The position numbers and the translations under genes were made by a program. Below are positions 1 through 64,000 of a DNA stretch of 64,000 bases, in pieces (the stretch's first letter is position 1; every line of letters begins with the position of its first letter). The stretch is from NCBI RefSeq assembly GCF_018343775.1, contig NZ_CP074349.1:5384001-5448000 (forward strand). The letters run 5' to 3'. Source of the DNA: Pseudomonas cichorii. Lineage in GTDB: Bacteria > Pseudomonadota > Gammaproteobacteria > Pseudomonadales > Pseudomonadaceae. The notes under the pieces were generated by a model. That model was given only the letters and a program-made list of their open reading frames with translations. It ran no database searches and was not told the DNA's origin.

Positions 1-1582
1 CATCCAGCAGCCAGTGATAATCGCCCTTCTTGTCCCGCAGCCGGTAACGACGGCTGACAAAGCCTTCGCGCAGCAACTGCCGGCTGCGATCGAACCAGAT
101 GTCCTGATCGTCGTGATGGATATACCCGGCCAGTTGCCCGTCGACGCAATCGGCCAGCGTCCAGCCCAGCAAAGGCGTGAGGCTGTCGCTGAAGAAACTC
201 GGTTCCAGGTTGCCCTGATCATAGCGCTGGACGTAGATCACCGCTGGCGAACTGGCAATCAGGTTACCCAGCCGCGCATGGGCTGCAGCCGCTTCGGTTT
301 CCTGGTTCTTGATATCGCTCACGTCGAGCATGAAACCCAGTACCCGCTGCACCTGACCGCTGATCAAGGCCTGGCCCTGAATGCGGAACCAGATATTTTC
401 CTGTGCGGGATCCGCTTGCAGCAGGCGCACACACAGCAGCATAGGCGTGCCTTTGTCACGCAACAGGACAAGGCGCGTGGACAGCTCCTGCCGGTCGGCC
501 GGGTGAATCATCGCCAGCCAGTCCTGGCGTGGCAAACGATCGACCCTGTCGCTCAGGCGCAGGCTGCGCGCCAGTTGCGGGGCCAGCAGGATCTCGTCGC
601 TGTCGGGCAACAACTCCCACCAGCCGGTGCCCAGCAAATCCTGAAGCACCGCCAGCCGCTCGACATGATGGCGGTTATGCTGCTCCGACAAGCGGAACAG
701 CACCGGGCCGGCCAGCGCCGAGCACAGGTTCAGCCACTCCCGCTCGCCCAGGTCCGGCGCCTGCTGCTGTGCATTGTAGAAACCGAACATCAGCCAGGCC
801 TTGGCCACCCGATCACGGCTGTGAGGCATGACAAAACCGTCGGCATTGCCGAAGGCGCTTTGCAGTTGCGCAAACCCCGTACCGGGTCCAAACGCCAGTT
901 GATGGCTGATGTTGGCATCCAGCCTGTCCAGCTCTACTCCCAGCCGCTGACCGACCTGCCACAACTCCGGCGCGGTATGGGCGTGGTACTGGGCATAGAC
1001 TCGCCAGCCGACGCCATTGATCTCCGGCAGCGCCAAAGCCACGCAGGGGATGTGCCAGAGCTGAGCCAGTTCCTCCAGTTGCTCGGTCACCACCGCGGCC
1101 AGTCGCTCCAGGGTGCAGACCCGTATCTTTTCGGCGATCTGCCCGGCCAGGCGCAGGCATTGCTGACGAATGCGGGCGGCGCTGGCCTCCTCCATCAGGT
1201 CGCTGATATCCAGCAACTGCAATAACCAGCCCTTGCCATGAGCCTGAACCCAGCCACGGGCATGCAGGGTATGGGCATCGGCACTCTTGAAATCCAGATC
1301 CAGCATGTGCCCTACCCATTCGGACGGCACACCTTCGATCACCAGGGCGCTGTTGGGCAGCAGCAGATTCATCAAGCGCTGCATCACCACATGCTGGGCC
1401 GAGACTCCCAGACGCGAGAGCAGGTGCTGGCTGACGCTCTGCACACGCCCTTCGTCATCAAGCAGCAGATAGAGGTCGGCGCCAATCGGTTCGGGTTCGA
1501 CTGTCGCTGGCACAGGTTGCGGGGCCGTCGGCGCATCGGAACGCCCCAACCAACGACTCAAACGGGTTTTATCAAGGGACAA
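1..1582 (-). CDS. pprA: PprA-like PAS-domain sensor kinase, N-terminal part (cut by window edge)
   Basis: An open minus-strand frame runs from a TTG at 1582 to the window edge (about 527 codons) with no stop. The translation has an N-terminal PAS-like stretch (about residues 33-130, LLDDEGRVQSVSQHLL), a GAF-like middle, then two PAS domains (about 300-420 and 430 to the edge; the last visible residues are RYRLRDKKGDYHWLLD). The kinase core would lie to the left, outside the window. The neighbours fppA, pprB and tad genes match the P. aeruginosa locus where PprA is the sensor paired with PprB, so a PprA role in controlling Tad pilus expression is inferred from context. The start is uncertain: the TTG overlaps the tadE stop by 11 bases and has no strong ribosome binding site. 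The long plus-strand frame over this stretch is a shadow. Confidence 0.72.
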   Translation of the reverse strand, partial: MSLDKTRLSRWLGRSDAPTAPQPVPATVEPEPIGADLYLLLDDEGRVQSVSQHLLSRLGVSAQHVVMQRLMNLLLPNSALVIEGVPSEWVGHMLDLDFKSADAHTLHARGWVQAHGKGWLLQLLDISDLMEEASAARIRQQCLRLAGQIAEKIRVCTLERLAAVVTEQLEELAQLWHIPCVALALPEINGVGWRVYAQYHAHTAPELWQVGQRLGVELDRLDANISHQLAFGPGTGFAQLQSAFGNADGFVMPHSRDRVAKAWLMFGFYNAQQQAPDLGEREWLNLCSALAGPVLFRLSEQHNRHHVERLAVLQDLLGTGWWELLPDSDEILLAPQLARSLRLSDRVDRLPRQDWLAMIHPADRQELSTRLVLLRDKGTPMLLCVRLLQADPAQENIWFRIQGQALISGQVQRVLGFMLDVSDIKNQETEAAAAHARLGNLIASSPAVIYVQRYDQGNLEPSFFSDSLTPLLGWTLADCVDGQLAGYIHHDDQDIWFDRSRQLLREGFVSRRYRLRDKKGDYHWLLD

Positions 1583-2039
1583 GTTGCAGACTCGCTCGAG
1601 CAGAAAGGTTGGTCGGCAGGTTCGGTACTTCGCCGATTCCTGGCAGGGTCAACACCGGAAGAATTCTGGTCAGTTTGCTCTTGGGATAGTGAATACTCAC
1701 CGTCAGGACGCCCGCTGTGTAACTCACCGTCATGTCGGAGGCAGTGAAGTTCAGCCCGGCAGGCATCCAGGCCAGTTGGCTGGTCAGGACGGTACGAGCC
1801 TGGGTAACCAGCAAGGTGTCGTAATTGGCAATGGTCGGGCTCAACGCCACACTGCGGCGCACCGCTTCACTGGCAGCAGCATTGAAAGACTGCACCATCA
1901 GCAAGGGCAGGCTATAGCTCACCACGCCATAGAACACAGCGAAGAACACAACGAACACCACCGCGAACTCGATTGCAGCGGCGCCCTTCTGTTTTCGCCG
2001 GGAGAATTTACGAAAGGCTGTTGGCATGTCGACGTCCAT
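1572..2039 (-). CDS. tadE: TadE-family pseudopilin
   Basis: This 155-residue protein has a short basic N-terminus (RKFSRRKQKG), then A-A-I-E-F followed by a long hydrophobic segment at about residues 18-50. That is the class of TadE/TadF minor pseudopilins processed by the Flp prepilin peptidase, which is encoded divergently next door. The invariant glutamate five residues after the processing site is visible in GAAAIEFAVV. TadE/F proteins assist assembly of Flp pili in the envelope. The C-terminal half is a beta-rich soluble domain with no recognisable motif. ATG at 2039 is used; a second ATG four codons later is equally plausible. Only one TadE/F-type gene is visible in the window. Confidence 0.8.
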   Translation of the reverse strand: MDVDMPTAFRKFSRRKQKGAAAIEFAVVFVVFFAVFYGVVSYSLPLLMVQSFNAAASEAVRRSVALSPTIANYDTLLVTQARTVLTSQLAWMPAGLNFTASDMTVSYTAGVLTVSIHYPKSKLTRILPVLTLPGIGEVPNLPTNLSARASLQLVP

Positions 2040-2102
2040 TCTGACCTTTACTACCTTTAGACAGCATAGGTTCTTTCAGAAAAACAGGATGTTTTTTATA
2101 CA

Positions 2103-2573
2103 ATGGAATTACTTTTCCTACTCATATGGTTCGCCATATGCGCAGAACAGGACGCCCGCCAACGGCAGATATCCAACTGGCTGACCCTGGGTGGCTTTGC
2201 CCTGGCGCTGGGTTATCTGCTGTATAGCGGCCATACATGGCTGGGATATGAATCAACAGACGCGGGCTGGGCATTTTTCTTGGCGGTGGCGCTGACGCTG
2301 CCCGGCTATGCCATGGACAGACTGGGCGCAGGCGATGTGAAGCTGCTGTCAGCGCTGGCTCTGGCAAGCGGCAGCCTGTATCTGCTGGGTACTTTCATCG
2401 GTGCAGGACTGGCCATGCTTACATGGATGGCTATACGTCAAAAAGTCTGGCCCCTTATGGGACAACGGTTTGCGCAGCGCTATCTCTATATGAATGCCGA
2501 AGCGACAAATAAACATCCCTTCTCGCCCTTCTTACTTGTCGGCTTCCTGTTGGCAGCACTCTGCATCCACTAG
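2103..2573 (+). CDS. fppA: Flp prepilin peptidase FppA (A24 aspartic protease)
   Basis: A 156-residue polytopic membrane protein with the two catalytic aspartates of the type IV prepilin peptidase family: Asp17 in AEQDARQRQISNW and Asp78 in the GxGD motif (RLGAGDVKL, residues 75-78). It lacks the N-terminal zinc/methylase domain of PilD, as is normal for the short TadV/FppA type. It should cleave the leader peptides of Flp and the TadE-like pseudopilin at the inner membrane. It is transcribed divergently from tadE (63 bases apart) and sits upstream of pprB in the same direction, the arrangement known from P. aeruginosa. Confidence 0.9.
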   Translation: MELLFLLIWFAICAEQDARQRQISNWLTLGGFALALGYLLYSGHTWLGYESTDAGWAFFLAVALTLPGYAMDRLGAGDVKLLSALALASGSLYLLGTFIGAGLAMLTWMAIRQKVWPLMGQRFAQRYLYMNAEATNKHPFSPFLLVGFLLAALCIH

Positions 2574-2592
2574 TCGAATGACAGACATAACG

Positions 2593-2620
2593 CTATGTAC
2601 ATAGTCGGAAAGTACGACTA
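2593..2620. promoter_or_regulatory. Nested palindromes upstream of pprB (possible operator)
   Basis: A perfect 12-base palindrome CTATGTACATAG (2593-2604) is followed, sharing TAG, by a second inverted repeat TAGTCG-7-CGACTA (2602-2620). The pair lies 80-107 bases before the pprB start and just after the fppA stop. The symmetry suggests a dimeric regulator site; which regulator is unknown. Confidence 0.4.
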
Positions 2621-2699
2621 CGGTAAATTGTAAACCGTGTTTTGCTGATAGGGACCGGCCTCAGTGCAATAGTTGTGGCCCACCGGCATGGAGTAGCGC

Positions 2700-3440
2700 G
2701 TGAACAAGTATTCAGCCGTCAAAGTTCTGGTAGTCGATGACCAGCCTCTTATCGTTGAAGAACTGAGCGACTTCCTCGAAAACAACAGCTATCACTGCAT
2801 CCCTTGCCACTCGGGGGCCGAAGCCGTCGAACAGTTTCGCAATGACGACAGCATCGGCATCGTGCTGTGCGATCTGGATATGCCGGACATGAACGGCATC
2901 GAGATGGTCGAAGCCATGAAGCGGGCCGGCGGCAAGCAGCACCTGTTCGAGGCCATCATGCTGACCGGGTTTGCGGAGAAAAAAGACGTCATCAAGGCGC
3001 TGCGCGCCGGTATCGCCGACTACTACCAGAAACCCGTCGACCTGAACGAACTGCTCCAGGGTATCCAGACCCAGGAGCTCGCGCTGCTGGAGCGGCAAAA
3101 AAACCTGCAACAGTTGGGGCTGCTCAATGAAAAGCTCCAGTACCTGGCGGCATCCATCGACGACCTGTACAAGAACCTGGATAAAAAACAGGACGCCCCG
3201 GAGCAGGACAGCATTGAGGTCGAGAGCAAGCTTTTCGCCCAACTGTCGCCCAGACAACTTGCCGTCGCCCGTCTGGTGAGCAAGGGCCAGACCAACTACC
3301 AGATCGCCTGCGAACTGGGTATCACGGAAAACACCGTCAAACTGTATGTTTCGCAGGTACTGCGCCTGACCCACATGCACAACCGCACCCAATTGGCGCT
3401 GGCCCTGTCACCCAATCGACAACGCATATCAGCCCTGTAG
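2700..3440 (+). CDS. pprB: Response regulator PprB (REC + LuxR-type HTH)
   Basis: A 246-residue response regulator. The receiver domain spans about residues 6-122, with acidic pair Asp13/Asp14, phosphoacceptor Asp58 (VLCDLDMPDMNG), Thr89 and Lys111 (QKP). A linker leads to a LuxR/FixJ helix-turn-helix at about 180-240 (LSPRQLAVARLVSKGQTN). The GTG start at 2700 is set by GGAG six bases upstream. In P. aeruginosa PprB is phosphorylated by PprA and activates the tad/flp locus among other surface-structure genes; the same role is inferred here from the location between fppA and the tad genes. A palindrome in the upstream region may be a control site. Confidence 0.87.
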   Translation: MNKYSAVKVLVVDDQPLIVEELSDFLENNSYHCIPCHSGAEAVEQFRNDDSIGIVLCDLDMPDMNGIEMVEAMKRAGGKQHLFEAIMLTGFAEKKDVIKALRAGIADYYQKPVDLNELLQGIQTQELALLERQKNLQQLGLLNEKLQYLAASIDDLYKNLDKKQDAPEQDSIEVESKLFAQLSPRQLAVARLVSKGQTNYQIACELGITENTVKLYVSQVLRLTHMHNRTQLALALSPNRQRISAL

Positions 3441-3457
3441 CAAAGTCAGCTCGATGG

Positions 3458-3490
3458 CTGTGGAAGGCAGCTTGCTGGCGAAAAGGCCGT
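3458..3490. repeat. REP-like element, family R3, copy 1
   Basis: The sequence GGCAGCTTGCTGGCGAAAAG (about 3466-3485) with its flanks is nearly identical to 63796-63830. It resembles the well known Pseudomonas REP motif with GGC...TTGCTGGCGAA. It sits between the convergent ends of pprB and the DUF3613 gene. Confidence 0.6.
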
Positions 3491-3498
3491 GAAACCGA

Positions 3499-3771
3499 TT
3501 ATTTCCCGCCCGAGGAGACGCTCCCTCCTTCCTTCTGCTCGTAAAATTCCGGGATCTCATGCTTGTAGGTTTCGAGCCAGCGCTGCAGGCTCAGATCACG
3601 CTCGGCAGGCGTGACGGTCTGCGGAGTGGGCGAAGCCGCATTGCCGTGAACCTGCAATTGCAGCCAGGCCTCGGTCTGCTTCTGCGCCTTCGATGAAGGC
3701 CCTTCGTCGATGGCCCATGCATCGCCGCACAGACCAAAAACCAGAATGCCGCTGAAGATGATGCGCTTCAT
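3499..3771 (-). CDS. Small secreted Tad-locus protein (DUF3613-like)
   Basis: A 90-residue protein with a clear Sec signal peptide (MKRIIFSGILVFGLCGDAWA, residues 1-20) and a short hydrophilic mature part containing QTEAWLQLQ and AERDLSLQRWLETYKHEIPEFY. Length, signal and position match DUF3613-type proteins seen at the end of tad operons in pseudomonads; I assign the family by resemblance only. It is the last gene of the tad operon and its ATG overlaps the tadD stop by four bases, with GAGGGAG upstream. In P. aeruginosa a tadG gene lies between the equivalent of this gene and pprB; here only about 60 bases and a repeat are present. Molecular function is unknown. Confidence 0.65.
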   Translation of the reverse strand: MKRIIFSGILVFGLCGDAWAIDEGPSSKAQKQTEAWLQLQVHGNAASPTPQTVTPAERDLSLQRWLETYKHEIPEFYEQKEGGSVSSGGK

Positions 3772-4481
3772 GGGTGTGCTCCCTCGGATAGACGACTGGA
3801 CGCAACCTGGTCTTTCGGGATTGCCTGCCTGACGACAGGGGTTTTCAGTTTTTCGGCCCTGACCTGAGCGTCGCTGACCTGCTGTGCCGTCAGCCCGGCA
3901 CGGGAAGCCAGTTCTGCGGCCTGGGTCCAGTTGTCCTGATAGATCAGCAGCGTGACCAGATTGGCCGCCGCCAAAGTGTCGGACTGCCGAAGCTCGATGG
4001 CGGTCAGGAACTCGAAGCGGGCCTGTTCAAGCTTCAGTTGATTGAGATAAACCACCCCCAGATCATTGCGAATCTTTTCATCGGTGGGCGCCAGCTTGCT
4101 GGCTCGCATCAAGTGCTGCTGGGCCTGGACATTGTCGCCACGGGACGCCGCCAGTTGCCCCAGGCCATGTTCGCCCTGAGCCGCCCGACAAGTGCCCAGC
4201 AGGCTGCGATACAGAGGCTCGGCTTCGCGACTGCCCAGCAGACGCAATACCCGCGCCTTGCGCAGTCTCACTTCCTCGATGGTGTCAGGCAGTGTTTCGA
4301 GATTGGCCAGGCTGGCGTGCAAACGCCCTTCATCGGCCATGTTCTGAGCCATATTCAGCGTGAACTCCTGATCCGATGTCGGCTTGGGACAACTCGCCGC
4401 CGATTGCATCCAGGGCGTGGCACCGTGACTGGCGCACCCACCCAGCATCAAGAGTCCCAAGAGGATCATCGCTGCTTTCAT
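3768..4481 (-). CDS. tadD: TadD, TPR pilotin-like lipoprotein
   Basis: A 237-residue lipoprotein: signal peptide with lipobox LGGC (Cys at about residue 16) followed by TPR-like helical repeats (for example APTDEKIRNDLGVVYLNQLKLEQARF). TadD supports Tad assembly, probably by helping the RcpA secretin reach or fold in the outer membrane. The ATG at 4481 is preferred over the in-frame ATG at 4502 because AAGGAAA lies at the right spacing and the signal peptide then starts directly. It overlaps the DUF3613 gene downstream and follows tadC after 28 bases. Confidence 0.85.
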   Translation of the reverse strand: MKAAMILLGLLMLGGCASHGATPWMQSAASCPKPTSDQEFTLNMAQNMADEGRLHASLANLETLPDTIEEVRLRKARVLRLLGSREAEPLYRSLLGTCRAAQGEHGLGQLAASRGDNVQAQQHLMRASKLAPTDEKIRNDLGVVYLNQLKLEQARFEFLTAIELRQSDTLAAANLVTLLIYQDNWTQAAELASRAGLTAQQVSDAQVRAEKLKTPVVRQAIPKDQVASSRLSEGAHP

Positions 4482-4509
4482 TGCACACTTTCCTTCATCC
4501 ATGCACGTT

Positions 4510-5397
4510 TCACCGGCTGCTCAAGGCATGACCGATGGCGGTAAATCCTGGCCCGGCCAGCACGATCAATAGCGCGGGGAACAGAAACACCATCATCACC
4601 ACCGACATTTTGGCCGACAGTTTGGAAATGTATTCCTGCAAGCGCGTCAGACGACGGTCGTCGAGCAATTGCTTGAGGGCCAGCAAGGAGCGCATGGCTC
4701 CGCCGCCCTGATGGATCAATTGATTGAGGATCACGCAGGTATCGCTGAACTCATCCACGGCCAGCAGGGCTGCGGTCTTTCTCAACTCTTCGCCCAGCTC
4801 CAGCCCGGAATCGACTCGCACCAGAATCACCCGGATTTCCTCGGACAGCACCGGCAGCAAGTCCTTGCCCTCGTTGCTCAGCACCCGCAGCGCCTGCTCC
4901 ACAGCCATGCCGGACTCAAAGAGAATGCGCAGCAGCGGAATGAAGGTAGAGATCTCTATCACCACTTGCTTCTGACGATACTTGGCGTAGGCAGCCAGCG
5001 CCCTTTTAGGGATCAGATAACCCACACCGAATGCAAAGACCGGCGCCATAATCGGCTGCTCGATGGCATTGAAAAACACTATCTGAAGCAGGATCACCAG
5101 CGTGCAAAGCCCGAAGGGCACGCCGATCTGGCAAGCCGCATACAGCGAGCGCTTGCTGGCCCGGCGCCAACCGATACGGTTGAGCAGTATCTGGGTTTCG
5201 GTATCCAGGCTGATCGAGCGCTGTCCGAGACGCGTATCGCCCAGCAGTCGAAGCCAACTGCCAATTCGGCTTTCACGTACTATCTGCCCTTTGAGCCGCA
5301 AGGCGACCTGGCGCTCGTTGCGACGCTGGCGAGCCAGATTGGACAACAGCAACAAGGCTGCTGCTACAAACATCACTGCACTGATAGTCAGGCCCAT
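4510..5397 (-). CDS. tadC: TadC inner-membrane platform protein
   Basis: About 295 residues, a type II secretion F (T2SF) domain protein. Hydrophobic segments lie near the N-terminus (SAVMFVAAALLLLSNLA), around residues 75-115 and at the C-terminus (VVMMVFLFPALLIVLAG). The cytoplasmic T2SF part contains LLRILFESGMAVEQALRVL. With TadB it forms the inner-membrane platform on which the TadA ATPase works. ATG at 5397 is chosen because GGAG lies eight bases upstream; the longer GTG start at 5406 would overlap that site. The gene lies two bases after the tadB stop, consistent with translational coupling. Confidence 0.88.
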   Translation of the reverse strand: MGLTISAVMFVAAALLLLSNLARQRRNERQVALRLKGQIVRESRIGSWLRLLGDTRLGQRSISLDTETQILLNRIGWRRASKRSLYAACQIGVPFGLCTLVILLQIVFFNAIEQPIMAPVFAFGVGYLIPKRALAAYAKYRQKQVVIEISTFIPLLRILFESGMAVEQALRVLSNEGKDLLPVLSEEIRVILVRVDSGLELGEELRKTAALLAVDEFSDTCVILNQLIHQGGGAMRSLLALKQLLDDRRLTRLQEYISKLSAKMSVVMMVFLFPALLIVLAGPGFTAIGHALSSR

Positions 5398-5398
5398 C

Positions 5399-6283
5399 TC
5401 ATACACTCCGCAGCATGCGCCACAACGTCAGGCAACCCATCACCTGGAAGGCAAACGCGACGATCAGCATTCTCTGCCCGCCGCTGTCTTGCCACATGTG
5501 CATCAGGTAATCGGGATTGGTCAGCATGAAATAACCGACCATCGCGATGGGCAACAGCGCCAGCACGAGGGCGGTCATCCGGGTTTCACCGGTCATGGCA
5601 CGCAACTGCCGGCTTGCCTGCTCACGCTCGCGGATCAGCTTGATCAGGTTCTCCATGAGTTCGCTGGCGTTACCGCCATAGCGGTGATTGACCTTGAGCC
5701 CAAGAGCGAACAGGTGAAATTCATCTCGTTCATACAGCTCGGCAAAATCCCGAGCAGCATCCGGCAGGCTGACGCCCATTTGCACGTTGCGCTCGATCCG
5801 CAGCATGCCGTCGTGCAACGGCTGGTCTGCGGCCTCGATACCGTGCAACACCGCATCGGCCAGTGTCCGCCCGGATTTGAGGCTGCGCACCGTGTGATCG
5901 AGCATCTGCGGCAACTGCTCGATCATGCGCCGTACCCGCTTGCGATAGCGCCAGGAAATGAACATGCGCAGCATCAATGGAGCTGCGACCAGACCGACTC
6001 CGAAACCGAACCAGTCGCCCATGAGGTAGCCCAGTAGCATCGAGACGGCCCACAAGGTAATCGCCAGACCGATTCGCTCGGTGGGCCTGCCCAGCCCGGC
6101 GCGCAGGAAGGCACGTTCCAGCCACTCGATACCGGGCTTTTCTTTCACCGCGATCGTCTGCCCGACCTGCAGGCGCTTCATCACTCGCTCGCTGGCGCCA
6201 CGATTCAGCGCCAGATAGAACATGTAGAACGCAGCGCCCAGCAGCAGTACAAAAATGATCGCCAGCACCAGTGATGCTTTCAT
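5399..6283 (-). CDS. tadB: TadB inner-membrane platform protein
   Basis: A 294-residue T2SF-domain protein with an N-terminal membrane segment (LVLAIIFVLLLGAAFYMFYL), a pair of membrane helices near residues 75-110, the cytoplasmic T2SF domain (MIEQLPQMLDHTVRSLKSGR, and HRYGGNASELMENL) and C-terminal helices. It partners TadC as the pilus assembly platform. The motif LPQMLDHTVRSLKSGRTL is typical of TadB rather than TadC. GGGAGG precedes the ATG at 6283. The gene follows tadA by 21 bases. Confidence 0.9.
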   Translation of the reverse strand: MKASLVLAIIFVLLLGAAFYMFYLALNRGASERVMKRLQVGQTIAVKEKPGIEWLERAFLRAGLGRPTERIGLAITLWAVSMLLGYLMGDWFGFGVGLVAAPLMLRMFISWRYRKRVRRMIEQLPQMLDHTVRSLKSGRTLADAVLHGIEAADQPLHDGMLRIERNVQMGVSLPDAARDFAELYERDEFHLFALGLKVNHRYGGNASELMENLIKLIREREQASRQLRAMTGETRMTALVLALLPIAMVGYFMLTNPDYLMHMWQDSGGQRMLIVAFAFQVMGCLTLWRMLRSV

Positions 6284-6304
6284 GGGGCAGCCTCCCTGCT
6301 CGCG

Positions 6305-7561
6305 TCAGTAAGAAGGTCGCAATTTGTCACCCGCGGCGTGCACGGCCTCACGCAGGAAGCCGATGCCGGTGCGCCGGTCCAGACGGAACAGGGTGTTGGT
6401 GACATAAATGTCGTCGCGAATGCCCACCACCTCGACCACTTCGCTGACGCAACGACGCCCGTCGGGCAGGCGGGCCAGCTGGATGATGACGTCCAGTGCC
6501 GCGCAGATCATTTGCCGCAGGGTCCGCTCGGGAATCTGCCGGCCGGTCAGGCCGACCAGGGTTTCCAGACGCAACAAGGCATCCTGAGCGTTGTTGGCGT
6601 GCACAGTACTCATGGAACCATCGTGGCCAGTGTTCATGGCAGTCAGTACATCCAGCACTTCCACACCACGAATCTCCCCAAGGATGATGCGGTCCGGGCG
6701 CATCCGCAGGGAGTTGCGGATCAGGTCGCTGGCGCGCACCTCACCATGGCCTTCGGCGTTGGGTGGCCGGGTTTCCAGGCGCACCACATGGGGGTGAATC
6801 AGCTGCAGTTCGGCAACGTCTTCGATGGTCACCAGCCGCTGTTGCGTGTCGATCATCTGACTGAGCACGTTGAGCATGGTGGTCTTGCCGGTGCCGGTAC
6901 CGCCGCTGACCAACACATTGCAACGCTTGCCCACCGCCTCGTGGAAGAAATCGAAGATCGATTGATCGATGGTCTGCATCGCCACCAGATCGGTGCTCTT
7001 GAGCATGTCCTTGCGGAATTTCCGGATCGACAGGCAAGGCCCGTCCAGAGCAATCGGCGGGATGATTGCGTTGACCCGGCTGCCGTCGGGCAGTCGCGCA
7101 TCCACCATGGGCGAGGACTCATCCAGCCGACGGCCAAGGGGCGCCAGAATGCGCTGCATGACGCGCTCGACGTGGTGCGAGTCGATAAAACGCAAGTCGG
7201 TGTGGTGCAAGATACCGTCACGTTCCACAAAGACCTTGCCCGGCCCGTTGACCAGAATTTCCGTCACTGCGGTATCGCGCAGCAACACTTCCAGCGGGCC
7301 GAAGCCGGTCAGTTCGTCGACCAGTTCCTCGGCAAGACGCTCCATTTCATAACGCGAAATGGCCAGCCGCAACCGGGCGACATATTCAGCCACCTTGTCG
7401 AACACAAACTGCGCCAGGACCGGCCGCGAGCCTTCGAGCAGGTTCTTGCCGCTCTCCTCGATGCCATCGATGATGTAGCGATGCAACACCAGCTTGAGCC
7501 CTTGCCCGTCATCCGTGCTGCCCTGGGTACGCGAAGCAACGCCAAACAATTTCTCCGCCAT
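6305..7561 (-). CDS. tadA: TadA (CpaF-type) secretion ATPase
   Basis: A 418-residue VirB11/CpaF-type ATPase that powers Flp pilus polymerisation from the cytoplasmic face. Visible motifs are Walker [10 protein letters not shown] at about residues 218-226, an Asp box [11 protein letters not shown], Walker [16 protein letters not shown], and a His box [12 protein letters not shown]. The N-terminal domain ([19 protein letters not shown]) is the typical CpaF leader domain. Length is normal for the family. The ATG shares its last base with the tadZ stop, so the two are probably translationally coupled. Confidence 0.94.
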
Positions 7562-8751
7562 TATTTATTCCCCCATAGTCGAGCGAAGAAACCTTCACTG
7601 GGTTTTTCATAAGCATCGGAATGACGGACCAGGTGATCCCCAAGTCGACGTAACCCCGCGCACAGCGCTTCCCTGGGCGCCAGATCGAACAGCGAAACAC
7701 CCTGATTCTTCGCGTTGAGTCGCAATTCAGGGCTCAGCGGCAAGACCGAAATCACCGGCAGGCCGAAGGTTTTCCCCACGGTTTCCGAATTGGGCGCTAC
7801 CGAACGCAGATAGCCGTCGATCAACAACCCGGCGTGCTGCATCCGCATGCCCTTTTCCCGCCACAGATTGAGCACCGCCAGATTGCGTCGGCACTCGATC
7901 ACGCTCTGGTCGGCGTACCACAGCAACTGGTCACAGTGGCTTACAAAGGTGCGCAGGGCTTCGCTGTCCGGCTGGCCCACCAGATTCACGATGACATGCT
8001 GGAAATGCTGGCGCAGGGCACTGAGCAGCATGTAAAGCTCGGCCGCACTGGACTGCTCCAGATGATCGTCGGCCTCGGTGTAGGCAAGAATGCGCAAGCC
8101 GTTCTCGGCGGTGGTGAAAGCACTGTCGATAAGGGTCGCGTCCAGCCTGCGCAAATGGCGCAGTGCGTCGCCAAAACTGAACGTCGATTCAAGACCGAGC
8201 ATCGACAGGCTGTCGCCACGGGGCAAGCCCAGATCCAGCAGCAAGGTGCGCTGTCCGGCCTTCTGTACCACCATCGCCAGGTGAGAGGCGATCAGAGCCC
8301 CGTCACCATCGCATTGAGCCCCATACAACACCGACAGACCGCTCATGTTGGGGTTCGGTGTCACCGCTGGCAGGCGTTTGCTCAAGCGCCGCACCAGACC
8401 GGCAACCTCACTGGAGCGCGAGCCATAGGCCACGAAATCCCTGGCTCCGGCGCGCATGGCATTGAGCACCAACTGGTTATCCATGCCATCGCCCAGCGCA
8501 ACAATCGCCAGCATCGGCTTGGCTTCCAGTGCGCCCTCGATCAAAGCGCTCTGGTTCATCAGGTGCTCACGATCGAGCCCCACGAACACCACGCTGGCGA
8601 AGGTCACGTCCACCAGCGCCAGCAAATCGTCCAGGCTGCCGCTGCCAGCACTCACCACCTGACCCAGCGATCCCAGAGCGCCCTGCAACCATTCAAGATC
8701 AGTGGGGTTTCGGGTAATCGCCAGGAATGTCTGACTCAGGCTCTGACTCAT
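7561..8751 (-). CDS. tadZ: TadZ/CpaE-type localisation protein
   Basis: A 396-residue protein with an N-terminal receiver-like domain (about 1-130, FLAITRNPTDLEWLQGAL) that lacks a phosphorylatable aspartate pattern, followed by a MinD/ParA-like domain. TadZ proteins mark the cell pole or assembly site for the Tad machine. The deviant P-loop is notable: the segment SVLYGAQCDGDGALIAS (about residue 140 on) has neither the signature lysine nor the GKT of active ParA proteins, while the following TLLLDLGLPRGDSLSMLGL keeps the switch-like aspartate. It lies between tadA and rcpA with ATG/stop overlaps on both sides. Confidence 0.85.
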   Translation of the reverse strand: MSQSLSQTFLAITRNPTDLEWLQGALGSLGQVVSAGSGSLDDLLALVDVTFASVVFVGLDREHLMNQSALIEGALEAKPMLAIVALGDGMDNQLVLNAMRAGARDFVAYGSRSSEVAGLVRRLSKRLPAVTPNPNMSGLSVLYGAQCDGDGALIASHLAMVVQKAGQRTLLLDLGLPRGDSLSMLGLESTFSFGDALRHLRRLDATLIDSAFTTAENGLRILAYTEADDHLEQSSAAELYMLLSALRQHFQHVIVNLVGQPDSEALRTFVSHCDQLLWYADQSVIECRRNLAVLNLWREKGMRMQHAGLLIDGYLRSVAPNSETVGKTFGLPVISVLPLSPELRLNAKNQGVSLFDLAPREALCAGLRRLGDHLVRHSDAYEKPSEGFFARLWGNK

Positions 8752-10019
8752 TGAGATAACCCGCTACGGCGCTCGAAATCACCGTTCTCGAGGAAATACA
8801 TACGGAAGAAATTCGGATCGTAATTGCGCAGGCCTTCGCCTGGCAGCGTAGGCAACTGGGCGTTGACCGCCAGAGGCTGCACCAGATGCGGCGTGACGAT
8901 CATCAGCAGCTCACGCTCATCGCGCTGAATCTGCGAGTTACGGAAAAAAGCGCCCAGAATGGGGATATCGCCAAGTCCCGGAAACTTGTCCACCGAGGCG
9001 ATATTGCTGGAGCTGATCAGGCCGCTGACCACAAAACTTTCCCCGTCGGCCAGGGAAATACTGGTGTCGGTACGTCGCACATTGAGTGCCGGCACAGTGG
9101 TTCCGGAAATGGTGATGCCTGCCGAGAAGTCCAGCTCGCTGACCTCGGGCGCGACCTTGAGCAGAATACGGTCACGTCCGACCACGGTAGGCGTCAACGT
9201 CAGGCGTACGCCGTACTCCTTGTACTCGATGGAAATGCCATTGCCGTCTCCGCTGGGCACCGGCACCGGAAACTCGCCGCCCGCCAGAAAGCTCGCACTC
9301 TGCCCGTTCAACGCCACAAGACTCGGGCGCGCCAGGGTGTAGGCAAAGCCGCTGCCTTCCATGGCGTTGATCATGCCCAGCACCTTGCTGCTGCCACCGC
9401 CCCAGACGATATTGAAGTTGTTGTTATTCAGGCCGATGGCTGGCCGCGTGGAGCCGACCGTGCCTGGCGAGACTGTGACATCGGTTACCGTGCCGGGAGC
9501 GCCGAACAGAAAGTTGTTCGAGCCGGTCCCGAAGATCGAGGTACTGGCCTCCTTGAGCTTGGTACGACTGACTTCAATGAAGCGAATGTCGGTCTGCACC
9601 TGACTTGGCAACTGGGGGTCGAGAGAAGGCACCGGCGCAGGATCGACCAGCGCGGCTGTGCCGCTGCCCCGAACAAACACCATGCTCTGGCGCGGCGAGG
9701 TGGAACAGGCCGTCCAGACCATCAGGCTGGTGGCCCCCGTAGAGACGCCCGTCAGCAGAAAGCCCTGGTTGCCATTGACCAGCACATCGGCCACCTTCGG
9801 ATTACCCACGGCAATCCGGGTGATGGCCACCGGCGAACGAACATCCTGCTGCATGCCTTGCGTGACTTCCAGCACGGTCGGCATGGCCGCCAGACTTGCA
9901 CAGCCATTGCCGGCATTACTGGCAGTGCTCGAAGCTGCCCAGCTTGAATCAACGCCCAGTCCAGCGAACAGCAAAAACAGCGCGTGACGTTTTAAGACCG
10001 GTACGAAACAACGGCTCAT
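8748..10019 (-). CDS. rcpA: RcpA/CpaC outer-membrane secretin
   Basis: A 423-residue secretin. It has an N-terminal signal peptide (cleavage near residue 28, after SSWAAS), a BON/N-domain region (TQGMQQDVRSPVAITRIAVG) and a C-terminal secretin domain with RRTDTSISLADGESFVVSGL and a long C-terminal DERELLMIVTPHLVQPL. It forms the outer-membrane channel for Flp pili. ATG at 10019 is preferred to the TTG codon just before it. The tadZ ATG overlaps its stop codon. Confidence 0.92.
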   Translation of the reverse strand: MSRCFVPVLKRHALFLLFAGLGVDSSWAASSTASNAGNGCASLAAMPTVLEVTQGMQQDVRSPVAITRIAVGNPKVADVLVNGNQGFLLTGVSTGATSLMVWTACSTSPRQSMVFVRGSGTAALVDPAPVPSLDPQLPSQVQTDIRFIEVSRTKLKEASTSIFGTGSNNFLFGAPGTVTDVTVSPGTVGSTRPAIGLNNNNFNIVWGGGSSKVLGMINAMEGSGFAYTLARPSLVALNGQSASFLAGGEFPVPVPSGDGNGISIEYKEYGVRLTLTPTVVGRDRILLKVAPEVSELDFSAGITISGTTVPALNVRRTDTSISLADGESFVVSGLISSSNIASVDKFPGLGDIPILGAFFRNSQIQRDERELLMIVTPHLVQPLAVNAQLPTLPGEGLRNYDPNFFRMYFLENGDFERRSGLSQ

Positions 10020-10038
10020 CAAATGCTTCCTTGCTCGA

Positions 10039-10995
10039 TCAGGGAGTTTGTTGCGTTACCTGGTTGCCGCGTATCACCTCGACACCACGAGATCCACGAG
10101 ACGCACCGCCATGCTGGTTGCCTCCACCACTGAGGGCCAACTGGCTGAACTGCACCAGGTCGCGTCTGGCCGTATCCAGGCGTACGGCAACATCGGGGCG
10201 GCCGGGGTCACCGGTCCAGTAATCCTGCAGATTGCCTTCATCGGCACTGCGCACGGCCAGACGCAACACGCCAGTCTGGGTGGCCAGCAGCAAGCGGCTC
10301 AGCAAGGCTTCGGGCACCGCCACCACTACGCTCCTGGCATTTATGCGTTGCTGCTCCAGTTGGAAGCGCTCGTCGGCACTGATGTTGTGGGCAGGCTTGC
10401 CGTCGCGAGTCAGCCCGAGCAGCCCACCTACACTCAGGATTCTCAAGGCGGGCACCACCACCTGACTGGAGCGAACAGGGTTGGCAGTGTCTTCGGGGAG
10501 ATAAAGCAGAACGTCGACATAATCGCCGGGGCTGAGCAGCCCGCCAGCACCAATCACCTCATCGACGGACAAGGCCAGTGCCCGTTCGTCGGGACGAATC
10601 ATCCGCGCCAGGGTGCCACCCGCCTCGAAACTGCTTTCACTCAGCCAGGTCCCTGCCGCCAGTGGACGCCAGGTGCGGCGTTCGAGCACGTCTTCGATCT
10701 TGCTGAAACTGCCGACAGGCGCGACCTTGAGACGCTCGATCAGCAGATCGTCTTCCTTGAGAGAAGTGTAGGGAGGCACATCGCGCGCCAGCACCACGAC
10801 ACTCTGGCGCAGCGCTTCTTCGACGGGCGGCGCAGGCGGCGCGACCTCCACGGGAGGCGGTGCCTGTACGACGGGGGCCTCCACAGGAGGGGGCGGCGGC
10901 GCTGGCTCTTTACTGACCACTATTCCCAGATACCCGGCAACCAGTGCACCGAGTAAAAAAACGATAGCGAGCACCATGGTGATACGACTGCTCAT
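10039..10995 (-). CDS. rcpC: RcpC/CpaB pilus assembly protein
   Basis: About 318 residues. One N-terminal membrane segment (TMVLAIVFLLGALVAGYLGI) is followed by a proline-rich linker with repeated PPPPVEAP/PPVEVAPPAPP (about residues 30-60), then a SAF domain (VVVLARDVPPYTSLKEDDLL) and the CpaB/RcpC C-terminal domain. It is a periplasmic partner of RcpA in the Tad channel. The start at 10995 is supported by AAGGAAG at the right distance; the longer in-frame start at 11031 has no such site. It is the first gene of the eight-gene minus-strand tad operon, facing flp. Confidence 0.9.
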   Translation of the reverse strand: MSSRITMVLAIVFLLGALVAGYLGIVVSKEPAPPPPPVEAPVVQAPPPVEVAPPAPPVEEALRQSVVVLARDVPPYTSLKEDDLLIERLKVAPVGSFSKIEDVLERRTWRPLAAGTWLSESSFEAGGTLARMIRPDERALALSVDEVIGAGGLLSPGDYVDVLLYLPEDTANPVRSSQVVVPALRILSVGGLLGLTRDGKPAHNISADERFQLEQQRINARSVVVAVPEALLSRLLLATQTGVLRLAVRSADEGNLQDYWTGDPGRPDVAVRLDTARRDLVQFSQLALSGGGNQHGGASRGSRGVEVIRGNQVTQQTP

Positions 10996-11287
10996 GGCAA
11001 CGCTTCCTTTGTCATCGCATGACCACCTCAATCCAACGCATCAACTTCGCAATAGCAATGAAGAACAATCACATGCCGCTCTTTTGAAGGTAGCCCACAC
11101 CACCCAAAACGCCATCAAGGTCGGTGAAATATCCCTCTCTGGATGGTCTGGAAAGGCGATTTATAACTTTGTGATTAATGCTTTATTACGGTTGTGGGTT
11201 CGCGAGTTGGAGGCAATGCTGTAAGTGCAAAGGTTGTACGAAATTGCGGGTATGAGCCGCGCCATGAAGGGTGCAAGGAGAATCGAG
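10996..11287. promoter_or_regulatory. Divergent intergenic region between rcpC and flp
   Basis: This 292-base gap separates the first gene of the tad operon from flp and must carry the promoters for both. It is more AT-rich than its surroundings around 11155-11195. I could not pick out a convincing -35/-10 pair or a copy of the palindromes found upstream of pprB. A PprB site is expected from the family's biology but not identified. Confidence 0.5.
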
Positions 11288-11491
11288 ATGTTCCTTACCA
11301 ATCTGTACATACGCGTCTATACGCACATTCAGGCCTTCCTGAAAAACCGGGAAGCCGCTTCGGCTATCGAGTACGTACTTCTGGCTGCCATGGTGGCCGT
11401 GGCCATTGTTGCCTTCGTGCCAGCCATCAGTGCTCAAGTGCGAGTCATCTTCAACCAGGTTCTGGTCGCATTGGGCGGTACGGCAGTCTGA
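11288..11491 (+). CDS. flp: Flp major pilin precursor
   Basis: A 67-residue prepilin: a 23-residue leader (MFLTNLYIRVYTHIQAFLKN then REA), followed by ASAIEYVLLAAMVAVAIVAF. The Glu-Tyr pair at +5/+6 and the following hydrophobic helix are the Flp signature. The ATG at 11288 is chosen because AAGGAG lies eight bases upstream; the longer frame beginning at 11225 lacks a site and adds 21 irrelevant residues. The residue before the predicted cut is Ala rather than the usual Gly. After FppA processing it would polymerise into Tad pili through TadABC and RcpAC. The transcript runs divergently from the tad operon. Confidence 0.9.
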   Translation: MFLTNLYIRVYTHIQAFLKNREAASAIEYVLLAAMVAVAIVAFVPAISAQVRVIFNQVLVALGGTAV

Positions 11492-11560
11492 CGCTTGATT
11501 GAACGAGGATAAAGTGTTGTAAGATCCGAGGCCGTTACCAACGTTTTCAAGGGTATCTAT

Positions 11561-11968
11561 ATGGCCGTCCACCCCACACGCCAACAGCTGCTTCTGGTTG
11601 ATGACGAAGAGGACGCCAATGAAGAGTTGGCAGAACTGCTCGAAGGCGAGGGGTTCTGCTGCTTCACTGCTTCCTCCGTCAAGATGGCTCTGCAGCAGTT
11701 GACACGCCATCCGGACATTGCGCTTGTCATCACCGACCTGCGCATGCCGGAAGAGAGCGGTATTCAGTTGATCAAACGCCTGCGTGAACACACTTCGCGC
11801 CAGCACCTGCCTGTGATCGTCACTTCGGGGCATGCCGATATGGAGGACGTCAGCGACTTGCTGCGCCTGCAGGTACTGGATCTGTTCCGCAAGCCGATTT
11901 ACCACGTCCGCCTGCTGGAAACCCTCAACAACCTCTTTCCCGAGCCGAAAATCTTTCAGGTGCAATGA
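11561..11968 (+). CDS. Stand-alone receiver-domain response regulator
   Basis: A 135-residue protein consisting of a single receiver domain: QLLLVDDEEDANEELAELL with the acidic pocket near residues 14-16, phosphoacceptor Asp in VITDLRMPEESG (about residue 60), Ser/Thr in VIVTSGHADM and Lys in LFRKPIYH. It has no output domain, so it would act by phosphotransfer or protein contact, for instance as part of the PprA phosphorelay. It lies 69 bases after flp in the same direction and could be co-transcribed. AAGGG precedes the ATG. Confidence 0.85.
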   Translation: MAVHPTRQQLLLVDDEEDANEELAELLEGEGFCCFTASSVKMALQQLTRHPDIALVITDLRMPEESGIQLIKRLREHTSRQHLPVIVTSGHADMEDVSDLLRLQVLDLFRKPIYHVRLLETLNNLFPEPKIFQVQ

Positions 11969-12051
11969 CACGAACCTTCATGATCCACGGAACTAGCCAT
12001 ACTGCTCCATAGCCAAAGCGAGCAGACCTATAACGTGATCAGGATGCACAA

Positions 12052-12345
12052 ATGAAGGTAGAAAGCTTTTTTGAATGGCTGGGCCAGGCAATCGGGTCCG
12101 TGATCCGCTTCGTGGTGGATACTCTTGCCTGGCTGTTCAACGGTTTCACCCATGCCGGCGGCAACTTCGTGGACGGTTTGTCCCGCACCCTGGGCATGGA
12201 CGCTTCACTGATCAGCATCGTTGCACTGGTCATCGGCCTGATGCTTCTGTACTCCGCCATCCGTGCCTTCATGCGCGCCTCCATCATCATGGGCATCATC
12301 TGGCTGGCGCTGGGACTGTGGCTGCTGAGCTGGATCATTCACTGA
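12052..12345 (+). CDS. Small membrane protein of unknown function
   Basis: A 97-residue protein with an amphipathic start (MKVESFFEWLGQAIGSVIRF) and two strong hydrophobic segments (SLISIVALVIGLMLLYSAIR and ASIIMGIIWLALGLWLLSWI, residues about 51-96). AGGA lies eight bases before the ATG. I do not recognise a named family. It sits between the tad-linked regulator and the MATE exporter, in the same direction as both, with no evidence of function. Confidence 0.75.
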   Translation: MKVESFFEWLGQAIGSVIRFVVDTLAWLFNGFTHAGGNFVDGLSRTLGMDASLISIVALVIGLMLLYSAIRAFMRASIIMGIIWLALGLWLLSWIIH

Positions 12346-12415
12346 CCGTCACACACCCCGTGCGCTTCAACTGACCGGCATTACGGCTACAATGCCCGCC
12401 TTGCCGGGAGTCCTC

Positions 12416-13756
12416 ATGTCCAAGTTGTCCAGCGATTGGCGCCATCGCCCCACTCATCATCGAGTCTGGGGCATGGCGCTACCGATGATTCTGTCGAATA
12501 TCTCAGTACCGCTGGTGGCGCTGGTGGACACCGCCGTGATCGGCCACCTGCCCCACGCCCATCAACTGGGCGCAGTCGCGGTGGGGGCCACGCTCTATAC
12601 CTTCCTGGCCTGGGCCATGGGTTTTCTGCGCATGGGCACCACCGGCTTCGCTGCCCAGGCTGCCGGGCGTAGCGACGGCGCGGCGTTGCGCCAGATTCTG
12701 CTGCAAGGCCTGCTGCTGGCGATGGGGCTGGCCTGCCTGCTGGGACTGATTGCCCTGCCCTTCAGTCATCTGGCCCTGTCGTTGATGCAGCCCTCGGCCG
12801 ACCTGCAACAGATGACCCTGGATTTCTTCCACGCCCGGCTTTTCGGCCTGCCTGCGGCACTGGCCACGTATGCGCTGGTGGGCTGGTTTCTCGGCACCCA
12901 GAACGCCAGGGCGCCGCTGGCCATTCTGTTGATCACCAATGCGGTGAACATCCTTCTCAACCTGTGGTTCGTTCTGGGCCTGGACTGGGGAGTGGTCGGC
13001 TCGGCGCGGGCTTCGGTGCTGGCAGAGTGGACCGGTGCATTGATCGGTCTGTTCATGGCTCGCAACGCTCTGCGGGCCTGGCCGGGCAGGATCGTCTGGG
13101 CAGCCTTGAAACTCTGGAGCAACTGGCGCCCGCTGCTGGCGGTCAACCGCGACATCTTCATTCGTACCCTGGCGCTGCAGTCGATCATGTTCCTGATCAC
13201 CGCCCAGGGCGCTCGACTGGGAGATGCCACCGTCGCCGCCAATGCATTGCTGCTCAACGGCCTGCTGCTGACGTCCCACGCACTGGACGGGCTGGCCCAT
13301 GCCGTGGAAGCCTTGTGCGGGCATGCCATCGGAGCGAGTGACCGCACGGCATTACGTCGCTCTCTGGTGGTCGCCGGTGGCTGGTCCCTGATTGCCAGCC
13401 TGGCCTTTGCGCTGTTGTTCCTGACGGGCGGGCATCTCTTCGTGCAGATGCAGACCAACATCCCCGAAGTGCGTGAAACCGCCCTTGTCTATTTGCCCTA
13501 TCTGGCTGCCATGCCCCTGCTCGCGGTCTGGAGTTATTTGCTGGACGGCCTGTTCATCGGCGCCACACGCGCCCGTGAAATGCGCAATGCGATGCTGATC
13601 AGCGTTGCCCTGATCGCTCCCGTCGCCTTTTTCGCCGTCGACCAGGGCAACCATGGACTCTGGCTGACGTTCATGACCTTCACCCTGGTGCGTGGCTTGA
13701 GCCTTGGGACCATCGCCTGGCGCCTGAACCGCAAGGACGGCTGGTTCGCCTATTGA
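12416..13756 (+). CDS. MATE-family multidrug/toxin exporter (DinF/NorM-like)
   Basis: A 446-residue protein with about twelve membrane segments and the two-fold repeat of MATE antiporters. The first repeat opens with HHRVWGMALPMILSNISVPL, and PLVALVDTAVIGHL is the typical DinF-branch segment in helix 1-2. Such proteins exchange organic cations or other toxic compounds for H+ or Na+ at the inner membrane. The ATG at 12416 follows GGGAG; the longer in-frame ATG at 12392 is less well supported. The 3' end overlaps the convergent vgrG end by seven bases. Confidence 0.88.
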   Translation: MSKLSSDWRHRPTHHRVWGMALPMILSNISVPLVALVDTAVIGHLPHAHQLGAVAVGATLYTFLAWAMGFLRMGTTGFAAQAAGRSDGAALRQILLQGLLLAMGLACLLGLIALPFSHLALSLMQPSADLQQMTLDFFHARLFGLPAALATYALVGWFLGTQNARAPLAILLITNAVNILLNLWFVLGLDWGVVGSARASVLAEWTGALIGLFMARNALRAWPGRIVWAALKLWSNWRPLLAVNRDIFIRTLALQSIMFLITAQGARLGDATVAANALLLNGLLLTSHALDGLAHAVEALCGHAIGASDRTALRRSLVVAGGWSLIASLAFALLFLTGGHLFVQMQTNIPEVRETALVYLPYLAAMPLLAVWSYLLDGLFIGATRAREMRNAMLISVALIAPVAFFAVDQGNHGLWLTFMTFTLVRGLSLGTIAWRLNRKDGWFAY

Positions 13757-15150
13757 TCGCTCTCGGCCATCCTGCCGGCAAAGGTGATTCTCGGGCTGGT
13801 CAGGGTCAGACCGCTTGAATCAAGCCGCACCCGACTGGAACCGATGCTTAACGACAGCTCGCTGCCCTCTTCAAACGACACGGTCGGCCCGTTATCCAGA
13901 CGAAAGCGGCGCTTCTCGCCCAAGATCATCTGCCAGTCCAGTTGCGCCTGCACGCTGTCGGCGGGCAAGGCTCTTTCGCACGGGCTGAAAGCTGGCTTAC
14001 AGGCACGAGAATGCAGGCAGGCAGTAATCACAGGGCGATCCATATCGTCATCGAGCAAACTCACCAGCACTTCCATCCCGCCGGTAAACACCCATTCAAG
14101 CCCCTGCATCACCGGTAGCCAGCAATCGTTGTAACGCGCACCACATCCCTGCAACCCCCACTCGAACTGCACCTTCAGACGCCCCACCGAATCGCGCTCG
14201 ACCTCCTGCCCCGGCGGACCGACGACCCAGGCCCGCTGCAACTGCGGCACCTTCGCACGTGGCTGCGGCTCAGGCACGCTGAAGCCCACTTCCCAGGGAA
14301 CAGCCTGAAAACGATTGGTATAACCCTCACCGTCTTCAGCTTCCGACCCCGGTTCAACGCAGTGATGCTCGACCTGGTTGACCAGCCACATGTGGTTCCA
14401 CTCGGTTTCCGGGTGACCGGTCAGCGGCAGCAGATACCCCGAGACCACAAATGGCAGGCTGCTTTCGCCTTCGGCCCGCTGCCGGGAGCGACTGCCTGGC
14501 AAGTCCTGGCCCTGGGTGGTGACAGCAAAACGGGTGACGCCCTGTCGGTGTGGCAATTGCTGCCAGGGCGCCGCAGGCGCAGGACGAAAACCGCGCAGGC
14601 TATCGCCAAAGACCAGTTCATGGCGCTGGCGAGAATGAATGAAGTGATAGTGAATGCCCTCTTCGGCACACAGACGCGCCAACAGTTGCAGGTCAGACTC
14701 CTGATATTGCGCGCAATACTCACGCTCGCGGCATTGGGTTTTCAGCTCGAAGCGATAGCTGCCCTTGCGCAGCCCATGCTCTTCCAGAACCCTGGCAATA
14801 ATCTGCGGGGCGGTCATGTGTTGAAAGATGCGCTGGTTGTAACGCTGCCCGAGACAGGCCAGCCGAGGGCCGACCTTCAATCGATAACAAGCAGGCCCGG
14901 GCCGGAAATGACTGCGCACCGCACTGTGGATCTGGCCATGAAAGCCATGACTACCATCTTTGAAACTCAGGAATACCGGCTTGTACATCAGGCTTGCCAG
15001 ATCCACATCGAGGCTTTCGTTGACGACTTCCAGCTCGAAGGCAAACGGCTGACTGATCGCTTCCGTACCCCGTAACCAGAGGACGGTAAAACAATGACGC
15101 AGACGGGCGATCTCCAGACGAAAAAGCGGCGCGCTGGCGGGATCGGGCAT
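13750..15150 (-). CDS. vgrG: Type VI secretion tip protein VgrG (orphan)
   Basis: A 466-residue VgrG. The N-terminal gp27-like part (FRLEIARLRHCFTVLWLRGTE ... PFAFELEVVNESLDVDLASL) is followed by the Rhs/VgrG region (QYQESDLQLLARLCAEEGIH), the OB/gp5-like core (VGRLKVQFEWGLQGCGARY ... WLPVMQGLEWVFTGGMEVLV) and a short beta-helix tail ending near LTSPRITFAG. VgrG trimers form the spike of the T6SS and carry effectors. There is no C-terminal toxin extension and no PAAR, chaperone or effector gene next to it, so it is an orphan spike gene. The ATG at 15150 removes a 49-residue N-terminal extension that does not fit the family. Confidence 0.88.
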   Translation of the reverse strand: MPDPASAPLFRLEIARLRHCFTVLWLRGTEAISQPFAFELEVVNESLDVDLASLMYKPVFLSFKDGSHGFHGQIHSAVRSHFRPGPACYRLKVGPRLACLGQRYNQRIFQHMTAPQIIARVLEEHGLRKGSYRFELKTQCREREYCAQYQESDLQLLARLCAEEGIHYHFIHSRQRHELVFGDSLRGFRPAPAAPWQQLPHRQGVTRFAVTTQGQDLPGSRSRQRAEGESSLPFVVSGYLLPLTGHPETEWNHMWLVNQVEHHCVEPGSEAEDGEGYTNRFQAVPWEVGFSVPEPQPRAKVPQLQRAWVVGPPGQEVERDSVGRLKVQFEWGLQGCGARYNDCWLPVMQGLEWVFTGGMEVLVSLLDDDMDRPVITACLHSRACKPAFSPCERALPADSVQAQLDWQMILGEKRRFRLDNGPTVSFEEGSELSLSIGSSRVRLDSSGLTLTSPRITFAGRMAESDQ

Positions 15151-15275
15151 GAGGGTGTTCTCTACAGAGGAATCCGAGCGGCGATTCTGGCCGAGAAGCG
15201 GGATCGAGTAGAGGGCAAAAGGCAGAACAGGAAGCTGCCTACATGTGAAGAGGTTTTGGACTACACAATGATTGA

Positions 15276-15323
15276 TCGCGAATGAATTCGCTCCCACAGG
15301 TGCAGGAGCGAATTCATTCGCGA
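15276..15323. repeat. REP palindrome, family R2, copy 1
   Basis: Two inverted arms, TCGCGAATGAATTCGCTCC and GGAGCGAATTCATTCGCGA, separated by about ten bases form a near-perfect hairpin. It lies between the vgrG start and the speA stop and may also act as a transcription end for vgrG's upstream neighbourhood. Related copies are at about 39800, 47388 and 51936. Confidence 0.8.
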
Positions 15324-15327
15324 AAAG

Positions 15328-17241
<1,914 letters not shown>

Positions 17242-17329
17242 CGAAGTCCCCTATAGATAAGTCATGTAGCGCCGCCCCAATGACAGGCATGCGCAGTGTA
17301 GAGAGTGGAAATGACGGTTTGGTTCTCGC

Positions 17330-17701
17330 TCAGCCGCCGGACTTTTTGGCCTTGAAACCTTTCTTGACCAGTTCCGCCAGCAACAGCTCGACGTGATCGC
17401 CCTGAATCTCGATCACTCCGTCCTTGAGGGCTCCGCCCGTGCCGCAACGCTGCTTGAGCGCCTTGGCCAGTTCCTTGAGCCCATCCTCGGCCAGTGGCAC
17501 GCCCGTGATGGTGGTCACGGTCTTGCCTCCACGGCCTTTGCTCTCGCGCCGCACGCGCGCAATACCGTCTCCCTCGGGGATGACGTTCTGCTTGCAGGTA
17601 CAGGCATCGACAGGCTGACGACATTCGGGACAATGACGCCCTGCGTCGGTTGAAAACACCAAGCCACCCAGGGCGGCGAAGGATGCGGCTTTCTTAGCCA
17701 C
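17330..17701 (-). CDS. yciH: SUI1/YciH-type translation initiation factor-like protein
   Basis: A 123-residue SUI1-fold protein related to eukaryotic eIF1. The C-terminal SUI1 domain shows RGGKTVTTITGVPLAEDGLK and LKDGVIEIQGDHVELLLAEL. The N-terminal third carries a CPEC...CTC cysteine cluster (residues 24-37) that could bind zinc. YciH in E. coli influences initiation fidelity; the physiological role in pseudomonads is not clear. It stands alone, upstream of speA on the same strand. Confidence 0.88.
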   Translation of the reverse strand: MAKKAASFAALGGLVFSTDAGRHCPECRQPVDACTCKQNVIPEGDGIARVRRESKGRGGKTVTTITGVPLAEDGLKELAKALKQRCGTGGALKDGVIEIQGDHVELLLAELVKKGFKAKKSGG

Positions 17702-17876
17702 TGGAAATCCTCTTGTTGAGGACTGAAGACGGGCCGGGCTCGATCGTGAGCCTTCGACCGCGAAGCCCCACTCTGGCAGGGGCAGCGCTACTGGAACGGC
17801 ATGGCCGGCCCAGTTTTAAAAGGTCGCGCAGTGTACCGGCAAAAAGCATGCTTGCTAAGAGCCTGAATGCGCCAAT

Positions 17877-18422
17877 TTACTGAACATTTGCGACCTGCTC
17901 CAGATAGCGTTTCAACGCTGCCAGAGAGTCCGGGCAATAAGGCTTTTCGGCAGTTTCTGCCAAGACCTGGGCCACCGGGATGAAGCGCGCCTGCAAGACC
18001 TCTTCAGGTTGCAGGCTCAGAGGCCCGTCCCAGACGGCGGAAAATACCGCGCACCAGATCCGGTTGCCCGGCTGATCGAAGAGAAACTGCTCATGGGCCT
18101 GCAACGCAACACCGCCAACACCCAGCTCTTCCTCAAGCTCACGGGCAGCCGACTCGGCATAGCTTTCACCGGCCTGCACCATGCCTCCCGCCGCCACATC
18201 CCAGAAACCGGGATAAATGGCTTTGCTCAGGGTGCGCTGGTGAACGCAAAGCTCGCCTGCCGAATTGAACAGCAAGATATAAGTGCCTCGCCCGATCAGG
18301 CCACGCTCGCGCAGTTCGGCCCGAGGGAGCGAACCCTGGAGCCGGTCCTGCTCATCGACCCAGGCGATCTGCTCGGCGTCCGAGGCGGCGCGATGCGCGG
18401 CCTCTTGCGCAGAAACGTCCAT
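17877..18422 (-). CDS. NUDIX hydrolase
   Basis: A 181-residue NUDIX protein with a full Nudix box: GGMVQAGESYAESAARELEEELG (Gly, Glu, then REL-EEL-G), at about residues 80-105. The N-terminal part (DEQDRLQGSLPRAELRERGL) resembles the YfcD/isopentenyl-diphosphate-isomerase-like branch, so hydrolysis of a nucleoside-diphosphate-linked compound is likely but the substrate is unknown. The ATG at 18422 overlaps the stop of the upstream DUF2333 gene (ATGA), indicating co-translation; a longer in-frame start at 18551 lies inside that gene and is rejected. Confidence 0.88.
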   Translation of the reverse strand: MDVSAQEAAHRAASDAEQIAWVDEQDRLQGSLPRAELRERGLIGRGTYILLFNSAGELCVHQRTLSKAIYPGFWDVAAGGMVQAGESYAESAARELEEELGVGGVALQAHEQFLFDQPGNRIWCAVFSAVWDGPLSLQPEEVLQARFIPVAQVLAETAEKPYCPDSLAALKRYLEQVANVQ

Positions 18423-19501
18423 CAACCCTGGGACAGCAACTGGCGAAGGTCGATCACCGCCGCGTTGGCCCGGGAGATGTAGTTGGCCATGACCAGCGAG
18501 TGGTTGGCCAGCACGCCAAACGCGCTGCCGTTCAGGACCATCGGGCTCCACAGCGGCTCCTGGGAAGCCTCCAGCTCACGAATGATCTGACGCACGCTGA
18601 CGGTCGCGTTCTTCTTGGCCAGTACGTCCGCGAAGTCCACCTCGATGGCACGCAGCAGATGCGACAACGCCCAGGCCTGACCACGGGCTTCATAGAAGAC
18701 GTTGTCGATCTGCAGCCACGGGGTTTCAACTATTTCTTCGTCGACCTGCGGCACTTCGCCCGGCTTGACCGAGGCCATGGCTTCGGTTTTCAGAGTGCTG
18801 TTGAGCTTGACCCGACCGACACTGGCCGACAGACGCTGGGACAGGGACCCCAGACGTGTGCCCACGTCGCCCAGCCAGTTATTCAGGTTGTCGGCACGGG
18901 CATAGAACAAGGCGCCCTTCTGATTGGGGTCGGAGAGGCGTGCCTGATAGCGGCTCAGGGCATTGATACCGTCGGTGTACTGCGACTCGCTCGACGGCAG
19001 CACCCAACTGCGGTTATCGAAGTTGAACAACGGCTCGGCACGGGCCAGATCACCGTCTTCAGCCGATTGCGACTGCGAACGGGCAAAGTCCTTGCGCAAC
19101 GCACGGCTCAAGTCGCGGACCTGTACCAGCACGCCGTATTCCCAGCTTGGCATGTTGTCCAGCCACAGACCTGGCGGGAAGCGATCGTTGGACAGATAGC
19201 CGCCACGCTTGTCGAGCAGTGTCCGGGAGACTGTCTTGAGGGTTTCGACCGTGGTGTAACCGATCACCATCGGCTTGCCTTCACGCTCGGCAGCGGCCTG
19301 GGCATTCTGCTGTACGGGAAACAGCGCAGGCTCCTTGCTCCAGTACCAGCCCACCAGCAGGGTGACCAGCAAATAGATCAGAATCAGGGAACCCAGGGCT
19401 CTGCTATAGAAAAGGTTGCCCAGGTAACCACGTCTCTTGACCGACGCAGTATCAGCGGTACGCTCACCCGCGCTGCCTGCGCGGTTCTTCCAATCCAGCA
19501 T
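18422..19501 (-). CDS. DUF2333 family membrane-anchored protein
   Basis: A 359-residue protein with one N-terminal membrane segment (LGSLILIYLLVTLLVGWYW, about residues 35-55) and a large periplasmic helical domain, matching the DUF2333 family found next to speA and gcbA in pseudomonads. Conserved-looking stretches are RGGYLSNDRFPPGLWLDNMP and WLQIDNVFYEARGQAWALSH. No catalytic motif is evident. It is first of a two-gene operon with the NUDIX gene. The protein's role is unknown; family assignment rests on recognition of the sequence pattern and synteny. Confidence 0.8.
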   Translation of the reverse strand: MLDWKNRAGSAGERTADTASVKRRGYLGNLFYSRALGSLILIYLLVTLLVGWYWSKEPALFPVQQNAQAAAEREGKPMVIGYTTVETLKTVSRTLLDKRGGYLSNDRFPPGLWLDNMPSWEYGVLVQVRDLSRALRKDFARSQSQSAEDGDLARAEPLFNFDNRSWVLPSSESQYTDGINALSRYQARLSDPNQKGALFYARADNLNNWLGDVGTRLGSLSQRLSASVGRVKLNSTLKTEAMASVKPGEVPQVDEEIVETPWLQIDNVFYEARGQAWALSHLLRAIEVDFADVLAKKNATVSVRQIIRELEASQEPLWSPMVLNGSAFGVLANHSLVMANYISRANAAVIDLRQLLSQG

Positions 19502-19801
19502 GGTAAGGGTCCTTTCAGTCCGGGTTCAGGGCTTCGACCGCAACCTTACAGCAAGGTGCCTTTTGCTGACATGCGCGACGCAAGGTTTTGTTGTCGCCTC
19601 GAAACCTGCCGCCCTGGAACAAGGTGCGAATGGCAGAGAAATACAGCCATCGTGCAAACTTTAGGCGCAAAAATGACTCTGACAGAAACCGGACGCCCTT
19701 TTGTTGACGAATAAGTGACTTACGGCACTCTTCTATACAAGCGGAGGTGCTAGCATAGAGCCAGCATCGGTACTACTCAGCAACCCCACAGTACTCATAA
19801 T
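19502..19801. promoter_or_regulatory. Divergent gap between DUF2333 and gcbA
   Basis: These 300 bases separate divergent genes and should contain both promoters. An extended -10-like TGCTAGCAT lies at 19748-19756, about 45 bases before the gcbA start, but no good -35 sits 17 bases upstream of it. No repeat or hairpin stands out. Confidence 0.4.
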
Positions 19802-21466
19802 ATGACCGAGTCAGAAGACCCTAGCCGCGATCGTCTCAAGCACCACTTTGCCCAAAGGGTCACTCATCAAGCACGTCAGATTCTTGAGACTTGGCAGCGA
19901 CTGCAGAAATCCGAATGGTCTATCGCCGACATGGCCGAACTGAAGGACTCGACCCTGCGCCTGCAGCGGTTCGCCGAACGGTTCGAGCAGGACGAACACC
20001 TGGAACTGGCCCGGGATATCGGGCAGGCACTGGAAACCGTCGAAGCCAACCGCGGCCGACTCAACAGCACCCTGATCACCGAACTCAACCGTTTGATGCA
20101 GCGCCTTTCCCGCACCGGCCTGCGTCACGGCGACAAACTGGAACAAACCGCACTCCCGCCACTGCGCAAGCCAGTCTATGTCGTGCTTCAAGATCGCGAA
20201 CGGGCCGAACGCCTTGCCAAACAGCTGGAGTTCTTCGGCCTGTCAGCCCTGTCACTGGACAACGTTGCCCAGTTTCAGTCAGCAATGCTGGAGCGCCATC
20301 CGTCGGTCATCATCATGGATGTAGACTTCAGCGGACCGGGCGAAGGCCTGAAACTCGCCTCACAGGTTCAGGAAGGACTTGAGCAGAAACTGCCCCTCCT
20401 CTTCTTCAGCCATCATGAAACCGATACACCGACGAGGCTGGCGGCCGTTCGCGCCGGCGGTGAGGAATTCCTGACCGGAACCCTGGAAGCCTCAAGCCTG
20501 CTGGAGAAAATCGAAGTCCTGACCTGCGTGGCCCAGTACGAGCCTTACAAGGTGCTGGTCATCGATGACTCCCGCGCCCAGGCCACCCACACCGAACGAG
20601 TGCTCAATGCTGCCGGAATCGTGACCCGCACATTGCTGGACCCGATCCAGGCCATGTCCGAACTGGCGGAATTCCAGCCGGACCTGATCATCCTCGACAT
20701 GTACATGCCCGGCTGCACAGGCACCGAACTGGCCAAAGTCATTCGCCACAACGACCGTTACGTCAGTGTGCCGATCATCTACCTGTCCGCCGAAGACGAT
20801 CAGGACAAGCAGCTCGACGCCATGAGCGAAGGCGGCGATGACTTCCTGACCAAACCCATCAAGGCGCGCCACCTGATCACCACGGTCCGCAACCGTGCGG
20901 CCCGGGCGCGCAGCCTGAAGGCGCGCATGGTGCGTGACAGCCTGACCGGCCTGTACAACCACACCCACATTCTTCAGTTGCTGGAAGACTGCAGCTTTCG
21001 CGCCCGGCGCGAAAACAAGCCGCTGTGCTTTGCCATGCTCGATATCGACCATTTCAAGAAGGTCAACGACAGCCACGGCCACCCCATGGGCGACCGCGTC
21101 ATCAAGAGCCTGGCACTGTTTCTCAAGCAGCGCCTGCGCAAGACCGACTTCATCGGGCGCTACGGTGGCGAAGAGTTCGCCATCGTGATGCCGGATACCG
21201 ATATTCAGAGTGCTCATCAGGTACTCGAAGAGATCCGCTACCGTTTTGCGGAAATACATTACCCCGCCCAGCCGACGGACCTGTTCTGCACCTTCAGTGC
21301 CGGCGTGGTGGCGCTGGGCGTGTATGACGACAGCCTGACCCTTGCCTCCCAGGCCGACAACGCGCTGTATCGCGCCAAACATGCAGGTCGCAATCAGATT
21401 CACTCAGCCGTGGTTGAAGAGCCCTATCACGTGGTACTGCCCGAGCCGCAAATCCAGGAACAATAG
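19802..21466 (+). CDS. gcbA: Diguanylate cyclase response regulator GcbA
   Basis: A 554-residue protein: an Hpt-like helical N-terminus (about 1-115), a first receiver domain (about 122-235), a second receiver (about 248-365) and a GGDEF domain (about 375-540). The active site is GGEEF at residues 455-459 and an allosteric I-site RKTD lies five residues before it, so active c-di-GMP synthesis with product inhibition is expected. The second receiver is canonical (VIDDSR, LIILDMYMPG, LTKPIK); the first is degenerate. In P. fluorescens and P. aeruginosa GcbA promotes early attachment. Synteny (between DUF2333 and dsbD) supports the name. Confidence 0.88.
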   Translation: MTESEDPSRDRLKHHFAQRVTHQARQILETWQRLQKSEWSIADMAELKDSTLRLQRFAERFEQDEHLELARDIGQALETVEANRGRLNSTLITELNRLMQRLSRTGLRHGDKLEQTALPPLRKPVYVVLQDRERAERLAKQLEFFGLSALSLDNVAQFQSAMLERHPSVIIMDVDFSGPGEGLKLASQVQEGLEQKLPLLFFSHHETDTPTRLAAVRAGGEEFLTGTLEASSLLEKIEVLTCVAQYEPYKVLVIDDSRAQATHTERVLNAAGIVTRTLLDPIQAMSELAEFQPDLIILDMYMPGCTGTELAKVIRHNDRYVSVPIIYLSAEDDQDKQLDAMSEGGDDFLTKPIKARHLITTVRNRAARARSLKARMVRDSLTGLYNHTHILQLLEDCSFRARRENKPLCFAMLDIDHFKKVNDSHGHPMGDRVIKSLALFLKQRLRKTDFIGRYGGEEFAIVMPDTDIQSAHQVLEEIRYRFAEIHYPAQPTDLFCTFSAGVVALGVYDDSLTLASQADNALYRAKHAGRNQIHSAVVEEPYHVVLPEPQIQEQ

Positions 21467-21566
21467 CCGCCGAGGACAAGTACGAAATCCGTCCTTACAA
21501 ACCTCACCCCTGCATGCCTTGAAACACTCCGCTATCATGCGCTGACTTTCGAGAATCGAGCCTGCC

Positions 21567-23327
21567 ATGCGCCGTTTGTTATGCCTGATGCTGTTGATCC
21601 TGGCCCTGCCCGCTTTCGGGACCAGCCTGCTGGACAGTCGCCCTGCACCGACACTGGGTGGCACCTCACTGGATAACAGCAAGGAATTCCTGCCTGTACG
21701 CGAGGCATTCAAACTGAGCCTGATCGAAACGACTCCGCAATCGATCAAGCTGCGATTCGTCGCCACCGACGGTTATTACCTGTATCGCCATCGCTTCCAG
21801 TTCCGCACCGAACCCGCCGACATCGGCCTGGGCGAAGCGCAACTGCCTCCCGGCGAAAAGAAGCACGATGAGTACTTTGGCGACGTCGAGGTCTATCACG
21901 GCATTCTCGATATCGACCTGCCCCGCAAGCCCGGTGAAGAGCGCCCCTTTGTCCTGAGCGTGAGCTACCAGGGCTGCGCCGACAAAGGCCTGTGCTATCC
22001 CCCGGAAACCGAACGCCTGAATATTGGTGATGTGCCCGCCGATACCACTTCACAGGCCTGGAGCTGGAAAGAGCTGGCGCTGTTTTTCCTCGCCGGTATC
22101 GGCCTGACCTTCACTCCTTGCGTACTGCCGATGCTGCCGATTCTTTCCGGCGTGGTCCTGCGGGGTCAGGTCGGCGGGCTGCGCGGTCTGAATCTGTCAC
22201 TGGCCTACATATTGCCGATGGCTCTGTGCTTCGCCTTGCTGGGCGCATTGATGGGCATGTTCGGCGCTGGCCTGAACCTGCAGGCACGCCTGCAATCGGC
22301 CTGGGTGCTGGTGCCGTTCTCGCTGTTCTTCGTGCTGTTTGCAGTGGCGATGTTTGGCGTCTTCGAACTGCGCCTTCCACAAGCCATCAGTAACCGGCTG
22401 GATCGTATTGCAGGCAAGACCGAAGGCGGCTCGCTCTGGGGTGCCGCCGTGCTGGGCGTGGTTTCCAGCCTGCTGGTATCGCCTTGCGTTTCGGCACCAC
22501 TGGCCGGTGCATTGCTTTATATAAGCGCCAGCGGCGATGCACTGGGCGGAGGCCTGAAACTGTTCGCCCTGGGCCTGGGCATGGGAGCGCCGCTGTTGCT
22601 GGTCGCGACCGGCGGTGCGGCCTGGCTGCCAAAAAGCGGCCCATGGCTGGTAACCGTGAAAAACGCCATTGGCGTGCTGCTGCTGGGTCTGGCCATCGGC
22701 TTGCTGAGCCGTGTATTGCCGGGACAGGTCACGCTGCTGCTGATCGGCATTCTGTGTGCCGGCGTCGCGCTGTTCCTCGGAACGCTGGAACTCACTGCAA
22801 AATCTCCACGACAAAAGCTCGCACAACTGCTCGGCCTGCTTTTGTTGGTCTACGCTCTGGCATGCTGGTACGGCGCATTGAGCGGGCAAACCGACCCGAC
22901 TCGTCCACTGGGACGCCCACAAGCGACCCTCAACAACGGCACGGTATTACCGACGTCATCCCAATGGCAGACCATCACCACGTCTGCCGAACTGGAGCGT
23001 GCCCTCAGCGAAGCCAGAAATGCAGGTAAGCCCTTGCTGCTCGACTGGTATGCCGACTGGTGCATCAGTTGCAAGGTGATCGAGCACGAAGTACTGCCCG
23101 ATCCGGGCGTCGTCGAGAAACTGGCAGGCTACAGCCTGATCCGTTTCGACATGACTGACAGCAATGCAGAACAACGAGCGCTGCTTGACCGCTACAAGCT
23201 GTTCGGACCACCCGCGTTGTTATTTTTCAGTAAAAGCGGCGAAGAACTGGAAAATGTCCGGGTCATCGGTGAAATCGACGCCCCTGCCTTCATTGAGCGC
23301 ATAAATAGAGCAAATGACCCAAAATAG
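21567..23327 (+). CDS. dsbD: Thiol:disulfide interchange protein DsbD
   Basis: A 586-residue protein with all three DsbD parts: signal peptide and periplasmic N-terminal domain with the cysteine pair CADKGLCYPP (about residues 133-140), the eight-helix membrane domain with GIGLTFTPCVLPMLP and SLLVSPCVSAPLAGAL, and a C-terminal thioredoxin-like domain with DWYADWCISCK (CxxC). It carries electrons from cytoplasmic thioredoxin to periplasmic DsbC, DsbG and cytochrome-maturation proteins. The name dipZ is used in P. aeruginosa for the same position. Confidence 0.95.
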   Translation: MRRLLCLMLLILALPAFGTSLLDSRPAPTLGGTSLDNSKEFLPVREAFKLSLIETTPQSIKLRFVATDGYYLYRHRFQFRTEPADIGLGEAQLPPGEKKHDEYFGDVEVYHGILDIDLPRKPGEERPFVLSVSYQGCADKGLCYPPETERLNIGDVPADTTSQAWSWKELALFFLAGIGLTFTPCVLPMLPILSGVVLRGQVGGLRGLNLSLAYILPMALCFALLGALMGMFGAGLNLQARLQSAWVLVPFSLFFVLFAVAMFGVFELRLPQAISNRLDRIAGKTEGGSLWGAAVLGVVSSLLVSPCVSAPLAGALLYISASGDALGGGLKLFALGLGMGAPLLLVATGGAAWLPKSGPWLVTVKNAIGVLLLGLAIGLLSRVLPGQVTLLLIGILCAGVALFLGTLELTAKSPRQKLAQLLGLLLLVYALACWYGALSGQTDPTRPLGRPQATLNNGTVLPTSSQWQTITTSAELERALSEARNAGKPLLLDWYADWCISCKVIEHEVLPDPGVVEKLAGYSLIRFDMTDSNAEQRALLDRYKLFGPPALLFFSKSGEELENVRVIGEIDAPAFIERINRANDPK

Positions 23328-23417
23328 CTGTCGGGTCACAAACTTTACGCAAACATCGCTCATTGTGCTGGCTACTGTAGTTAACTGGACAGTACATCCT
23401 CCTTGCGGCATAGTCGC

Positions 23418-23433
23418 CGGGCGTGAACGCCCG
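23418..23433 (+). promoter_or_regulatory. Small hairpin in the aroQ leader
   Basis: CGGGCG-TGAA-CGCCCG forms a perfect six-base-pair stem with a tetraloop, ending about 20 bases before the aroQ ATG and just before its AAGGAA ribosome binding site. It has no U-tract, so it is not an intrinsic terminator. Confidence 0.4.
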
Positions 23434-23455
23434 TAAACACAAAAAGGAATAAACG

Positions 23456-23908
23456 ATGGCGACTTTCCTGGTACTGCACGGCCCCAACCTGAATCTGCTC
23501 GGTACTCGCGAGCCCGGGATATATGGCGCAGTGACCCTGGCTCAAATCAACCAGGATCTGGAACGGCGCGCTCGCGACGCCGGTCACCATCTGATGTACC
23601 TGCAAAGCAACGCCGAGTACGAATTGATCGACCGGATCCATGCTGCCCGTACGGAAGGCGTGGACTTCATTCTGATCAATCCGGCTGCTTTTACACATAC
23701 AAGTGTGGCAATACGTGACGCGCTGCTGGGAGTGAGCATCCCATTCATCGAAGTGCATTTATCAAACGTGCACAAACGCGAACCTTTCCGCCATCACTCC
23801 TACTTTTCAGATGCTGCTGTAGGAGTGATCTGCGGCCTTGGCGCCAGCGGTTACCGACTGGCCCTGGAGGCCGCCCTGGAACAATTGGCCGTTAGCTCCA
23901 AGCCATGA
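23456..23908 (+). CDS. aroQ: Type II 3-dehydroquinate dehydratase
   Basis: A 150-residue type II dehydroquinase, the third enzyme of the shikimate pathway. Motifs visible: [18 protein letters not shown] at the N-terminus (catalytic Arg and Tyr), [36 protein letters not shown] with the catalytic His. Length is standard. A strong ribosome binding site AAGGAA precedes the ATG. It is followed after 79 bases by accB, as in many gammaproteobacteria. Confidence 0.96.
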
Positions 23909-23987
23909 CCGGACCAGCAACGCTGGCCCATCCGGCTTGAACCGGCTGCCGAAATGCCCTGACAGACCCCTTGGGAGTTGATGATTA

Positions 23988-24440
23988 ATGGATATTCGCA
24001 AAGTCAAGAAACTGATCGAACTGCTGGAAGAATCCGGTATCGACGAGTTGGAGATCCGTGAAGGCGAAGAATCCGTACGGATCAGCCGTCACAGCAAGAC
24101 TCCGGCACAACCGTATTACGCGCCAGCTCCAGTGGCTGCACCTGTAGCTGCTCCGGCCGCACCGGTTGCCGCTGCTGCAGAAGCACCTTCGGCTCCAAAG
24201 CTGAACGGTCACGTGGTCAAGTCGCCAATGGTCGGTACTTTCTACCGCACCCCTGCGCCTACTTCGCCTGCATTCGTCGAAGTCGGCCAGACCGTCAAGA
24301 AAGGCGACACCATCTGCATCGTCGAAGCGATGAAAATGATGAACCACATCCAGGCAGAAGCCAGCGGCGTCATCGAATCCATCCTGGTAGAAAACGGTCA
24401 GCCGGTTGAATTTGACCAGCCGCTGTTCACTATCGTTTGA
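23988..24440 (+). CDS. accB: Biotin carboxyl carrier protein of acetyl-CoA carboxylase
   Basis: A 150-residue BCCP with the N-terminal dimerisation part ([20 protein letters not shown]), a proline/alanine-rich hinge (about residues 45-70) and the C-terminal biotinyl domain with EAMKMMNHI; biotin attaches to Lys116. It carries the carboxyl group between AccC and AccA/AccD for malonyl-CoA formation. Lies directly upstream of accC, 17 bases apart, as the usual accBC operon. Confidence 0.97.
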
Positions 24441-24457
24441 ACCGGGGAGAGCCTGCG

Positions 24458-25801
24458 ATGTTGGAAAAAGTTCTGATCGCCAACCGCGGCGAAATTGCCT
24501 TGCGCATCCTGCGTGCCTGTAAGGAACTGGGCATCAAGACCGTCGCTGTACATTCCACGGCAGATCGCGAGTTGATGCACCTGGGTCTGGCAGACGAAAC
24601 CGTCTGTATCGGCCCGGCTCCAGCCAACCTGTCCTACCTGAATATCCCGGCAATCATCTCGGCAGCCGAACTGACCGGCGCCACGGCGATTCACCCGGGC
24701 TACGGCTTCCTCGCGGAAAACGCGGATTTCGCCGAGCAGGTAGAGAAGTCGGGCTTCGCCTTCATTGGTCCGAAAGCAGACACCATTCGCCTGATGGGCG
24801 ACAAGGTTTCTGCCAAGGACGCCATGAAGCGTGCCAACGTGCCAACGGTTCCAGGTTCTGACGGCCCGCTGCCGGAAGACGAAGAAACCGCACTGCGCAT
24901 CGGCCGTGAAGTCGGCTACCCGGTGATCATCAAGGCCGCCGGTGGCGGTGGTGGTCGCGGCATGCGCGTGGTTCACCGCGAGGAAGACCTGATCGAAGCT
25001 GCCAGCCAGACCCGCGCCGAAGCGGCTGCCTGGTTCAGCAACCCGATGGTCTACCTGGAAAAGTACCTGACCAACCCACGTCACGTGGAAGTCCAGGTCA
25101 TTTCCGACGGCCAGGGCAATGCGATTCACCTGGGCGACCGTGACTGCTCACTGCAACGCCGTCACCAGAAAGTCCTGGAAGAAGCACCAGCACCGTTCAT
25201 CGACGAAGACGCGCGCAAGGACGTACTGCAAAGCTGCGTTCAGGCCTGTATCGACATCGGCTACCGTGGAGCGGGCACTTTCGAGTTCCTGTACGAAAAC
25301 GGCCGTTTCTACTTCATCGAAATGAACACTCGTGTTCAGGTAGAGCACCCGGTTTCGGAAATGGTCACCGGTATCGACATCGTCAAGGAGATGCTGAGCA
25401 TCGCCGCCGGCAACAAACTGTCGTACACCCAGGATGACGTCGTCATCCATGGTCATGCGCTGGAATGCCGGATCAACGCTGAAGATCCGAAAACCTTCAT
25501 TCCGAGCCCAGGCCTGGTCAAGCACTTCCACGCACCAGGCGGCAACGGTGTACGTGTCGACTCGCACCTGTACAGCGGATACAAGGTTCCTTCGAACTAC
25601 GACTCATTGATCGGCAAGCTGATCACCTGGGGCGCGACCCGCGACGAAGCCATGGCACGCATGCGCAATGCCCTGGACGAAATCGTGGTCGACGGGATCA
25701 AGACCAATATCCCGCTGCATCGCGATCTGACCCGTGATGAAGGCTTCTGCGAAGGCGGAGTCAACATCCACTATCTGGAACACAAACTGGCCAATCAATA
25801 A
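24458..25801 (+). CDS. accC: Biotin carboxylase subunit of acetyl-CoA carboxylase
   Basis: A 447-residue ATP-grasp enzyme that carboxylates the biotin on AccB. Motifs: [18 protein letters not shown], the glycine-rich ATP loop [13 protein letters not shown] (about residues 160-172), [31 protein letters not shown] and [17 protein letters not shown] with the catalytic glutamate and arginine. The ATG at 24458 with GGGGAGA upstream is preferred to the in-frame ATG at 24437 inside accB. A perfect hairpin follows the stop. Confidence 0.97.
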
Positions 25802-25818
25802 GTCAGTGTGTTTCAGAT

Positions 25819-25852
25819 CAACAAAGCCGCAGCGATGCGGCTTTGTTGTTTG
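25819..25852 (+). terminator. Intrinsic terminator after accC
   Basis: CAACAAAGCCGC and GCGGCTTTGTTG form a perfect 12-base-pair stem with a six-base loop (AGCGAT), followed by a short T-rich stretch. It closes the aroQ-accB-accC unit, 18 bases past the accC stop. Confidence 0.85.
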
Positions 25853-25927
25853 CGTCGCATAGAAGTAAACTTGCCCGCTTCTTCGCGGCAGTACCGCGCA
25901 CCCATTTTGACTCGAAGGTAATCCGCC

Positions 25928-26806
25928 ATGCCTTGGCTGCAAGTCCGCCTCGCCATCAGCCCAGAACAAGCCGAAACCTACGAGGACGCGCTGCTTGAAG
26001 TCGGCGCCGTATCCGTGACCTTCATGGATGCCGAAGACCAGCCGATTTTCGAGCCAGAACTCAATACCACGCCACTGTGGGCACACACCCACCTGCTGGC
26101 CCTGTTCGAGGCAGACACCGACGCCGATCTGGCCCTGGCGCACCTGCGCCTGCTGACCGACGCCGAACTGCCCGAGCACACCGCCGAAGTCATCGAAGAC
26201 CAGGACTGGGAACGCAGCTGGATGGACAACTTCCAGCCAATGCGCTTCGGCCAGCGCCTGTGGATCGTCCCGAGTTGGCACGCCGCGCCCGAGCCTGATG
26301 CCGTGAACCTGCTGCTCGATCCGGGCCTGGCATTCGGCACCGGCACCCACCCCACCACGGCCCTGTGCCTGGAATGGCTGGACGGTCAGGACCTCAAAGG
26401 CTGCAACGTGCTGGACTTCGGTTGCGGTTCGGGCATTCTGGCCATCGCTGCACTGTTGCTGGGCGCAGAGCAGGCAATCGGCACCGATATCGACGTCCAG
26501 GCGCTCGAAGCCTCTCGCGACAACGCCGGGCGCAACAACATTGCAGCCGAACGTTTCCCGCTTTACCTGCCTGAAGACATGCCTCAGCAGCAAGCTGACG
26601 TGCTGGTCGCCAACATCCTGGCCGGCCCACTGGTATCGCTGGCTCCGCAACTGGCAACCCTGGTCAAGACCGGCGGTCGCCTGGCGCTGTCCGGCATCCT
26701 TGCAGAACAAGGCCCGGAAGTGGCAGCCGCCTATGCTGCTACATTCGATCTGGACCCTATCGCCAACCGTGATGGCTGGGTACGCATCACGGGTCGTCGC
26801 CGTTAA
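25928..26806 (+). CDS. prmA: Ribosomal protein L11 methyltransferase
   Basis: A 292-residue SAM-dependent enzyme that trimethylates ribosomal protein L11. The N-terminal substrate domain ([20 protein letters not shown]) is followed by [20 protein letters not shown], the SAM motif [15 protein letters not shown] (about residues 160-175), [16 protein letters not shown] and the catalytic-region [14 protein letters not shown]. Length is normal. It is 24 bases upstream of the DUF3426 gene and probably co-transcribed with it. Confidence 0.96.
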
Positions 26807-26830
26807 CAGCCGCCTGAACCGGACAGCAGC

Positions 26831-28156
26831 ATGACCGACAGCTTCGTCACCCAGTGCCCCCACTGCCAAACCAGTTTCAGAGTCAGCCACGCCCAACTGA
26901 GCGTGGCCCGCGGCGTGGTGCGCTGCGGGGCCTGCCTGCAGGTCTTCAATGCCGCCCGGCAACTGCTGGAGCAGCGCTCGATCGACGAAGCCGACATCAC
27001 GCCACCACCCGATCAGGAAATCGTCGCCCCCGAAGTCGTCGAGCAAGCGCCTGCGGTGCTGACTGCCGAGCCGCTTCCCGAGCCGACGCAGACCGTTCCA
27101 GAAGATGACGATCCCTGGAAAGTCAGCGAGTTCGATCTGGACAACCTGGACCTGGACGAAGAACTCGCCCGGCTCGAGCAGCGGGAAATCCAGTTGGCCG
27201 ACAATTTCGGCAAGCCGGGCACACGTAACAGCGATGCAACGCTGACTGCCCAGCGCGACCATTCGGAAACCGAAGAAGGCACATGGGTCGGCAGCCTGCG
27301 CAACGACGATGTCAGCCAGCTACCGGAAATCCAGGCCGAGGTTATCAGCACCACGGAACAGGCTCCTGAGCCGGACCATGAAGACGAACCCGAGCAGCCG
27401 CCAGGCCGCGAGCGGACCGAGCCTTCATTGTCATCGACCCCTGTCGATCTGGACGATGATCAGCCAGCACTCAGCGCCCGCAAGCAGCCAGCCAGCGAAA
27501 GCACAGAGCGCTGGTCGGCGCGGGATGACGACGAAGACGATCACGACGATGACCACGAGCCGGCAATCGACTCTCGTGGCAAACGCGCCCGAAACGAACC
27601 AGCAGTCCGCGATCAGGCCCTTCTGGACCTGACCGATGACCCGTTGCAACTGGACTGGCAACGCCCCAAGCCACGCTGGGGCCGTCGCCTGCTCTGGAGC
27701 CTGCTGGTTCTGCTCGCCCTGGCCGGCCTGGCTGGCCAGTACATCTGGTATCACTTCGACCATCTGGCCAGACAGGACCAGTATCGTCCCTGGTTCCAGC
27801 AGATTTGCCCGAAGATCGACTGCAAGGTGCCTTCCAAGGTCGACATCAACCTGCTCAAGAGCAGCAATCTGGTGGTACGCAGTCATCCCGAATTCCAGGG
27901 CGCGCTGGTGGTAGACGCCATCATTTACAACCGTGCCTCTTTCTCCCAGCCCTTTCCGCTCCTTGAGCTAAGATTTGCCGATACCAGCGGTCAGCTCATT
28001 GCCAGTCGTCGGTTCAAGCCGGGGGAATACCTGAGCGGCGAAATGGCTGGCAAGGAAGAGATGCCACCCCAGACACCGATCCATATTGCGCTGGACATCC
28101 TCGATCCTGGCGCGAAAGCCGTGAATTACAGCCTGAACTTCCGATCACCGGAATAA
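26831..28156 (+). CDS. DUF3426 protein with N-terminal zinc ribbon (MJ0042 type)
   Basis: A 441-residue protein in three parts. Residues 1-40 are an MJ0042-type zinc finger (CPHCQTSF ... CGACLQVF). Residues about 45-275 are a long, acidic, low-complexity linker with runs such as DDDEDDHDDDHEP near residue 235. Then comes one membrane segment (LLWSLLVLLALAGLAGQYIW) and a C-terminal DUF3426 domain facing the periplasm (DINLLKSSNLVVRSHPEFQG). The topology suggests a cytoplasmic metal-dependent sensor or adaptor linked to a periplasmic domain. Its position after prmA is conserved in pseudomonads. Function is not established. Confidence 0.85.
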   Translation: MTDSFVTQCPHCQTSFRVSHAQLSVARGVVRCGACLQVFNAARQLLEQRSIDEADITPPPDQEIVAPEVVEQAPAVLTAEPLPEPTQTVPEDDDPWKVSEFDLDNLDLDEELARLEQREIQLADNFGKPGTRNSDATLTAQRDHSETEEGTWVGSLRNDDVSQLPEIQAEVISTTEQAPEPDHEDEPEQPPGRERTEPSLSSTPVDLDDDQPALSARKQPASESTERWSARDDDEDDHDDDHEPAIDSRGKRARNEPAVRDQALLDLTDDPLQLDWQRPKPRWGRRLLWSLLVLLALAGLAGQYIWYHFDHLARQDQYRPWFQQICPKIDCKVPSKVDINLLKSSNLVVRSHPEFQGALVVDAIIYNRASFSQPFPLLELRFADTSGQLIASRRFKPGEYLSGEMAGKEEMPPQTPIHIALDILDPGAKAVNYSLNFRSPE

Positions 28157-28471
28157 GCCTCTGCCTGATCCTGCCTGCCGGTGCTCTTCGGGCCTGAAGG
28201 CATGTTTTCCCGTGGCAGACAGCCTGAATACCGACGTTTTCATGACAATTCGCTCAAGAAGCGAACCGTTGGCGATAAGAAAATAACTGTTCAGATTTTA
28301 TCCAATTCAGCCTTTATCCAGTCATCGAGAGCGGGTATCATGCCAACCCTTTTTCAAACTCTCGGTTCGGTCTGAATGTTGCGAAAGCAACGGCAGACGG
28401 GGCTGTTGCAGACCGTGTAGAACGGTTTTTACACGGCCTGCGGATGATTCGGCCCCACGATAGGTAAAGCT
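28157..28471. promoter_or_regulatory. Leader region of dusB-fis
   Basis: This 315-base gap precedes the dusB-fis operon. It contains an AT-rich tract (about 28275-28320) suited to a promoter and a strong hairpin near its 3' end (listed separately). No small gene is convincing; the frame 28181-28375 has no ribosome binding site or family resemblance. Confidence 0.5.
28408..28441 (+). promoter_or_regulatory. Stable hairpin in the dusB 5' leader
   Basis: GCAG-A-CCGTGTA pairs with TACACGG-C-CTGC around a ten-base loop: eleven base pairs with one mismatch. It lies 30 bases upstream of the dusB ATG, so it would be in the mRNA leader. There is a T-run in the loop (TTTTT at 28426-28430) rather than after the stem, so it is not a normal terminator. 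Confidence 0.5.
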
Positions 28472-29485
28472 ATGTCGGCGGTACGCATCGGTCCATATAC
28501 GTTACAGAACGGCTTGATCCTCGCCCCGATGGCGGGTGTCACCGACCAGCCTTTCCGGCAACTGTGCAGAGAACTCGGCGCAGGGCTTGTGGTGTCGGAG
28601 ATGGTCACCAGTGACATGAGCCTGTGGAACAGTCGCAAATCGCGTCTGCGCATGATCCACGAAGGTGATCCCGAGCCCCGCTCGGTCCAGATCGCCGGTG
28701 GCGATCCACAGATGCTCGCTCAGGCAGCGCGGGCCAATGTCGAACTGGGTGCCCAGATCATCGACATCAACATGGGCTGCCCGGCCAAGAAGGTCTGTAA
28801 CAAGGCCGCAGGTTCGGCGCTTCTGAAAGATGAAAAGCTGGTAAGCGAAATACTGCAGGCCGTGGTGGCCGCAGTCGATGTACCGGTGACCCTGAAGATC
28901 CGCACCGGCTGGGACCGCGATAACAAAAACGGCCTTACGGTCGCCAGAATCGCCGAGCAGGCCGGCATACAGGCGCTGGCGGTCCACGGGCGGACCCGTG
29001 CAGACCTTTACACCGGTGAAGCCGAGTACGACACCATCGCCGAAATCAAGCAGGCGATGTCGATTCCGGTGTTTGCCAATGGAGACATCGTTTCACCCGA
29101 GAAAGCCCGGTACGTGCTGCAGGCCACCGGAGCGGACGGGTTGTTGATTGGCCGGGCCGCCCAGGGGCGACCATGGATTTTTCGTGAAATAGATCACTAC
29201 CTGCGTACCGGCGAGAAACTGCCGGCGCTGCCGGTGAGTGAAGTGGAACGTATTCTGCTTGAACATCTGACAGCCCTGCACGCCTTCTATGGAGACGTGA
29301 TGGGCGTGCGCATTGCACGCAAGCATGTCGGTTGGTATCTCGCAACCTTGCCGGGCGCCAGGGAATTTCGCGCCCATTTCAATCGTTTGGAAGATACGGA
29401 AGCACAGTGCGCCAACGTCCGGGAGTTCTTGAGCCAAGGCTACAGGGGCCCGGATAACGAGAATAAAGAAGAGGTGGCTGCATGA
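28472..29485 (+). CDS. dusB: tRNA-dihydrouridine synthase DusB
   Basis: A 337-residue FMN enzyme that reduces uridine in the tRNA D-loop. Visible are the N-terminal [20 protein letters not shown], the active-site Cys103 in [18 protein letters not shown], and FMN/phosphate-binding [16 protein letters not shown] and [16 protein letters not shown]. It is the upstream gene of the classical dusB-fis operon; its stop overlaps the fis ATG by four bases. Confidence 0.96.
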
Positions 29486-29802
29486 CGATGATGACCGAGA
29501 CTTTAGTGAGTGGAACAACACCCGTGAGCGACAACGTCAATTTGAAACAGCACCTCAACACGCCGAGCGAAGAGGGCCAGACCCTGCGCGGCAGTGTAGA
29601 GAAGGCGCTGCACAATTATTTCGCCCACCTCGAAGGCGCTTCCGTCACTGACGTCTACAACCTGGTGTTGTCGGAAGTCGAGGCTCCGCTTCTCGAAAGC
29701 GTGATGAACTACGTCAAGGGCAACCAGACGAAGGCTTCCGAACTGCTGGGGCTCAATCGCGGCACGCTGCGCAAGAAACTCAAGCAGTACGACCTGCTTT
29801 AA
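29482..29802 (+). CDS. fis: DNA-binding protein Fis
   Basis: A 106-residue nucleoid protein. The C-terminal helix-turn-helix is intact ([20 protein letters not shown] then [11 protein letters not shown]), as is the dimerisation helix region ([20 protein letters not shown]). Fis bends DNA and regulates rRNA, tRNA and virulence genes with growth phase. The ATG overlaps the dusB stop, so translation is coupled. An intrinsic terminator follows the stop codon by about 15 bases. Confidence 0.96.
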
Positions 29803-29817
29803 GCATTATTCAATACA

Positions 29818-29856
29818 GAAAAGGCGACCCACCTTGCACAGCGGTCGCCTTTTTTT
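29818..29856 (+). terminator. Intrinsic terminator after fis
   Basis: AGGCGACC (29822-29829) pairs with GGTCGCCT (29843-29850) and is followed directly by TTTTTT; the A-run before the stem extends the pairing. It ends the dusB-fis transcript 33 bases before purH. Confidence 0.88.
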
Positions 29857-29888
29857 GCTGACTTCCTTTGCTTTTGATGGAAATTGAA

Positions 29889-31490
29889 ATGACCGACCAG
29901 ACTACCCGCCTGCCGATCCGCCGCGCTTTGATCAGCGTTTCCGACAAGACAGGAATTCTCGAATTCGCACGCGAGCTTGAAGCGCTGGGCGTAGAGATTC
30001 TTTCGACTGGCGGTACTTTCAAGCTGCTGCAGGACAACGGTGTTGCAGCCGTGGAAGTAGCCGACTACACCGGTTTTGCCGAGATGATGGATGGCCGGGT
30101 CAAGACCCTGCACCCCAAGATCCACGGCGGCATCCTGGGTCGTCGCGGCATCGACGATGCAATCATGAACGAGCACGGCATCAAGCCGATCGATCTGGTT
30201 GCGGTCAACCTCTATCCGTTTGAAGCCACGGTTTCCAAGCCGGGCTGCGACCTGCCGACCGCCATCGAGAACATCGATATCGGCGGCCCGACCATGGTTC
30301 GCTCCGCTGCGAAGAACCACAAGGACGTCGCTATCGTGGTCAATGCCAGTGACTACGCTCAGGTCCTGGAAAACCTCAAGGCTGGCGGCCTGACCTACGC
30401 TCAGCGTTTCGACCTGATGCTCAAGGCCTTTGAACACACTGCCGCCTACGACGGCATGATCGCCAACTACCTGGGCAGCGTCGACCAGACTGCAGAAACC
30501 CTCAGCACCGAAGGCCGCAGCCAGTTCCCGCGTACCTTCAACACCCAGTTCGTCAAGGCGCAGGAAATGCGTTACGGCGAGAACCCGCACCAGAGCGCGG
30601 CGTTCTACGTTGAAGCCAAGCCTGCCGAAGTCGGCATCGCGACCGCTACCCAGCTGCAAGGCAAGGAACTGTCGTTCAACAACGTGGCCGACACCGATGC
30701 TGCACTGGAATGTGTCAAGAGCTTCGTCAAGCCGGCCTGCGTGATCGTCAAGCACGCCAACCCGTGCGGCGTTGCCGTCAGCCCCGAAGGCGGCATTCGC
30801 CAGGCCTACGAACTGGCCTACGCCACCGATACCGAATCCGCTTTTGGCGGGATCATCGCCTTCAACCGCGAGCTGGATGCCGAAACCGCCAAGGCCATCG
30901 TTGATCGTCAATTCGTCGAAGTCATCATCGCGCCAAGCGTCAGCGTTGAAGCTGCGGCAATCGTCTCCGCCAAAGCCAACGTTCGCCTGCTGACCACCGG
31001 TCAATGGGCTGCCGAACGTGGCGCGGCCTGGGACTACAAACGCGTCAATGGCGGCCTGCTGGTACAAAGCCGCGACATCGGCATGATCACCTCTGCCGAC
31101 CTCAAGATCGTCACCCAGCGCGCACCGACCGAACACGAAGTACACGACCTGATCTTCGCCTGGAAAGTCGCCAAGTACGTCAAGTCCAACGCCATCGTCT
31201 ACGCCAAGAACCGCCAGACCATCGGTGTCGGCGCCGGCCAGATGAGCCGCGTTAACTCTGCACGTATCGCCGCCATCAAGGCCGAGCACGCAGGCCTGCA
31301 GGTTCAGGGCGCGGTCATGGCTTCCGACGCCTTCTTCCCGTTCCGCGACGGCATCGACAATGCCGCCAAGGCCGGCATCACTGCCGTCATCCAGCCAGGC
31401 GGCTCGATGCGCGACAACGAAGTGATTGCGGCAGCAGACGAAGCGGGCATTGCGATGGTTTTCACCGGAATGCGCCATTTCAGGCACTGA
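29889..31490 (+). CDS. purH: Bifunctional AICAR formyltransferase / IMP cyclohydrolase
   Basis: A 533-residue enzyme for the last two steps of de novo IMP synthesis. The N-terminal MGS-like cyclohydrolase domain shows [34 protein letters not shown] and [18 protein letters not shown]. The C-terminal AICAR transformylase domain shows [43 protein letters not shown] and [18 protein letters not shown]. The ATG at 29889 is chosen over the in-frame 29868. purD follows after a repeat-filled gap. Confidence 0.97.
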
Positions 31491-31502
31491 TTGCAGTTTT
31501 GA

Positions 31503-31636
31503 GCCTAAAGCTGCAAGCGACAAGAAAGAGCGGATTGCACCGCTCTTTCTTGATGCGGCAGCTCCATTTTTCAAAGCCATAAGCTGTAGTTCGAGAGCTG
31601 CGCGATCAGCCTTTACTTGCAGCTTGTAGCTTTCTC
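31503..31636. repeat. Dispersed repeat family R1, copy 1 (purH-purD gap)
   Basis: The gap contains AAGCTGCAAGCGACAAGAAA at its left and CTTGCAGCTTGTAGCTTTC at its right, inverted relative to each other, with a small internal hairpin AAGAAAGAGCGG/CCGCTCTTTCTT. The same words recur in the urtD-urtE and ureB-ureC gaps. Confidence 0.75.
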
Positions 31637-31654
31637 CGAAGGAGACTTTCACTT

Positions 31655-32950
31655 ATGAACGTATTGATTATCGGCAGCGGCGGTCGTGAACACGCTCTGG
31701 CCTGGAAAGTGGCTCAGGACCCGCGGGTCGAGAAGGTTTTCGTCGCGCCGGGCAACGCCGGTACGGCCATCGAAGCCAAGTGCGAGAACGTCGCCATCGA
31801 CGTGCTGGCTCTTGAGCAACTGGCCGACTTCGCCGAGAAGAACGTGTCCCTGACCATCGTCGGTCCGGAAGTCCCGCTGGTCGCAGGCGTTGTGGATCTG
31901 TTCCGCAGCCGTGGCCTGGACTGCTTCGGCCCGACGGCTGGCGCCGCTCAGCTTGAAGGCTCCAAGGCGTTCACCAAGGACTTCCTGGCTCGCCACAAGA
32001 TCCCGACCGCCGACTACCAGAACTTCACCGAGATCGAGCCTGCACTGGCTTACCTGCGTGAAAAAGGCGCTCCGATCGTCATCAAGGCTGACGGCCTGGC
32101 TGCCGGTAAAGGCGTGATCGTTGCCATGACGCTGGCCGAAGCCGAAGACGCCGTGCGCGACATGCTGGCTGGCAATGCCTTTGGCGAAGCCGGTTCGCGG
32201 GTCGTGATCGAAGAGTTTCTGGACGGCGAAGAAGCCAGCTTCATCGTGATGGTCGATGGCAAGAATGTCCTGCCAATGGCCACCAGCCAGGACCACAAGC
32301 GCGTCGGCGACGGCGACAGCGGTCCGAACACCGGCGGCATGGGTGCTTACTCCCCCGCGCCTGTGGTGACTGCCGAAGTTCACCAGCGCGTCATGGATCT
32401 GGTCATCTGGCCAACTGTTCGTGGCATGGCAGAAGAAGGCAACGTTTATACCGGTTTCCTCTATGCTGGTCTGATGATCGACAAGGCGGGCAACCCGAAA
32501 GTCATCGAGTTCAACTGCCGCTTCGGCGACCCGGAAACCCAGCCTGTCATGTTGCGCCTGCAATCTAGCCTGGTGCTGCTGGTCGAAGCTGCGCTGGCAC
32601 AGGCACTGGACAAGGTCGAGGCACAATGGGACCCTCGTCCAAGTCTGGGCATCGTTCTGGCTGCCGGTGGTTACCCTGGCGATTACGCCAAAGGCGCCGC
32701 GATCGAAGGTCTGGATGCTGCGGCACAACTGCCGGGCAAGGTCTTCCATGCAGGCACAGCACTCAAGGACGAGCGTGTCGTCACCAGCGGCGGTCGCGTA
32801 TTGTGCGCAACCGCTCTGGGCGAAACAGTCGGCAAGGCACAGGAAAATGCCTATGCCCTGGCTGCAAGGATTGATTGGGAAGGTTGCTTCTACCGCAAGG
32901 ACATTGGCTACCGTGCCATTGCCCGTGAGCGTGGTGAGAGTCAGGAGTAA
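31655..32950 (+). CDS. purD: Phosphoribosylamine-glycine ligase
   Basis: A 431-residue ATP-grasp enzyme that makes glycinamide ribonucleotide in purine synthesis. Motifs include MNVLIIGSGGREHALAWKV, VGPEVPLVAGVVDLFR, FTKDFLARHKIPTADY, VIKADGLAAGKGVIVA, ATSQDHKRVGDGDSGPNTGG and VIEFNCRFGDPETQ. Start has AAGGAGA upstream. It lies with purH, as is usual in pseudomonads, though the two are separated by a repeat. Confidence 0.97.
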   Translation: MNVLIIGSGGREHALAWKVAQDPRVEKVFVAPGNAGTAIEAKCENVAIDVLALEQLADFAEKNVSLTIVGPEVPLVAGVVDLFRSRGLDCFGPTAGAAQLEGSKAFTKDFLARHKIPTADYQNFTEIEPALAYLREKGAPIVIKADGLAAGKGVIVAMTLAEAEDAVRDMLAGNAFGEAGSRVVIEEFLDGEEASFIVMVDGKNVLPMATSQDHKRVGDGDSGPNTGGMGAYSPAPVVTAEVHQRVMDLVIWPTVRGMAEEGNVYTGFLYAGLMIDKAGNPKVIEFNCRFGDPETQPVMLRLQSSLVLLVEAALAQALDKVEAQWDPRPSLGIVLAAGGYPGDYAKGAAIEGLDAAAQLPGKVFHAGTALKDERVVTSGGRVLCATALGETVGKAQENAYALAARIDWEGCFYRKDIGYRAIARERGESQE

Positions 32951-32958
32951 GTCTACCG

Positions 32959-32985
32959 GACCAGCCCCTGACAAGGGGGCTGGTC
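32959..32985 (+). terminator. Hairpin after purD (probable terminator)
   Basis: GACCAGCCCC pairs with GGGGCTGGTC around a seven-base loop, nine bases after the purD stop. The T-tract downstream is weak, so termination may be partial. Confidence 0.6.
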
Positions 32986-33041
32986 GGTTGCTCCGGCACT
33001 GCGCACTGTTATCAGGCATTCACTCAGGAAGGGATATCACC

Positions 33042-35828
33042 GTGCGCTGGCTCAGGATTGCCATAGTTTCAACAGCCGGACTACTGTCCTTGCTCTTCAT
33101 GCTCACGGCCAAGGCCGAGCATGGCGCTGGGTGGTCCACGCTGCTCGACGAACAGGCAAGCCTGCAACTGAACGATATCCGCTCGGCCCGCTACCAGAAC
33201 CAGTTCAGCCCCATCGACCTTGAACGGGTCACGGCAGCCGACCGCGACAGCGCGTTATGGCTGCACTACCGGGTACCTCCTACCCGACACGAACAACTGA
33301 TACGCATCTTCGCGCCAGACCTGGCCAGCGGAGACCTGTACATCATCGAAGGCGAAAAGCTGGTCGACCACCTGCGCACCGGTAACGATGTGCCCAAGCA
33401 GGATCAGCGACTGCCCTCCAACGATTTCCTGCTCCCCGTCCCGCAAAGCGATGTCCCGCTGGACCTGTACCTGCGACTCGTCTCGACCCAGAAACTGCGC
33501 CCCAGCATCACGCTGCAACCGGCGATAGCCAGCGCGGCCGACGAGCGCGAACCTTTCCTGTTCGGCCTGCTGTTCGGCGCGCTGATCATGCTGATCATCC
33601 AGAACCTCACGCGCTACTGGCACACCAAGTCGCGCAGCAACCTGTGGCTGGCCGCCTGTGAAACCCTGCTGGCATTGAGCGCGTTCCTGCTGCTCAACCT
33701 GATCGACATGGCCAAGACCTGGCATATCGCGCAAACGCCGGGGGCCCACGTTGCGCTGTTGCTCGCCGCCGTGGCCGGCCTGTTCTACACCTACTGCTTC
33801 TTCGTGCATCGAGGTATCAAGGTACTCGACCGACTGATGCAGGTCGATGCCGTGCTCATGGGCACCGGCGTGCTGCTGGTACTGCTGTTCGATAGCGTTC
33901 CACTCAACGTCATGACCTTCCTGCTGGTTTCCCTGACCACGCTGAGCATCCTGACGGTATCGGTCTGGCACTGGCAGAAAGGCTACCGTCCGGCGCGGAC
34001 GTTCGTGGCCTCGATGATCCTCTTCAACCTCGGTTATCTGGTGATCGTGCCGGGTCTGTTGTGGCTGAGCCTGATCCCGCCGCAATGGCTGATCCTCGCC
34101 CTGCTGGGGGTTTTCTGTATCTGCGGCCTGCTGATGAGCATCGCGCTCAACGAACGCTCGCGCAGCATTACCGAAGACAAGTTCAGCCTGAGCCGCGATC
34201 AGGCCGCCAGCACGGCGGAAGTCAACGCCAAGGCCGAGTTCCTGGCCAAGATCAGCCACGAAATCCGCACGCCCATGAACGGCGTGCTCGGCATGACCGA
34301 ACTGCTGCTGGATACCCCGCTTTCGGTCAAGCAGCGCGACTATGTGGAAACCATCCACAGCGCAGGCAACGAACTGCTGACGCTGATCAACGAGATCCTT
34401 GATATCTCCAAGCTCGAGTCGGGCCAGATCGAACTCGATGACGTGCAATTCGATATCAGTGCCCTCATCGAGGACTGCCTCAACATATTCCGCGCCAAGG
34501 CCGAACAGCAGAACGTCGAACTGATCAGCCTGATCCATCCCCAGGTGCCGCGAGTCATCAGTGGCGACCCGACACGTCTGCGCCAGACGCTGCTGAGCCT
34601 GCTGGAAAACGCGCTGAAGAAAACCGAAGAAGGCGAAATCCTGCTGGCGGTCGCGCTTGACTCCAAGCCCGGCAAACATCGCGTACGCATCTCGGTACAG
34701 GACAGTGGCATGCCGTTGTCTGCGGAAGAGCGCGATGCCTTGATGCACACCGAACTGCACAGCAAGCACTTCCTGACCAGCAACAAGCTCGGTGGCCACC
34801 TGGGGCTGGTCATTGCGCGCCGGCTGACAGAGCTGATGGATGGCGAGTTCGGTATCCAGAACGGCCACACTCAAGGCACCACACTCTGGCTGAGCCTGCC
34901 ACTGGACGCCAAGCTGCTGGAGCAGCCGACCACCGATCTGGACGGCCCGCTCAAGGATGCTCGCGTGCTGGTGGTTGATGACAACGATACCTGCCGCAAA
35001 GTGCTGGTGCAGCAGTGCAGCGCCTGGGGCCTGAACGTCAGTGCCGTGCCGTCCGGCAAGGAAGCGCTGGCGTTGCTGCGAACCAAGGCGAACTTGCGCG
35101 ACTATTTCGATGTGGTACTGCTCGATCAGAACATGCCCGGCATGAGCGGCATGCAACTGGCGGCCAAGATCAAGGAAGACCCGAGCCTCAATCACGACAT
35201 CCTGTTGATCATGCTCACCGGTATCAGCAACGCGCCCAGCAAGATCATCGCCCGCAATGCCGGCATCAAGCGCATTCTGGCCAAACCGGTGGCTGGCTAT
35301 ACGCTCAAGACCACGCTGGCAGACGAACTGACTCAACTGAACAAGGGTGTCGTTCCGCTTTCGTCGCAGCCTGCCTTGAACACGCCGGTCAGCGTGCCCG
35401 GCGACTTCCGTATTCTGGTAGCCGAAGACAACACCATCTCGACCAAGGTCATTCGCGGCATGCTCGGCAAACTCAACCTGCGCCCTGACACTGCCAGCAA
35501 CGGCGAAGAGGCGCTGCGAGCCATGAAGGCACAGCGTTACGACCTGGTGCTCATGGACTGTGAAATGCCAATCCTCGATGGCTTCTCGGCCACCGAGCAA
35601 CTGCGGGCCTGGGAAGTGGGCAACCAGCGGGTGCGTACTCCGGTAGTAGCCCTGACGGCGCACATTCTGACCGAACACAAGGATCGTGCCCGTCAGGCGG
35701 GTATGGACGGGCATATGGCAAAACCCATCGAGTTGTCGCAGTTGAGGGAGTTGATCGAATACTGGGTCGAACAGCGTGAGGCAACCCGCACCCTGACGTC
35801 TAATGGCAACCTCTACCAGCAGAACTGA
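33042..35828 (+). CDS. retS: Hybrid sensor kinase RetS
   Basis: A 928-residue hybrid kinase. It has a signal/first membrane segment ([16 protein letters not shown]), a periplasmic 7TMR-DISMED2 domain (about 40-170), seven membrane helices (about 180-370), HisKA with His406 ([12 protein letters not shown]), HATPase (about 500-625), and two receiver domains with Asp695 ([11 protein letters not shown]) and Asp839 ([11 protein letters not shown]). In P. aeruginosa RetS binds GacS and blocks it, shifting from biofilm and T6SS towards motility and T3SS; residue spacing matches that protein. GTG at 33042 with AGGAAGGGA is the start; the much longer frame to 32667 runs inside purD and is rejected. 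Confidence 0.95.
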
Positions 35829-35867
35829 CGGGCCATGACAAAGCCTTTCCCCAAGTGAGCCAAGACC

Positions 35868-36464
35868 ATGCTTCATGTGCTATTCAGCGTTTATCTGAAG
35901 ATGCTGGTGCTCTATAGCCCTTTTTTCGTACTTTCCTGCTTCATCAGCCTGACCCGTGGCCACTCACGCAAGGAGCAGCGGCGTCTGGCGTGGAAAGTCG
36001 CGCTGGCGACGCTGATTTCCAGCGTGCTGCTCTATCTGTTCGGCCGGGTGATCTTCGATGTATTCGGCATCACCGTGGATGCATTCCGGATTGGCGCAGG
36101 CAGCGTGCTGTTCATTTCGGCGCTGGGCATGGCGCAAGGCAAATCGGCGGTACAGACCGATAACATCCAGCAGGATGTCACCATCGTCCCGCTGACCATC
36201 CCGATCACCGTAGGCCCGGGCACCATCGGTGCGCTGCTGGTCATGGGGGTCAGCCAGCCTCATTGGGATGACAAACTCACTGCCATCCTGAGTATTGCCC
36301 TGGCCAGCTTCAGCGTTGGTGTCGTTCTGTATCTGTCGGACCGAATCGAACGCATCCTCGGTGACCAGGGCCTGCAGATTGTCAGCCGTCTGATGGGGTT
36401 GTTCGTCTGTGCCCTGGCAGCGCAAATCATTTTCACCGGGGTCAAAGGGTATCTGGTGCCCTGA
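35868..36464 (+). CDS. MarC/UPF0056 family integral membrane protein
   Basis: A 198-residue protein with six predicted membrane segments and the MarC-family pattern: LYSPFFVLSCFISLTRGHS near the start, then FGITVDAFRIGAGSVLFISA and IVPLTIPITVGPGTIGALLV, the last being the most characteristic block. The function of MarC proteins is not established (the family is not responsible for the mar phenotype). It follows retS by 39 bases, and its end lies four bases from the convergent end of the first unknown paralogue. Confidence 0.85.
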   Translation: MLHVLFSVYLKMLVLYSPFFVLSCFISLTRGHSRKEQRRLAWKVALATLISSVLLYLFGRVIFDVFGITVDAFRIGAGSVLFISALGMAQGKSAVQTDNIQQDVTIVPLTIPITVGPGTIGALLVMGVSQPHWDDKLTAILSIALASFSVGVVLYLSDRIERILGDQGLQIVSRLMGLFVCALAAQIIFTGVKGYLVP

Positions 36465-36468
36465 TACT

Positions 36469-37128
36469 TCAGAGCGGAATGCGCTTGATACGCTCCGCTC
36501 CCCTGTCCTGTAACTCCTTTCGCACACGGTCGCGATTTAAAGCGTATTGGGTATTGTCGAAGACGAAGCCGCCACCCTTGAGCAACAACTTCATTTCATA
36601 GCTGAGCGGCCACATGGGAATCTTCGAAATCCATGAATACCAGGGCTTGGGTTTGGTAAGACTGAGCATTTGCAGCCCACAGATCACAATGTGGATCTGC
36701 CCGGACTCGCGCTTCTCGCAAGGTACCATCTGAAAGCTTTCGGAGCGCCCCACACTGAACCAGCTGCTGAAGAAAACCTTCGCATGCTCGCTATTGAACA
36801 TGTCCTGCAGCGAGGATTTCGCCAGCTCAGCGAGCCGGGGAGAAGTAATACGCGCCACCAGCAGCGCGGCCTGGCTCTGAAAATCCTTGGGTTTCTTGAA
36901 TACCGCAGATTTCTGATCAATGGCCGATGTGCGTGAAAGCCCACACACTACCAACTTCTGCTGGTAAGCATTGATCCAGCCATCCCAGTTTTTCTTGCGA
37001 TCAAAAGCATCGAAAGCACACAGCTCGGCCAGTAACAGGCAATCCTGAATATCCGCCCGCTCCTGCGCATCAAAGCCAGGCAGGAAAGAAACCAGATTAT
37101 TGGCCATCAACAGAGAGTTTGAACTCAT
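36469..37128 (-). CDS. Unknown protein, paralogue 4 of a four-gene family
   Basis: A 219-residue soluble protein of a family I do not recognise. The N-terminal block (residues 8-63) reads MANNLVSFLPGFDAQERADI then QDCLLLAELCAFDAF and WINAYQQKLVVCG. The C-terminal block holds SFQMVPCEKRESGQIHIVICGL and FVFDNTQYALNRDRVRKEL. Both blocks align by eye with paralogue 1 (39010-39657); the N-terminal block is shared with all four. There is no signal peptide or membrane segment. Its ATG overlaps the stop of paralogue 3 (ATGA), so the two are co-translated. It could be a structural or secreted protein; no catalytic motif is visible. Confidence 0.8.
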   Translation of the reverse strand: MSSNSLLMANNLVSFLPGFDAQERADIQDCLLLAELCAFDAFDRKKNWDGWINAYQQKLVVCGLSRTSAIDQKSAVFKKPKDFQSQAALLVARITSPRLAELAKSSLQDMFNSEHAKVFFSSWFSVGRSESFQMVPCEKRESGQIHIVICGLQMLSLTKPKPWYSWISKIPMWPLSYEMKLLLKGGGFVFDNTQYALNRDRVRKELQDRGAERIKRIPL

Positions 37129-37847
37129 GGCTCGTCCCCCTCCAGACCGACAATCAACTCGTCGCGTCTGACACCCAGCCTGGCGACCAGATCCTTTCTG
37201 AAATAACCGAAACCATGTTCATCCAGCTCGGCGGAGACATATGCGATCTCCAGGCTCTTCACGTTGCTCAATTCGGCAAACAACTGCGCAAGCGACTGCT
37301 CACCTGCGGGTGGCGTACTTTTGAACGAGAGAATAATCAGATTGACCACCGGCTCGACATCGACGAACGCCAGTTGCAGGATGACCGAGCAATCCTGCTG
37401 GCCTGGTGCGTCCGGCTCCGTGGCCGACTCAGGGAGCACCAGAACCGGCAGACACTGCGTCGTTTGCTCCGCCAACAAGGCCGTGACGGCCTTCTTTTCG
37501 GTGCCATCCGCAGAGCGTTTCAAGATGCACTCTGCACGCTCGATAAGTGGCAAAGGCACGCGCTTGGACAGCTTTTCCCTAACGTAGGCCCACAGTGAAC
37601 CTGTGTACTCCAGAGGCGCATCCTGCACTTCGCGGTAAACGATATTGCAGCGAAACCGGGTCAGCGCATTGAGATAGGTCTGACGCCATTCGACAGGCTC
37701 GGCAAACTTTTCATGCTTGGCCGAAGCGGCCAACTGGCTATACAGGCTGCAGTCCAGCACATCCGCCTTAAATGAAGGGGAGACGCCGCTGGAAAAAAAG
37801 AACAGGCTGCCTGCATTGATATAACTCTGCTGCATTCCTTTGCACAT
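37125..37847 (-). CDS. Unknown protein, paralogue 3 of a four-gene family
   Basis: A 240-residue soluble protein. The N-terminal block (about 10-67: INAGSLFFFSSGVSPSFKAD, VLDCSLYSQLAASAKHEKF, WRQTYLNALTRFR) matches the other three members in spacing and hydrophobic pattern. The middle contains RVPLPLIERAECILKRSAD and VLVLPESATEPDAPGQQ. The C-terminal block (VNLIILSFKS, then GFGYFRKDLVARLGVRRDEL) is a diverged version of the SWI...EM..RLGG segment of paralogue 1. GGGAG precedes the ATG. It is the first gene after the terminator that follows paralogue 2. Confidence 0.78.
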   Translation of the reverse strand: MCKGMQQSYINAGSLFFFSSGVSPSFKADVLDCSLYSQLAASAKHEKFAEPVEWRQTYLNALTRFRCNIVYREVQDAPLEYTGSLWAYVREKLSKRVPLPLIERAECILKRSADGTEKKAVTALLAEQTTQCLPVLVLPESATEPDAPGQQDCSVILQLAFVDVEPVVNLIILSFKSTPPAGEQSLAQLFAELSNVKSLEIAYVSAELDEHGFGYFRKDLVARLGVRRDELIVGLEGDEP

Positions 37848-37870
37848 AAGACTCCCTCACTACGCTCATC

Positions 37871-37896
37871 AAAAAAAGCCGCGGCGAACCGCGGCT
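37871..37896 (-). terminator. Strong intrinsic terminator between paralogues 2 and 3
   Basis: Read on the minus strand, AGCCGCGG-TTCG-CCGCGGCT is a perfect eight-base-pair stem with a stable TTCG tetraloop followed by TTTTTTT. It lies 10 bases past the stop of paralogue 2 and 24 bases before the ATG of paralogue 3, so expression of paralogues 3 and 4 depends on read-through or a promoter overlapping this short gap. Confidence 0.9.
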
Positions 37897-37906
37897 CAAC
37901 AACACA

Positions 37907-38698
37907 TCAGATCTCGAATTCAGCCAGGGCAGATCGGGCATTTGCCGTCAGCTTCGCCTCAACCTCACCCTTTACCCGCGCATAATGCTGAGGGTTGAGG
38001 ACCAGATTGTTCTCGGCACGCTTGATGCGAACAGAAGCATTGTTCCACTCCCAGAACAGCACGTTGGTGATGTCTTGAGACGTGACAAAGTTCACTGCAC
38101 CCATGGCCATGACCACTTCACCATCACTGGACTCGGCGGCAGACGCGATAGCGAATTTGGCACTTTTGTGGGTTTTGCTTGAGTTCTCGAACAAGCGAAG
38201 TGGCTTGTCACTGGACTGCAGAGCCTTGACGGTGTCCTTGGCGACCTTGAGCAGTAATACAGAGGTCGGACCCGGTACTGTCATGGCAAAGATGGCCGAT
38301 TCCAGAATCTTCAGTGCTTCCTGCTCCATGGTGAAACGCGTATTGCTGCTTCGATAGTCCGAAAGCTCTTTGGACTGAGAGAACCAGCCGCAGTAACCCA
38401 GCACCTTGGTGAAGGTTTCATACCACTGCACGGCATTTTCATTGTTGTCGCGGTACTTCTTGCTGGCGGCCAGCGAAGCGAGCAGAACACTGTCCTTGAG
38501 AATCTGTTTGTTCTCTTTCGACATGCCGGAAACGATAGAGACAACGGTATCGCCGGCAACCAGTGCACCAGGATTTTTCTCATCCACTTCCATAAGGCCC
38601 AAAGACTTCCGCTTGTTATCGACATGTTCCTGATGACCACAGTCACCCAAGTCACAGTTAGCGATTTCGATTTTGCTTTCTTCAACTTTATCAAACAT
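37907..38698 (-). CDS. Unknown protein, paralogue 2 of a four-gene family (longest member)
   Basis: A 263-residue protein. The start at 38698 has AAGGAATTTAAAA immediately upstream; the in-frame start at 38821 would add 41 residues with no such site. It has an extra N-terminal segment of 45 residues with Cys15, Cys20, His22 and His25 (NCDLGDCGHQEH), then the shared family block at 46-106 (ALVAGDTVVSIVSGMSKENK, LLASLAASKKY, QWYETFTKVLGYCG). The C-terminal part KFAIASAAESSDGEVVMAMG and FWEWNNASVRIKRAEN aligns with the end of paralogues 1 and 4. It has a good ribosome binding site and its own terminator, which suggests strong expression. Function unknown. Confidence 0.78.
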   Translation of the reverse strand: MFDKVEESKIEIANCDLGDCGHQEHVDNKRKSLGLMEVDEKNPGALVAGDTVVSIVSGMSKENKQILKDSVLLASLAASKKYRDNNENAVQWYETFTKVLGYCGWFSQSKELSDYRSSNTRFTMEQEALKILESAIFAMTVPGPTSVLLLKVAKDTVKALQSSDKPLRLFENSSKTHKSAKFAIASAAESSDGEVVMAMGAVNFVTSQDITNVLFWEWNNASVRIKRAENNLVLNPQHYARVKGEVEAKLTANARSALAEFEI

Positions 38699-39009
38699 TT
38701 TTAAATTCCTTTTCAAGTCAAGTTCATCCGTAAGGGACAATTCAAAGCTACCCCATGCCTTTGCGTTTCTCCATACCGTGCAAAAGCTGCCAACTGCAAA
38801 AAGTAGGACCCCGGCAAACAACTAAAAACAAAACAAATAAATACCGCACATACCACAAACACAAGATAGGCAAAGGGATAGATCGAGCGTTACGTTCAAA
38901 AAATCTTTTATGTCCGTCACCCTCGAGGCGCCTGGATGACACCTAGGCGTTCCAAAAACCCGATTCATAGATGGAAAGTTTCTTACAGCCTCTGCCGTAA
39001 GCAAATAAT
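38699..39009 (-). promoter_or_regulatory. AT-rich gap upstream of paralogue 2
   Basis: These 311 bases lie between paralogue 1 and paralogue 2. The stretch 38820-38870 is unusually AT-rich for this genome and is the likely promoter of paralogue 2. Two hairpins are visible: CTTACAGC/GCCGTAAG at 38982-39001 (just past the paralogue 1 stop) and CGCCT/AGGCG at about 38928-38949. I see no gene in it. Confidence 0.5.
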
Positions 39010-39657
39010 TCAGATGTTTATCTGCCGGAGATTGAAGTTGCCGACTTCCTTCAAGCGGGCGCGGATACGCTCCCTCTGGGGAGCAAAAGCGGCGCTTGTA
39101 AACCCGTAGACACCGCCGCCCAGACGCACCACCATCTCGCGCTTAATCCACGAGTTCCCACCACGGCTATCTGAGGTGGCAGTGGCGCTGGCATTCAGAC
39201 CGCACAGCAGCAAGTGCACCTCCCCGGCAACCTCTTCACAGGGCACGATCTGAAAATTGCCAACCGACCCAGAACCCGAGCCGTACTGAAAGAAATGCTG
39301 CGCATACTGATTGAGCCGCGCCGCCTTGAATGAGCGCCGGGTGAGCTCCAGCAGGTTGCCGACACGCACTGAGCCTGTGATATCAAAGCTGATACTATCC
39401 AGCTCTTCGGCATCGGTAATGACCATCGGCTCCTTGACGATCTGGCTTTTAAGCTTGCACCCGGACCTGACGAGGGTGCTGCGGTAATAGTTGAGCCAAC
39501 TGCTCCAGAACTCGTCAGGCCGATAACTCTGGGTGGCAAAGAACTCGGCATACAACAGCATATCTGCAATATCTTCCCGCGCCTGCCTTGAGACACTGGA
39601 AGAGAAGGAAACAATATTACTGCCCGCGATCAGGGCATTGAAAGTTTGACTTGCCAT
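39010..39657 (-). CDS. Unknown protein, paralogue 1 of a four-gene family
   Basis: A 215-residue soluble protein, first of the set. The family block is residues 10-66 (IAGSNIVSFSSSVSRQARED, IADMLLYAEFFATQSY, WLNYYRSTLVRSG). The C-terminal block has FQIVPCEEVAGEVHLLLCGL, SWIKREMVVRLGGGVYGF and FAPQRERIRARLKEVG, which match paralogue 4 closely. The middle is rich in Ser/Gly (FFQYGSGSGSVGNF). No signal peptide, membrane segment or catalytic motif is seen. AAGGATG precedes the ATG. A 198-base gap with a REP element separates it from the cob cluster. Confidence 0.8.
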   Translation of the reverse strand: MASQTFNALIAGSNIVSFSSSVSRQAREDIADMLLYAEFFATQSYRPDEFWSSWLNYYRSTLVRSGCKLKSQIVKEPMVITDAEELDSISFDITGSVRVGNLLELTRRSFKAARLNQYAQHFFQYGSGSGSVGNFQIVPCEEVAGEVHLLLCGLNASATATSDSRGGNSWIKREMVVRLGGGVYGFTSAAFAPQRERIRARLKEVGNFNLRQINI

Positions 39658-39799
39658 TATCTACATCCTTATAGAAACAAGGACATGAAACTAGCCAGAC
39701 TGACACGGTTATACAACAAGAGAAATAGCGACCTGAGGGAAATTACAAAAACAATAAACAACCACCCGCAGGGTTTAAAGAGACTTCTTACGTTTTGCC

Positions 39800-39851
39800 T
39801 TCGCGAATGAACTCACCTCTACAAATAGCAGGAGCGAATTCATTCGCGAAA
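39800..39851. repeat. REP palindrome, family R2, copy 2
   Basis: TTCGCGAATGAACTCACCTC and GGAGCGAATTCATTCGCGAA are inverted arms around a short loop. The element marks the border between the unknown paralogue cluster and the cobalamin cluster, just past the cobJ stop. Confidence 0.75.
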
Positions 39852-39855
39852 GATA

Positions 39856-41559
39856 TCAGCTACCCGGCTTGACCGGATACCAGCGTGGCGTATACACCCA
39901 TTGCTCGCCATTGGGACGGGCAAAGGTGCAGGTGGTCGAAGAACCGATCAGCACCATCGTGCGCATATCCACCTGTTCAGGCGTCAGTTCACCCAGAGTA
40001 ATGACACGCAACGTCTGTCCTGGACGACCGATATCACGTCCCAGCGTCACGGGCGTTTCAGGTGTACGGTGCTGGCGCACGATCTCCAGGGCTCGGCCCA
40101 GTTGCCAGGGGCGTGAACGCGAAATCGGGTTGTAGAAAGCCAGTGCCAAATCAGCCTGAGAAGCCAGGTCCAGACGCTTTTCGATCACATCCCAGGGTTT
40201 GAGGTTGTCGGACAGCGACATGACGCAGAAGTCATGACCCAAGGGCGCACCCGCCTGAGCCGCCGTCGCCAGGGAAGCCGAGACGCCCGGCAGGATTTCC
40301 AGCTCAACGGCATGCCATCTAGGGTCACTGGATTCATGCAATGCCTCAAGCACGGCGGAGGCCATGGCGAATACACCCGGATCACCGGACGACACCACCA
40401 CCACCGAGCGACCTTGTGCCGCCAGCTCGAACGCATGGCGGGCACGCAGCATTTCTTCGCGGTTGTCGGTGCAATGGAGCACCTGATCGGGACGGAAAGG
40501 CCCGGCCATGCGCACATAGGTTTCGTAACCCAGTACATCGTTGGCACGCGCCAGTTCGGCCTTGACCGCAGGCACCATGAATTCGGCAGCACCCGGCCCA
40601 AGGCCAATCACCGCCAATCGACCGCGCCCGCGACCGATCTGCTGAACGTCCAGTGGCTGACGGGCAACCGCAAGCGCCATGCCCTCGCCCACACTGATCG
40701 GTGGCAGCAGTTGCGGTACCGCATGCCGGGCCATTTCACTGGCGGTTTCAGTCTGGACAAAACGCACAGGTACACCCAGATCGGCAGCCGCCTGATGCAA
40801 GTCGGCATCAGCCATCTGTGCATCACCCGCCAGCAGGCAGGCCAGAGACTGCACAGCCACTCGGGCTTCGTGCAGTGCCGCACGCACACTGTCGGCCAGT
40901 TGCGAACCGGTTTCGCTGACCGCAACCAGCACACTGCGCGGATAAATCAGCAACTCATTGCTTGAAGGCTCACGCTCGGCACAGCCTACGTGAATGGCCA
41001 GTTCGGCGTGTGGGTCCTCCGGCAACTGCGCCTGCGCCAGCCAGGGCGCAGCGCCTTCGATACGCACGCGTTCGCCGGAAAGCAGATCGGAAACGAAGCG
41101 CTTGCCCAGTTCCAGATCGCCCAGGGCATAACCACTGGGAGGATTGAGCAGGCAAGTACCGAAACGCAGCTCGCCACTGGTGGTGATGGCTGGCGCAACG
41201 CCAAGGCCAGCGGCGATTTCACGGGCCATGACATTGACGCCACCCAGCCCGCCCAGCAGCGGAACGACGGCGCTGCCATCTTCGGCCACGGCCAGCACGG
41301 CGGGTTCGGCGCCCTTTTCGAGCAGCAGCGGCGCGAGAGTCCGGATCACGATACCCGAGGCACACAGGGCAATGATCGGGGTGTTCTGTTGATACAACTG
41401 GCGCAGGGTCGTACCAAACTCGGTGTAGGTGCTGTCCGCCCCTTGCACCCGCTCGGCCAGGCCATGAATCAGCGCATCCGGGTAAAGCTGCTGGATGCGT
41501 CGCGCAGTAGCCAGGCTGCCATTGCCCAGGATCACAATGGCTGGAATATTCTGGACCAT
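39856..41559 (-). CDS. cobJ: CbiG-CobJ fusion: precorrin-3B C17-methyltransferase
   Basis: A 567-residue fusion. Residues about 1-210 are CbiG-like (ALCASGIVIRTLAPLLLEKG, EDGSAVVPLLGGLGGVNVMA), about 215-320 match the CbiG C-terminal/CobE-like domain, and about 328-560 form a tetrapyrrole methylase of the CobJ/CbiH type (RLAVIGLGPGAAEFMVPAV, VVSSGDPGVFAMASAVLEAL, DLALAFYNPISRSRP). CobJ methylates C17 and drives ring contraction in the corrin pathway. The ATG at 41559 overlaps the cobI stop (ATGA); the GTG four codons earlier is less likely. Last gene of the minus-strand cob operon. Confidence 0.9.
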   Translation of the reverse strand: MVQNIPAIVILGNGSLATARRIQQLYPDALIHGLAERVQGADSTYTEFGTTLRQLYQQNTPIIALCASGIVIRTLAPLLLEKGAEPAVLAVAEDGSAVVPLLGGLGGVNVMAREIAAGLGVAPAITTSGELRFGTCLLNPPSGYALGDLELGKRFVSDLLSGERVRIEGAAPWLAQAQLPEDPHAELAIHVGCAEREPSSNELLIYPRSVLVAVSETGSQLADSVRAALHEARVAVQSLACLLAGDAQMADADLHQAAADLGVPVRFVQTETASEMARHAVPQLLPPISVGEGMALAVARQPLDVQQIGRGRGRLAVIGLGPGAAEFMVPAVKAELARANDVLGYETYVRMAGPFRPDQVLHCTDNREEMLRARHAFELAAQGRSVVVVSSGDPGVFAMASAVLEALHESSDPRWHAVELEILPGVSASLATAAQAGAPLGHDFCVMSLSDNLKPWDVIEKRLDLASQADLALAFYNPISRSRPWQLGRALEIVRQHRTPETPVTLGRDIGRPGQTLRVITLGELTPEQVDMRTMVLIGSSTTCTFARPNGEQWVYTPRWYPVKPGS

Positions 41560-42293
41560 CAGCCTTGCCACCTTTCACCGGGAACGATGATCAGCGAAAA
41601 GTAAGGCGACGACATGGGATTGACCTCATCCAGCGGCACGATCTTCTGATTGACCATGGTGGCGCGCTCGACGTACAGCGCACGCCCTGCCATGCCCAGC
41701 TCTGTCAGCACATCCCGTACCTTGGGGAAGTTGCGACCCAGCTTCATGATCACCGCCGCATCGGCGTCGGCCAGTTTGCGCTTGAGTTCGTCGGGAGGCA
41801 GTACGCCGGACAGGACCGACAGGCTCTGGTTGCGATACACCAGTGGCGCACCCAGCACGGACGCACCGCCCAGCATCGAGCACACACCCGGAATCACCTG
41901 GGCCTCATAACGCTCGGCCAGCCGGTCATGCAGGTACATATAAGAGCCATAGAAGAACGGGTCGCCCTCACAGATCACCGCCACGTCACGACCGGCATCC
42001 AGATGGGCCGCCACATCAAGGCTGGCCTCGTCATAGAAGTCACTGATGACCTGCTCGTAGGACAGCGGCGCAGGCAGCGCTTCGGTGGTCACCGGGTAGA
42101 CCAGCGGCATCAGCGTCTGGGCTTCCTGCAGATGGCCTTCGATGATGCCGAACGCATTGCCTTTCTTGCCCTTGGCCACGAAATAAGCCACTACGGGGGA
42201 TTCGCGCAGCAGGCGCAGCGCCTTGACGGTAATCAGTTCCGGGTCGCCGGGGCCGACGCCCAGGCCAATCAATCGACCACGAGCCTGCATCAT
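41559..42293 (-). CDS. cobI: Precorrin-2 C20-methyltransferase
   Basis: A 244-residue SAM-dependent tetrapyrrole methylase. It begins [20 protein letters not shown], contains [20 protein letters not shown] (SAM site) and [20 protein letters not shown], and ends near [13 protein letters not shown]. It adds the C20 methyl group to precorrin-2. It overlaps cobH upstream and cobJ downstream by four-base stop/start overlaps, a tightly coupled operon. Confidence 0.94.
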
Positions 42294-42916
42294 TCGATCT
42301 CCGTCGCCAGTGCATTGACCGCGGCCACTGCCATGGCGCTACCGCCGCGACGACCTTGCATGATGACGAAGGGCACGCCACGGCTGTCGGCAGCCAGCAT
42401 GGCCTTGGACTCGGCCGCGCCCACGAAGCCCACCGGGAAACCGAGGATCAACGCGGGTTTCGGCGCGCCTGCATCGAGCATTTCCAGCAGATAGAACAGC
42501 GCAGTCGGTGCATTGCCGATCACCACGACACTGCCTTCCAGGTGTGGACGCCACAGTTCCAGCGCCACGGCGGAGCGGGTATTGCCCAGTTCACGGGCCA
42601 TTTGCGGAACACCCTCGTCATGCAGGGTGCAGATGATCTGGTTGTTGGCCGGCAGCCGCGAGCGGGTGATGCCTTCGGACACCATGCGCGCATCGCAAAG
42701 GATCGGCGCGCCCGCCGCCAGTGCGTTGCGCCCGGCCGTACCGGCACCCGGCGAGAAGCGCAGGTCTTCGATGACCTCGACCATGCCGCAGGCGTGGATC
42801 ACGCGCACGGCGAGTTTTTCCAGGTCGGCAGGGATCGTGTCCAGACGCGCTTCGGCGCGAATGATCGAGAAGGAGTTGCGATAAATCTCCTGACCATCGC
42901 GGATGTAATCAATCAT
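42290..42916 (-). CDS. cobH: Precorrin-8X methylmutase
   Basis: A 208-residue CobH/CbiC enzyme that moves a methyl group from C11 to C12 to give hydrogenobyrinic acid. Visible blocks are [76 protein letters not shown] and [13 protein letters not shown]. Both ends overlap neighbouring cob genes by four bases. Confidence 0.95.
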
Positions 42917-44298
42917 GCAGAACTGCTCCGTGAGTCGGCTGCCAGCTGCGCGCCGACTGCTTCAATAGTGAGGTCACGCGCACGCAGCACACCGAAACCG
43001 GAGTGTGCTGCGTCGCGAAAATAGAGGTCGTAATGGCCGGGCGAAACCGCCAGCAAGGTCACAGGTGCGACATGGGCCGCCGCACAGGAGCGACCGCAAC
43101 CGGTCAGGTGCGCCGCTTCTCCGGGGGGCAACTGCTCGGCCAGCAACAGGGCATCGGCCTTGGTATCGGCAAGCCCTTTGCCGCAACCGGCAGAACCGGT
43201 GCAGGCAACGATGCGCGACAGCGGCTGCTCGCTGGAGCAGATCAGCCCCGCCACCTGCAAGGCCGCCATCACCTCTTGTGCCCGCTCGCCGGGAACATTG
43301 GGCAACAACAGGCTTTGCCAGGGCGTCAGCCGCAAGGTGCCATCGCCTTTTTCGCTGGCCAGCCGGGCGACGCTGGTGAGCATCGCGGCATCCAGACGCC
43401 CGAGGGGTACTGCGCCGCCGACGGACACGAGGCCGGTTTGCGCCTGTGGATAAATGCCGAGGTGACGATTGTCGCCTGGGTTCGGACGCTGCCATCCGGT
43501 TATTTTTTGATCAGTTCGAAGAGGCACGCTCAGTCGCGTCGTCAACTGGCGCAGGATTTCCACGACCGGCACCTCGGCCAGTAAATGCCGCATGCGGCTG
43601 TGCTCAGCACTGGCCAGATCGAGAAACAGCTCCAGCAACGCGACAACCAGTTCATGCCCGTTCGCCAGTGGTACCGCTGCCAGCGGGCGATCCTGAGCCG
43701 GGCAACCGGCCAGTCCAAACGCCAGCAATACTTCACCGTCCAGCAGCAGAGCAGAAAGCCACAGATCATGAGGGTGTTCCAGCATGACCAACGCCTCGCC
43801 ACCATCCAGCGACAGGGCGAACTTGGCTGACAGTTCATGAAACCGTGCATGGGTTTCCAGAGACGCCAGGATCTGTGCCGCCAGTGGCCAGGTATCGAAC
43901 AGCATCTGCGGGTCCAGGCCGGCAGTCGGGCTGAGCATGAGGTTGCGCACATCATCGCTGTCCGGATTGGCCGGACCAAGACCGGCCGCCATCAACGATT
44001 CGATCAGCCCGTCCTGATCGGCACCAATCCCGCGAATCTGCAGGTTGGACCGGTTTGTCGCCTCGATCACGCCCTGTGCATAAGTGCTCGCAGCCCTGGC
44101 CACCGCCAACGCCTGGGCGCTGGTGATCACGCCACCGGCCAGCTTGATACGGCAGATTCCGCCGTCCAGCGCCGGGACGATACGCAGCAACCCCGGACAG
44201 GCCGAGGGGCGAATGGCTATGGAGGACTTGCGAGCGTACTTCGGCTCGTTCAATGAATCACCCGATCTGGACTCTGGTTGCAGCTTCAATAGGCACAT
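42913..44298 (-). CDS. cobG: Precorrin-3B synthase CobG
   Basis: About 461 residues, a sulfite/nitrite-reductase-fold protein. The N-terminal ferredoxin-like half-domain has [20 protein letters not shown], and the C-terminal cofactor region shows cysteines in [11 protein letters not shown] and [12 protein letters not shown] for the iron-sulfur centre. CobG is the O2-dependent monooxygenase of the aerobic cobalamin route. The start is uncertain: ATG at 44298 is used; a TTG at 44253 would begin just before the conserved domain, and the longest frame (from 44382) runs into the cobL start region. It is first of the minus-strand cobG-H-I-J operon, divergent from cobL. Confidence 0.88.
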
Positions 44299-44382
44299 GT
44301 GCCTATCGGGCGCGGTATTATGCCTGCTTTGTCCGCCAGCATGAAAAGACGCTCTGTCGGAAGTTCGGATCGAGGTATGCAC

Positions 44383-45585
44383 ATGTCACCGTGGCTGACA
44401 GTCGTGGGAATCGGGGAAGACGGTTACAAAGGCCTGGGCAAGAACGCCCGGCATGCACTGCTGCACGCCGATCAGGTGTTCGGCAGCCCGCGCCAGCTCG
44501 CCCTGTTGCCGCCCTGTATTCGCGCAGAACGCCGCAACTGGCCCAGCCCGTTTTCCCTGACGCCGGTGCTGGAGCAGCGTGGCGCCGAAGTCTGTGTCCT
44601 GGCCAGCGGCGATCCGATGCTGTTTGGTGTCGGTGCCAGCCTTGCCCGCGTGGTCGACATCGAAGAGATGCGCGTCGTATCGGCCCCGTCCTCTTATTCC
44701 CTTGCCGCAGCACGTCTGGGCTGGCCGTTGCAGGAGGTCGTCACGCTTTCGGTGGTCGCCAGGCCTCTGGCCGCTCTGAACGCACATTTTCACCATGGCC
44801 TGCGCCTGCTGGTGCTGAGCAACGATGGCAGCAGCCCGGCAGCCATTGCCGGCTTGTTGCGCGAGCGCGGCTTCGGCCCCAGCCACATGACCGTGCTCGA
44901 ACATCTGGGCGGCGAAGCCGAGCGGCGTATCGACGGACTGGCCAGTGAATGGGGCAACCCGGAAATAGCGGCGCTGAATCTGGTGGCCATCGACTGTCGC
45001 GCAGACGCCGACGCCCCGCGCCTGAGCACCCTGGCGGGCTTGCCGGACTCGGCGTTCGAGCATGACGGCCAGCTTACCAAGCGCGATGTGCGGGCAATCA
45101 CCCTGGCGCGTCTGGCTCCGGTGCCCGGCGAACTGCTCTGGGACGTGGGGGCGGGTTGCGGCTCCATCGGCATCGAATGGATGCGCGCCCATCCCACCTG
45201 CCGCACCCTGGCCATCGAGGCGGATGAAGGTCGTCAGCATCTGATCGAGTTCAATCGTGATGCACTGGGCGTGCCCGGCCTGCAACTGGTGCGCGGCAGT
45301 GCGCCCGAAGCACTGAACGGCCTTGAAACACCCGATGCCATCTTCATCGGCGGCGGTGTTACTTGTCCCGGCGTGCTGGAAGCCTGCTGGAAACAGCTTC
45401 GCTCCGGTGGCCGACTGGTCGCCAATGCCGTGACCCTGCAAAGCGAAGTCACCCTGATGGCCTGGCGCGAACAGCATGGCGGCGAGCTGACCCGCATCCA
45501 CGTCGCCCATGCCAGGCCGCTTGGGGAGTTCGACACCTGGCGTCAGGCGCTGCCCATCACCCTGCTGGATGTGGTCAAGCCCTGA
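44383..45585 (+). CDS. cobL: Precorrin-6Y C5,15-methyltransferase (decarboxylating)
   Basis: A 400-residue bifunctional enzyme. The N-terminal tetrapyrrole methylase (CbiE part) starts [20 protein letters not shown] and contains [19 protein letters not shown]; the C-terminal CbiT-like methyltransferase has [20 protein letters not shown] and [20 protein letters not shown]. It methylates C5 and C15 and decarboxylates the acetate side chain. ATG at 44383 sits eight bases after GAGG and starts directly at the domain. cbiD follows with an ATG/stop overlap. Confidence 0.94.
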
Positions 45586-46682
45586 TGCGTGAAGAAACCG
45601 CTGAACAGCCCGCCCCGTTGCGCAGTGGCCTGACCACTGGCAGTTGCGCCACGGCTACCAGCCTGGCGGCAGCGCGTCTGTTGCTCGGCGGGCCAGCCAA
45701 CGATGCGGTGCAGATCGTGTTGCCCAAGGGCAAACAGGTGCAGATGCGTCTGGAGTTCTGCCGCCTTTGGGAAGATGGCGCGGAAGCCGCGACCATCAAG
45801 GATGCCGGGGATGATCCCGATGTAACCCATGGCGCGCTGGTGTTTGCCCGCGTGCGGCTTGATGCCGAGCCGGGCGTACGTTTTATCGCAGGTTCAGGCG
45901 TCGGCACAGTGACACGCCCCGGTCTGGTCTTGAATGTCGGTGAGCCTGCCATCAACCCGGTGCCGCGTCGCATGATGACCGAGCATTTGCTGGGGCTGGC
46001 GCAGGAAATGGGCTATGCAGGCGGTTTCGAGGTGACGGTGGGCGTTGAAGGCGGTGAAGCGTTGGCGCTGAAAACCATGAACCCGCGCCTGGGCATTCTT
46101 GGCGGACTGTCGATTCTGGGCACCAGCGGCATTGTCCGGCCGTTTTCCTGTGCGGCTTACATCGCATCGATCCATCAGGGTATCGATGTCGCCAAAACCA
46201 ATGGCTACCTGCATATCGCCGCCTGTACCGGCAATGCCAGCGAAGACACCATGCGCCGGGTCTACGGGATCCCGGATATCGCCCTGATCGAAATGGGCGA
46301 CTTCGTAGGCGCAGTGCTCAAGCATCTGCGCAAGGTGCCTGTGGATAAACTGAGCCTCTGCGGCGGCTTCGGCAAGATCAGCAAACTGGCTGCCGGTCAT
46401 ATGGACCTGCACAGCCGTCATTCCAGCATCGACCTGCCGCAACTGGCGCAATGGGCAGCGGATGCAGGGGCCGATGAACGGTTGCAGCAGCAGATTCGCG
46501 ACGCCAATACCAGCCAGCAAGCACTGGCCATGAGCGCGGCGGCGGGCGTCCCTCTGGGCGATACGGTCTGCCAGCACGCTCTGGACTTCGCCCGCAGCGT
46601 AGTCCCCGCGCAGGTTCAGGTAGAGGTTTTCGCCATTGATCGTCAGGGCGGTATTGTCGGAAAAGCCGGAGTGACTGCATGA
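45585..46682 (+). CDS. cbiD: CbiD-type (cobalt-)precorrin-5 C1-methyltransferase
   Basis: A 365-residue CbiD protein: [20 protein letters not shown] at the start, [18 protein letters not shown], then [20 protein letters not shown] and [20 protein letters not shown]. CbiD is the enzyme of the anaerobic route, whereas its neighbours belong to the aerobic route, in which CobF normally does this step. The ATG shares its A with the cobL stop TGA (TGATG). cobK overlaps the 3' end. Confidence 0.93.
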
Positions 46683-47395
46683 AACGCATATTGCTGCTGG
46701 GTGGCGTGACCGAAGCACTGGCCATAGCCCGAACCCTGGGGCCGGAACACATCTACAGTCTGGCCGGTGTTGGCCGCGTGCCTACGGACCTGACCTGCCA
46801 GCTCAAGGTTGGCGGTTATGGCGGTGCTGAAGGCATGGCGCAGTTCATCCGTGAACAGGGTGTCGACCTGTTGCTGGATGCCACCCATCCCTATGCAGCA
46901 CAGATCAGCCGCAATGCTGCCGTCGCAGCGGAGCAGGCCGGGATCGAGTGCTGGGCACTGCGTCGTCCGGCGTGGCAGCCAGGCCCAGGTGATGACTGGC
47001 GCGAAGTGGCGGACTGGGCCGAGTTGACAACGGCACTGCGGCCTTTCAAGCGCCCACTGTTCACCCTGGGCCGCGAGCCCTTGCAGCACCTGCACGAAAT
47101 CCCTGAGCACCAGTTCTGGACCCTCCGCGCCCTGGACCCATACCCCGGCAACGAACGCTGCGAAGTGATCGGCGCACGCGGACCTTTCCACCTCGAAGAC
47201 GAACGCGCCCTCTTCGAGCGCCGCCATATCGATGTCCTGATCAGCAAGAACAGCGGCAGCAGCTCCACCGAACCCAAACTGCAAGTCGCCCGGGAGCGTG
47301 GGTTGCCGGTACTGGTGTTGAAACGGCCGGAGTTGCCGGAGGTGGATCGGGTACTGGAAAGTGTCGAGGAAACCCTGCATGCCCTTCGCGAATGA
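46679..47395 (+). CDS. cobK: Precorrin-6A reductase
   Basis: A 238-residue NAD(P)H-dependent reductase of the CobK/CbiJ family. Visible are [20 protein letters not shown] at the N-terminus, [32 protein letters not shown] and [20 protein letters not shown]. It reduces precorrin-6A to dihydroprecorrin-6. It is the last gene of the plus-strand cobL-cbiD-cobK operon; a half REP palindrome covers its 3' end. Confidence 0.94.
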
Positions 47396-47408
47396 ATTCG
47401 CGAACAAT
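47388..47408. repeat. Partial REP, family R2, copy 3
   Basis: TTCGCGAATGAATTCGCGAA is a short perfect palindrome overlapping the last codons of cobK; the middle of the longer R2 hairpin is missing. It may be a deleted or minimal form of the element. Confidence 0.6.
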
Positions 47409-47519
47409 CCGCCCCAGATTCCCCGCGACACCCGGCCACACGCCTCCCTTTTTACTTATCGCCACCATTCAGGCTAAATGGCGGGGTTGATGGGTCCCTT
47501 CGATAAAACGGAAACCGTA

Positions 47520-47897
47520 ATGTCCCAACGCCGGACAACATCGGTCTGGATCGCCTGCTTTGCAGTGCTGTTCAGCCTGCTGGCCATGCCTCTGTCGCCT
47601 CGTACTCAGGGTGAACAGTTGCTGTGGGGCAGTTTCTGTAGCAGCAGTGGCACACGTCTGGTGGCGATTTCCCTGGGCGATGCGACAAACAGCATTCCCG
47701 GCAATGACGATCACTCGGGCATGCAGCATTGCGCATGCTGCTCAGGTTCGCTGATTGTCGTCATTCCCTCCGGCTTTACCCATGGCCCGCAGACACGGCC
47801 CGGACCGGAATACTTCCCGCCTGCCCTTTTTGTGATCCACACCTCGCCTCGCCAGCAATGGCCAAGCGCCAATCCCCGAGCCTCTCCGCTAACCTGA
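47520..47897 (+). CDS. DUF2946-type secreted Cys/His protein
   Basis: A 125-residue protein with an N-terminal membrane/signal segment (TSVWIACFAVLFSLLAMPLS) and a metal-site-like stretch GMQHCACCSG (about residues 65-75) typical of DUF2946 proteins found beside copper genes. The ATG at 47520 follows the in-frame GTG/ATG at 47478 but starts directly at the signal sequence. It opens the copper cluster: DUF2946 - PCu(A)C - DUF2946 - PepSY. Role is inferred from context. Confidence 0.7.
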   Translation: MSQRRTTSVWIACFAVLFSLLAMPLSPRTQGEQLLWGSFCSSSGTRLVAISLGDATNSIPGNDDHSGMQHCACCSGSLIVVIPSGFTHGPQTRPGPEYFPPALFVIHTSPRQQWPSANPRASPLT

Positions 47898-47952
47898 CAT
47901 TCACTTCGCACGTGTCTTGATGCACCTGAATGAATTGACCGGAGAATCACCC

Positions 47953-48414
47953 ATGTTCAAGAAAGCCCTCATGCAGGCTGCATTATTGCTGCCTGCGTGT
48001 TTTGCCAATGCCCACGAATACAAAGGCGGCCAGTTGCTGATCGGCCACCCGTGGTCCATGGAGCTGCCACCGAATGCGCCGACCGTGGCGGCATATTTCA
48101 TCATCGAGAACAAGGGCAGCAGCCCCGACCGCCTGCTCAGCGTCAAAACCCCTATCGCCGGTGAAGCACAATTGCATGAGCACGTGCAGGCAGATGGCCT
48201 GATGAAAATGCGCCAGGTCCCGTCAGTCGACGTTCCAGCCGGTGCCAAGGTCAGTTTTGCGCCCATGGCTTATCATGTGATGTTGCTGGGTATCAAAGAC
48301 CGGTCCATGCTCGCATTGGGCCAGCGTTTTCCGATGACGCTGCACTTCGAGAAAGCTGGCGATATCGACGTACAGGTCGTGATCCAGAAGCAGGAACCTG
48401 AACACACGCATTGA
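47953..48414 (+). CDS. Periplasmic copper chaperone PCu(A)C
   Basis: A 153-residue secreted protein. The signal peptide (MFKKALMQAALLLPACFANA) leads into a DUF461/PCu(A)C domain with the expected Met/His ligands: QLHEHVQADGLMKMRQ and FAPMAYHVMLLG. PCu(A)C proteins carry Cu(I) to the cytochrome c oxidase CuA site. GGAG precedes the ATG. A histidine-rich tail (EPEHTH) could also bind metal. Confidence 0.88.
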   Translation: MFKKALMQAALLLPACFANAHEYKGGQLLIGHPWSMELPPNAPTVAAYFIIENKGSSPDRLLSVKTPIAGEAQLHEHVQADGLMKMRQVPSVDVPAGAKVSFAPMAYHVMLLGIKDRSMLALGQRFPMTLHFEKAGDIDVQVVIQKQEPEHTH

Positions 48415-48436
48415 GTGACTGCCTGACTTGAGCGCC

Positions 48437-48862
48437 ATGCGCACTGATCGCGTTCGCTCATCCACGCCTCGCAAAGTCCGGGGCACGTGGCTGAGTCTGT
48501 TCGCCATGTTGATGATCTTTATCGGCCCACTGGTTTCCCAGTCGATGCCGATGGAGCATCACGCCGGTATGTCCATGTCCACGCCGACCTCGATGGATAT
48601 GGAATCGCACCATGCCCACCATGGCAGCGAGCAGGCCAAGCCTGCCAATACAGGCATGGACGACCACGCCTTATGGGCCAAATGCGGCTACTGCACTTTG
48701 CTGTTCGGTTGCCCCGCTCTGCCTCAAGTGCTGACACTGGTTGCCGCCGCACCGCCCAAACCCTCCGACTTCTTTGCCGCGCTCACCCGGCAAGGTCATG
48801 CGCGTCAGAGCGCCTTCCTGCATGCCCGCAGCCGGGCACCGCCCGCCACGACAGCAGCCTGA
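48437..48862 (+). CDS. Met/His-rich DUF2946 protein
   Basis: A 141-residue protein with an N-terminal hydrophobic segment (LSLFAMLMIFIGPLVSQ), then a region dense in Met and His (MPMEHHAGMSMS, ESHHAHHG; about residues 38-75) and a WAKCGYCTLLFGCP cysteine cluster. This is the DUF2946 pattern and suggests periplasmic copper binding. It sits 22 bases after the PCu(A)C gene and 100 bases before the PepSY gene. A TTG start at 48428 is possible; the ATG is preferred. Confidence 0.75.
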   Translation: MRTDRVRSSTPRKVRGTWLSLFAMLMIFIGPLVSQSMPMEHHAGMSMSTPTSMDMESHHAHHGSEQAKPANTGMDDHALWAKCGYCTLLFGCPALPQVLTLVAAAPPKPSDFFAALTRQGHARQSAFLHARSRAPPATTAA

Positions 48863-48962
48863 CCCCATAACGACCGCAGCCCGGAAGGTTGCGCGAACCT
48901 GACTGATTTGGCGCAAACCTGTGCGACTCAGTCCTGTACTTTTTACCGTGAGCACGCTTTTC

Positions 48963-50336
48963 ATGTCACAGCGTAAAGTCTCCTTCTATAACCTGGCCTG
49001 GCGCTGGCATTTCTATGCCGGGCTATTCGTCGCGCCGTTCATGATTCTGCTGGCGCTGACCGGGATCATTTACCTGTTCAAGCCACAGCTGGACAACCTG
49101 ATGTACAGCGACCTGCTGACCGTCAAACCCGCTCATCACCAGATCAGCGCCGACGAGTTGCAGCAGCGGGTGCTGACCCGTTATCCACAGGCGGCCGTCA
49201 GCAAATACTTCCCTCCCGTCAGCGCCGAAGGCAGCGCGCAGTTTGTGGTGCGCGAACAGGGCCGCGAGTTGAATGTCTTTATCGACCCTTACCGCGGCGA
49301 GATCCTGGGCACCCAGGATGCCAAAGACAACCTACAAGCCATCGCACGCGCTCTGCATGGCGAGCTGATGATCGGCACAGTCGGCGACCGGCTGATCGAA
49401 CTGGCAGCTGGCTGGGGCATCATGCTGGTGATATCAGGCCTGTACCTGTGGTGGCCACGGGGAAGCAATGCCGCTGGAGTCTTGTGGCCACGCCTGAGCA
49501 GTCGCGGGCGGGTGTTGTGGCGCGACCTGCATGCGGTCACCGGCTTCTGGGGCTCGCTGATTCTGCTGTTCATGCTGCTCAGCGGCATGACCTGGACCGG
49601 TTTCTGGGGCAAGCAATACGCCGAACTGTGGAACACCTTCCCTGCCGCAATGTGGACCAATGTGCCCACATCCACGCAACTGGCCGGTGAACTCAATACC
49701 GCCAGCGTGCAGACCGTGCCCTGGGCGCTGGAAAACACGCCAATGCCACAGTCCACGGACGAACATGCCGAACACATGCATCATCACGGCATGTCCGCAG
49801 GCCCCGCGGCACCGAAAGTCACGTTACAGCAGGTCGTGGATATCGCCACCGAACGGGGCGTCGAGCCCGGCTACAGCATTACCGCGCCCAAGACCGCCGA
49901 AGGTGTATTCACAGTAGCAGTGTTCGCGGACGATCCGCGCAATGACGCCACCCTGCATATCGATCAGTACAGCGGCAAGGTGCTGGCTGACGTGGGCTGG
50001 AAGGATTACAGCCTGGTTTCCAGGGCCACCGAGATGAGCGTGATGCTCCATGAAGGCAAGTTCTTCGGCTGGGTCAACCAGCTACTGATCTTTGTGGCGT
50101 GCCTGATTATTCTGCTCGGCTCGGTCAGCGGGCTGGTGATCTGGTGGAAGCGTCGCCCCACAGGAGGCCTTGGTGTACCGCCCTTGCGCCATGATCTGCC
50201 ACGCTGGAAAACGGCAATCGTGATCATGTCCGCACTGGCCGTAGCCTTCCCGCTGGTGGGCATTTCACTGCTGTTGGTGTGGGCGTTCGATCGGATTGTT
50301 TTTTCCCGCTTTGCTAAATCTTCGGCGGCAGCTTAA
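48963..50336 (+). CDS. PepSY-domain membrane protein (copper-cluster)
   Basis: A 457-residue PepSY-associated transmembrane protein. It opens with NLAWRWHFYAGLFVAPFMIL, the family's hallmark, has four or five membrane helices, two periplasmic PepSY-like regions and a short His/Met-rich patch EHAEHMHHHGMS near residue 280. Such proteins are related to iron/siderophore reductases and, next to PCu(A)C and DUF2946 genes, are likely involved in copper or metal reduction or transport at the inner membrane. The ATG at 48963 is chosen over the GTG at 48921. Confidence 0.82.
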   Translation: MSQRKVSFYNLAWRWHFYAGLFVAPFMILLALTGIIYLFKPQLDNLMYSDLLTVKPAHHQISADELQQRVLTRYPQAAVSKYFPPVSAEGSAQFVVREQGRELNVFIDPYRGEILGTQDAKDNLQAIARALHGELMIGTVGDRLIELAAGWGIMLVISGLYLWWPRGSNAAGVLWPRLSSRGRVLWRDLHAVTGFWGSLILLFMLLSGMTWTGFWGKQYAELWNTFPAAMWTNVPTSTQLAGELNTASVQTVPWALENTPMPQSTDEHAEHMHHHGMSAGPAAPKVTLQQVVDIATERGVEPGYSITAPKTAEGVFTVAVFADDPRNDATLHIDQYSGKVLADVGWKDYSLVSRATEMSVMLHEGKFFGWVNQLLIFVACLIILLGSVSGLVIWWKRRPTGGLGVPPLRHDLPRWKTAIVIMSALAVAFPLVGISLLLVWAFDRIVFSRFAKSSAAA

Positions 50337-50420
50337 ATTGCAGCTACGAAGCCTGAAACCGGCGGGCGGTTTTGTGATGAATTCCTCACCCGACCGGTTC
50401 GGGCCTCGTCAGATTCTCTG

Positions 50421-50447
50421 AAAAAGCCGACCCCGAGTCGGCTTTTT
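50421..50447 (+). terminator. Intrinsic terminator after the copper cluster
   Basis: AAAAAGCCGAC pairs perfectly with GTCGGCTTTTT around CCCGA, an eleven-base-pair stem ending in a T-run. It lies 84 bases past the PepSY stop and isolates the urt operon from upstream transcription. Confidence 0.9.
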
Positions 50448-50577
50448 CATGGACGCAAACACTCCACGCACCAACAACGAACAAAAAACCCACGACGCAC
50501 CACCCTCAGCGCCACTTCAGTGCGCTCGCTTCCCCGACGACTCATCTAGAACGGATATGTGCTCCATTTGCCCGGCT

Positions 50578-50594
50578 GGGCACAGCCTTTGCTT
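50578..50594 (+). promoter_or_regulatory. Sigma-54 (RpoN) promoter of urtA
   Basis: GGGCACAGCCTTTGCTT matches the sigma-54 consensus TGGCAC-N5-TTGC: the -24 GG is at 50579-50580, ten bases then separate it from the -12 GC at 50591-50592, and the flanking CAC and TT also fit. Transcription would begin near 50604, about 50 bases before the urtA ATG. This fits NtrC/RpoN nitrogen control of urea uptake. Confidence 0.75.
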
Positions 50595-50654
50595 AGGAGC
50601 ATTGAGGCATTTCTTCGCCCTCCCAAAAAAAGCCAACCGAACGGAGCCCGTCCA

Positions 50655-51920
50655 ATGAAGCGTCGCAGCCTGATCAAAGCTTTCACCCTGACCGCATCAA
50701 TCGCCGCAATGGGTATGACCTGGACAGTTCAGGCAGCCGAAACGATCAAGGTCGGTATTCTGCATTCGCTTTCCGGGACCATGGCCATTTCCGAGACTTC
50801 GCTCAAGGACATGGCGCTGATGACCATCGACGAAATCAATGCCAAGGGTGGCGTGAACGGCAAGATGCTGGAACCTGTCATCGTCGACCCGGCCTCCAAC
50901 TGGCCGCTGTTCGCGGAAAAGGGCCGTCAGTTGCTGACTCAGGACAAGGTCGCTGTCGTGTTCGGTTGCTGGACGTCGGTATCGCGCAAGTCGGTATTGC
51001 CGGTATTTGAAGAACTCAATGGCCTGCTGTTCTACCCCGTGCAGTACGAAGGTGAAGAAATGTCGCCGAACGTGTTCTACACCGGTGCAGCGCCTAACCA
51101 GCAGGCAATTCCTGCGGTCGAGTACCTGATGGGTGAAGATGGCGGCGCAGCCAAGCGTTTCTTCCTGCTGGGCACCGACTATGTCTACCCGCGTACCACC
51201 AACAAGATTCTGCGCGCATTCCTGCACTCCAAAGGCGTGAAGGACAGCGACATCGAAGAGGTTTACACCCCGTTCGGCCACGCCGATTACCAGACCATCG
51301 TGGCGAACATCAAAAAATTCTCGGCAGGCGGCAAGACCGCTGTGATCTCAACCGTGAACGGCGACTCCAACGTGCCGTTCTACAAGGAACTGGCCAACCA
51401 GGGCCTGAAGGCCACCGACGTGCCGGTGGTTGCCTTCTCGGTCGGCGAAGAAGAACTGCGCGGCATCGACACCAAGCCACTGGTCGGTCACCTGGCCGCC
51501 TGGAACTACTTCCAGTCCGTGGAAAACCCGGTCAACAAGAAGTTCGTGGCTGACTGGAAAGCCTACGCCACCAAGAAAAACCTGCCGGGCGCCGACAAGA
51601 CCGTGACCAACGACCCGATGGAAGCCACCTACGTGGGCATTCATATGTGGGCCCAGGCCGTCGAGAAAGCCAAGTCCACCGATGTGGACAAGGTTCGCGA
51701 AGCCATGGCCGGCCAGACCTTCGCCGCGCCGTCGGGCTTCACCCTGACCATGGACAAGACCAACCACCACCTGCACAAGCCGGTGATGATCGGTGAAGTC
51801 GAGGATAACGGTCAGTTCAACGTGGTCTGGCAGACCAAGGAGCCGATCCGTGCCCAGCCATGGAGCCCGTACATCCCTGGCAACGACAAGAAGCCGGATC
51901 ATGCGGTGAAGAGTAATTAA
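50655..51920 (+). CDS. urtA: Urea ABC transporter substrate-binding protein
   Basis: A 421-residue periplasmic binding protein of the UrtA/FmdD branch. The start MKRRSLIKAFTLTASIAAMG has a twin-arginine-like RRSLIK before the hydrophobic core and cleaves near QAAE. The mature protein shows IKVGILHSLSGTMAISETSL, GCWTSVSRKSVLPVFEEL, FYPVQYEGEEMSPNVFYTGA and FLLGTDYVYPRTTNKIL, all typical of UrtA. It captures urea for the UrtBCDE transporter. GGAGCC precedes the ATG at 50655; the longer frame from 50559 lies upstream of the signal peptide. Confidence 0.95.
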   Translation: MKRRSLIKAFTLTASIAAMGMTWTVQAAETIKVGILHSLSGTMAISETSLKDMALMTIDEINAKGGVNGKMLEPVIVDPASNWPLFAEKGRQLLTQDKVAVVFGCWTSVSRKSVLPVFEELNGLLFYPVQYEGEEMSPNVFYTGAAPNQQAIPAVEYLMGEDGGAAKRFFLLGTDYVYPRTTNKILRAFLHSKGVKDSDIEEVYTPFGHADYQTIVANIKKFSAGGKTAVISTVNGDSNVPFYKELANQGLKATDVPVVAFSVGEEELRGIDTKPLVGHLAAWNYFQSVENPVNKKFVADWKAYATKKNLPGADKTVTNDPMEATYVGIHMWAQAVEKAKSTDVDKVREAMAGQTFAAPSGFTLTMDKTNHHLHKPVMIGEVEDNGQFNVVWQTKEPIRAQPWSPYIPGNDKKPDHAVKSN

Positions 51921-51935
51921 TACCTAGCCATGACC

Positions 51936-51979
51936 TTCGCGAATGAGTTCGCTCCTACGGGGCAACTCATTCGCGAAAT
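51936..51979. repeat. REP palindrome, family R2, copy 4
   Basis: TTCGCGAATGAGTTCGCTCC and CAACTCATTCGCGAA form an imperfect inverted repeat in the urtA-urtB gap, 16 bases past the urtA stop. As a hairpin after the binding-protein gene it could stabilise urtA mRNA or lower transporter expression relative to UrtA. Confidence 0.75.
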
Positions 51980-52008
51980 GCCTCACCGCCGACTGCCAGG
52001 CTACCGAT

Positions 52009-53598
52009 ATGCCCAAGACCCTGTACCGCCTCATTCTCACGTTCGCGTTCCTGCTGCCATTGGCAGTACACGCCAGTGATGCCGGCGACTTCGTTTCTGC
52101 CAGCTCTTCGCAACAGGCCGACCTGCTTGAAAGCTGGGCAGCCAGACCTTTGCCCGAGCGGGTCGAGCTGCTCGAAGCCTTGCGCGATGGACGTGTTGCA
52201 GCAGACAGCAGCAAACGCGCCTACCTCGAAAACAACGAGCAATACATGGCCGTGGATGCCCAGGCACCTGCCGCCGCCGATGCACCAAACCCTGATGAAC
52301 CGCGCAAACTGCGCCTGAACAATCGGCTGCGGGGTCTGGTCGAGACCGCGCTGGCCAGTCATCAATTGCTGGCGGCAGATGCAAAATTGCGTCTGGCAGC
52401 TGCCCGGCAATTGCAGAAAAGCGCCCGTCCCGCTCAGCTTGAACTGCTGACCCAACGGGTCGCCGCCGAAACCGACTCCGGCGTAAAGGACGCCTTGACA
52501 CTGGCGCTGGCCAACCTGCAACTGGTCGACAGCAGCCCTTCGGTGCGCCTTGCCGCCGTGCGGCTGCTGGGTGAAACCGGCGACCCGCTGGCCCGTACCC
52601 GGCTTGAAACCCTGCTGGCACCCGGCGTGGAAACCGACGCAACCGTGCGCATTGCAGCCGAAACCAGTCTGGCGCAGGTCAAGCGCAAGCTGATGATTGG
52701 CGAAGTGCTGGGGCAGGCATTCAGTGGCATGTCCCTGGGTTCGATTCTGTTGCTGGCCGCTCTCGGGCTGGCGATCACCTTCGGCCTGCTGGGCGTGATC
52801 AATATGGCCCACGGCGAAATGCTGATGCTGGGTGCCTATTCAACCTACGTGGTGCAGTTGATGTTCCAGCGCTATGCGCCGGGCGCCATCGAGTACTACC
52901 CGCTGATCGCCTTGCCGGTGGCATTTTTCGTCACCGCGCTGATCGGCATGGCGCTGGAACGCACCGTGATTCGCCATTTGTATGGCCGCCCGCTGGAAAC
53001 CCTGCTCGCCACCTGGGGTATCAGCCTGATATTGATTCAGGCCGTGCGTCTGGCTTTCGGTGCCCAGAACGTTGAGGTTGCCAACCCTGAATGGCTGTCG
53101 GGCGGGATTCAGGTGCTGCCCAATCTGGTGCTGCCTTACAACCGTATCGTGATCATCGCCTTCGCGCTGTTCGTGGTGGTACTGACCTGGCTGCTGCTGA
53201 ACAAGACCCGCCTGGGCCTGAACGTGCGCGCCGTGACCCAGAACCGCAATATGGCCGCCTGCTGCGGCGTGCCCACCGGGCGCATCGACATGATGGCCTT
53301 CGGGCTGGGCTCGGGTATCGCCGGGCTGGGCGGCGTGGCTTTGAGTCAGATCGGCAACGTCGGCCCGGACTTGGGCCAGAGCTATATCATCGACTCGTTC
53401 CTGGTGGTGGTGCTTGGCGGTGTCGGCCAGCTGGCGGGCAGCGTGATGGCGGCCTTCGGGCTGGGCATCGCCAACAAGATTCTTGAACCGCAAATCGGTG
53501 CCGTATTGGGCAAGATCCTGATCCTGGCGCTGATCATTCTGTTTATCCAGAAACGTCCGCAAGGTCTCTTCGCACTGAAAGGACGGGTGATCGACTGA
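52009..53598 (+). CDS. urtB: Urea ABC transporter permease UrtB
   Basis: A 529-residue LivH-type permease with an N-terminal signal sequence and a periplasmic extension of about 220 residues that is helical and HEAT-like (SSPSVRLAAVRLLGETGDPL). The membrane part (from about residue 245) contains GLAITFGLLGVINMAHGEML, NKTRLGLNVRAVTQNRNMAA and GLGSGIAGLGGVALSQIGNV. The extension is usual for UrtB in proteobacteria. The ATG at 52009 is preferred over the frame opening at 51943, which runs through the REP element. The urtC ATG overlaps the stop. Confidence 0.94.
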   Translation: MPKTLYRLILTFAFLLPLAVHASDAGDFVSASSSQQADLLESWAARPLPERVELLEALRDGRVAADSSKRAYLENNEQYMAVDAQAPAAADAPNPDEPRKLRLNNRLRGLVETALASHQLLAADAKLRLAAARQLQKSARPAQLELLTQRVAAETDSGVKDALTLALANLQLVDSSPSVRLAAVRLLGETGDPLARTRLETLLAPGVETDATVRIAAETSLAQVKRKLMIGEVLGQAFSGMSLGSILLLAALGLAITFGLLGVINMAHGEMLMLGAYSTYVVQLMFQRYAPGAIEYYPLIALPVAFFVTALIGMALERTVIRHLYGRPLETLLATWGISLILIQAVRLAFGAQNVEVANPEWLSGGIQVLPNLVLPYNRIVIIAFALFVVVLTWLLLNKTRLGLNVRAVTQNRNMAACCGVPTGRIDMMAFGLGSGIAGLGGVALSQIGNVGPDLGQSYIIDSFLVVVLGGVGQLAGSVMAAFGLGIANKILEPQIGAVLGKILILALIILFIQKRPQGLFALKGRVID

Positions 53599-54677
53599 TG
53601 AATCAGCCATTGATAGTGACCGCCGCACAGAAAGTCGGGCCAAAAGGCACGCTGACCGTGGGCATTCTGGTTCTGGCCATCCTGCTGGCCATGCCACTGT
53701 TGTCGTTGCTGCCTGCCGATAACGGTCTGCAGGTTTCGGCCTATACCCTGACGCTGGTGGGCAAGATCCTCTGCTACGCCATCGTCGCCCTGGCGCTGGA
53801 TCTGGTCTGGGGTTATGCAGGCCTGTTGTCGCTGGGCCACGGCCTGTTCTTCGCCCTGGGCGGCTATGCCATGGGCATGTACCTGATGCGTGAAGCGGCA
53901 GGCGATGGCTTGCCAGCGTTCATGACCTTTCTGTCGTGGACCGAACTGCCCTGGTATTGGGCAGGCACCGACAATTTCCTCTGGGCCATGTGTCTGGTGG
54001 TGCTGGCGCCGGGTCTGCTGGCGCTGGTGTTCGGCTTTTTCGCCTTCCGCTCGCGGATCAAAGGCGTGTATTTCTCGATCATGACCCAGGCCCTGACCTT
54101 CGCTGGCATGCTGCTGTTCTTCCGCAACGAAACCGGTTTTGGCGGCAACAACGGCTTCACCAACTTCCGCAGCATCCTGGGTTTCAGCATCAGTTCCCAA
54201 GGCACCCGGGCCACGCTGTTTCTGCTGACCGTTCTGCTGCTGGTTGCCAGCCTGTATGTGGGCTGGCGCCTTGCCCAGAGCAAGTTCGGACGAGTGCTGA
54301 CCGCGCTGCGCGACGCAGAAAACCGCCTGATGTTCTGTGGCTACGATCCTCGTGGCTTCAAGCTCTTCGTCTGGGTCCTGAGCGCCGTGCTCTGCGGTCT
54401 GGCCGGTGCCTTGTATGTGCCACAGGTCGGCATCATCAACCCCAGCGAAATGTCACCGACCAACTCCATCGAAGCTGCCGTCTGGGTAGCGCTGGGTGGT
54501 CGCGGCACCTTGATCGGCCCCTTGCTGGGCGCCGGTCTGGTCAACGGCATGAAGAGCTGGTTCACCGTCGCATTCCCTGAATACTGGCTGTTCTTTCTTG
54601 GCGCACTGTTCATCATCGTGACGCTGTATCTGCCCAAGGGCGTGATCGGCCTGCTGAAGAAAAGGAGCGAGTCATGA
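53598..54677 (+). CDS. urtC: Urea ABC transporter permease UrtC
   Basis: A 359-residue LivM-type permease with about nine membrane helices. Family segments visible: LALDLVWGYAGLLSLGHGLF, FRSRIKGVYFSIMTQALTFA, FGRVLTALRDAENRLMFCGY and EAAVWVALGGRGTLIGPLLG. It pairs with UrtB as the membrane channel for urea. Its ATG overlaps the urtB stop, and its own stop overlaps the urtD ATG. Confidence 0.94.
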   Translation: MNQPLIVTAAQKVGPKGTLTVGILVLAILLAMPLLSLLPADNGLQVSAYTLTLVGKILCYAIVALALDLVWGYAGLLSLGHGLFFALGGYAMGMYLMREAAGDGLPAFMTFLSWTELPWYWAGTDNFLWAMCLVVLAPGLLALVFGFFAFRSRIKGVYFSIMTQALTFAGMLLFFRNETGFGGNNGFTNFRSILGFSISSQGTRATLFLLTVLLLVASLYVGWRLAQSKFGRVLTALRDAENRLMFCGYDPRGFKLFVWVLSAVLCGLAGALYVPQVGIINPSEMSPTNSIEAAVWVALGGRGTLIGPLLGAGLVNGMKSWFTVAFPEYWLFFLGALFIIVTLYLPKGVIGLLKKRSES

Positions 54678-55534
54678 ACAACACACCGACACCCGCTTTC
54701 ATGCTCGAACCGATCCTCGATCCCAATTCCGACGCGGGCACCAGCCGAGACGCCATCGGTCTGGGCCAGGTTGCAGGCCAGGGGCTCAATACCCGGCACG
54801 GCACGATCCTGACCCTGGAAGACATCAGCGTCAGCTTCGACGGCTTCAAGGCCCTCAATGACTTGAACCTGTACATCGGCGTGGGCGAGTTGCGCTGCAT
54901 CATCGGCCCCAACGGCGCAGGCAAGACCACGCTGATGGACGTAATCACCGGCAAGACACGCCCCAGCCATGGCAAGGCCTGGTTCGGTGAAACTCTGGAC
55001 CTGACGCAGATGAGCGAAGTGCAGATCGCCCAGTCCGGGATCGGCCGCAAGTTTCAGAAACCCACGGTCTTTGAAGCCCTGAGCGTGTTCGAGAACCTGG
55101 AGCTGGCGCAAAAGACTGACAAATCGGTCTGGGCTTCACTGCGCGCAAAACTCAATGGCGAACAGCGCGACCGGATCAACGAAGTGCTGGAAACCATTCG
55201 CCTGACCGCATCCGCACAACGCCCGGCCGGTCTGCTGTCCCACGGCCAGAAGCAGTTTCTGGAAATCGGCATGCTGCTGGTCCAGGACCCGCAACTGCTG
55301 CTGCTCGACGAGCCGGTGGCCGGCATGACCGACGCCGAAACCGAATTCACGGCCGAGCTGTTCAAGAGCCTGGCAGGCAAGCATTCGCTGATGGTGGTGG
55401 AACACGACATGGGGTTCGTCGGCTCGATTGCCGACCACGTGACCGTCCTGCATCAGGGCAGCGTTCTGGCTGAAGGGTCGCTGGAAGAAGTGCAGGCCGA
55501 TGAACGAGTGATCGAAGTGTATTTGGGGCGCTGA
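54674..55534 (+). CDS. urtD: Urea ABC transporter ATPase UrtD
   Basis: A 286-residue ABC ATPase of the LivG type. Before the ABC domain there is an N-terminal extension of about 40 residues (to TRHGTILTLEDISVSFDG). Walker A is GPNGAGKTT (about residue 78), the signature is LLSHGQKQFLEIGMLL, Walker B is PQLLLLDEPVAGM and the switch His is in VEHDMGFVG. It works with UrtE to power urea uptake. Its start overlaps the urtC stop. Confidence 0.94.
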   Translation: MNNTPTPAFMLEPILDPNSDAGTSRDAIGLGQVAGQGLNTRHGTILTLEDISVSFDGFKALNDLNLYIGVGELRCIIGPNGAGKTTLMDVITGKTRPSHGKAWFGETLDLTQMSEVQIAQSGIGRKFQKPTVFEALSVFENLELAQKTDKSVWASLRAKLNGEQRDRINEVLETIRLTASAQRPAGLLSHGQKQFLEIGMLLVQDPQLLLLDEPVAGMTDAETEFTAELFKSLAGKHSLMVVEHDMGFVGSIADHVTVLHQGSVLAEGSLEEVQADERVIEVYLGR

Positions 55535-55552
55535 GGCGCCCAGATACACGCT

Positions 55553-55684
55553 GTAAGCTGCAAGCGACAAGAAAAAGCGGCCTGGCTTTTGATTTTTCTT
55601 GGGGCTTGTAGCTTTCCGCTTGAAGACTGCGTTTTCTGCTTTTGATTTTTCTTGCGGCTTTTAGCTTGCCGCTTGCAGCTCTGA
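55553..55684. repeat. Dispersed repeat family R1, copy 2, with internal tandem (urtD-urtE gap)
   Basis: The gap holds AAGCTGCAAGCGACAAGAAA at the left and, further on, two imperfect direct copies (period about 53 bases, starting near 55582 and 55636) sharing CTTTTGATTTTTCTTG and TAGCTT-CCGCTTG, ending GCTTGCAGCT. Left and right words are inverted relative to each other. Confidence 0.78.
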
Positions 55685-55693
55685 GGAACAAAC

Positions 55694-56392
55694 ATGCTGA
55701 ACGTTAGCAAACTCCATCAATACTACGGCGGCAGTCACATTCTTCGCGGTCTGTCGTTTGACGTGAAAGTCGGCGAAGTCACTTGTCTGCTGGGTCGTAA
55801 CGGCGTCGGCAAGACTACGTTGCTCAAGGTATTGATGGGGCTGTTGCCGTCCAAAGAGGGTTCGGTAGAGTGGGAAGGCAAGCCCATCACTGGCTTCAAA
55901 CCGCACCAGCGGGTGCATGCAGGGATTGCCTATGTGCCTCAGGGTCGGGAGATTTTCGGGCGGCTGACGGTGGAGGAAAACCTGCTGATGGGCCTGTCGC
56001 GTTTCCCGGGCTCCGAAGCCAAAGAGGTTCCGGCCTTCATCTACGAGCTGTTCCCGGTGCTGCTGCAAATGAAGCATCGCCGTGGCGGCGACCTGTCTGG
56101 TGGTCAGCAGCAACAGCTGGCAATCGGCCGGGCTCTGGCGAGTCGCCCTCGCCTGCTGATTCTCGATGAGCCCACCGAAGGCATTCAGCCCTCGGTCATC
56201 AAGGAAATCGGCGCCGTCATCAAGAAGCTGGCCGAGCGTGGTGACATGGCTATTCTGCTGGTGGAGCAGTTCTACGATTTCGCAGCCGAGCTGGCGGACC
56301 AGTATCTGGTGATGTCCCGTGGCGAGATCGTCCAGCAGGGTCGCGGCGAGAACATGGAAGCCGAGGGCGTTCGTGGTCTTGTCACCATTTGA
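55694..56392 (+). CDS. urtE: Urea ABC transporter ATPase UrtE
   Basis: A 232-residue LivF-type ABC ATPase. Walker A is GRNGVGKTT (about residues 38-46), the Q-loop region is IAYVPQGREIFG, the signature is DLSGGQQQQLAIGRAL and Walker B RLLILDEPTEGIQP. It is the last of the five transporter genes; the 159-base repeat-filled gap after urtD interrupts an otherwise tight operon. ureD follows after about 48 bases. Confidence 0.94.
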   Translation: MLNVSKLHQYYGGSHILRGLSFDVKVGEVTCLLGRNGVGKTTLLKVLMGLLPSKEGSVEWEGKPITGFKPHQRVHAGIAYVPQGREIFGRLTVEENLLMGLSRFPGSEAKEVPAFIYELFPVLLQMKHRRGGDLSGGQQQQLAIGRALASRPRLLILDEPTEGIQPSVIKEIGAVIKKLAERGDMAILLVEQFYDFAAELADQYLVMSRGEIVQQGRGENMEAEGVRGLVTI

Positions 56393-56440
56393 GACGCCAA
56401 TCCGTTAAGGTGCATGACTCGACAAAGCAATGAAGACACC

Positions 56441-57286
56441 ATGAATCTGCCTGCCCACACCGCCCTGTTCACGCCCAGCTGGCACGCCGAGCTGGAGCTG
56501 GGCTATGGACGTTTCGATGACTGCACGCGACCGGTCCAGCGACGCCATAAAGGGCCGCTACGGGTGCAGAAGCATTTGTATGCCGAAGGTCCGCAAGTCT
56601 GCCAGCACATCATCGTCCATCCGCCCGGAGGCATTGCAGGCGGGGACCGGCTGGATATCTCGGCCACTGTCGGCAAAGAGGCCTGGGCGCAACTGACCAG
56701 TCCCGGTGCCGCCAAGTGGTATCGCGCCGCAAGCCCGGCCTATCAGCAACTGGAGCTGCGCGTCGAACCCGGCGCAACGCTGGAATGGCTGCCTCAGGAA
56801 ACCATCGTGTTCAGCCAGGCCCGGGCCGAACTGACTACCCGTATCGACCTGCAAGGCGATGCCCGGCTGTGTTACTGGGATGTGGTGGCTCTGGGGCGTC
56901 CAGCCAGTAGCGAGCGTTTCGAGCAGGGTTATTTTCAGTCGCATCTGGATATCCGCCGCGACGGCCAGTTGCTATGGCATGAACGACAGCGCATTGTCGG
57001 TGGCGATGGTTTGCTGGATTCGCCCATCGGCCTGGACGGCAAGACGGTGTTCGCGACCCTGCTGATTACCGGAGAAATAAACAGCGAACTGCTCGAAGCC
57101 TGCCGCTCGCTCTCGCTGCCTAATCCGGTCAGCGGTGACCTGACCCAATTGCCGGGTCTGGTAGTTGCCCGCTGTCTGGCGGATGAAGCCCTGCATGCAC
57201 GGGCCTGGCTGATCGAACTATGGAAACTGCTGCGCCCGGCATTGCTGGGCCGCGAGGCGGTAACGCCCAGAATCTGGAATACCTGA
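56441..57286 (+). CDS. ureD: Urease accessory protein UreD
   Basis: A 281-residue UreD (UreH) protein required with UreF and UreG to load nickel into the UreABC apoenzyme. Family blocks: [62 protein letters not shown] and [23 protein letters not shown] at 56441 starts close to the conserved domain; another in-frame ATG at 56414 has AAGG at short spacing and cannot be excluded. ureE, ureF and ureG are not in this window. Confidence 0.93.
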
Positions 57287-57363
57287 TTGCGGTGATTTTT
57301 TCGCGAATGAGCGGAGCGCCGCCCGACTCGCACACACCAGAACTTCAAGAAACGGAATACACC

Positions 57364-57666
57364 ATGGATCTGAGTCCACGCGAAAAAGACAAACTGCTGA
57401 TTTTCACCGCAGGCCTGGTTGCCGAGCGCCGTCTGGCTCGCGGGGTGAAACTCAACTACCCGGAAGCCATGGCCTATATCTCGGCGGCACTGCTGGAAGG
57501 TGCCCGCGACGGGCAGACCGTGGCCGATCTGATGCATTACGGCACCACGCTGCTGAGTCGCGATCAAGTCATGGAAGGCATCCCGGAAATGATCCCCGAG
57601 ATCCAGGTGGAAGCCACCTTCCCGGACGGCACCAAGCTGGTGACCGTGCATCAACCGATTGCCTGA
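57364..57666 (+). CDS. ureA: Urease gamma subunit
   Basis: A 100-residue UreA with the full family pattern: [52 protein letters not shown] as [20 protein letters not shown] and ending LVTVHQPIA. It is the smallest subunit of the (UreABC)3 urease that hydrolyses urea to ammonia and CO2. The ATG at 57364 is right for the family; the longer frame from 57220 lies in ureD. A half REP-like word (TTCGCGAATGAGCGG) lies in the ureD-ureA gap. Confidence 0.97.
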
Positions 57667-57678
57667 ACCAGGAGACTT

Positions 57679-59067
<1,389 letters not shown>

Positions 59068-59089
59068 AACGTGTCCGCACCAGGTCCAG

Positions 59090-59184
59090 TTGCAAGCGCC
59101 AGGCTACAAGCTGCAAGAAACAGCAGCCGCCGCGCTTGTAATCCGCTTTTACTTGAAGCTCGCAGCTTGAAGCTTGCAGCTCAA
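59090..59184. repeat. Dispersed repeat family R1, copy 3 (ureB-ureC gap)
   Basis: The gap contains GGCTACAAGCTGCAAGAAAC and, inverted, CTTGAAGCTCGCAGCTTGAA plus GCTTGCAGCTC, the same words as in the purH-purD and urtD-urtE gaps. It lies within the urease operon and ends about 20 bases before the ureC ATG. Confidence 0.72.
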
Positions 59185-59201
59185 AATTCGAGACCCGATA
59201 A

Positions 59202-60902
59202 ATGAAAATAAGCCGACAAGCCTACGCCGACATGTTCGGCCCCACCGTTGGCGACAAGGTGCGCCTGGCCGATACCGAGCTGTGGATCGAGGTCGAAAAG
59301 GACTTCACCACCTACGGCGAGGAAGTGAAATTCGGCGGTGGCAAGGTCATCCGTGACGGTATGGGCCAGGGCCAGTTGCTGGCCGCCGAGGTCGTGGACA
59401 CGCTGATCACCAATGCCCTGATCATCGATCACTGGGGGATCGTCAAGGCGGACGTCGGGATCAAGGACGGGCGTATCGCGGCCATCGGCAAGGCGGGCAA
59501 CCCGGATATCCAGCCGGACGTGACCATCGCCGTGGGCGCGGCGACCGAGGTAATCGCCGGTGAAGGCATGATCCTGACCGCTGGCGGCGTCGATACGCAC
59601 ATTCACTTCATCTGCCCGCAGCAGATCGAAGAAGCGCTGATGAGTGGCGTGACCACCATGATTGGCGGCGGTACAGGCCCGGCCACCGGCACCAATGCCA
59701 CCACCGTCACCCCAGGTCCGTGGCACATGGCACTCATGCTGAAAGCCGCCGACTCGTTCCCGATGAACATCGGCCTGACCGGCAAGGGTAACGTCAGCGT
59801 TCCCGGCCCGTTGATCGAACAAGTCAAGGCCGGGGCCATTGGCCTGAAGCTGCACGAAGACTGGGGCACCACGCCTGCGGCCATCGACAACTGCCTGAGC
59901 GTGGCAGACGAATACGATGTACAGGTCGCGATCCACACCGACACGCTCAACGAATCGGGCTTTGTCGAAACCACACTGGCAGCGTTCAAGAACCGCACCA
60001 TCCACACCTATCACACCGAAGGTGCCGGTGGCGGCCATGCGCCGGACATCATCAAGGCCTGCGGCTCGCCCAATGTCCTGCCCAGCTCCACCAACCCGAC
60101 CCGGCCATTCACCCGTAACACCATCGACGAGCACCTGGATATGTTGATGGTCTGCCATCACCTGGACCCCAGCATCGCCGAAGACGTGGCCTTCGCTGAA
60201 AGCCGCATCCGCCGGGAAACCATTGCCGCCGAAGACATCCTGCACGACCTGGGCGCGTTCTCGATGCTCAGCTCCGACAGCCAGGCCATGGGCCGTGTCG
60301 GCGAAGTGATCATGCGTACCTGGCAGACCGCCGACAAAATGAAGAAGCAGCGCGGCCCGCTGCCTGGGGACGGTCCAGGCAACGACAACTTCCGCGCCAA
60401 ACGCTACATCGCCAAATACACCATCAACCCGGCGATCACCCACGGCATCAGCCATGAAGTGGGCTCCATCGAAGTGGGCAAGTGGGCGGATCTGGTGTTG
60501 TGGCGTCCAGCGTTCTTCGGCGTGAAACCCACCCTGATTCTCAAGGGCGGTGCCATTGCGGCCAGCCTGATGGGAGACGCCAACGCCTCGATCCCGACGC
60601 CACAACCGGTGCATTACCGCCCGATGTTCGCCAGCTATGGCAGCTCATTGCATGCCACCAGCCTGACCTTCATCAGCCAGGCAGCGTTCGACGCAGGCGT
60701 GCCGGAAACCCTGGGCTTGAAGAAACAGATCGGTGTGGTCAAGGGCTGCCGCAGCGTGCAGAAGAAAGACCTGATTCACAACGACTACCTGCCCGACATC
60801 GATGTCGATCCGCAGACCTATCAGGTCAAGGCCGATGGTGTGTTGCTATGGTGTGAACCGGCGGATGTACTGCCCATGGCGCAGCGATACTTCCTGTTCT
60901 GA
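59202..60902 (+). CDS. ureC: Urease alpha subunit (catalytic)
   Basis: A 566-residue nickel amidohydrolase. Nickel ligands and catalytic residues are visible: [14 protein letters not shown], the lysine to be carbamylated, Lys216 in [37 protein letters not shown], and the flap [20 protein letters not shown] with the catalytic His. [20 protein letters not shown] is the standard start. It hydrolyses urea with UreA and UreB. A strong hairpin ends the operon. Confidence 0.97.
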
Positions 60903-60908
60903 TCCTGC

Positions 60909-60938
60909 AAGGGCCTTCCTTCAGGAAGGCCCTTTTGG
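60909..60938. terminator. Terminator between ureC and the thioredoxin-like gene
   Basis: AAGGGCCTTCCT and AGGAAGGCCCTT form a perfect twelve-base-pair stem with a two-base loop, followed by TTGG on the plus strand. Because the flanking genes converge, it could serve both directions. Confidence 0.85.
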
Positions 60939-60941
60939 TTT

Positions 60942-61268
60942 TCAGTCTTCCAGGAGCCTCTCGATTTCCTGTTCGTAATCGTCCTGCTCGTGAACGCCGC
61001 TCATTCTCGACACCTCAGCACCGTTCCTGAAAAAAATGACCGTGGGCACGCTGTCTACGGCGAAGTTCTCGACAGTCGCTTCATTACTGCCTGTATCCAC
61101 CCGAAGGATCAATACCTGATCATCGAACGCTGTCGCGAGGTCATCGATGATCCGGCTGGTCAGGGCGCTGTCACTACTGCCCGACGCACTGAATTCGGCC
61201 AATACGAGCCTGTCCGTGGTAAATATCTGATCCTGAAAGCTGTCATCATCAACATTCATAACGCTCAT
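60942..61268 (-). CDS. Thioredoxin-fold protein without cysteines
   Basis: A 108-residue protein with the thioredoxin pattern: FQDQIFTTDRLVLAEFSASG, then DQVLILRVDTGSNEATVENF, the cis-proline segment FAVDSVPTVIFFRNGAEV and a C-terminal helix. At the position of WCGPC it reads SASGSSDS, and there is no cysteine anywhere in the protein, so it cannot do disulfide chemistry. It could be a chaperone or binding module of thioredoxin origin. AGGAGA precedes the ATG. It stands alone, converging with ureC. Confidence 0.85.
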   Translation of the reverse strand: MSVMNVDDDSFQDQIFTTDRLVLAEFSASGSSDSALTSRIIDDLATAFDDQVLILRVDTGSNEATVENFAVDSVPTVIFFRNGAEVSRMSGVHEQDDYEQEIERLLED

Positions 61269-61497
61269 GATTCAATTTCTCCTATTTGATCTACAGGAGC
61301 GGGATGTACGCGATACCTCATTCACAAAACGTCTTCATCGCTAGCGAGTAACCTATAACTGCCCTCACACCTCGTCTACCTGTCAGAAATGACAGTATCC
61401 GCCTCTTCAAAGGCGTCAGACGGCTGTTTGTCGGACAAGGTAAAAACGGTAATATGCCCGGCACCCCCTCATTACCCCTGAAGCAAGGTAACCGACA

Positions 61498-62619
61498 ATG
61501 CGACTATCTGAATTCATCGTCGCTCATGTAGATAGCATCGTCGATGAATGGGAAGACTTCGCCAAGACGCTGAAACCGGCGGCCGACACCATGAATCGTG
61601 TCGAACTGCGCGACCATGCCAAGTCGATTCTGCTGGCGGCCGCCAGAGACATGGAAGCGGTCCTGAGCAAGCGCGCCCAAGCCATCAAGGCTCCCAAGTC
61701 CGCGCTGAACCTCGATGAAGCAGCCGCCAGCCATGGTGAACTGCGGCACACCGTAGGCTTCGACCTGGTGCAGATGACCTCCGAGTTTCGCCACTTGCGC
61801 GCCAGTGTCATCCGGCTGTGGAGCGAAAGCCTGAGCGCACCGGAGCCGACCGCGTTCGAGGACATGATCCGTTTCAACGAAGTCATCGACGAAGCCCTGG
61901 CTGAATCCACGGCAGCCTACGTCGAACAGGTCACCCGTTCCCGGGACATGTTTCTGGCCATTCTCGGTCATGACCTGCGGGCACCGTTGCAGGCCGTCAG
62001 CATGTCCACGGAAATGCTGATGCGCAAAGAACAGCAGGATGAAAAGACGCTCGCCTATATTTCCCAGATCAAGAGCAGTACACGCCACATGGGCGTCATG
62101 GTCGGAGATTTGCTGGAGTTCGTACGCAGCCGCCTGGGTGCCAGTCTGCCGGTCGAGCGCAAACCCATGGATCTGGCAGCCGCCTGCCGTGAAGCCATCG
62201 AAGAAGCCTGTGCCGGGCAGCCGACCAGCACACCGCATCTGAAAATCGAGGGTAATACCCGAGGCGAATGGGACAGCTCAAGAATCGGTCAACTGCTGCA
62301 GAACCTGATCGGCAATGCACTGCAGCACGGAACCGCAAACCACGAAGTCACCGTCAAGGTCACTGGCTGGGAAAACAGCGTGGAACTGATCGTCCACAAC
62401 GACGGCGAGCCCATTGCCGAAGAGGCCATCGGCACGATTTTCGATCCGATGGTGCGCAGCGTGAATCATGACTCGGACACCCGGCAGCCCTCGACCAGCC
62501 TCGGTCTGGGACTGTTCATCGTCAAGGAAGTGGTGAACGCTCATGCGGGCAGCATCACCGTGACCTCGAACATCGGTGAGGGAACCACCTTTACCGTGGT
62601 CTTGCCACGCGGCGTCTGA
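61498..62619 (+). CDS. Sensor histidine kinase with RsbRD-like N-terminal domain
   Basis: A 373-residue cytoplasmic kinase with no membrane segment. The N-terminal 130 residues (FIVAHVDSIVDEWEDFAKTL, ELRHTVGFDLVQMTSEFRHL) form an RsbRD/H-NOX-associated-type helical domain. HisKA follows with His158 (LGHDLRAPLQAV) and HATPase with N box NLIGNALQHG, G box STSLGLGLFIVKEV and GEGTTFTVVLP. There is no receiver domain and no response regulator gene beside it. The kinase could sense a cytoplasmic signal; its partner is unknown. It converges with cbpA. Confidence 0.88.
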   Translation: MRLSEFIVAHVDSIVDEWEDFAKTLKPAADTMNRVELRDHAKSILLAAARDMEAVLSKRAQAIKAPKSALNLDEAAASHGELRHTVGFDLVQMTSEFRHLRASVIRLWSESLSAPEPTAFEDMIRFNEVIDEALAESTAAYVEQVTRSRDMFLAILGHDLRAPLQAVSMSTEMLMRKEQQDEKTLAYISQIKSSTRHMGVMVGDLLEFVRSRLGASLPVERKPMDLAAACREAIEEACAGQPTSTPHLKIEGNTRGEWDSSRIGQLLQNLIGNALQHGTANHEVTVKVTGWENSVELIVHNDGEPIAEEAIGTIFDPMVRSVNHDSDTRQPSTSLGLGLFIVKEVVNAHAGSITVTSNIGEGTTFTVVLPRGV

Positions 62620-62658
62620 ACATTCAGGTGGCCGTTCATCGACCACCTGACAGACGAC

Positions 62659-63609
62659 TCAATTACCCCACTGACTCCGCGGATCGAAGGCAGCCTTGTC
62701 GGCCAGTTTCTGCCAGAGCGCCTTGGTGGCCTCGTCGACCGTGCGGGGCATGACAATCTTGAGCTGAGCGTACAGATCGCCACGCTCGCCTTTCTTGTCC
62801 AGCAGGCCATTGCCCTTGATGCGCAGGCGCTGACCGTTCTGACTTTCCGGCCGGATGGTCAGGTTGATCTTGCCGGTCAGGGTCGGCACCGCGACCTTGG
62901 CACCCAGCGCCGCTTCCCATGGAGCCAGCGGCACGGTAATGATCAGGTCATGGTTCTCCACCTCGAACATCGGATGCGGTGCCAGACGGATGATCAGGTA
63001 AAGATCACCGTTCTCGCCACCTGCAACACCCGGCGCGCCCTGGCCCTTGAGGCGGATACGCTCGCCATCCACGACTCCGGCAGGAATCTTCACGTTCAGG
63101 GTCTTGGTGATATCCGCCATGCGCTGCCCGTTGGGGCTGTGCTGAGGAACCTTGAAGCTGACCTGCTTGGATTCGCCCGACAGGGTTTCTTCCAGGAAGA
63201 TCGCAAGCTCCATCTCCACGTCCTGCCCCTTGCGCCCCTGGTTACGCGAACGGCCACCCTGCTGCTGGGCACGACCGCCGAAGATCGAACTGAAGAACTC
63301 GGAGAAGTCCGTGGTATCGCCACCAAAACCACCGCCGCCCGCGCCTGCACGGCTCTGCCAGCCGGGAGGCGGCTGGAAAGGCCGGCCCTGACGTCCGTAC
63401 TTGCGCAACTCGTCATATTCGGCGCGCTTTTCCGGGCTGCTCAGGACTTCATAAGCCTCCGAAGCCTCCTTGAACTTGTCTTCCGCGCCAGCCTCTCTGC
63501 TGACATCCGGATGATACTTGCGCGCCAGCTTGCGATAGGCCGCCTTGAGCGCCTTGTCATCGACCGTCGGCTCGACGCCGAGAATCTTGTAATAATCTTT
63601 GAAATCCAT
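62659..63609 (-). CDS. cbpA: DnaJ-class co-chaperone CbpA
   Basis: A 316-residue J-domain protein. The J domain (residues 1-70) has the HPD triad at 33-35 ([12 protein letters not shown]), followed by a Gly/Phe-rich linker ([20 protein letters not shown]) and the two C-terminal beta-barrel domains ([38 protein letters not shown]). There is no cysteine-rich zinc domain, which separates CbpA from DnaJ. It stimulates DnaK and binds curved DNA in E. coli. No cbpM is seen in the window. Confidence 0.93.
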
Positions 63610-64000
63610 CTAACGATCACCCATCCCAATATATCCAGACGCACCCGACGTCTCTGACTGTCCTGTCTTGGGGTGGCGTCTGGAAAACTCAAGCCGCAGA
63701 GTGTATCCGCAAACGGTCGCAATAGATGACAACGCAACAGTCTATTGATGCCTTTACTGACTAATACCGATCAGTCAAGGCACAAACAACACCTGTGGGA
63801 GGCAGCTTGCTGGCGAAAAGACCTGAAACCGGAAGATATTCTGCGTCTGTACGCTGAGGTCGCCAGCAAACTGCCTTTCACAAAGTGGTGTATGACTTTG
63901 ACTGATCGGCTTTCCCCTTACTATCGATTTTCTACGGGGGTATATAACAATCCGTCTATGTCCAAAGTTCGATAACGTGGCTCAACAAGCCTGGCTTTGC
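63610..64000. other. Right-hand window end: repeat-bearing non-coding stretch
   Basis: Nearly 400 bases with no gene I can support. It holds a REP-like R3 copy and the promoter side of cbpA. The short frame 63745-63975 is the repeat read through and is rejected. The last 100 bases are more AT-rich (for example TATATAACAATC near 63941) and may be the promoter region of a gene beyond the window. Confidence 0.5.
63793..63878. repeat. REP-like element, family R3, copy 2
   Basis: GGCAGCTTGCTGGCGAAAAG at about 63801-63820 repeats the word found at 3466-3485, with similar flanks (CTGTGG before, TGAAACCG after). A partner inverted word TCGCCAGCAAACTGCC lies about 40 bases further, making an imperfect hairpin. 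Confidence 0.65.

Follow-up and report, generated by a model that had tools for sequence, protein, structure and literature searches.

Locus and gene content

The window, meaning the whole 64,000-nucleotide stretch of Pseudomonas cichorii DNA that was analysed, contains four consecutive genes on the minus strand. A sequence-only reading had described them as encoding proteins of 215, 263, 240, and 219 residues, and all four open reading frames were confirmed. The first gene transcribed is g1 (P0001, 39010..39657), a third-type subunit of 215 amino acids, with orthologues at 50-89% identity in loci L005-L008. It is followed by g2 (P0002, 37907..38698), the longest subunit at 263 amino acids, in which about 37 residues precede the core domain of about 210 residues common to all four proteins. 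The g2 frame is open as far as 38821 (304 amino acids); the start given by the sequence-only reading was retained because AAGGAA stands before it. Just after the g2 stop, on the same strand, is a hairpin of nine pairs (seven of them G-C) with a T tail (37876..37897), and Rfam, searched at E up to 1, gave no match between positions 36300 and 40000. The second subunit, g3 (P0003, 240 amino acids, 37125..37847), and g4 (P0004, 219 amino acids, 36469..37128), another third-type subunit, share a four-base overlap, ATGA (37125..37128); both are likewise on the minus strand.

By Pfam, the cluster is flanked by cobalamin and purine genes, a MarC gene, and a histidine-kinase gene. Upstream on the minus strand is a CbiG_N and tetrapyrrole methylase protein, here named cobJ (39856..41571). 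Downstream and convergent on the plus strand is a MarC family protein (35868..36464; Pfam MarC, E 2e-39), and on the same strand a hybrid histidine kinase with 7TMR-DISM domains (32667..35828), which from synteny we take to be retS.

No catalytic motif was recognised in g1-g4. They had also been said to lack a signal peptide and a membrane segment. By hydropathy, no signal peptide was seen (at most 0.36 over the first 25 residues) and no membrane segment stands out, with one exception: a 19-residue window at position 155 of g3 reaches 2.04, above a common membrane threshold, and a crude method predicts this hydrophobic stretch to be a beta strand. Crude propensity prediction gives the order helix-helix-strand-helix-helix-strands, which agrees, if weakly, with the cytolysin fold, in which a beta sheet lies between two helical layers.

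Relationship of the four proteins

At E up to 10, P0001 matches exactly four places in its own genome: itself, g4 (E 4.9e-23, 30% identity), g2 (E 0.009), and g3 (E 0.14). Judged by this search, g1-g4 are the only family members in the P. cichorii genome. Smith-Waterman z scores, based on 300 shuffles for each pair, are 46 for g1-g4, 11.6 for g1-g2, 9.5 for g2-g4, 8.0 for g1-g3, 4.7 for g3-g4 (where the real score of 54 is below the largest shuffle, 58), and 4.5 for g2-g3. Profile-profile comparison aligned most pairs over nearly their full length, with E values of 1e-39 (g1-g4), 3e-19 (g1-g2), 1e-14 (g4-g2), 6e-9 (g2-g3, over 206 columns), and 4e-7 (g4-g3, over 193). The weakest results were those for g1-g3, at 87% over 81 columns, and for the comparison of g3 with the g2b subgroup, at 11%; the non-Pseudomonas set in this comparison includes two Sinorhizobium second genes, which raise its g3 score. 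By sequence comparison, then, the four are paralogues, with every pair above chance, and the own-genome search, z scores, and profile comparisons all bear out the proposal of four diverged tandem paralogues. The C-terminal motifs proposed alongside it hold best in g1 and g4; g2 and g3 align in this region with few of the quoted letters.

The encoded proteins diverge far faster than the products of neighbouring genes: identity to four relatives is 27-42% for the cluster proteins and 94-97% for those of marC, purD, and cobH.

Distribution and gene order in Pseudomonas

The family is present in 202 of 298 sampled Pseudomonas genomes. Loci were compared in a set of 56 that is not random, consisting of 16 found with the g1 profile, 39 picked by hand from 35 genomes among the matches listed, and the window itself; fetched loci L090 and L091 fall outside the analysis, and seven of 50 plasmid records were covered. 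The site between cobJ, marC, and retS holds 49 of the 56. The usual core is g2 (long) and g3 (second), often with a g1/g4-type third gene: g2-type genes occur in 55 loci, g3 in 46, and the g1/g4/third type in 40, and in seven of 33 cobJ-marC loci g2 is without other subunit genes. The four therefore do not always occur together, a point on which the sequence-only reading had proposed a survey. For the seven Pseudomonas loci situated elsewhere, inspection of the gene lists by eye showed no protease, wall hydrolase, or lipase.

Two features recur in Pseudomonas loci, a GC-rich hairpin that often lies 3' of g2 and an ATGA overlap that often joins g3 to the next gene. Gene starts in this comparison are those of the longest ORF, and some intergenic gaps are therefore too small. 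A strict scan of 49 comparable regions placed a hairpin at the same position after g2 in 12 (shuffle mean 0.35). Of 47 loci, 31 had a folding z below -2, the two loci that have two regions each entering this count once; the window's own region reaches only -1.2. Together, the hairpin after g2 and the overlap at g3 suggest abundant g2 and less of the other subunits.

Relatives outside Pseudomonas

Ten non-Pseudomonas arrangements were counted. In seven of them the domain either follows a caspase and an M15 peptidase in one fusion protein or has trypsin-like, CHAT, lysozyme-like, amidase, or lipase proteins encoded nearby. It forms the C-terminus of a caspase C14-Peptidase_M15_3 protein in six of 244 genomes of one order (Pfam was run on three of the six fusion proteins). 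Trypsin-like neighbours are found in L046, L107, and L074, and that of S. meliloti GR4 was assigned by homology to the L046 protease (37% over 157 amino acids). Wall hydrolases nearby are M15_3 and Amidase_3 (L074), GH108 (L073), and GH19 (L106, on the opposite strand), and L073 also has CHAT-TPR-S and TIR-nSTAND-WD40 neighbours. In the tree, g3 of Pseudomonas and the second gene of Sinorhizobium form one group (support 89, the fork being open). Fungal proteins may also carry a similar motif.

Searches against known families

The family had been called unrecognised, and database searches agree. No convincing match was obtained for g1-g4 in Pfam or NCBIfam, for 35 g2-type members in Pfam, NCBIfam, PADLOC, or PHROGs, for 50 mixed members in Pfam, or in the PDB, queried with eight profiles of the family and a single protein. 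In PHROGs the 35 g2-type members hit four models, each through a single member (best E 0.047), and tblastn of the L046 protein and P0002 found no match in 50,697 phage records; from these searches, made with g2-type members and the L046 protein, a phage or tailocin structural origin gains no support. No publication describing the family was recognised in the literature searched, including portions of PMC5390079, PMC7159879, and PMC8195603.

The possible resemblance to Cyt toxins needs separate comment. The idea was prompted by the order of helices and strands and preceded the search with the A9 profile, of which the best PDB match is a Cyt toxin, 1cby (E 0.13, collinear over about 125 residues). 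Cyt structures are absent from the PDB results of the seven other family profiles, and the A10 profile matched an unrelated crotonase at E 0.044, better than the Cyt match of A9. PF01338 gave no match against the P. cichorii genome at E up to 10 and was not listed for any of 50 members; over 350 class genomes the Cyt model had weak matches in 15, none over the cut-off, and in two of 14 controls. A resemblance seen with one of eight profiles, at chance level, may serve only as a lead.

Interpretation

The reading preferred here, with a probability of roughly 40%, is that g1-g4 form a soluble, hetero-oligomeric conflict module whose target is a membrane or the envelope and which elsewhere is paired with proteases and wall hydrolases. 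It draws on homology, on the recurrent gene order, on the hairpin 3' of g2, on the speed of divergence, and on the enzymes to which the domain is linked or fused in several other bacteria. All subunits would be cytosolic, with g2 abundant and g3 and the g1/g4-type minor and coupled. Assembly might await a trigger, for which proteolytic loss of the N-terminal extension of g2 is one candidate, and the assembled subunits would then act on membrane or envelope. In species with linked enzymes, wall hydrolases would thereby reach their substrate and the cell would lyse; in Pseudomonas, the module would stand alone and would either bring about programmed lysis or, once released, act on a competitor or predator. 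Several observations count against the conflict module. By Pfam, the genes that adjoin the cluster in the window include no protease, wall hydrolase, or lipase, and no trypsin-like protease or other effector is found in the same operon. Three of the ten non-Pseudomonas arrangements are also without such neighbours; seven loci have g2 alone, so g3 and the third gene are not always required; in most loci the position on the chromosome is stable, unlike that of a mobile defence island; and PADLOC, run on 84 mixed members, gave five models, each matched by a single member (best E 0.02), none above chance.

Alternatively, the domain might work in immune signalling, as a sensor or an adaptor through which protease effectors are recruited or regulated, and not itself act on membranes. 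This is considered unlikely: the caspase/M15 fusion and the TIR, CHAT, and trypsin-like neighbours resemble the systems of PMC7159879, but the stand-alone Pseudomonas clusters of three to four paralogues have no adjoining effector. It is likewise doubtful that g1-g4 represent a new clade with the cytolysin fold of Cyt, Evf, and volvatoxin and serve as a set of pore-forming toxins whose targets are eukaryotes (insects or amoebae, for example), comparable to the four-gene cytA-D cluster of Dickeya dadantii, which acts against aphids. For such toxins speak the A9 match, a four-gene cluster of similar size without signal peptide in a plant-associated bacterium, and a predicted helix and strand order that resembles the description of CytC in PMC5390079. 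The other seven profiles, the crotonase score, and the PF01338 results speak against them, and fusion to bacterial caspase/M15 proteins would be left unexplained. A structural assembly with a housekeeping role, whether a filament, an inclusion, or a compartment, in which a major subunit is joined by two minor ones, is very unlikely, as paralogous subunits, the layout suggested by hairpin and overlaps, and the lack of a recognised catalytic motif would suit it, but rapid divergence, copy-number change, lytic neighbours elsewhere, and the seven loci with g2 alone do not.

The sequence-only reading had suggested a multi-component assembly of structural subunits, multi-part toxins, or cytoplasmic fibres. 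Recurrent gene order, the hairpin, and the g3 overlap lend such an assembly indirect support; the fibre option found no evidence here, and the genes that accompany the domain in other bacteria are more in keeping with conflict or lytic systems.

A family nameless in the libraries searched thus occupies about two thirds of sampled Pseudomonas, mostly at one site between the cobalamin genes and the RetS-like kinase. Fast divergence, the dosage layout, and fusion to a caspase and cell-wall peptidase elsewhere suggest a widespread conflict or lysis device, and the family may belong to a little-known bacterial weapon or means of self-defence. It is improbable, if conceivable, that it represents an ancient pore- or membrane-acting module with major and minor subunits, cytosolic in most Pseudomonas species, as the stand-alone form of a protease/wall-hydrolase lysis machine, with a fold related to Cyt/Evf. 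If true, such a module would connect programmed lysis in bacteria with the insecticidal cytolysins.

Comparison with known systems

Bacterial gasdermins are protease-activated pore formers. The family is like them in that some relatives have the domain linked to a protease or joined to one in a fusion, but the window genes have no adjoining protease, and none of the Pfam or PADLOC models for pore formers of this kind gave a match. 'System 3' is a peptidase-rich conflict system of alphaproteobacteria with a NucA endonuclease core, as described in the relevant section of PMC7159879, from which the domain is apparently absent. Alphaproteobacterial relatives are similar in adjoining trypsin-like, subtilase, and lysozyme-like proteins and, at one locus, a TIR-STAND-WD40 protein. 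They differ in that no NucA-type endonuclease was among the Pfam matches of the neighbours scanned, which were a part of the total, and Pseudomonas clusters differ in having no neighbours of these kinds. The cytA-D genes of D. dadantii form a four-gene cluster of Cyt-like toxins, according to PMC5390079. The g1-g4 family, unlike these genes, has no PF01338 match and a profile match that is at chance level and not reproduced, and it occurs much more widely in Pseudomonas and, in other bacteria, as part of enzyme fusions. It shares with cytA-D the arrangement of four paralogous genes for cytosolic proteins of similar size and possibly, on the crude prediction made here, the order of secondary-structure elements.

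Paralogy of the four genes

The four genes lie in the order g1, g2, g3 and g4 along the minus strand (39010-39657, 37907-38698, 37125-37847 and 36469-37128; 215, 263, 240 and 219 residues), where the sequence-only reading had placed them, and its claim that they are paralogues also stands, as all pairs scored above the shuffle mean in Smith-Waterman comparisons and profile-profile alignment gave E-values down to 1e-39. The weakest Smith-Waterman pairs were g2-g3, at z 4.5, and g3-g4, at z 4.7; in the latter case one shuffle outscored the real pair. As far as sequence comparison goes, the stronger evidence is from the profile-profile alignments: g1-g4 (E 1e-39, 210 columns), g1-g2 (E 3e-19, 210 columns), g4-g2 (E 1e-14, 198 columns), g2-g3 (E 6e-9, 206 columns), and g4-g3 (E 4e-7, 193 columns). 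These alignments indicate that the N-terminal block first noticed in the four proteins is the best-conserved portion of a single common domain; g2 has approximately 37 extra residues ahead of this core that are absent from g1, g3, and g4. With the g1 protein as query, the complete genome (5.98 Mb, one contig) had matches at four places, which are g1-g4, and no further copy at E up to 10. The cysteine at position 140 of the g1 protein (Cys140), in the FQIxPC strand, is shared by 50 of the 84 members aligned and by every g1/g4 member of family alignment A3; any role for it, such as lipid attachment, is speculation.

Distribution, chromosomal site, and divergence

The family is real and widespread in Pseudomonas: the g2-type profile (E up to 0.001) matched 202 of 298 sampled genomes, but in the class sample it matched only 3 genomes out of 369, the own genome among them. 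A broader profile matched 8 of 398 genomes of the phylum sample (six Pseudomonas including the own genome; one match weak and partial) and 8 of 244 from the order of genome G879. A 352-amino acid ORF at locus L089 (7936-8994) has a weak partial match (E 1.3e-9) and a different N-terminal part, and is possibly a further distant branch.

The flanking genes in the window were checked with Pfam, and 49 of 56 Pseudomonas loci are at the same cobJ-marC-retS site (33 between cobJ and marC, 12 between marC and retS, one between cobJ and retS, and three on contigs ending before cobJ), with seven elsewhere. Co-occurrence of g1-g4, raised as a check by the sequence-only reading, is not constant: g2-type genes are present in 55 of the 56 loci, g3 in 46, and the third type (g1/g4-like) in 40, so the four are not always together and g2 is the constant part. 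Seven loci at this site have g2 alone, and three of these genomes (L058, L063, L065), with a single g2-type gene between cobJ and marC, carry an extra family gene alone between cobL and cobG (2589-3341, 2674-3426, and 13965-14615, respectively). Off the usual site, g2-g3 pairs adjoin a citrate synthase-like gene in L036 and L059, a common neighbour that suggests a second stable site. Other g2-g3 pairs lie close to urease accessory-like genes in L062, with a tandem second pair, and L067. One P. cichorii strain (L006, 10626-12235) lacks g4, with an additional pair of g2b (a g2 subgroup) and g3 in its place. Two copies look damaged: a g4 with a C-terminal part unlike that of its relatives (L013, 1425-2066) and a short g2 of 138 amino acids (L018, 189-605).

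Compared with four other loci (L010, L011, L014, L020), g1-g4 are 27-42% identical, while the flanks are 94-97% (marC, purD, cobH) or 82-86% (retS, cobJ) identical. In a quick tree with SH-aLRT support only, g1 and g4 types form one clade (92) and a second third-gene type a separate clade (99). Nine sampled Pseudomonas g3 proteins group together (97). Joined to them, at a support of 89 and with the fork drawn open, are a Qingshengfaniella protein and the second genes from two Sinorhizobium pairs; from this weakly supported grouping, the g2/g3 split seems older than the genus Pseudomonas.

Proposed gene dosage and coupling

After the stop codon of g2 comes, on the minus strand, a hairpin of nine pairs, seven of them G-C, with a T tail. 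Among 49 regions that separate a g2-type gene from the family gene after it, 12 have a strict terminator-like hairpin (20 shuffled sets: mean 0.35, maximum 2); downstream of the last family gene it is present in 1 of 50. Folding energy 3' of g2 has a mean z of -2.76 over 47 loci and lies below -2 in 31 of them; in the window this region has z = -1.2. In the window g3 and g4 overlap by ATGA, and the same four-base overlap is found at 18 of 38 steps from g3 to the next family gene. From these features we infer that g2 may be produced in excess, with the other subunits coupled.

Relatives outside Pseudomonas and possible function

Ten arrangements were counted outside Pseudomonas, seven with enzymes and three without such neighbours. 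In six genomes the family domain (approximately residues 880-1150) is part of a caspase C14-M15_3 fusion; Pfam was run on three of these fusions and reported a GDSL domain in two. Five of the six loci also have, adjacent to the fusion gene, a 720-790 amino acid protein with a motif read by eye as papain-like; two copies scanned had no Pfam match. Neighbours include a lipase/subtilase protein and, on the opposite strand, a GH19 protein (L106), a 1359-amino acid trypsin-like protein (L107), GDSL-Amidase_3-M15_3 and trypsin-like proteins (S. fredii), and CHAT-TPR-S, GH108, and TIR-nSTAND-WD40 proteins (R. leguminosarum). Copies are present in G505 too; the neighbourhood covered is that of L046 in genome G381, where a trypsin-like protein overlaps the family gene. 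The L046 protein matched 50 plasmid records by tblastn, 45 from Sinorhizobium, and seven neighbourhoods were inspected. S. meliloti GR4 carries two family genes, and an annotated ORF there with no Pfam match includes a stretch that shows homology to the L046 protease (37% over 157 amino acids, E 7e-22). The Vibrio plasmid has a metallophosphoesterase and no such enzyme neighbours, and neither do the Curtobacterium and Qingshengfaniella genes.

A conflict or lysis module would fit these proteins, which have no signal peptide, diverge fast, show a dosage signal across several paralogues, and are linked to proteases, wall hydrolases, and lipases in several other bacteria. They may act on membranes.

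Comparison with known systems

The libraries searched hold no name for the family. Profile A9 aligned with the Cyt cytolysin structure 1cby (E 0.13, collinear over approximately 125 residues), and the predicted order of secondary-structure elements is like that described for CytC in PMC5390079. Assignment to Cyt was not adopted since the match is absent with seven other profiles, one of which gave a spurious match above the Cyt level, and PF01338 does not match the family. The neighbours in alphaproteobacteria resemble the peptidase-rich systems of PMC7159879, but this assignment was not adopted either, since the NucA core of those systems was not seen among the neighbours scanned and no neighbour of this kind is present in the window. 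On this evidence the family is filed with neither, and our tentative reading makes it a new component within conflict systems.
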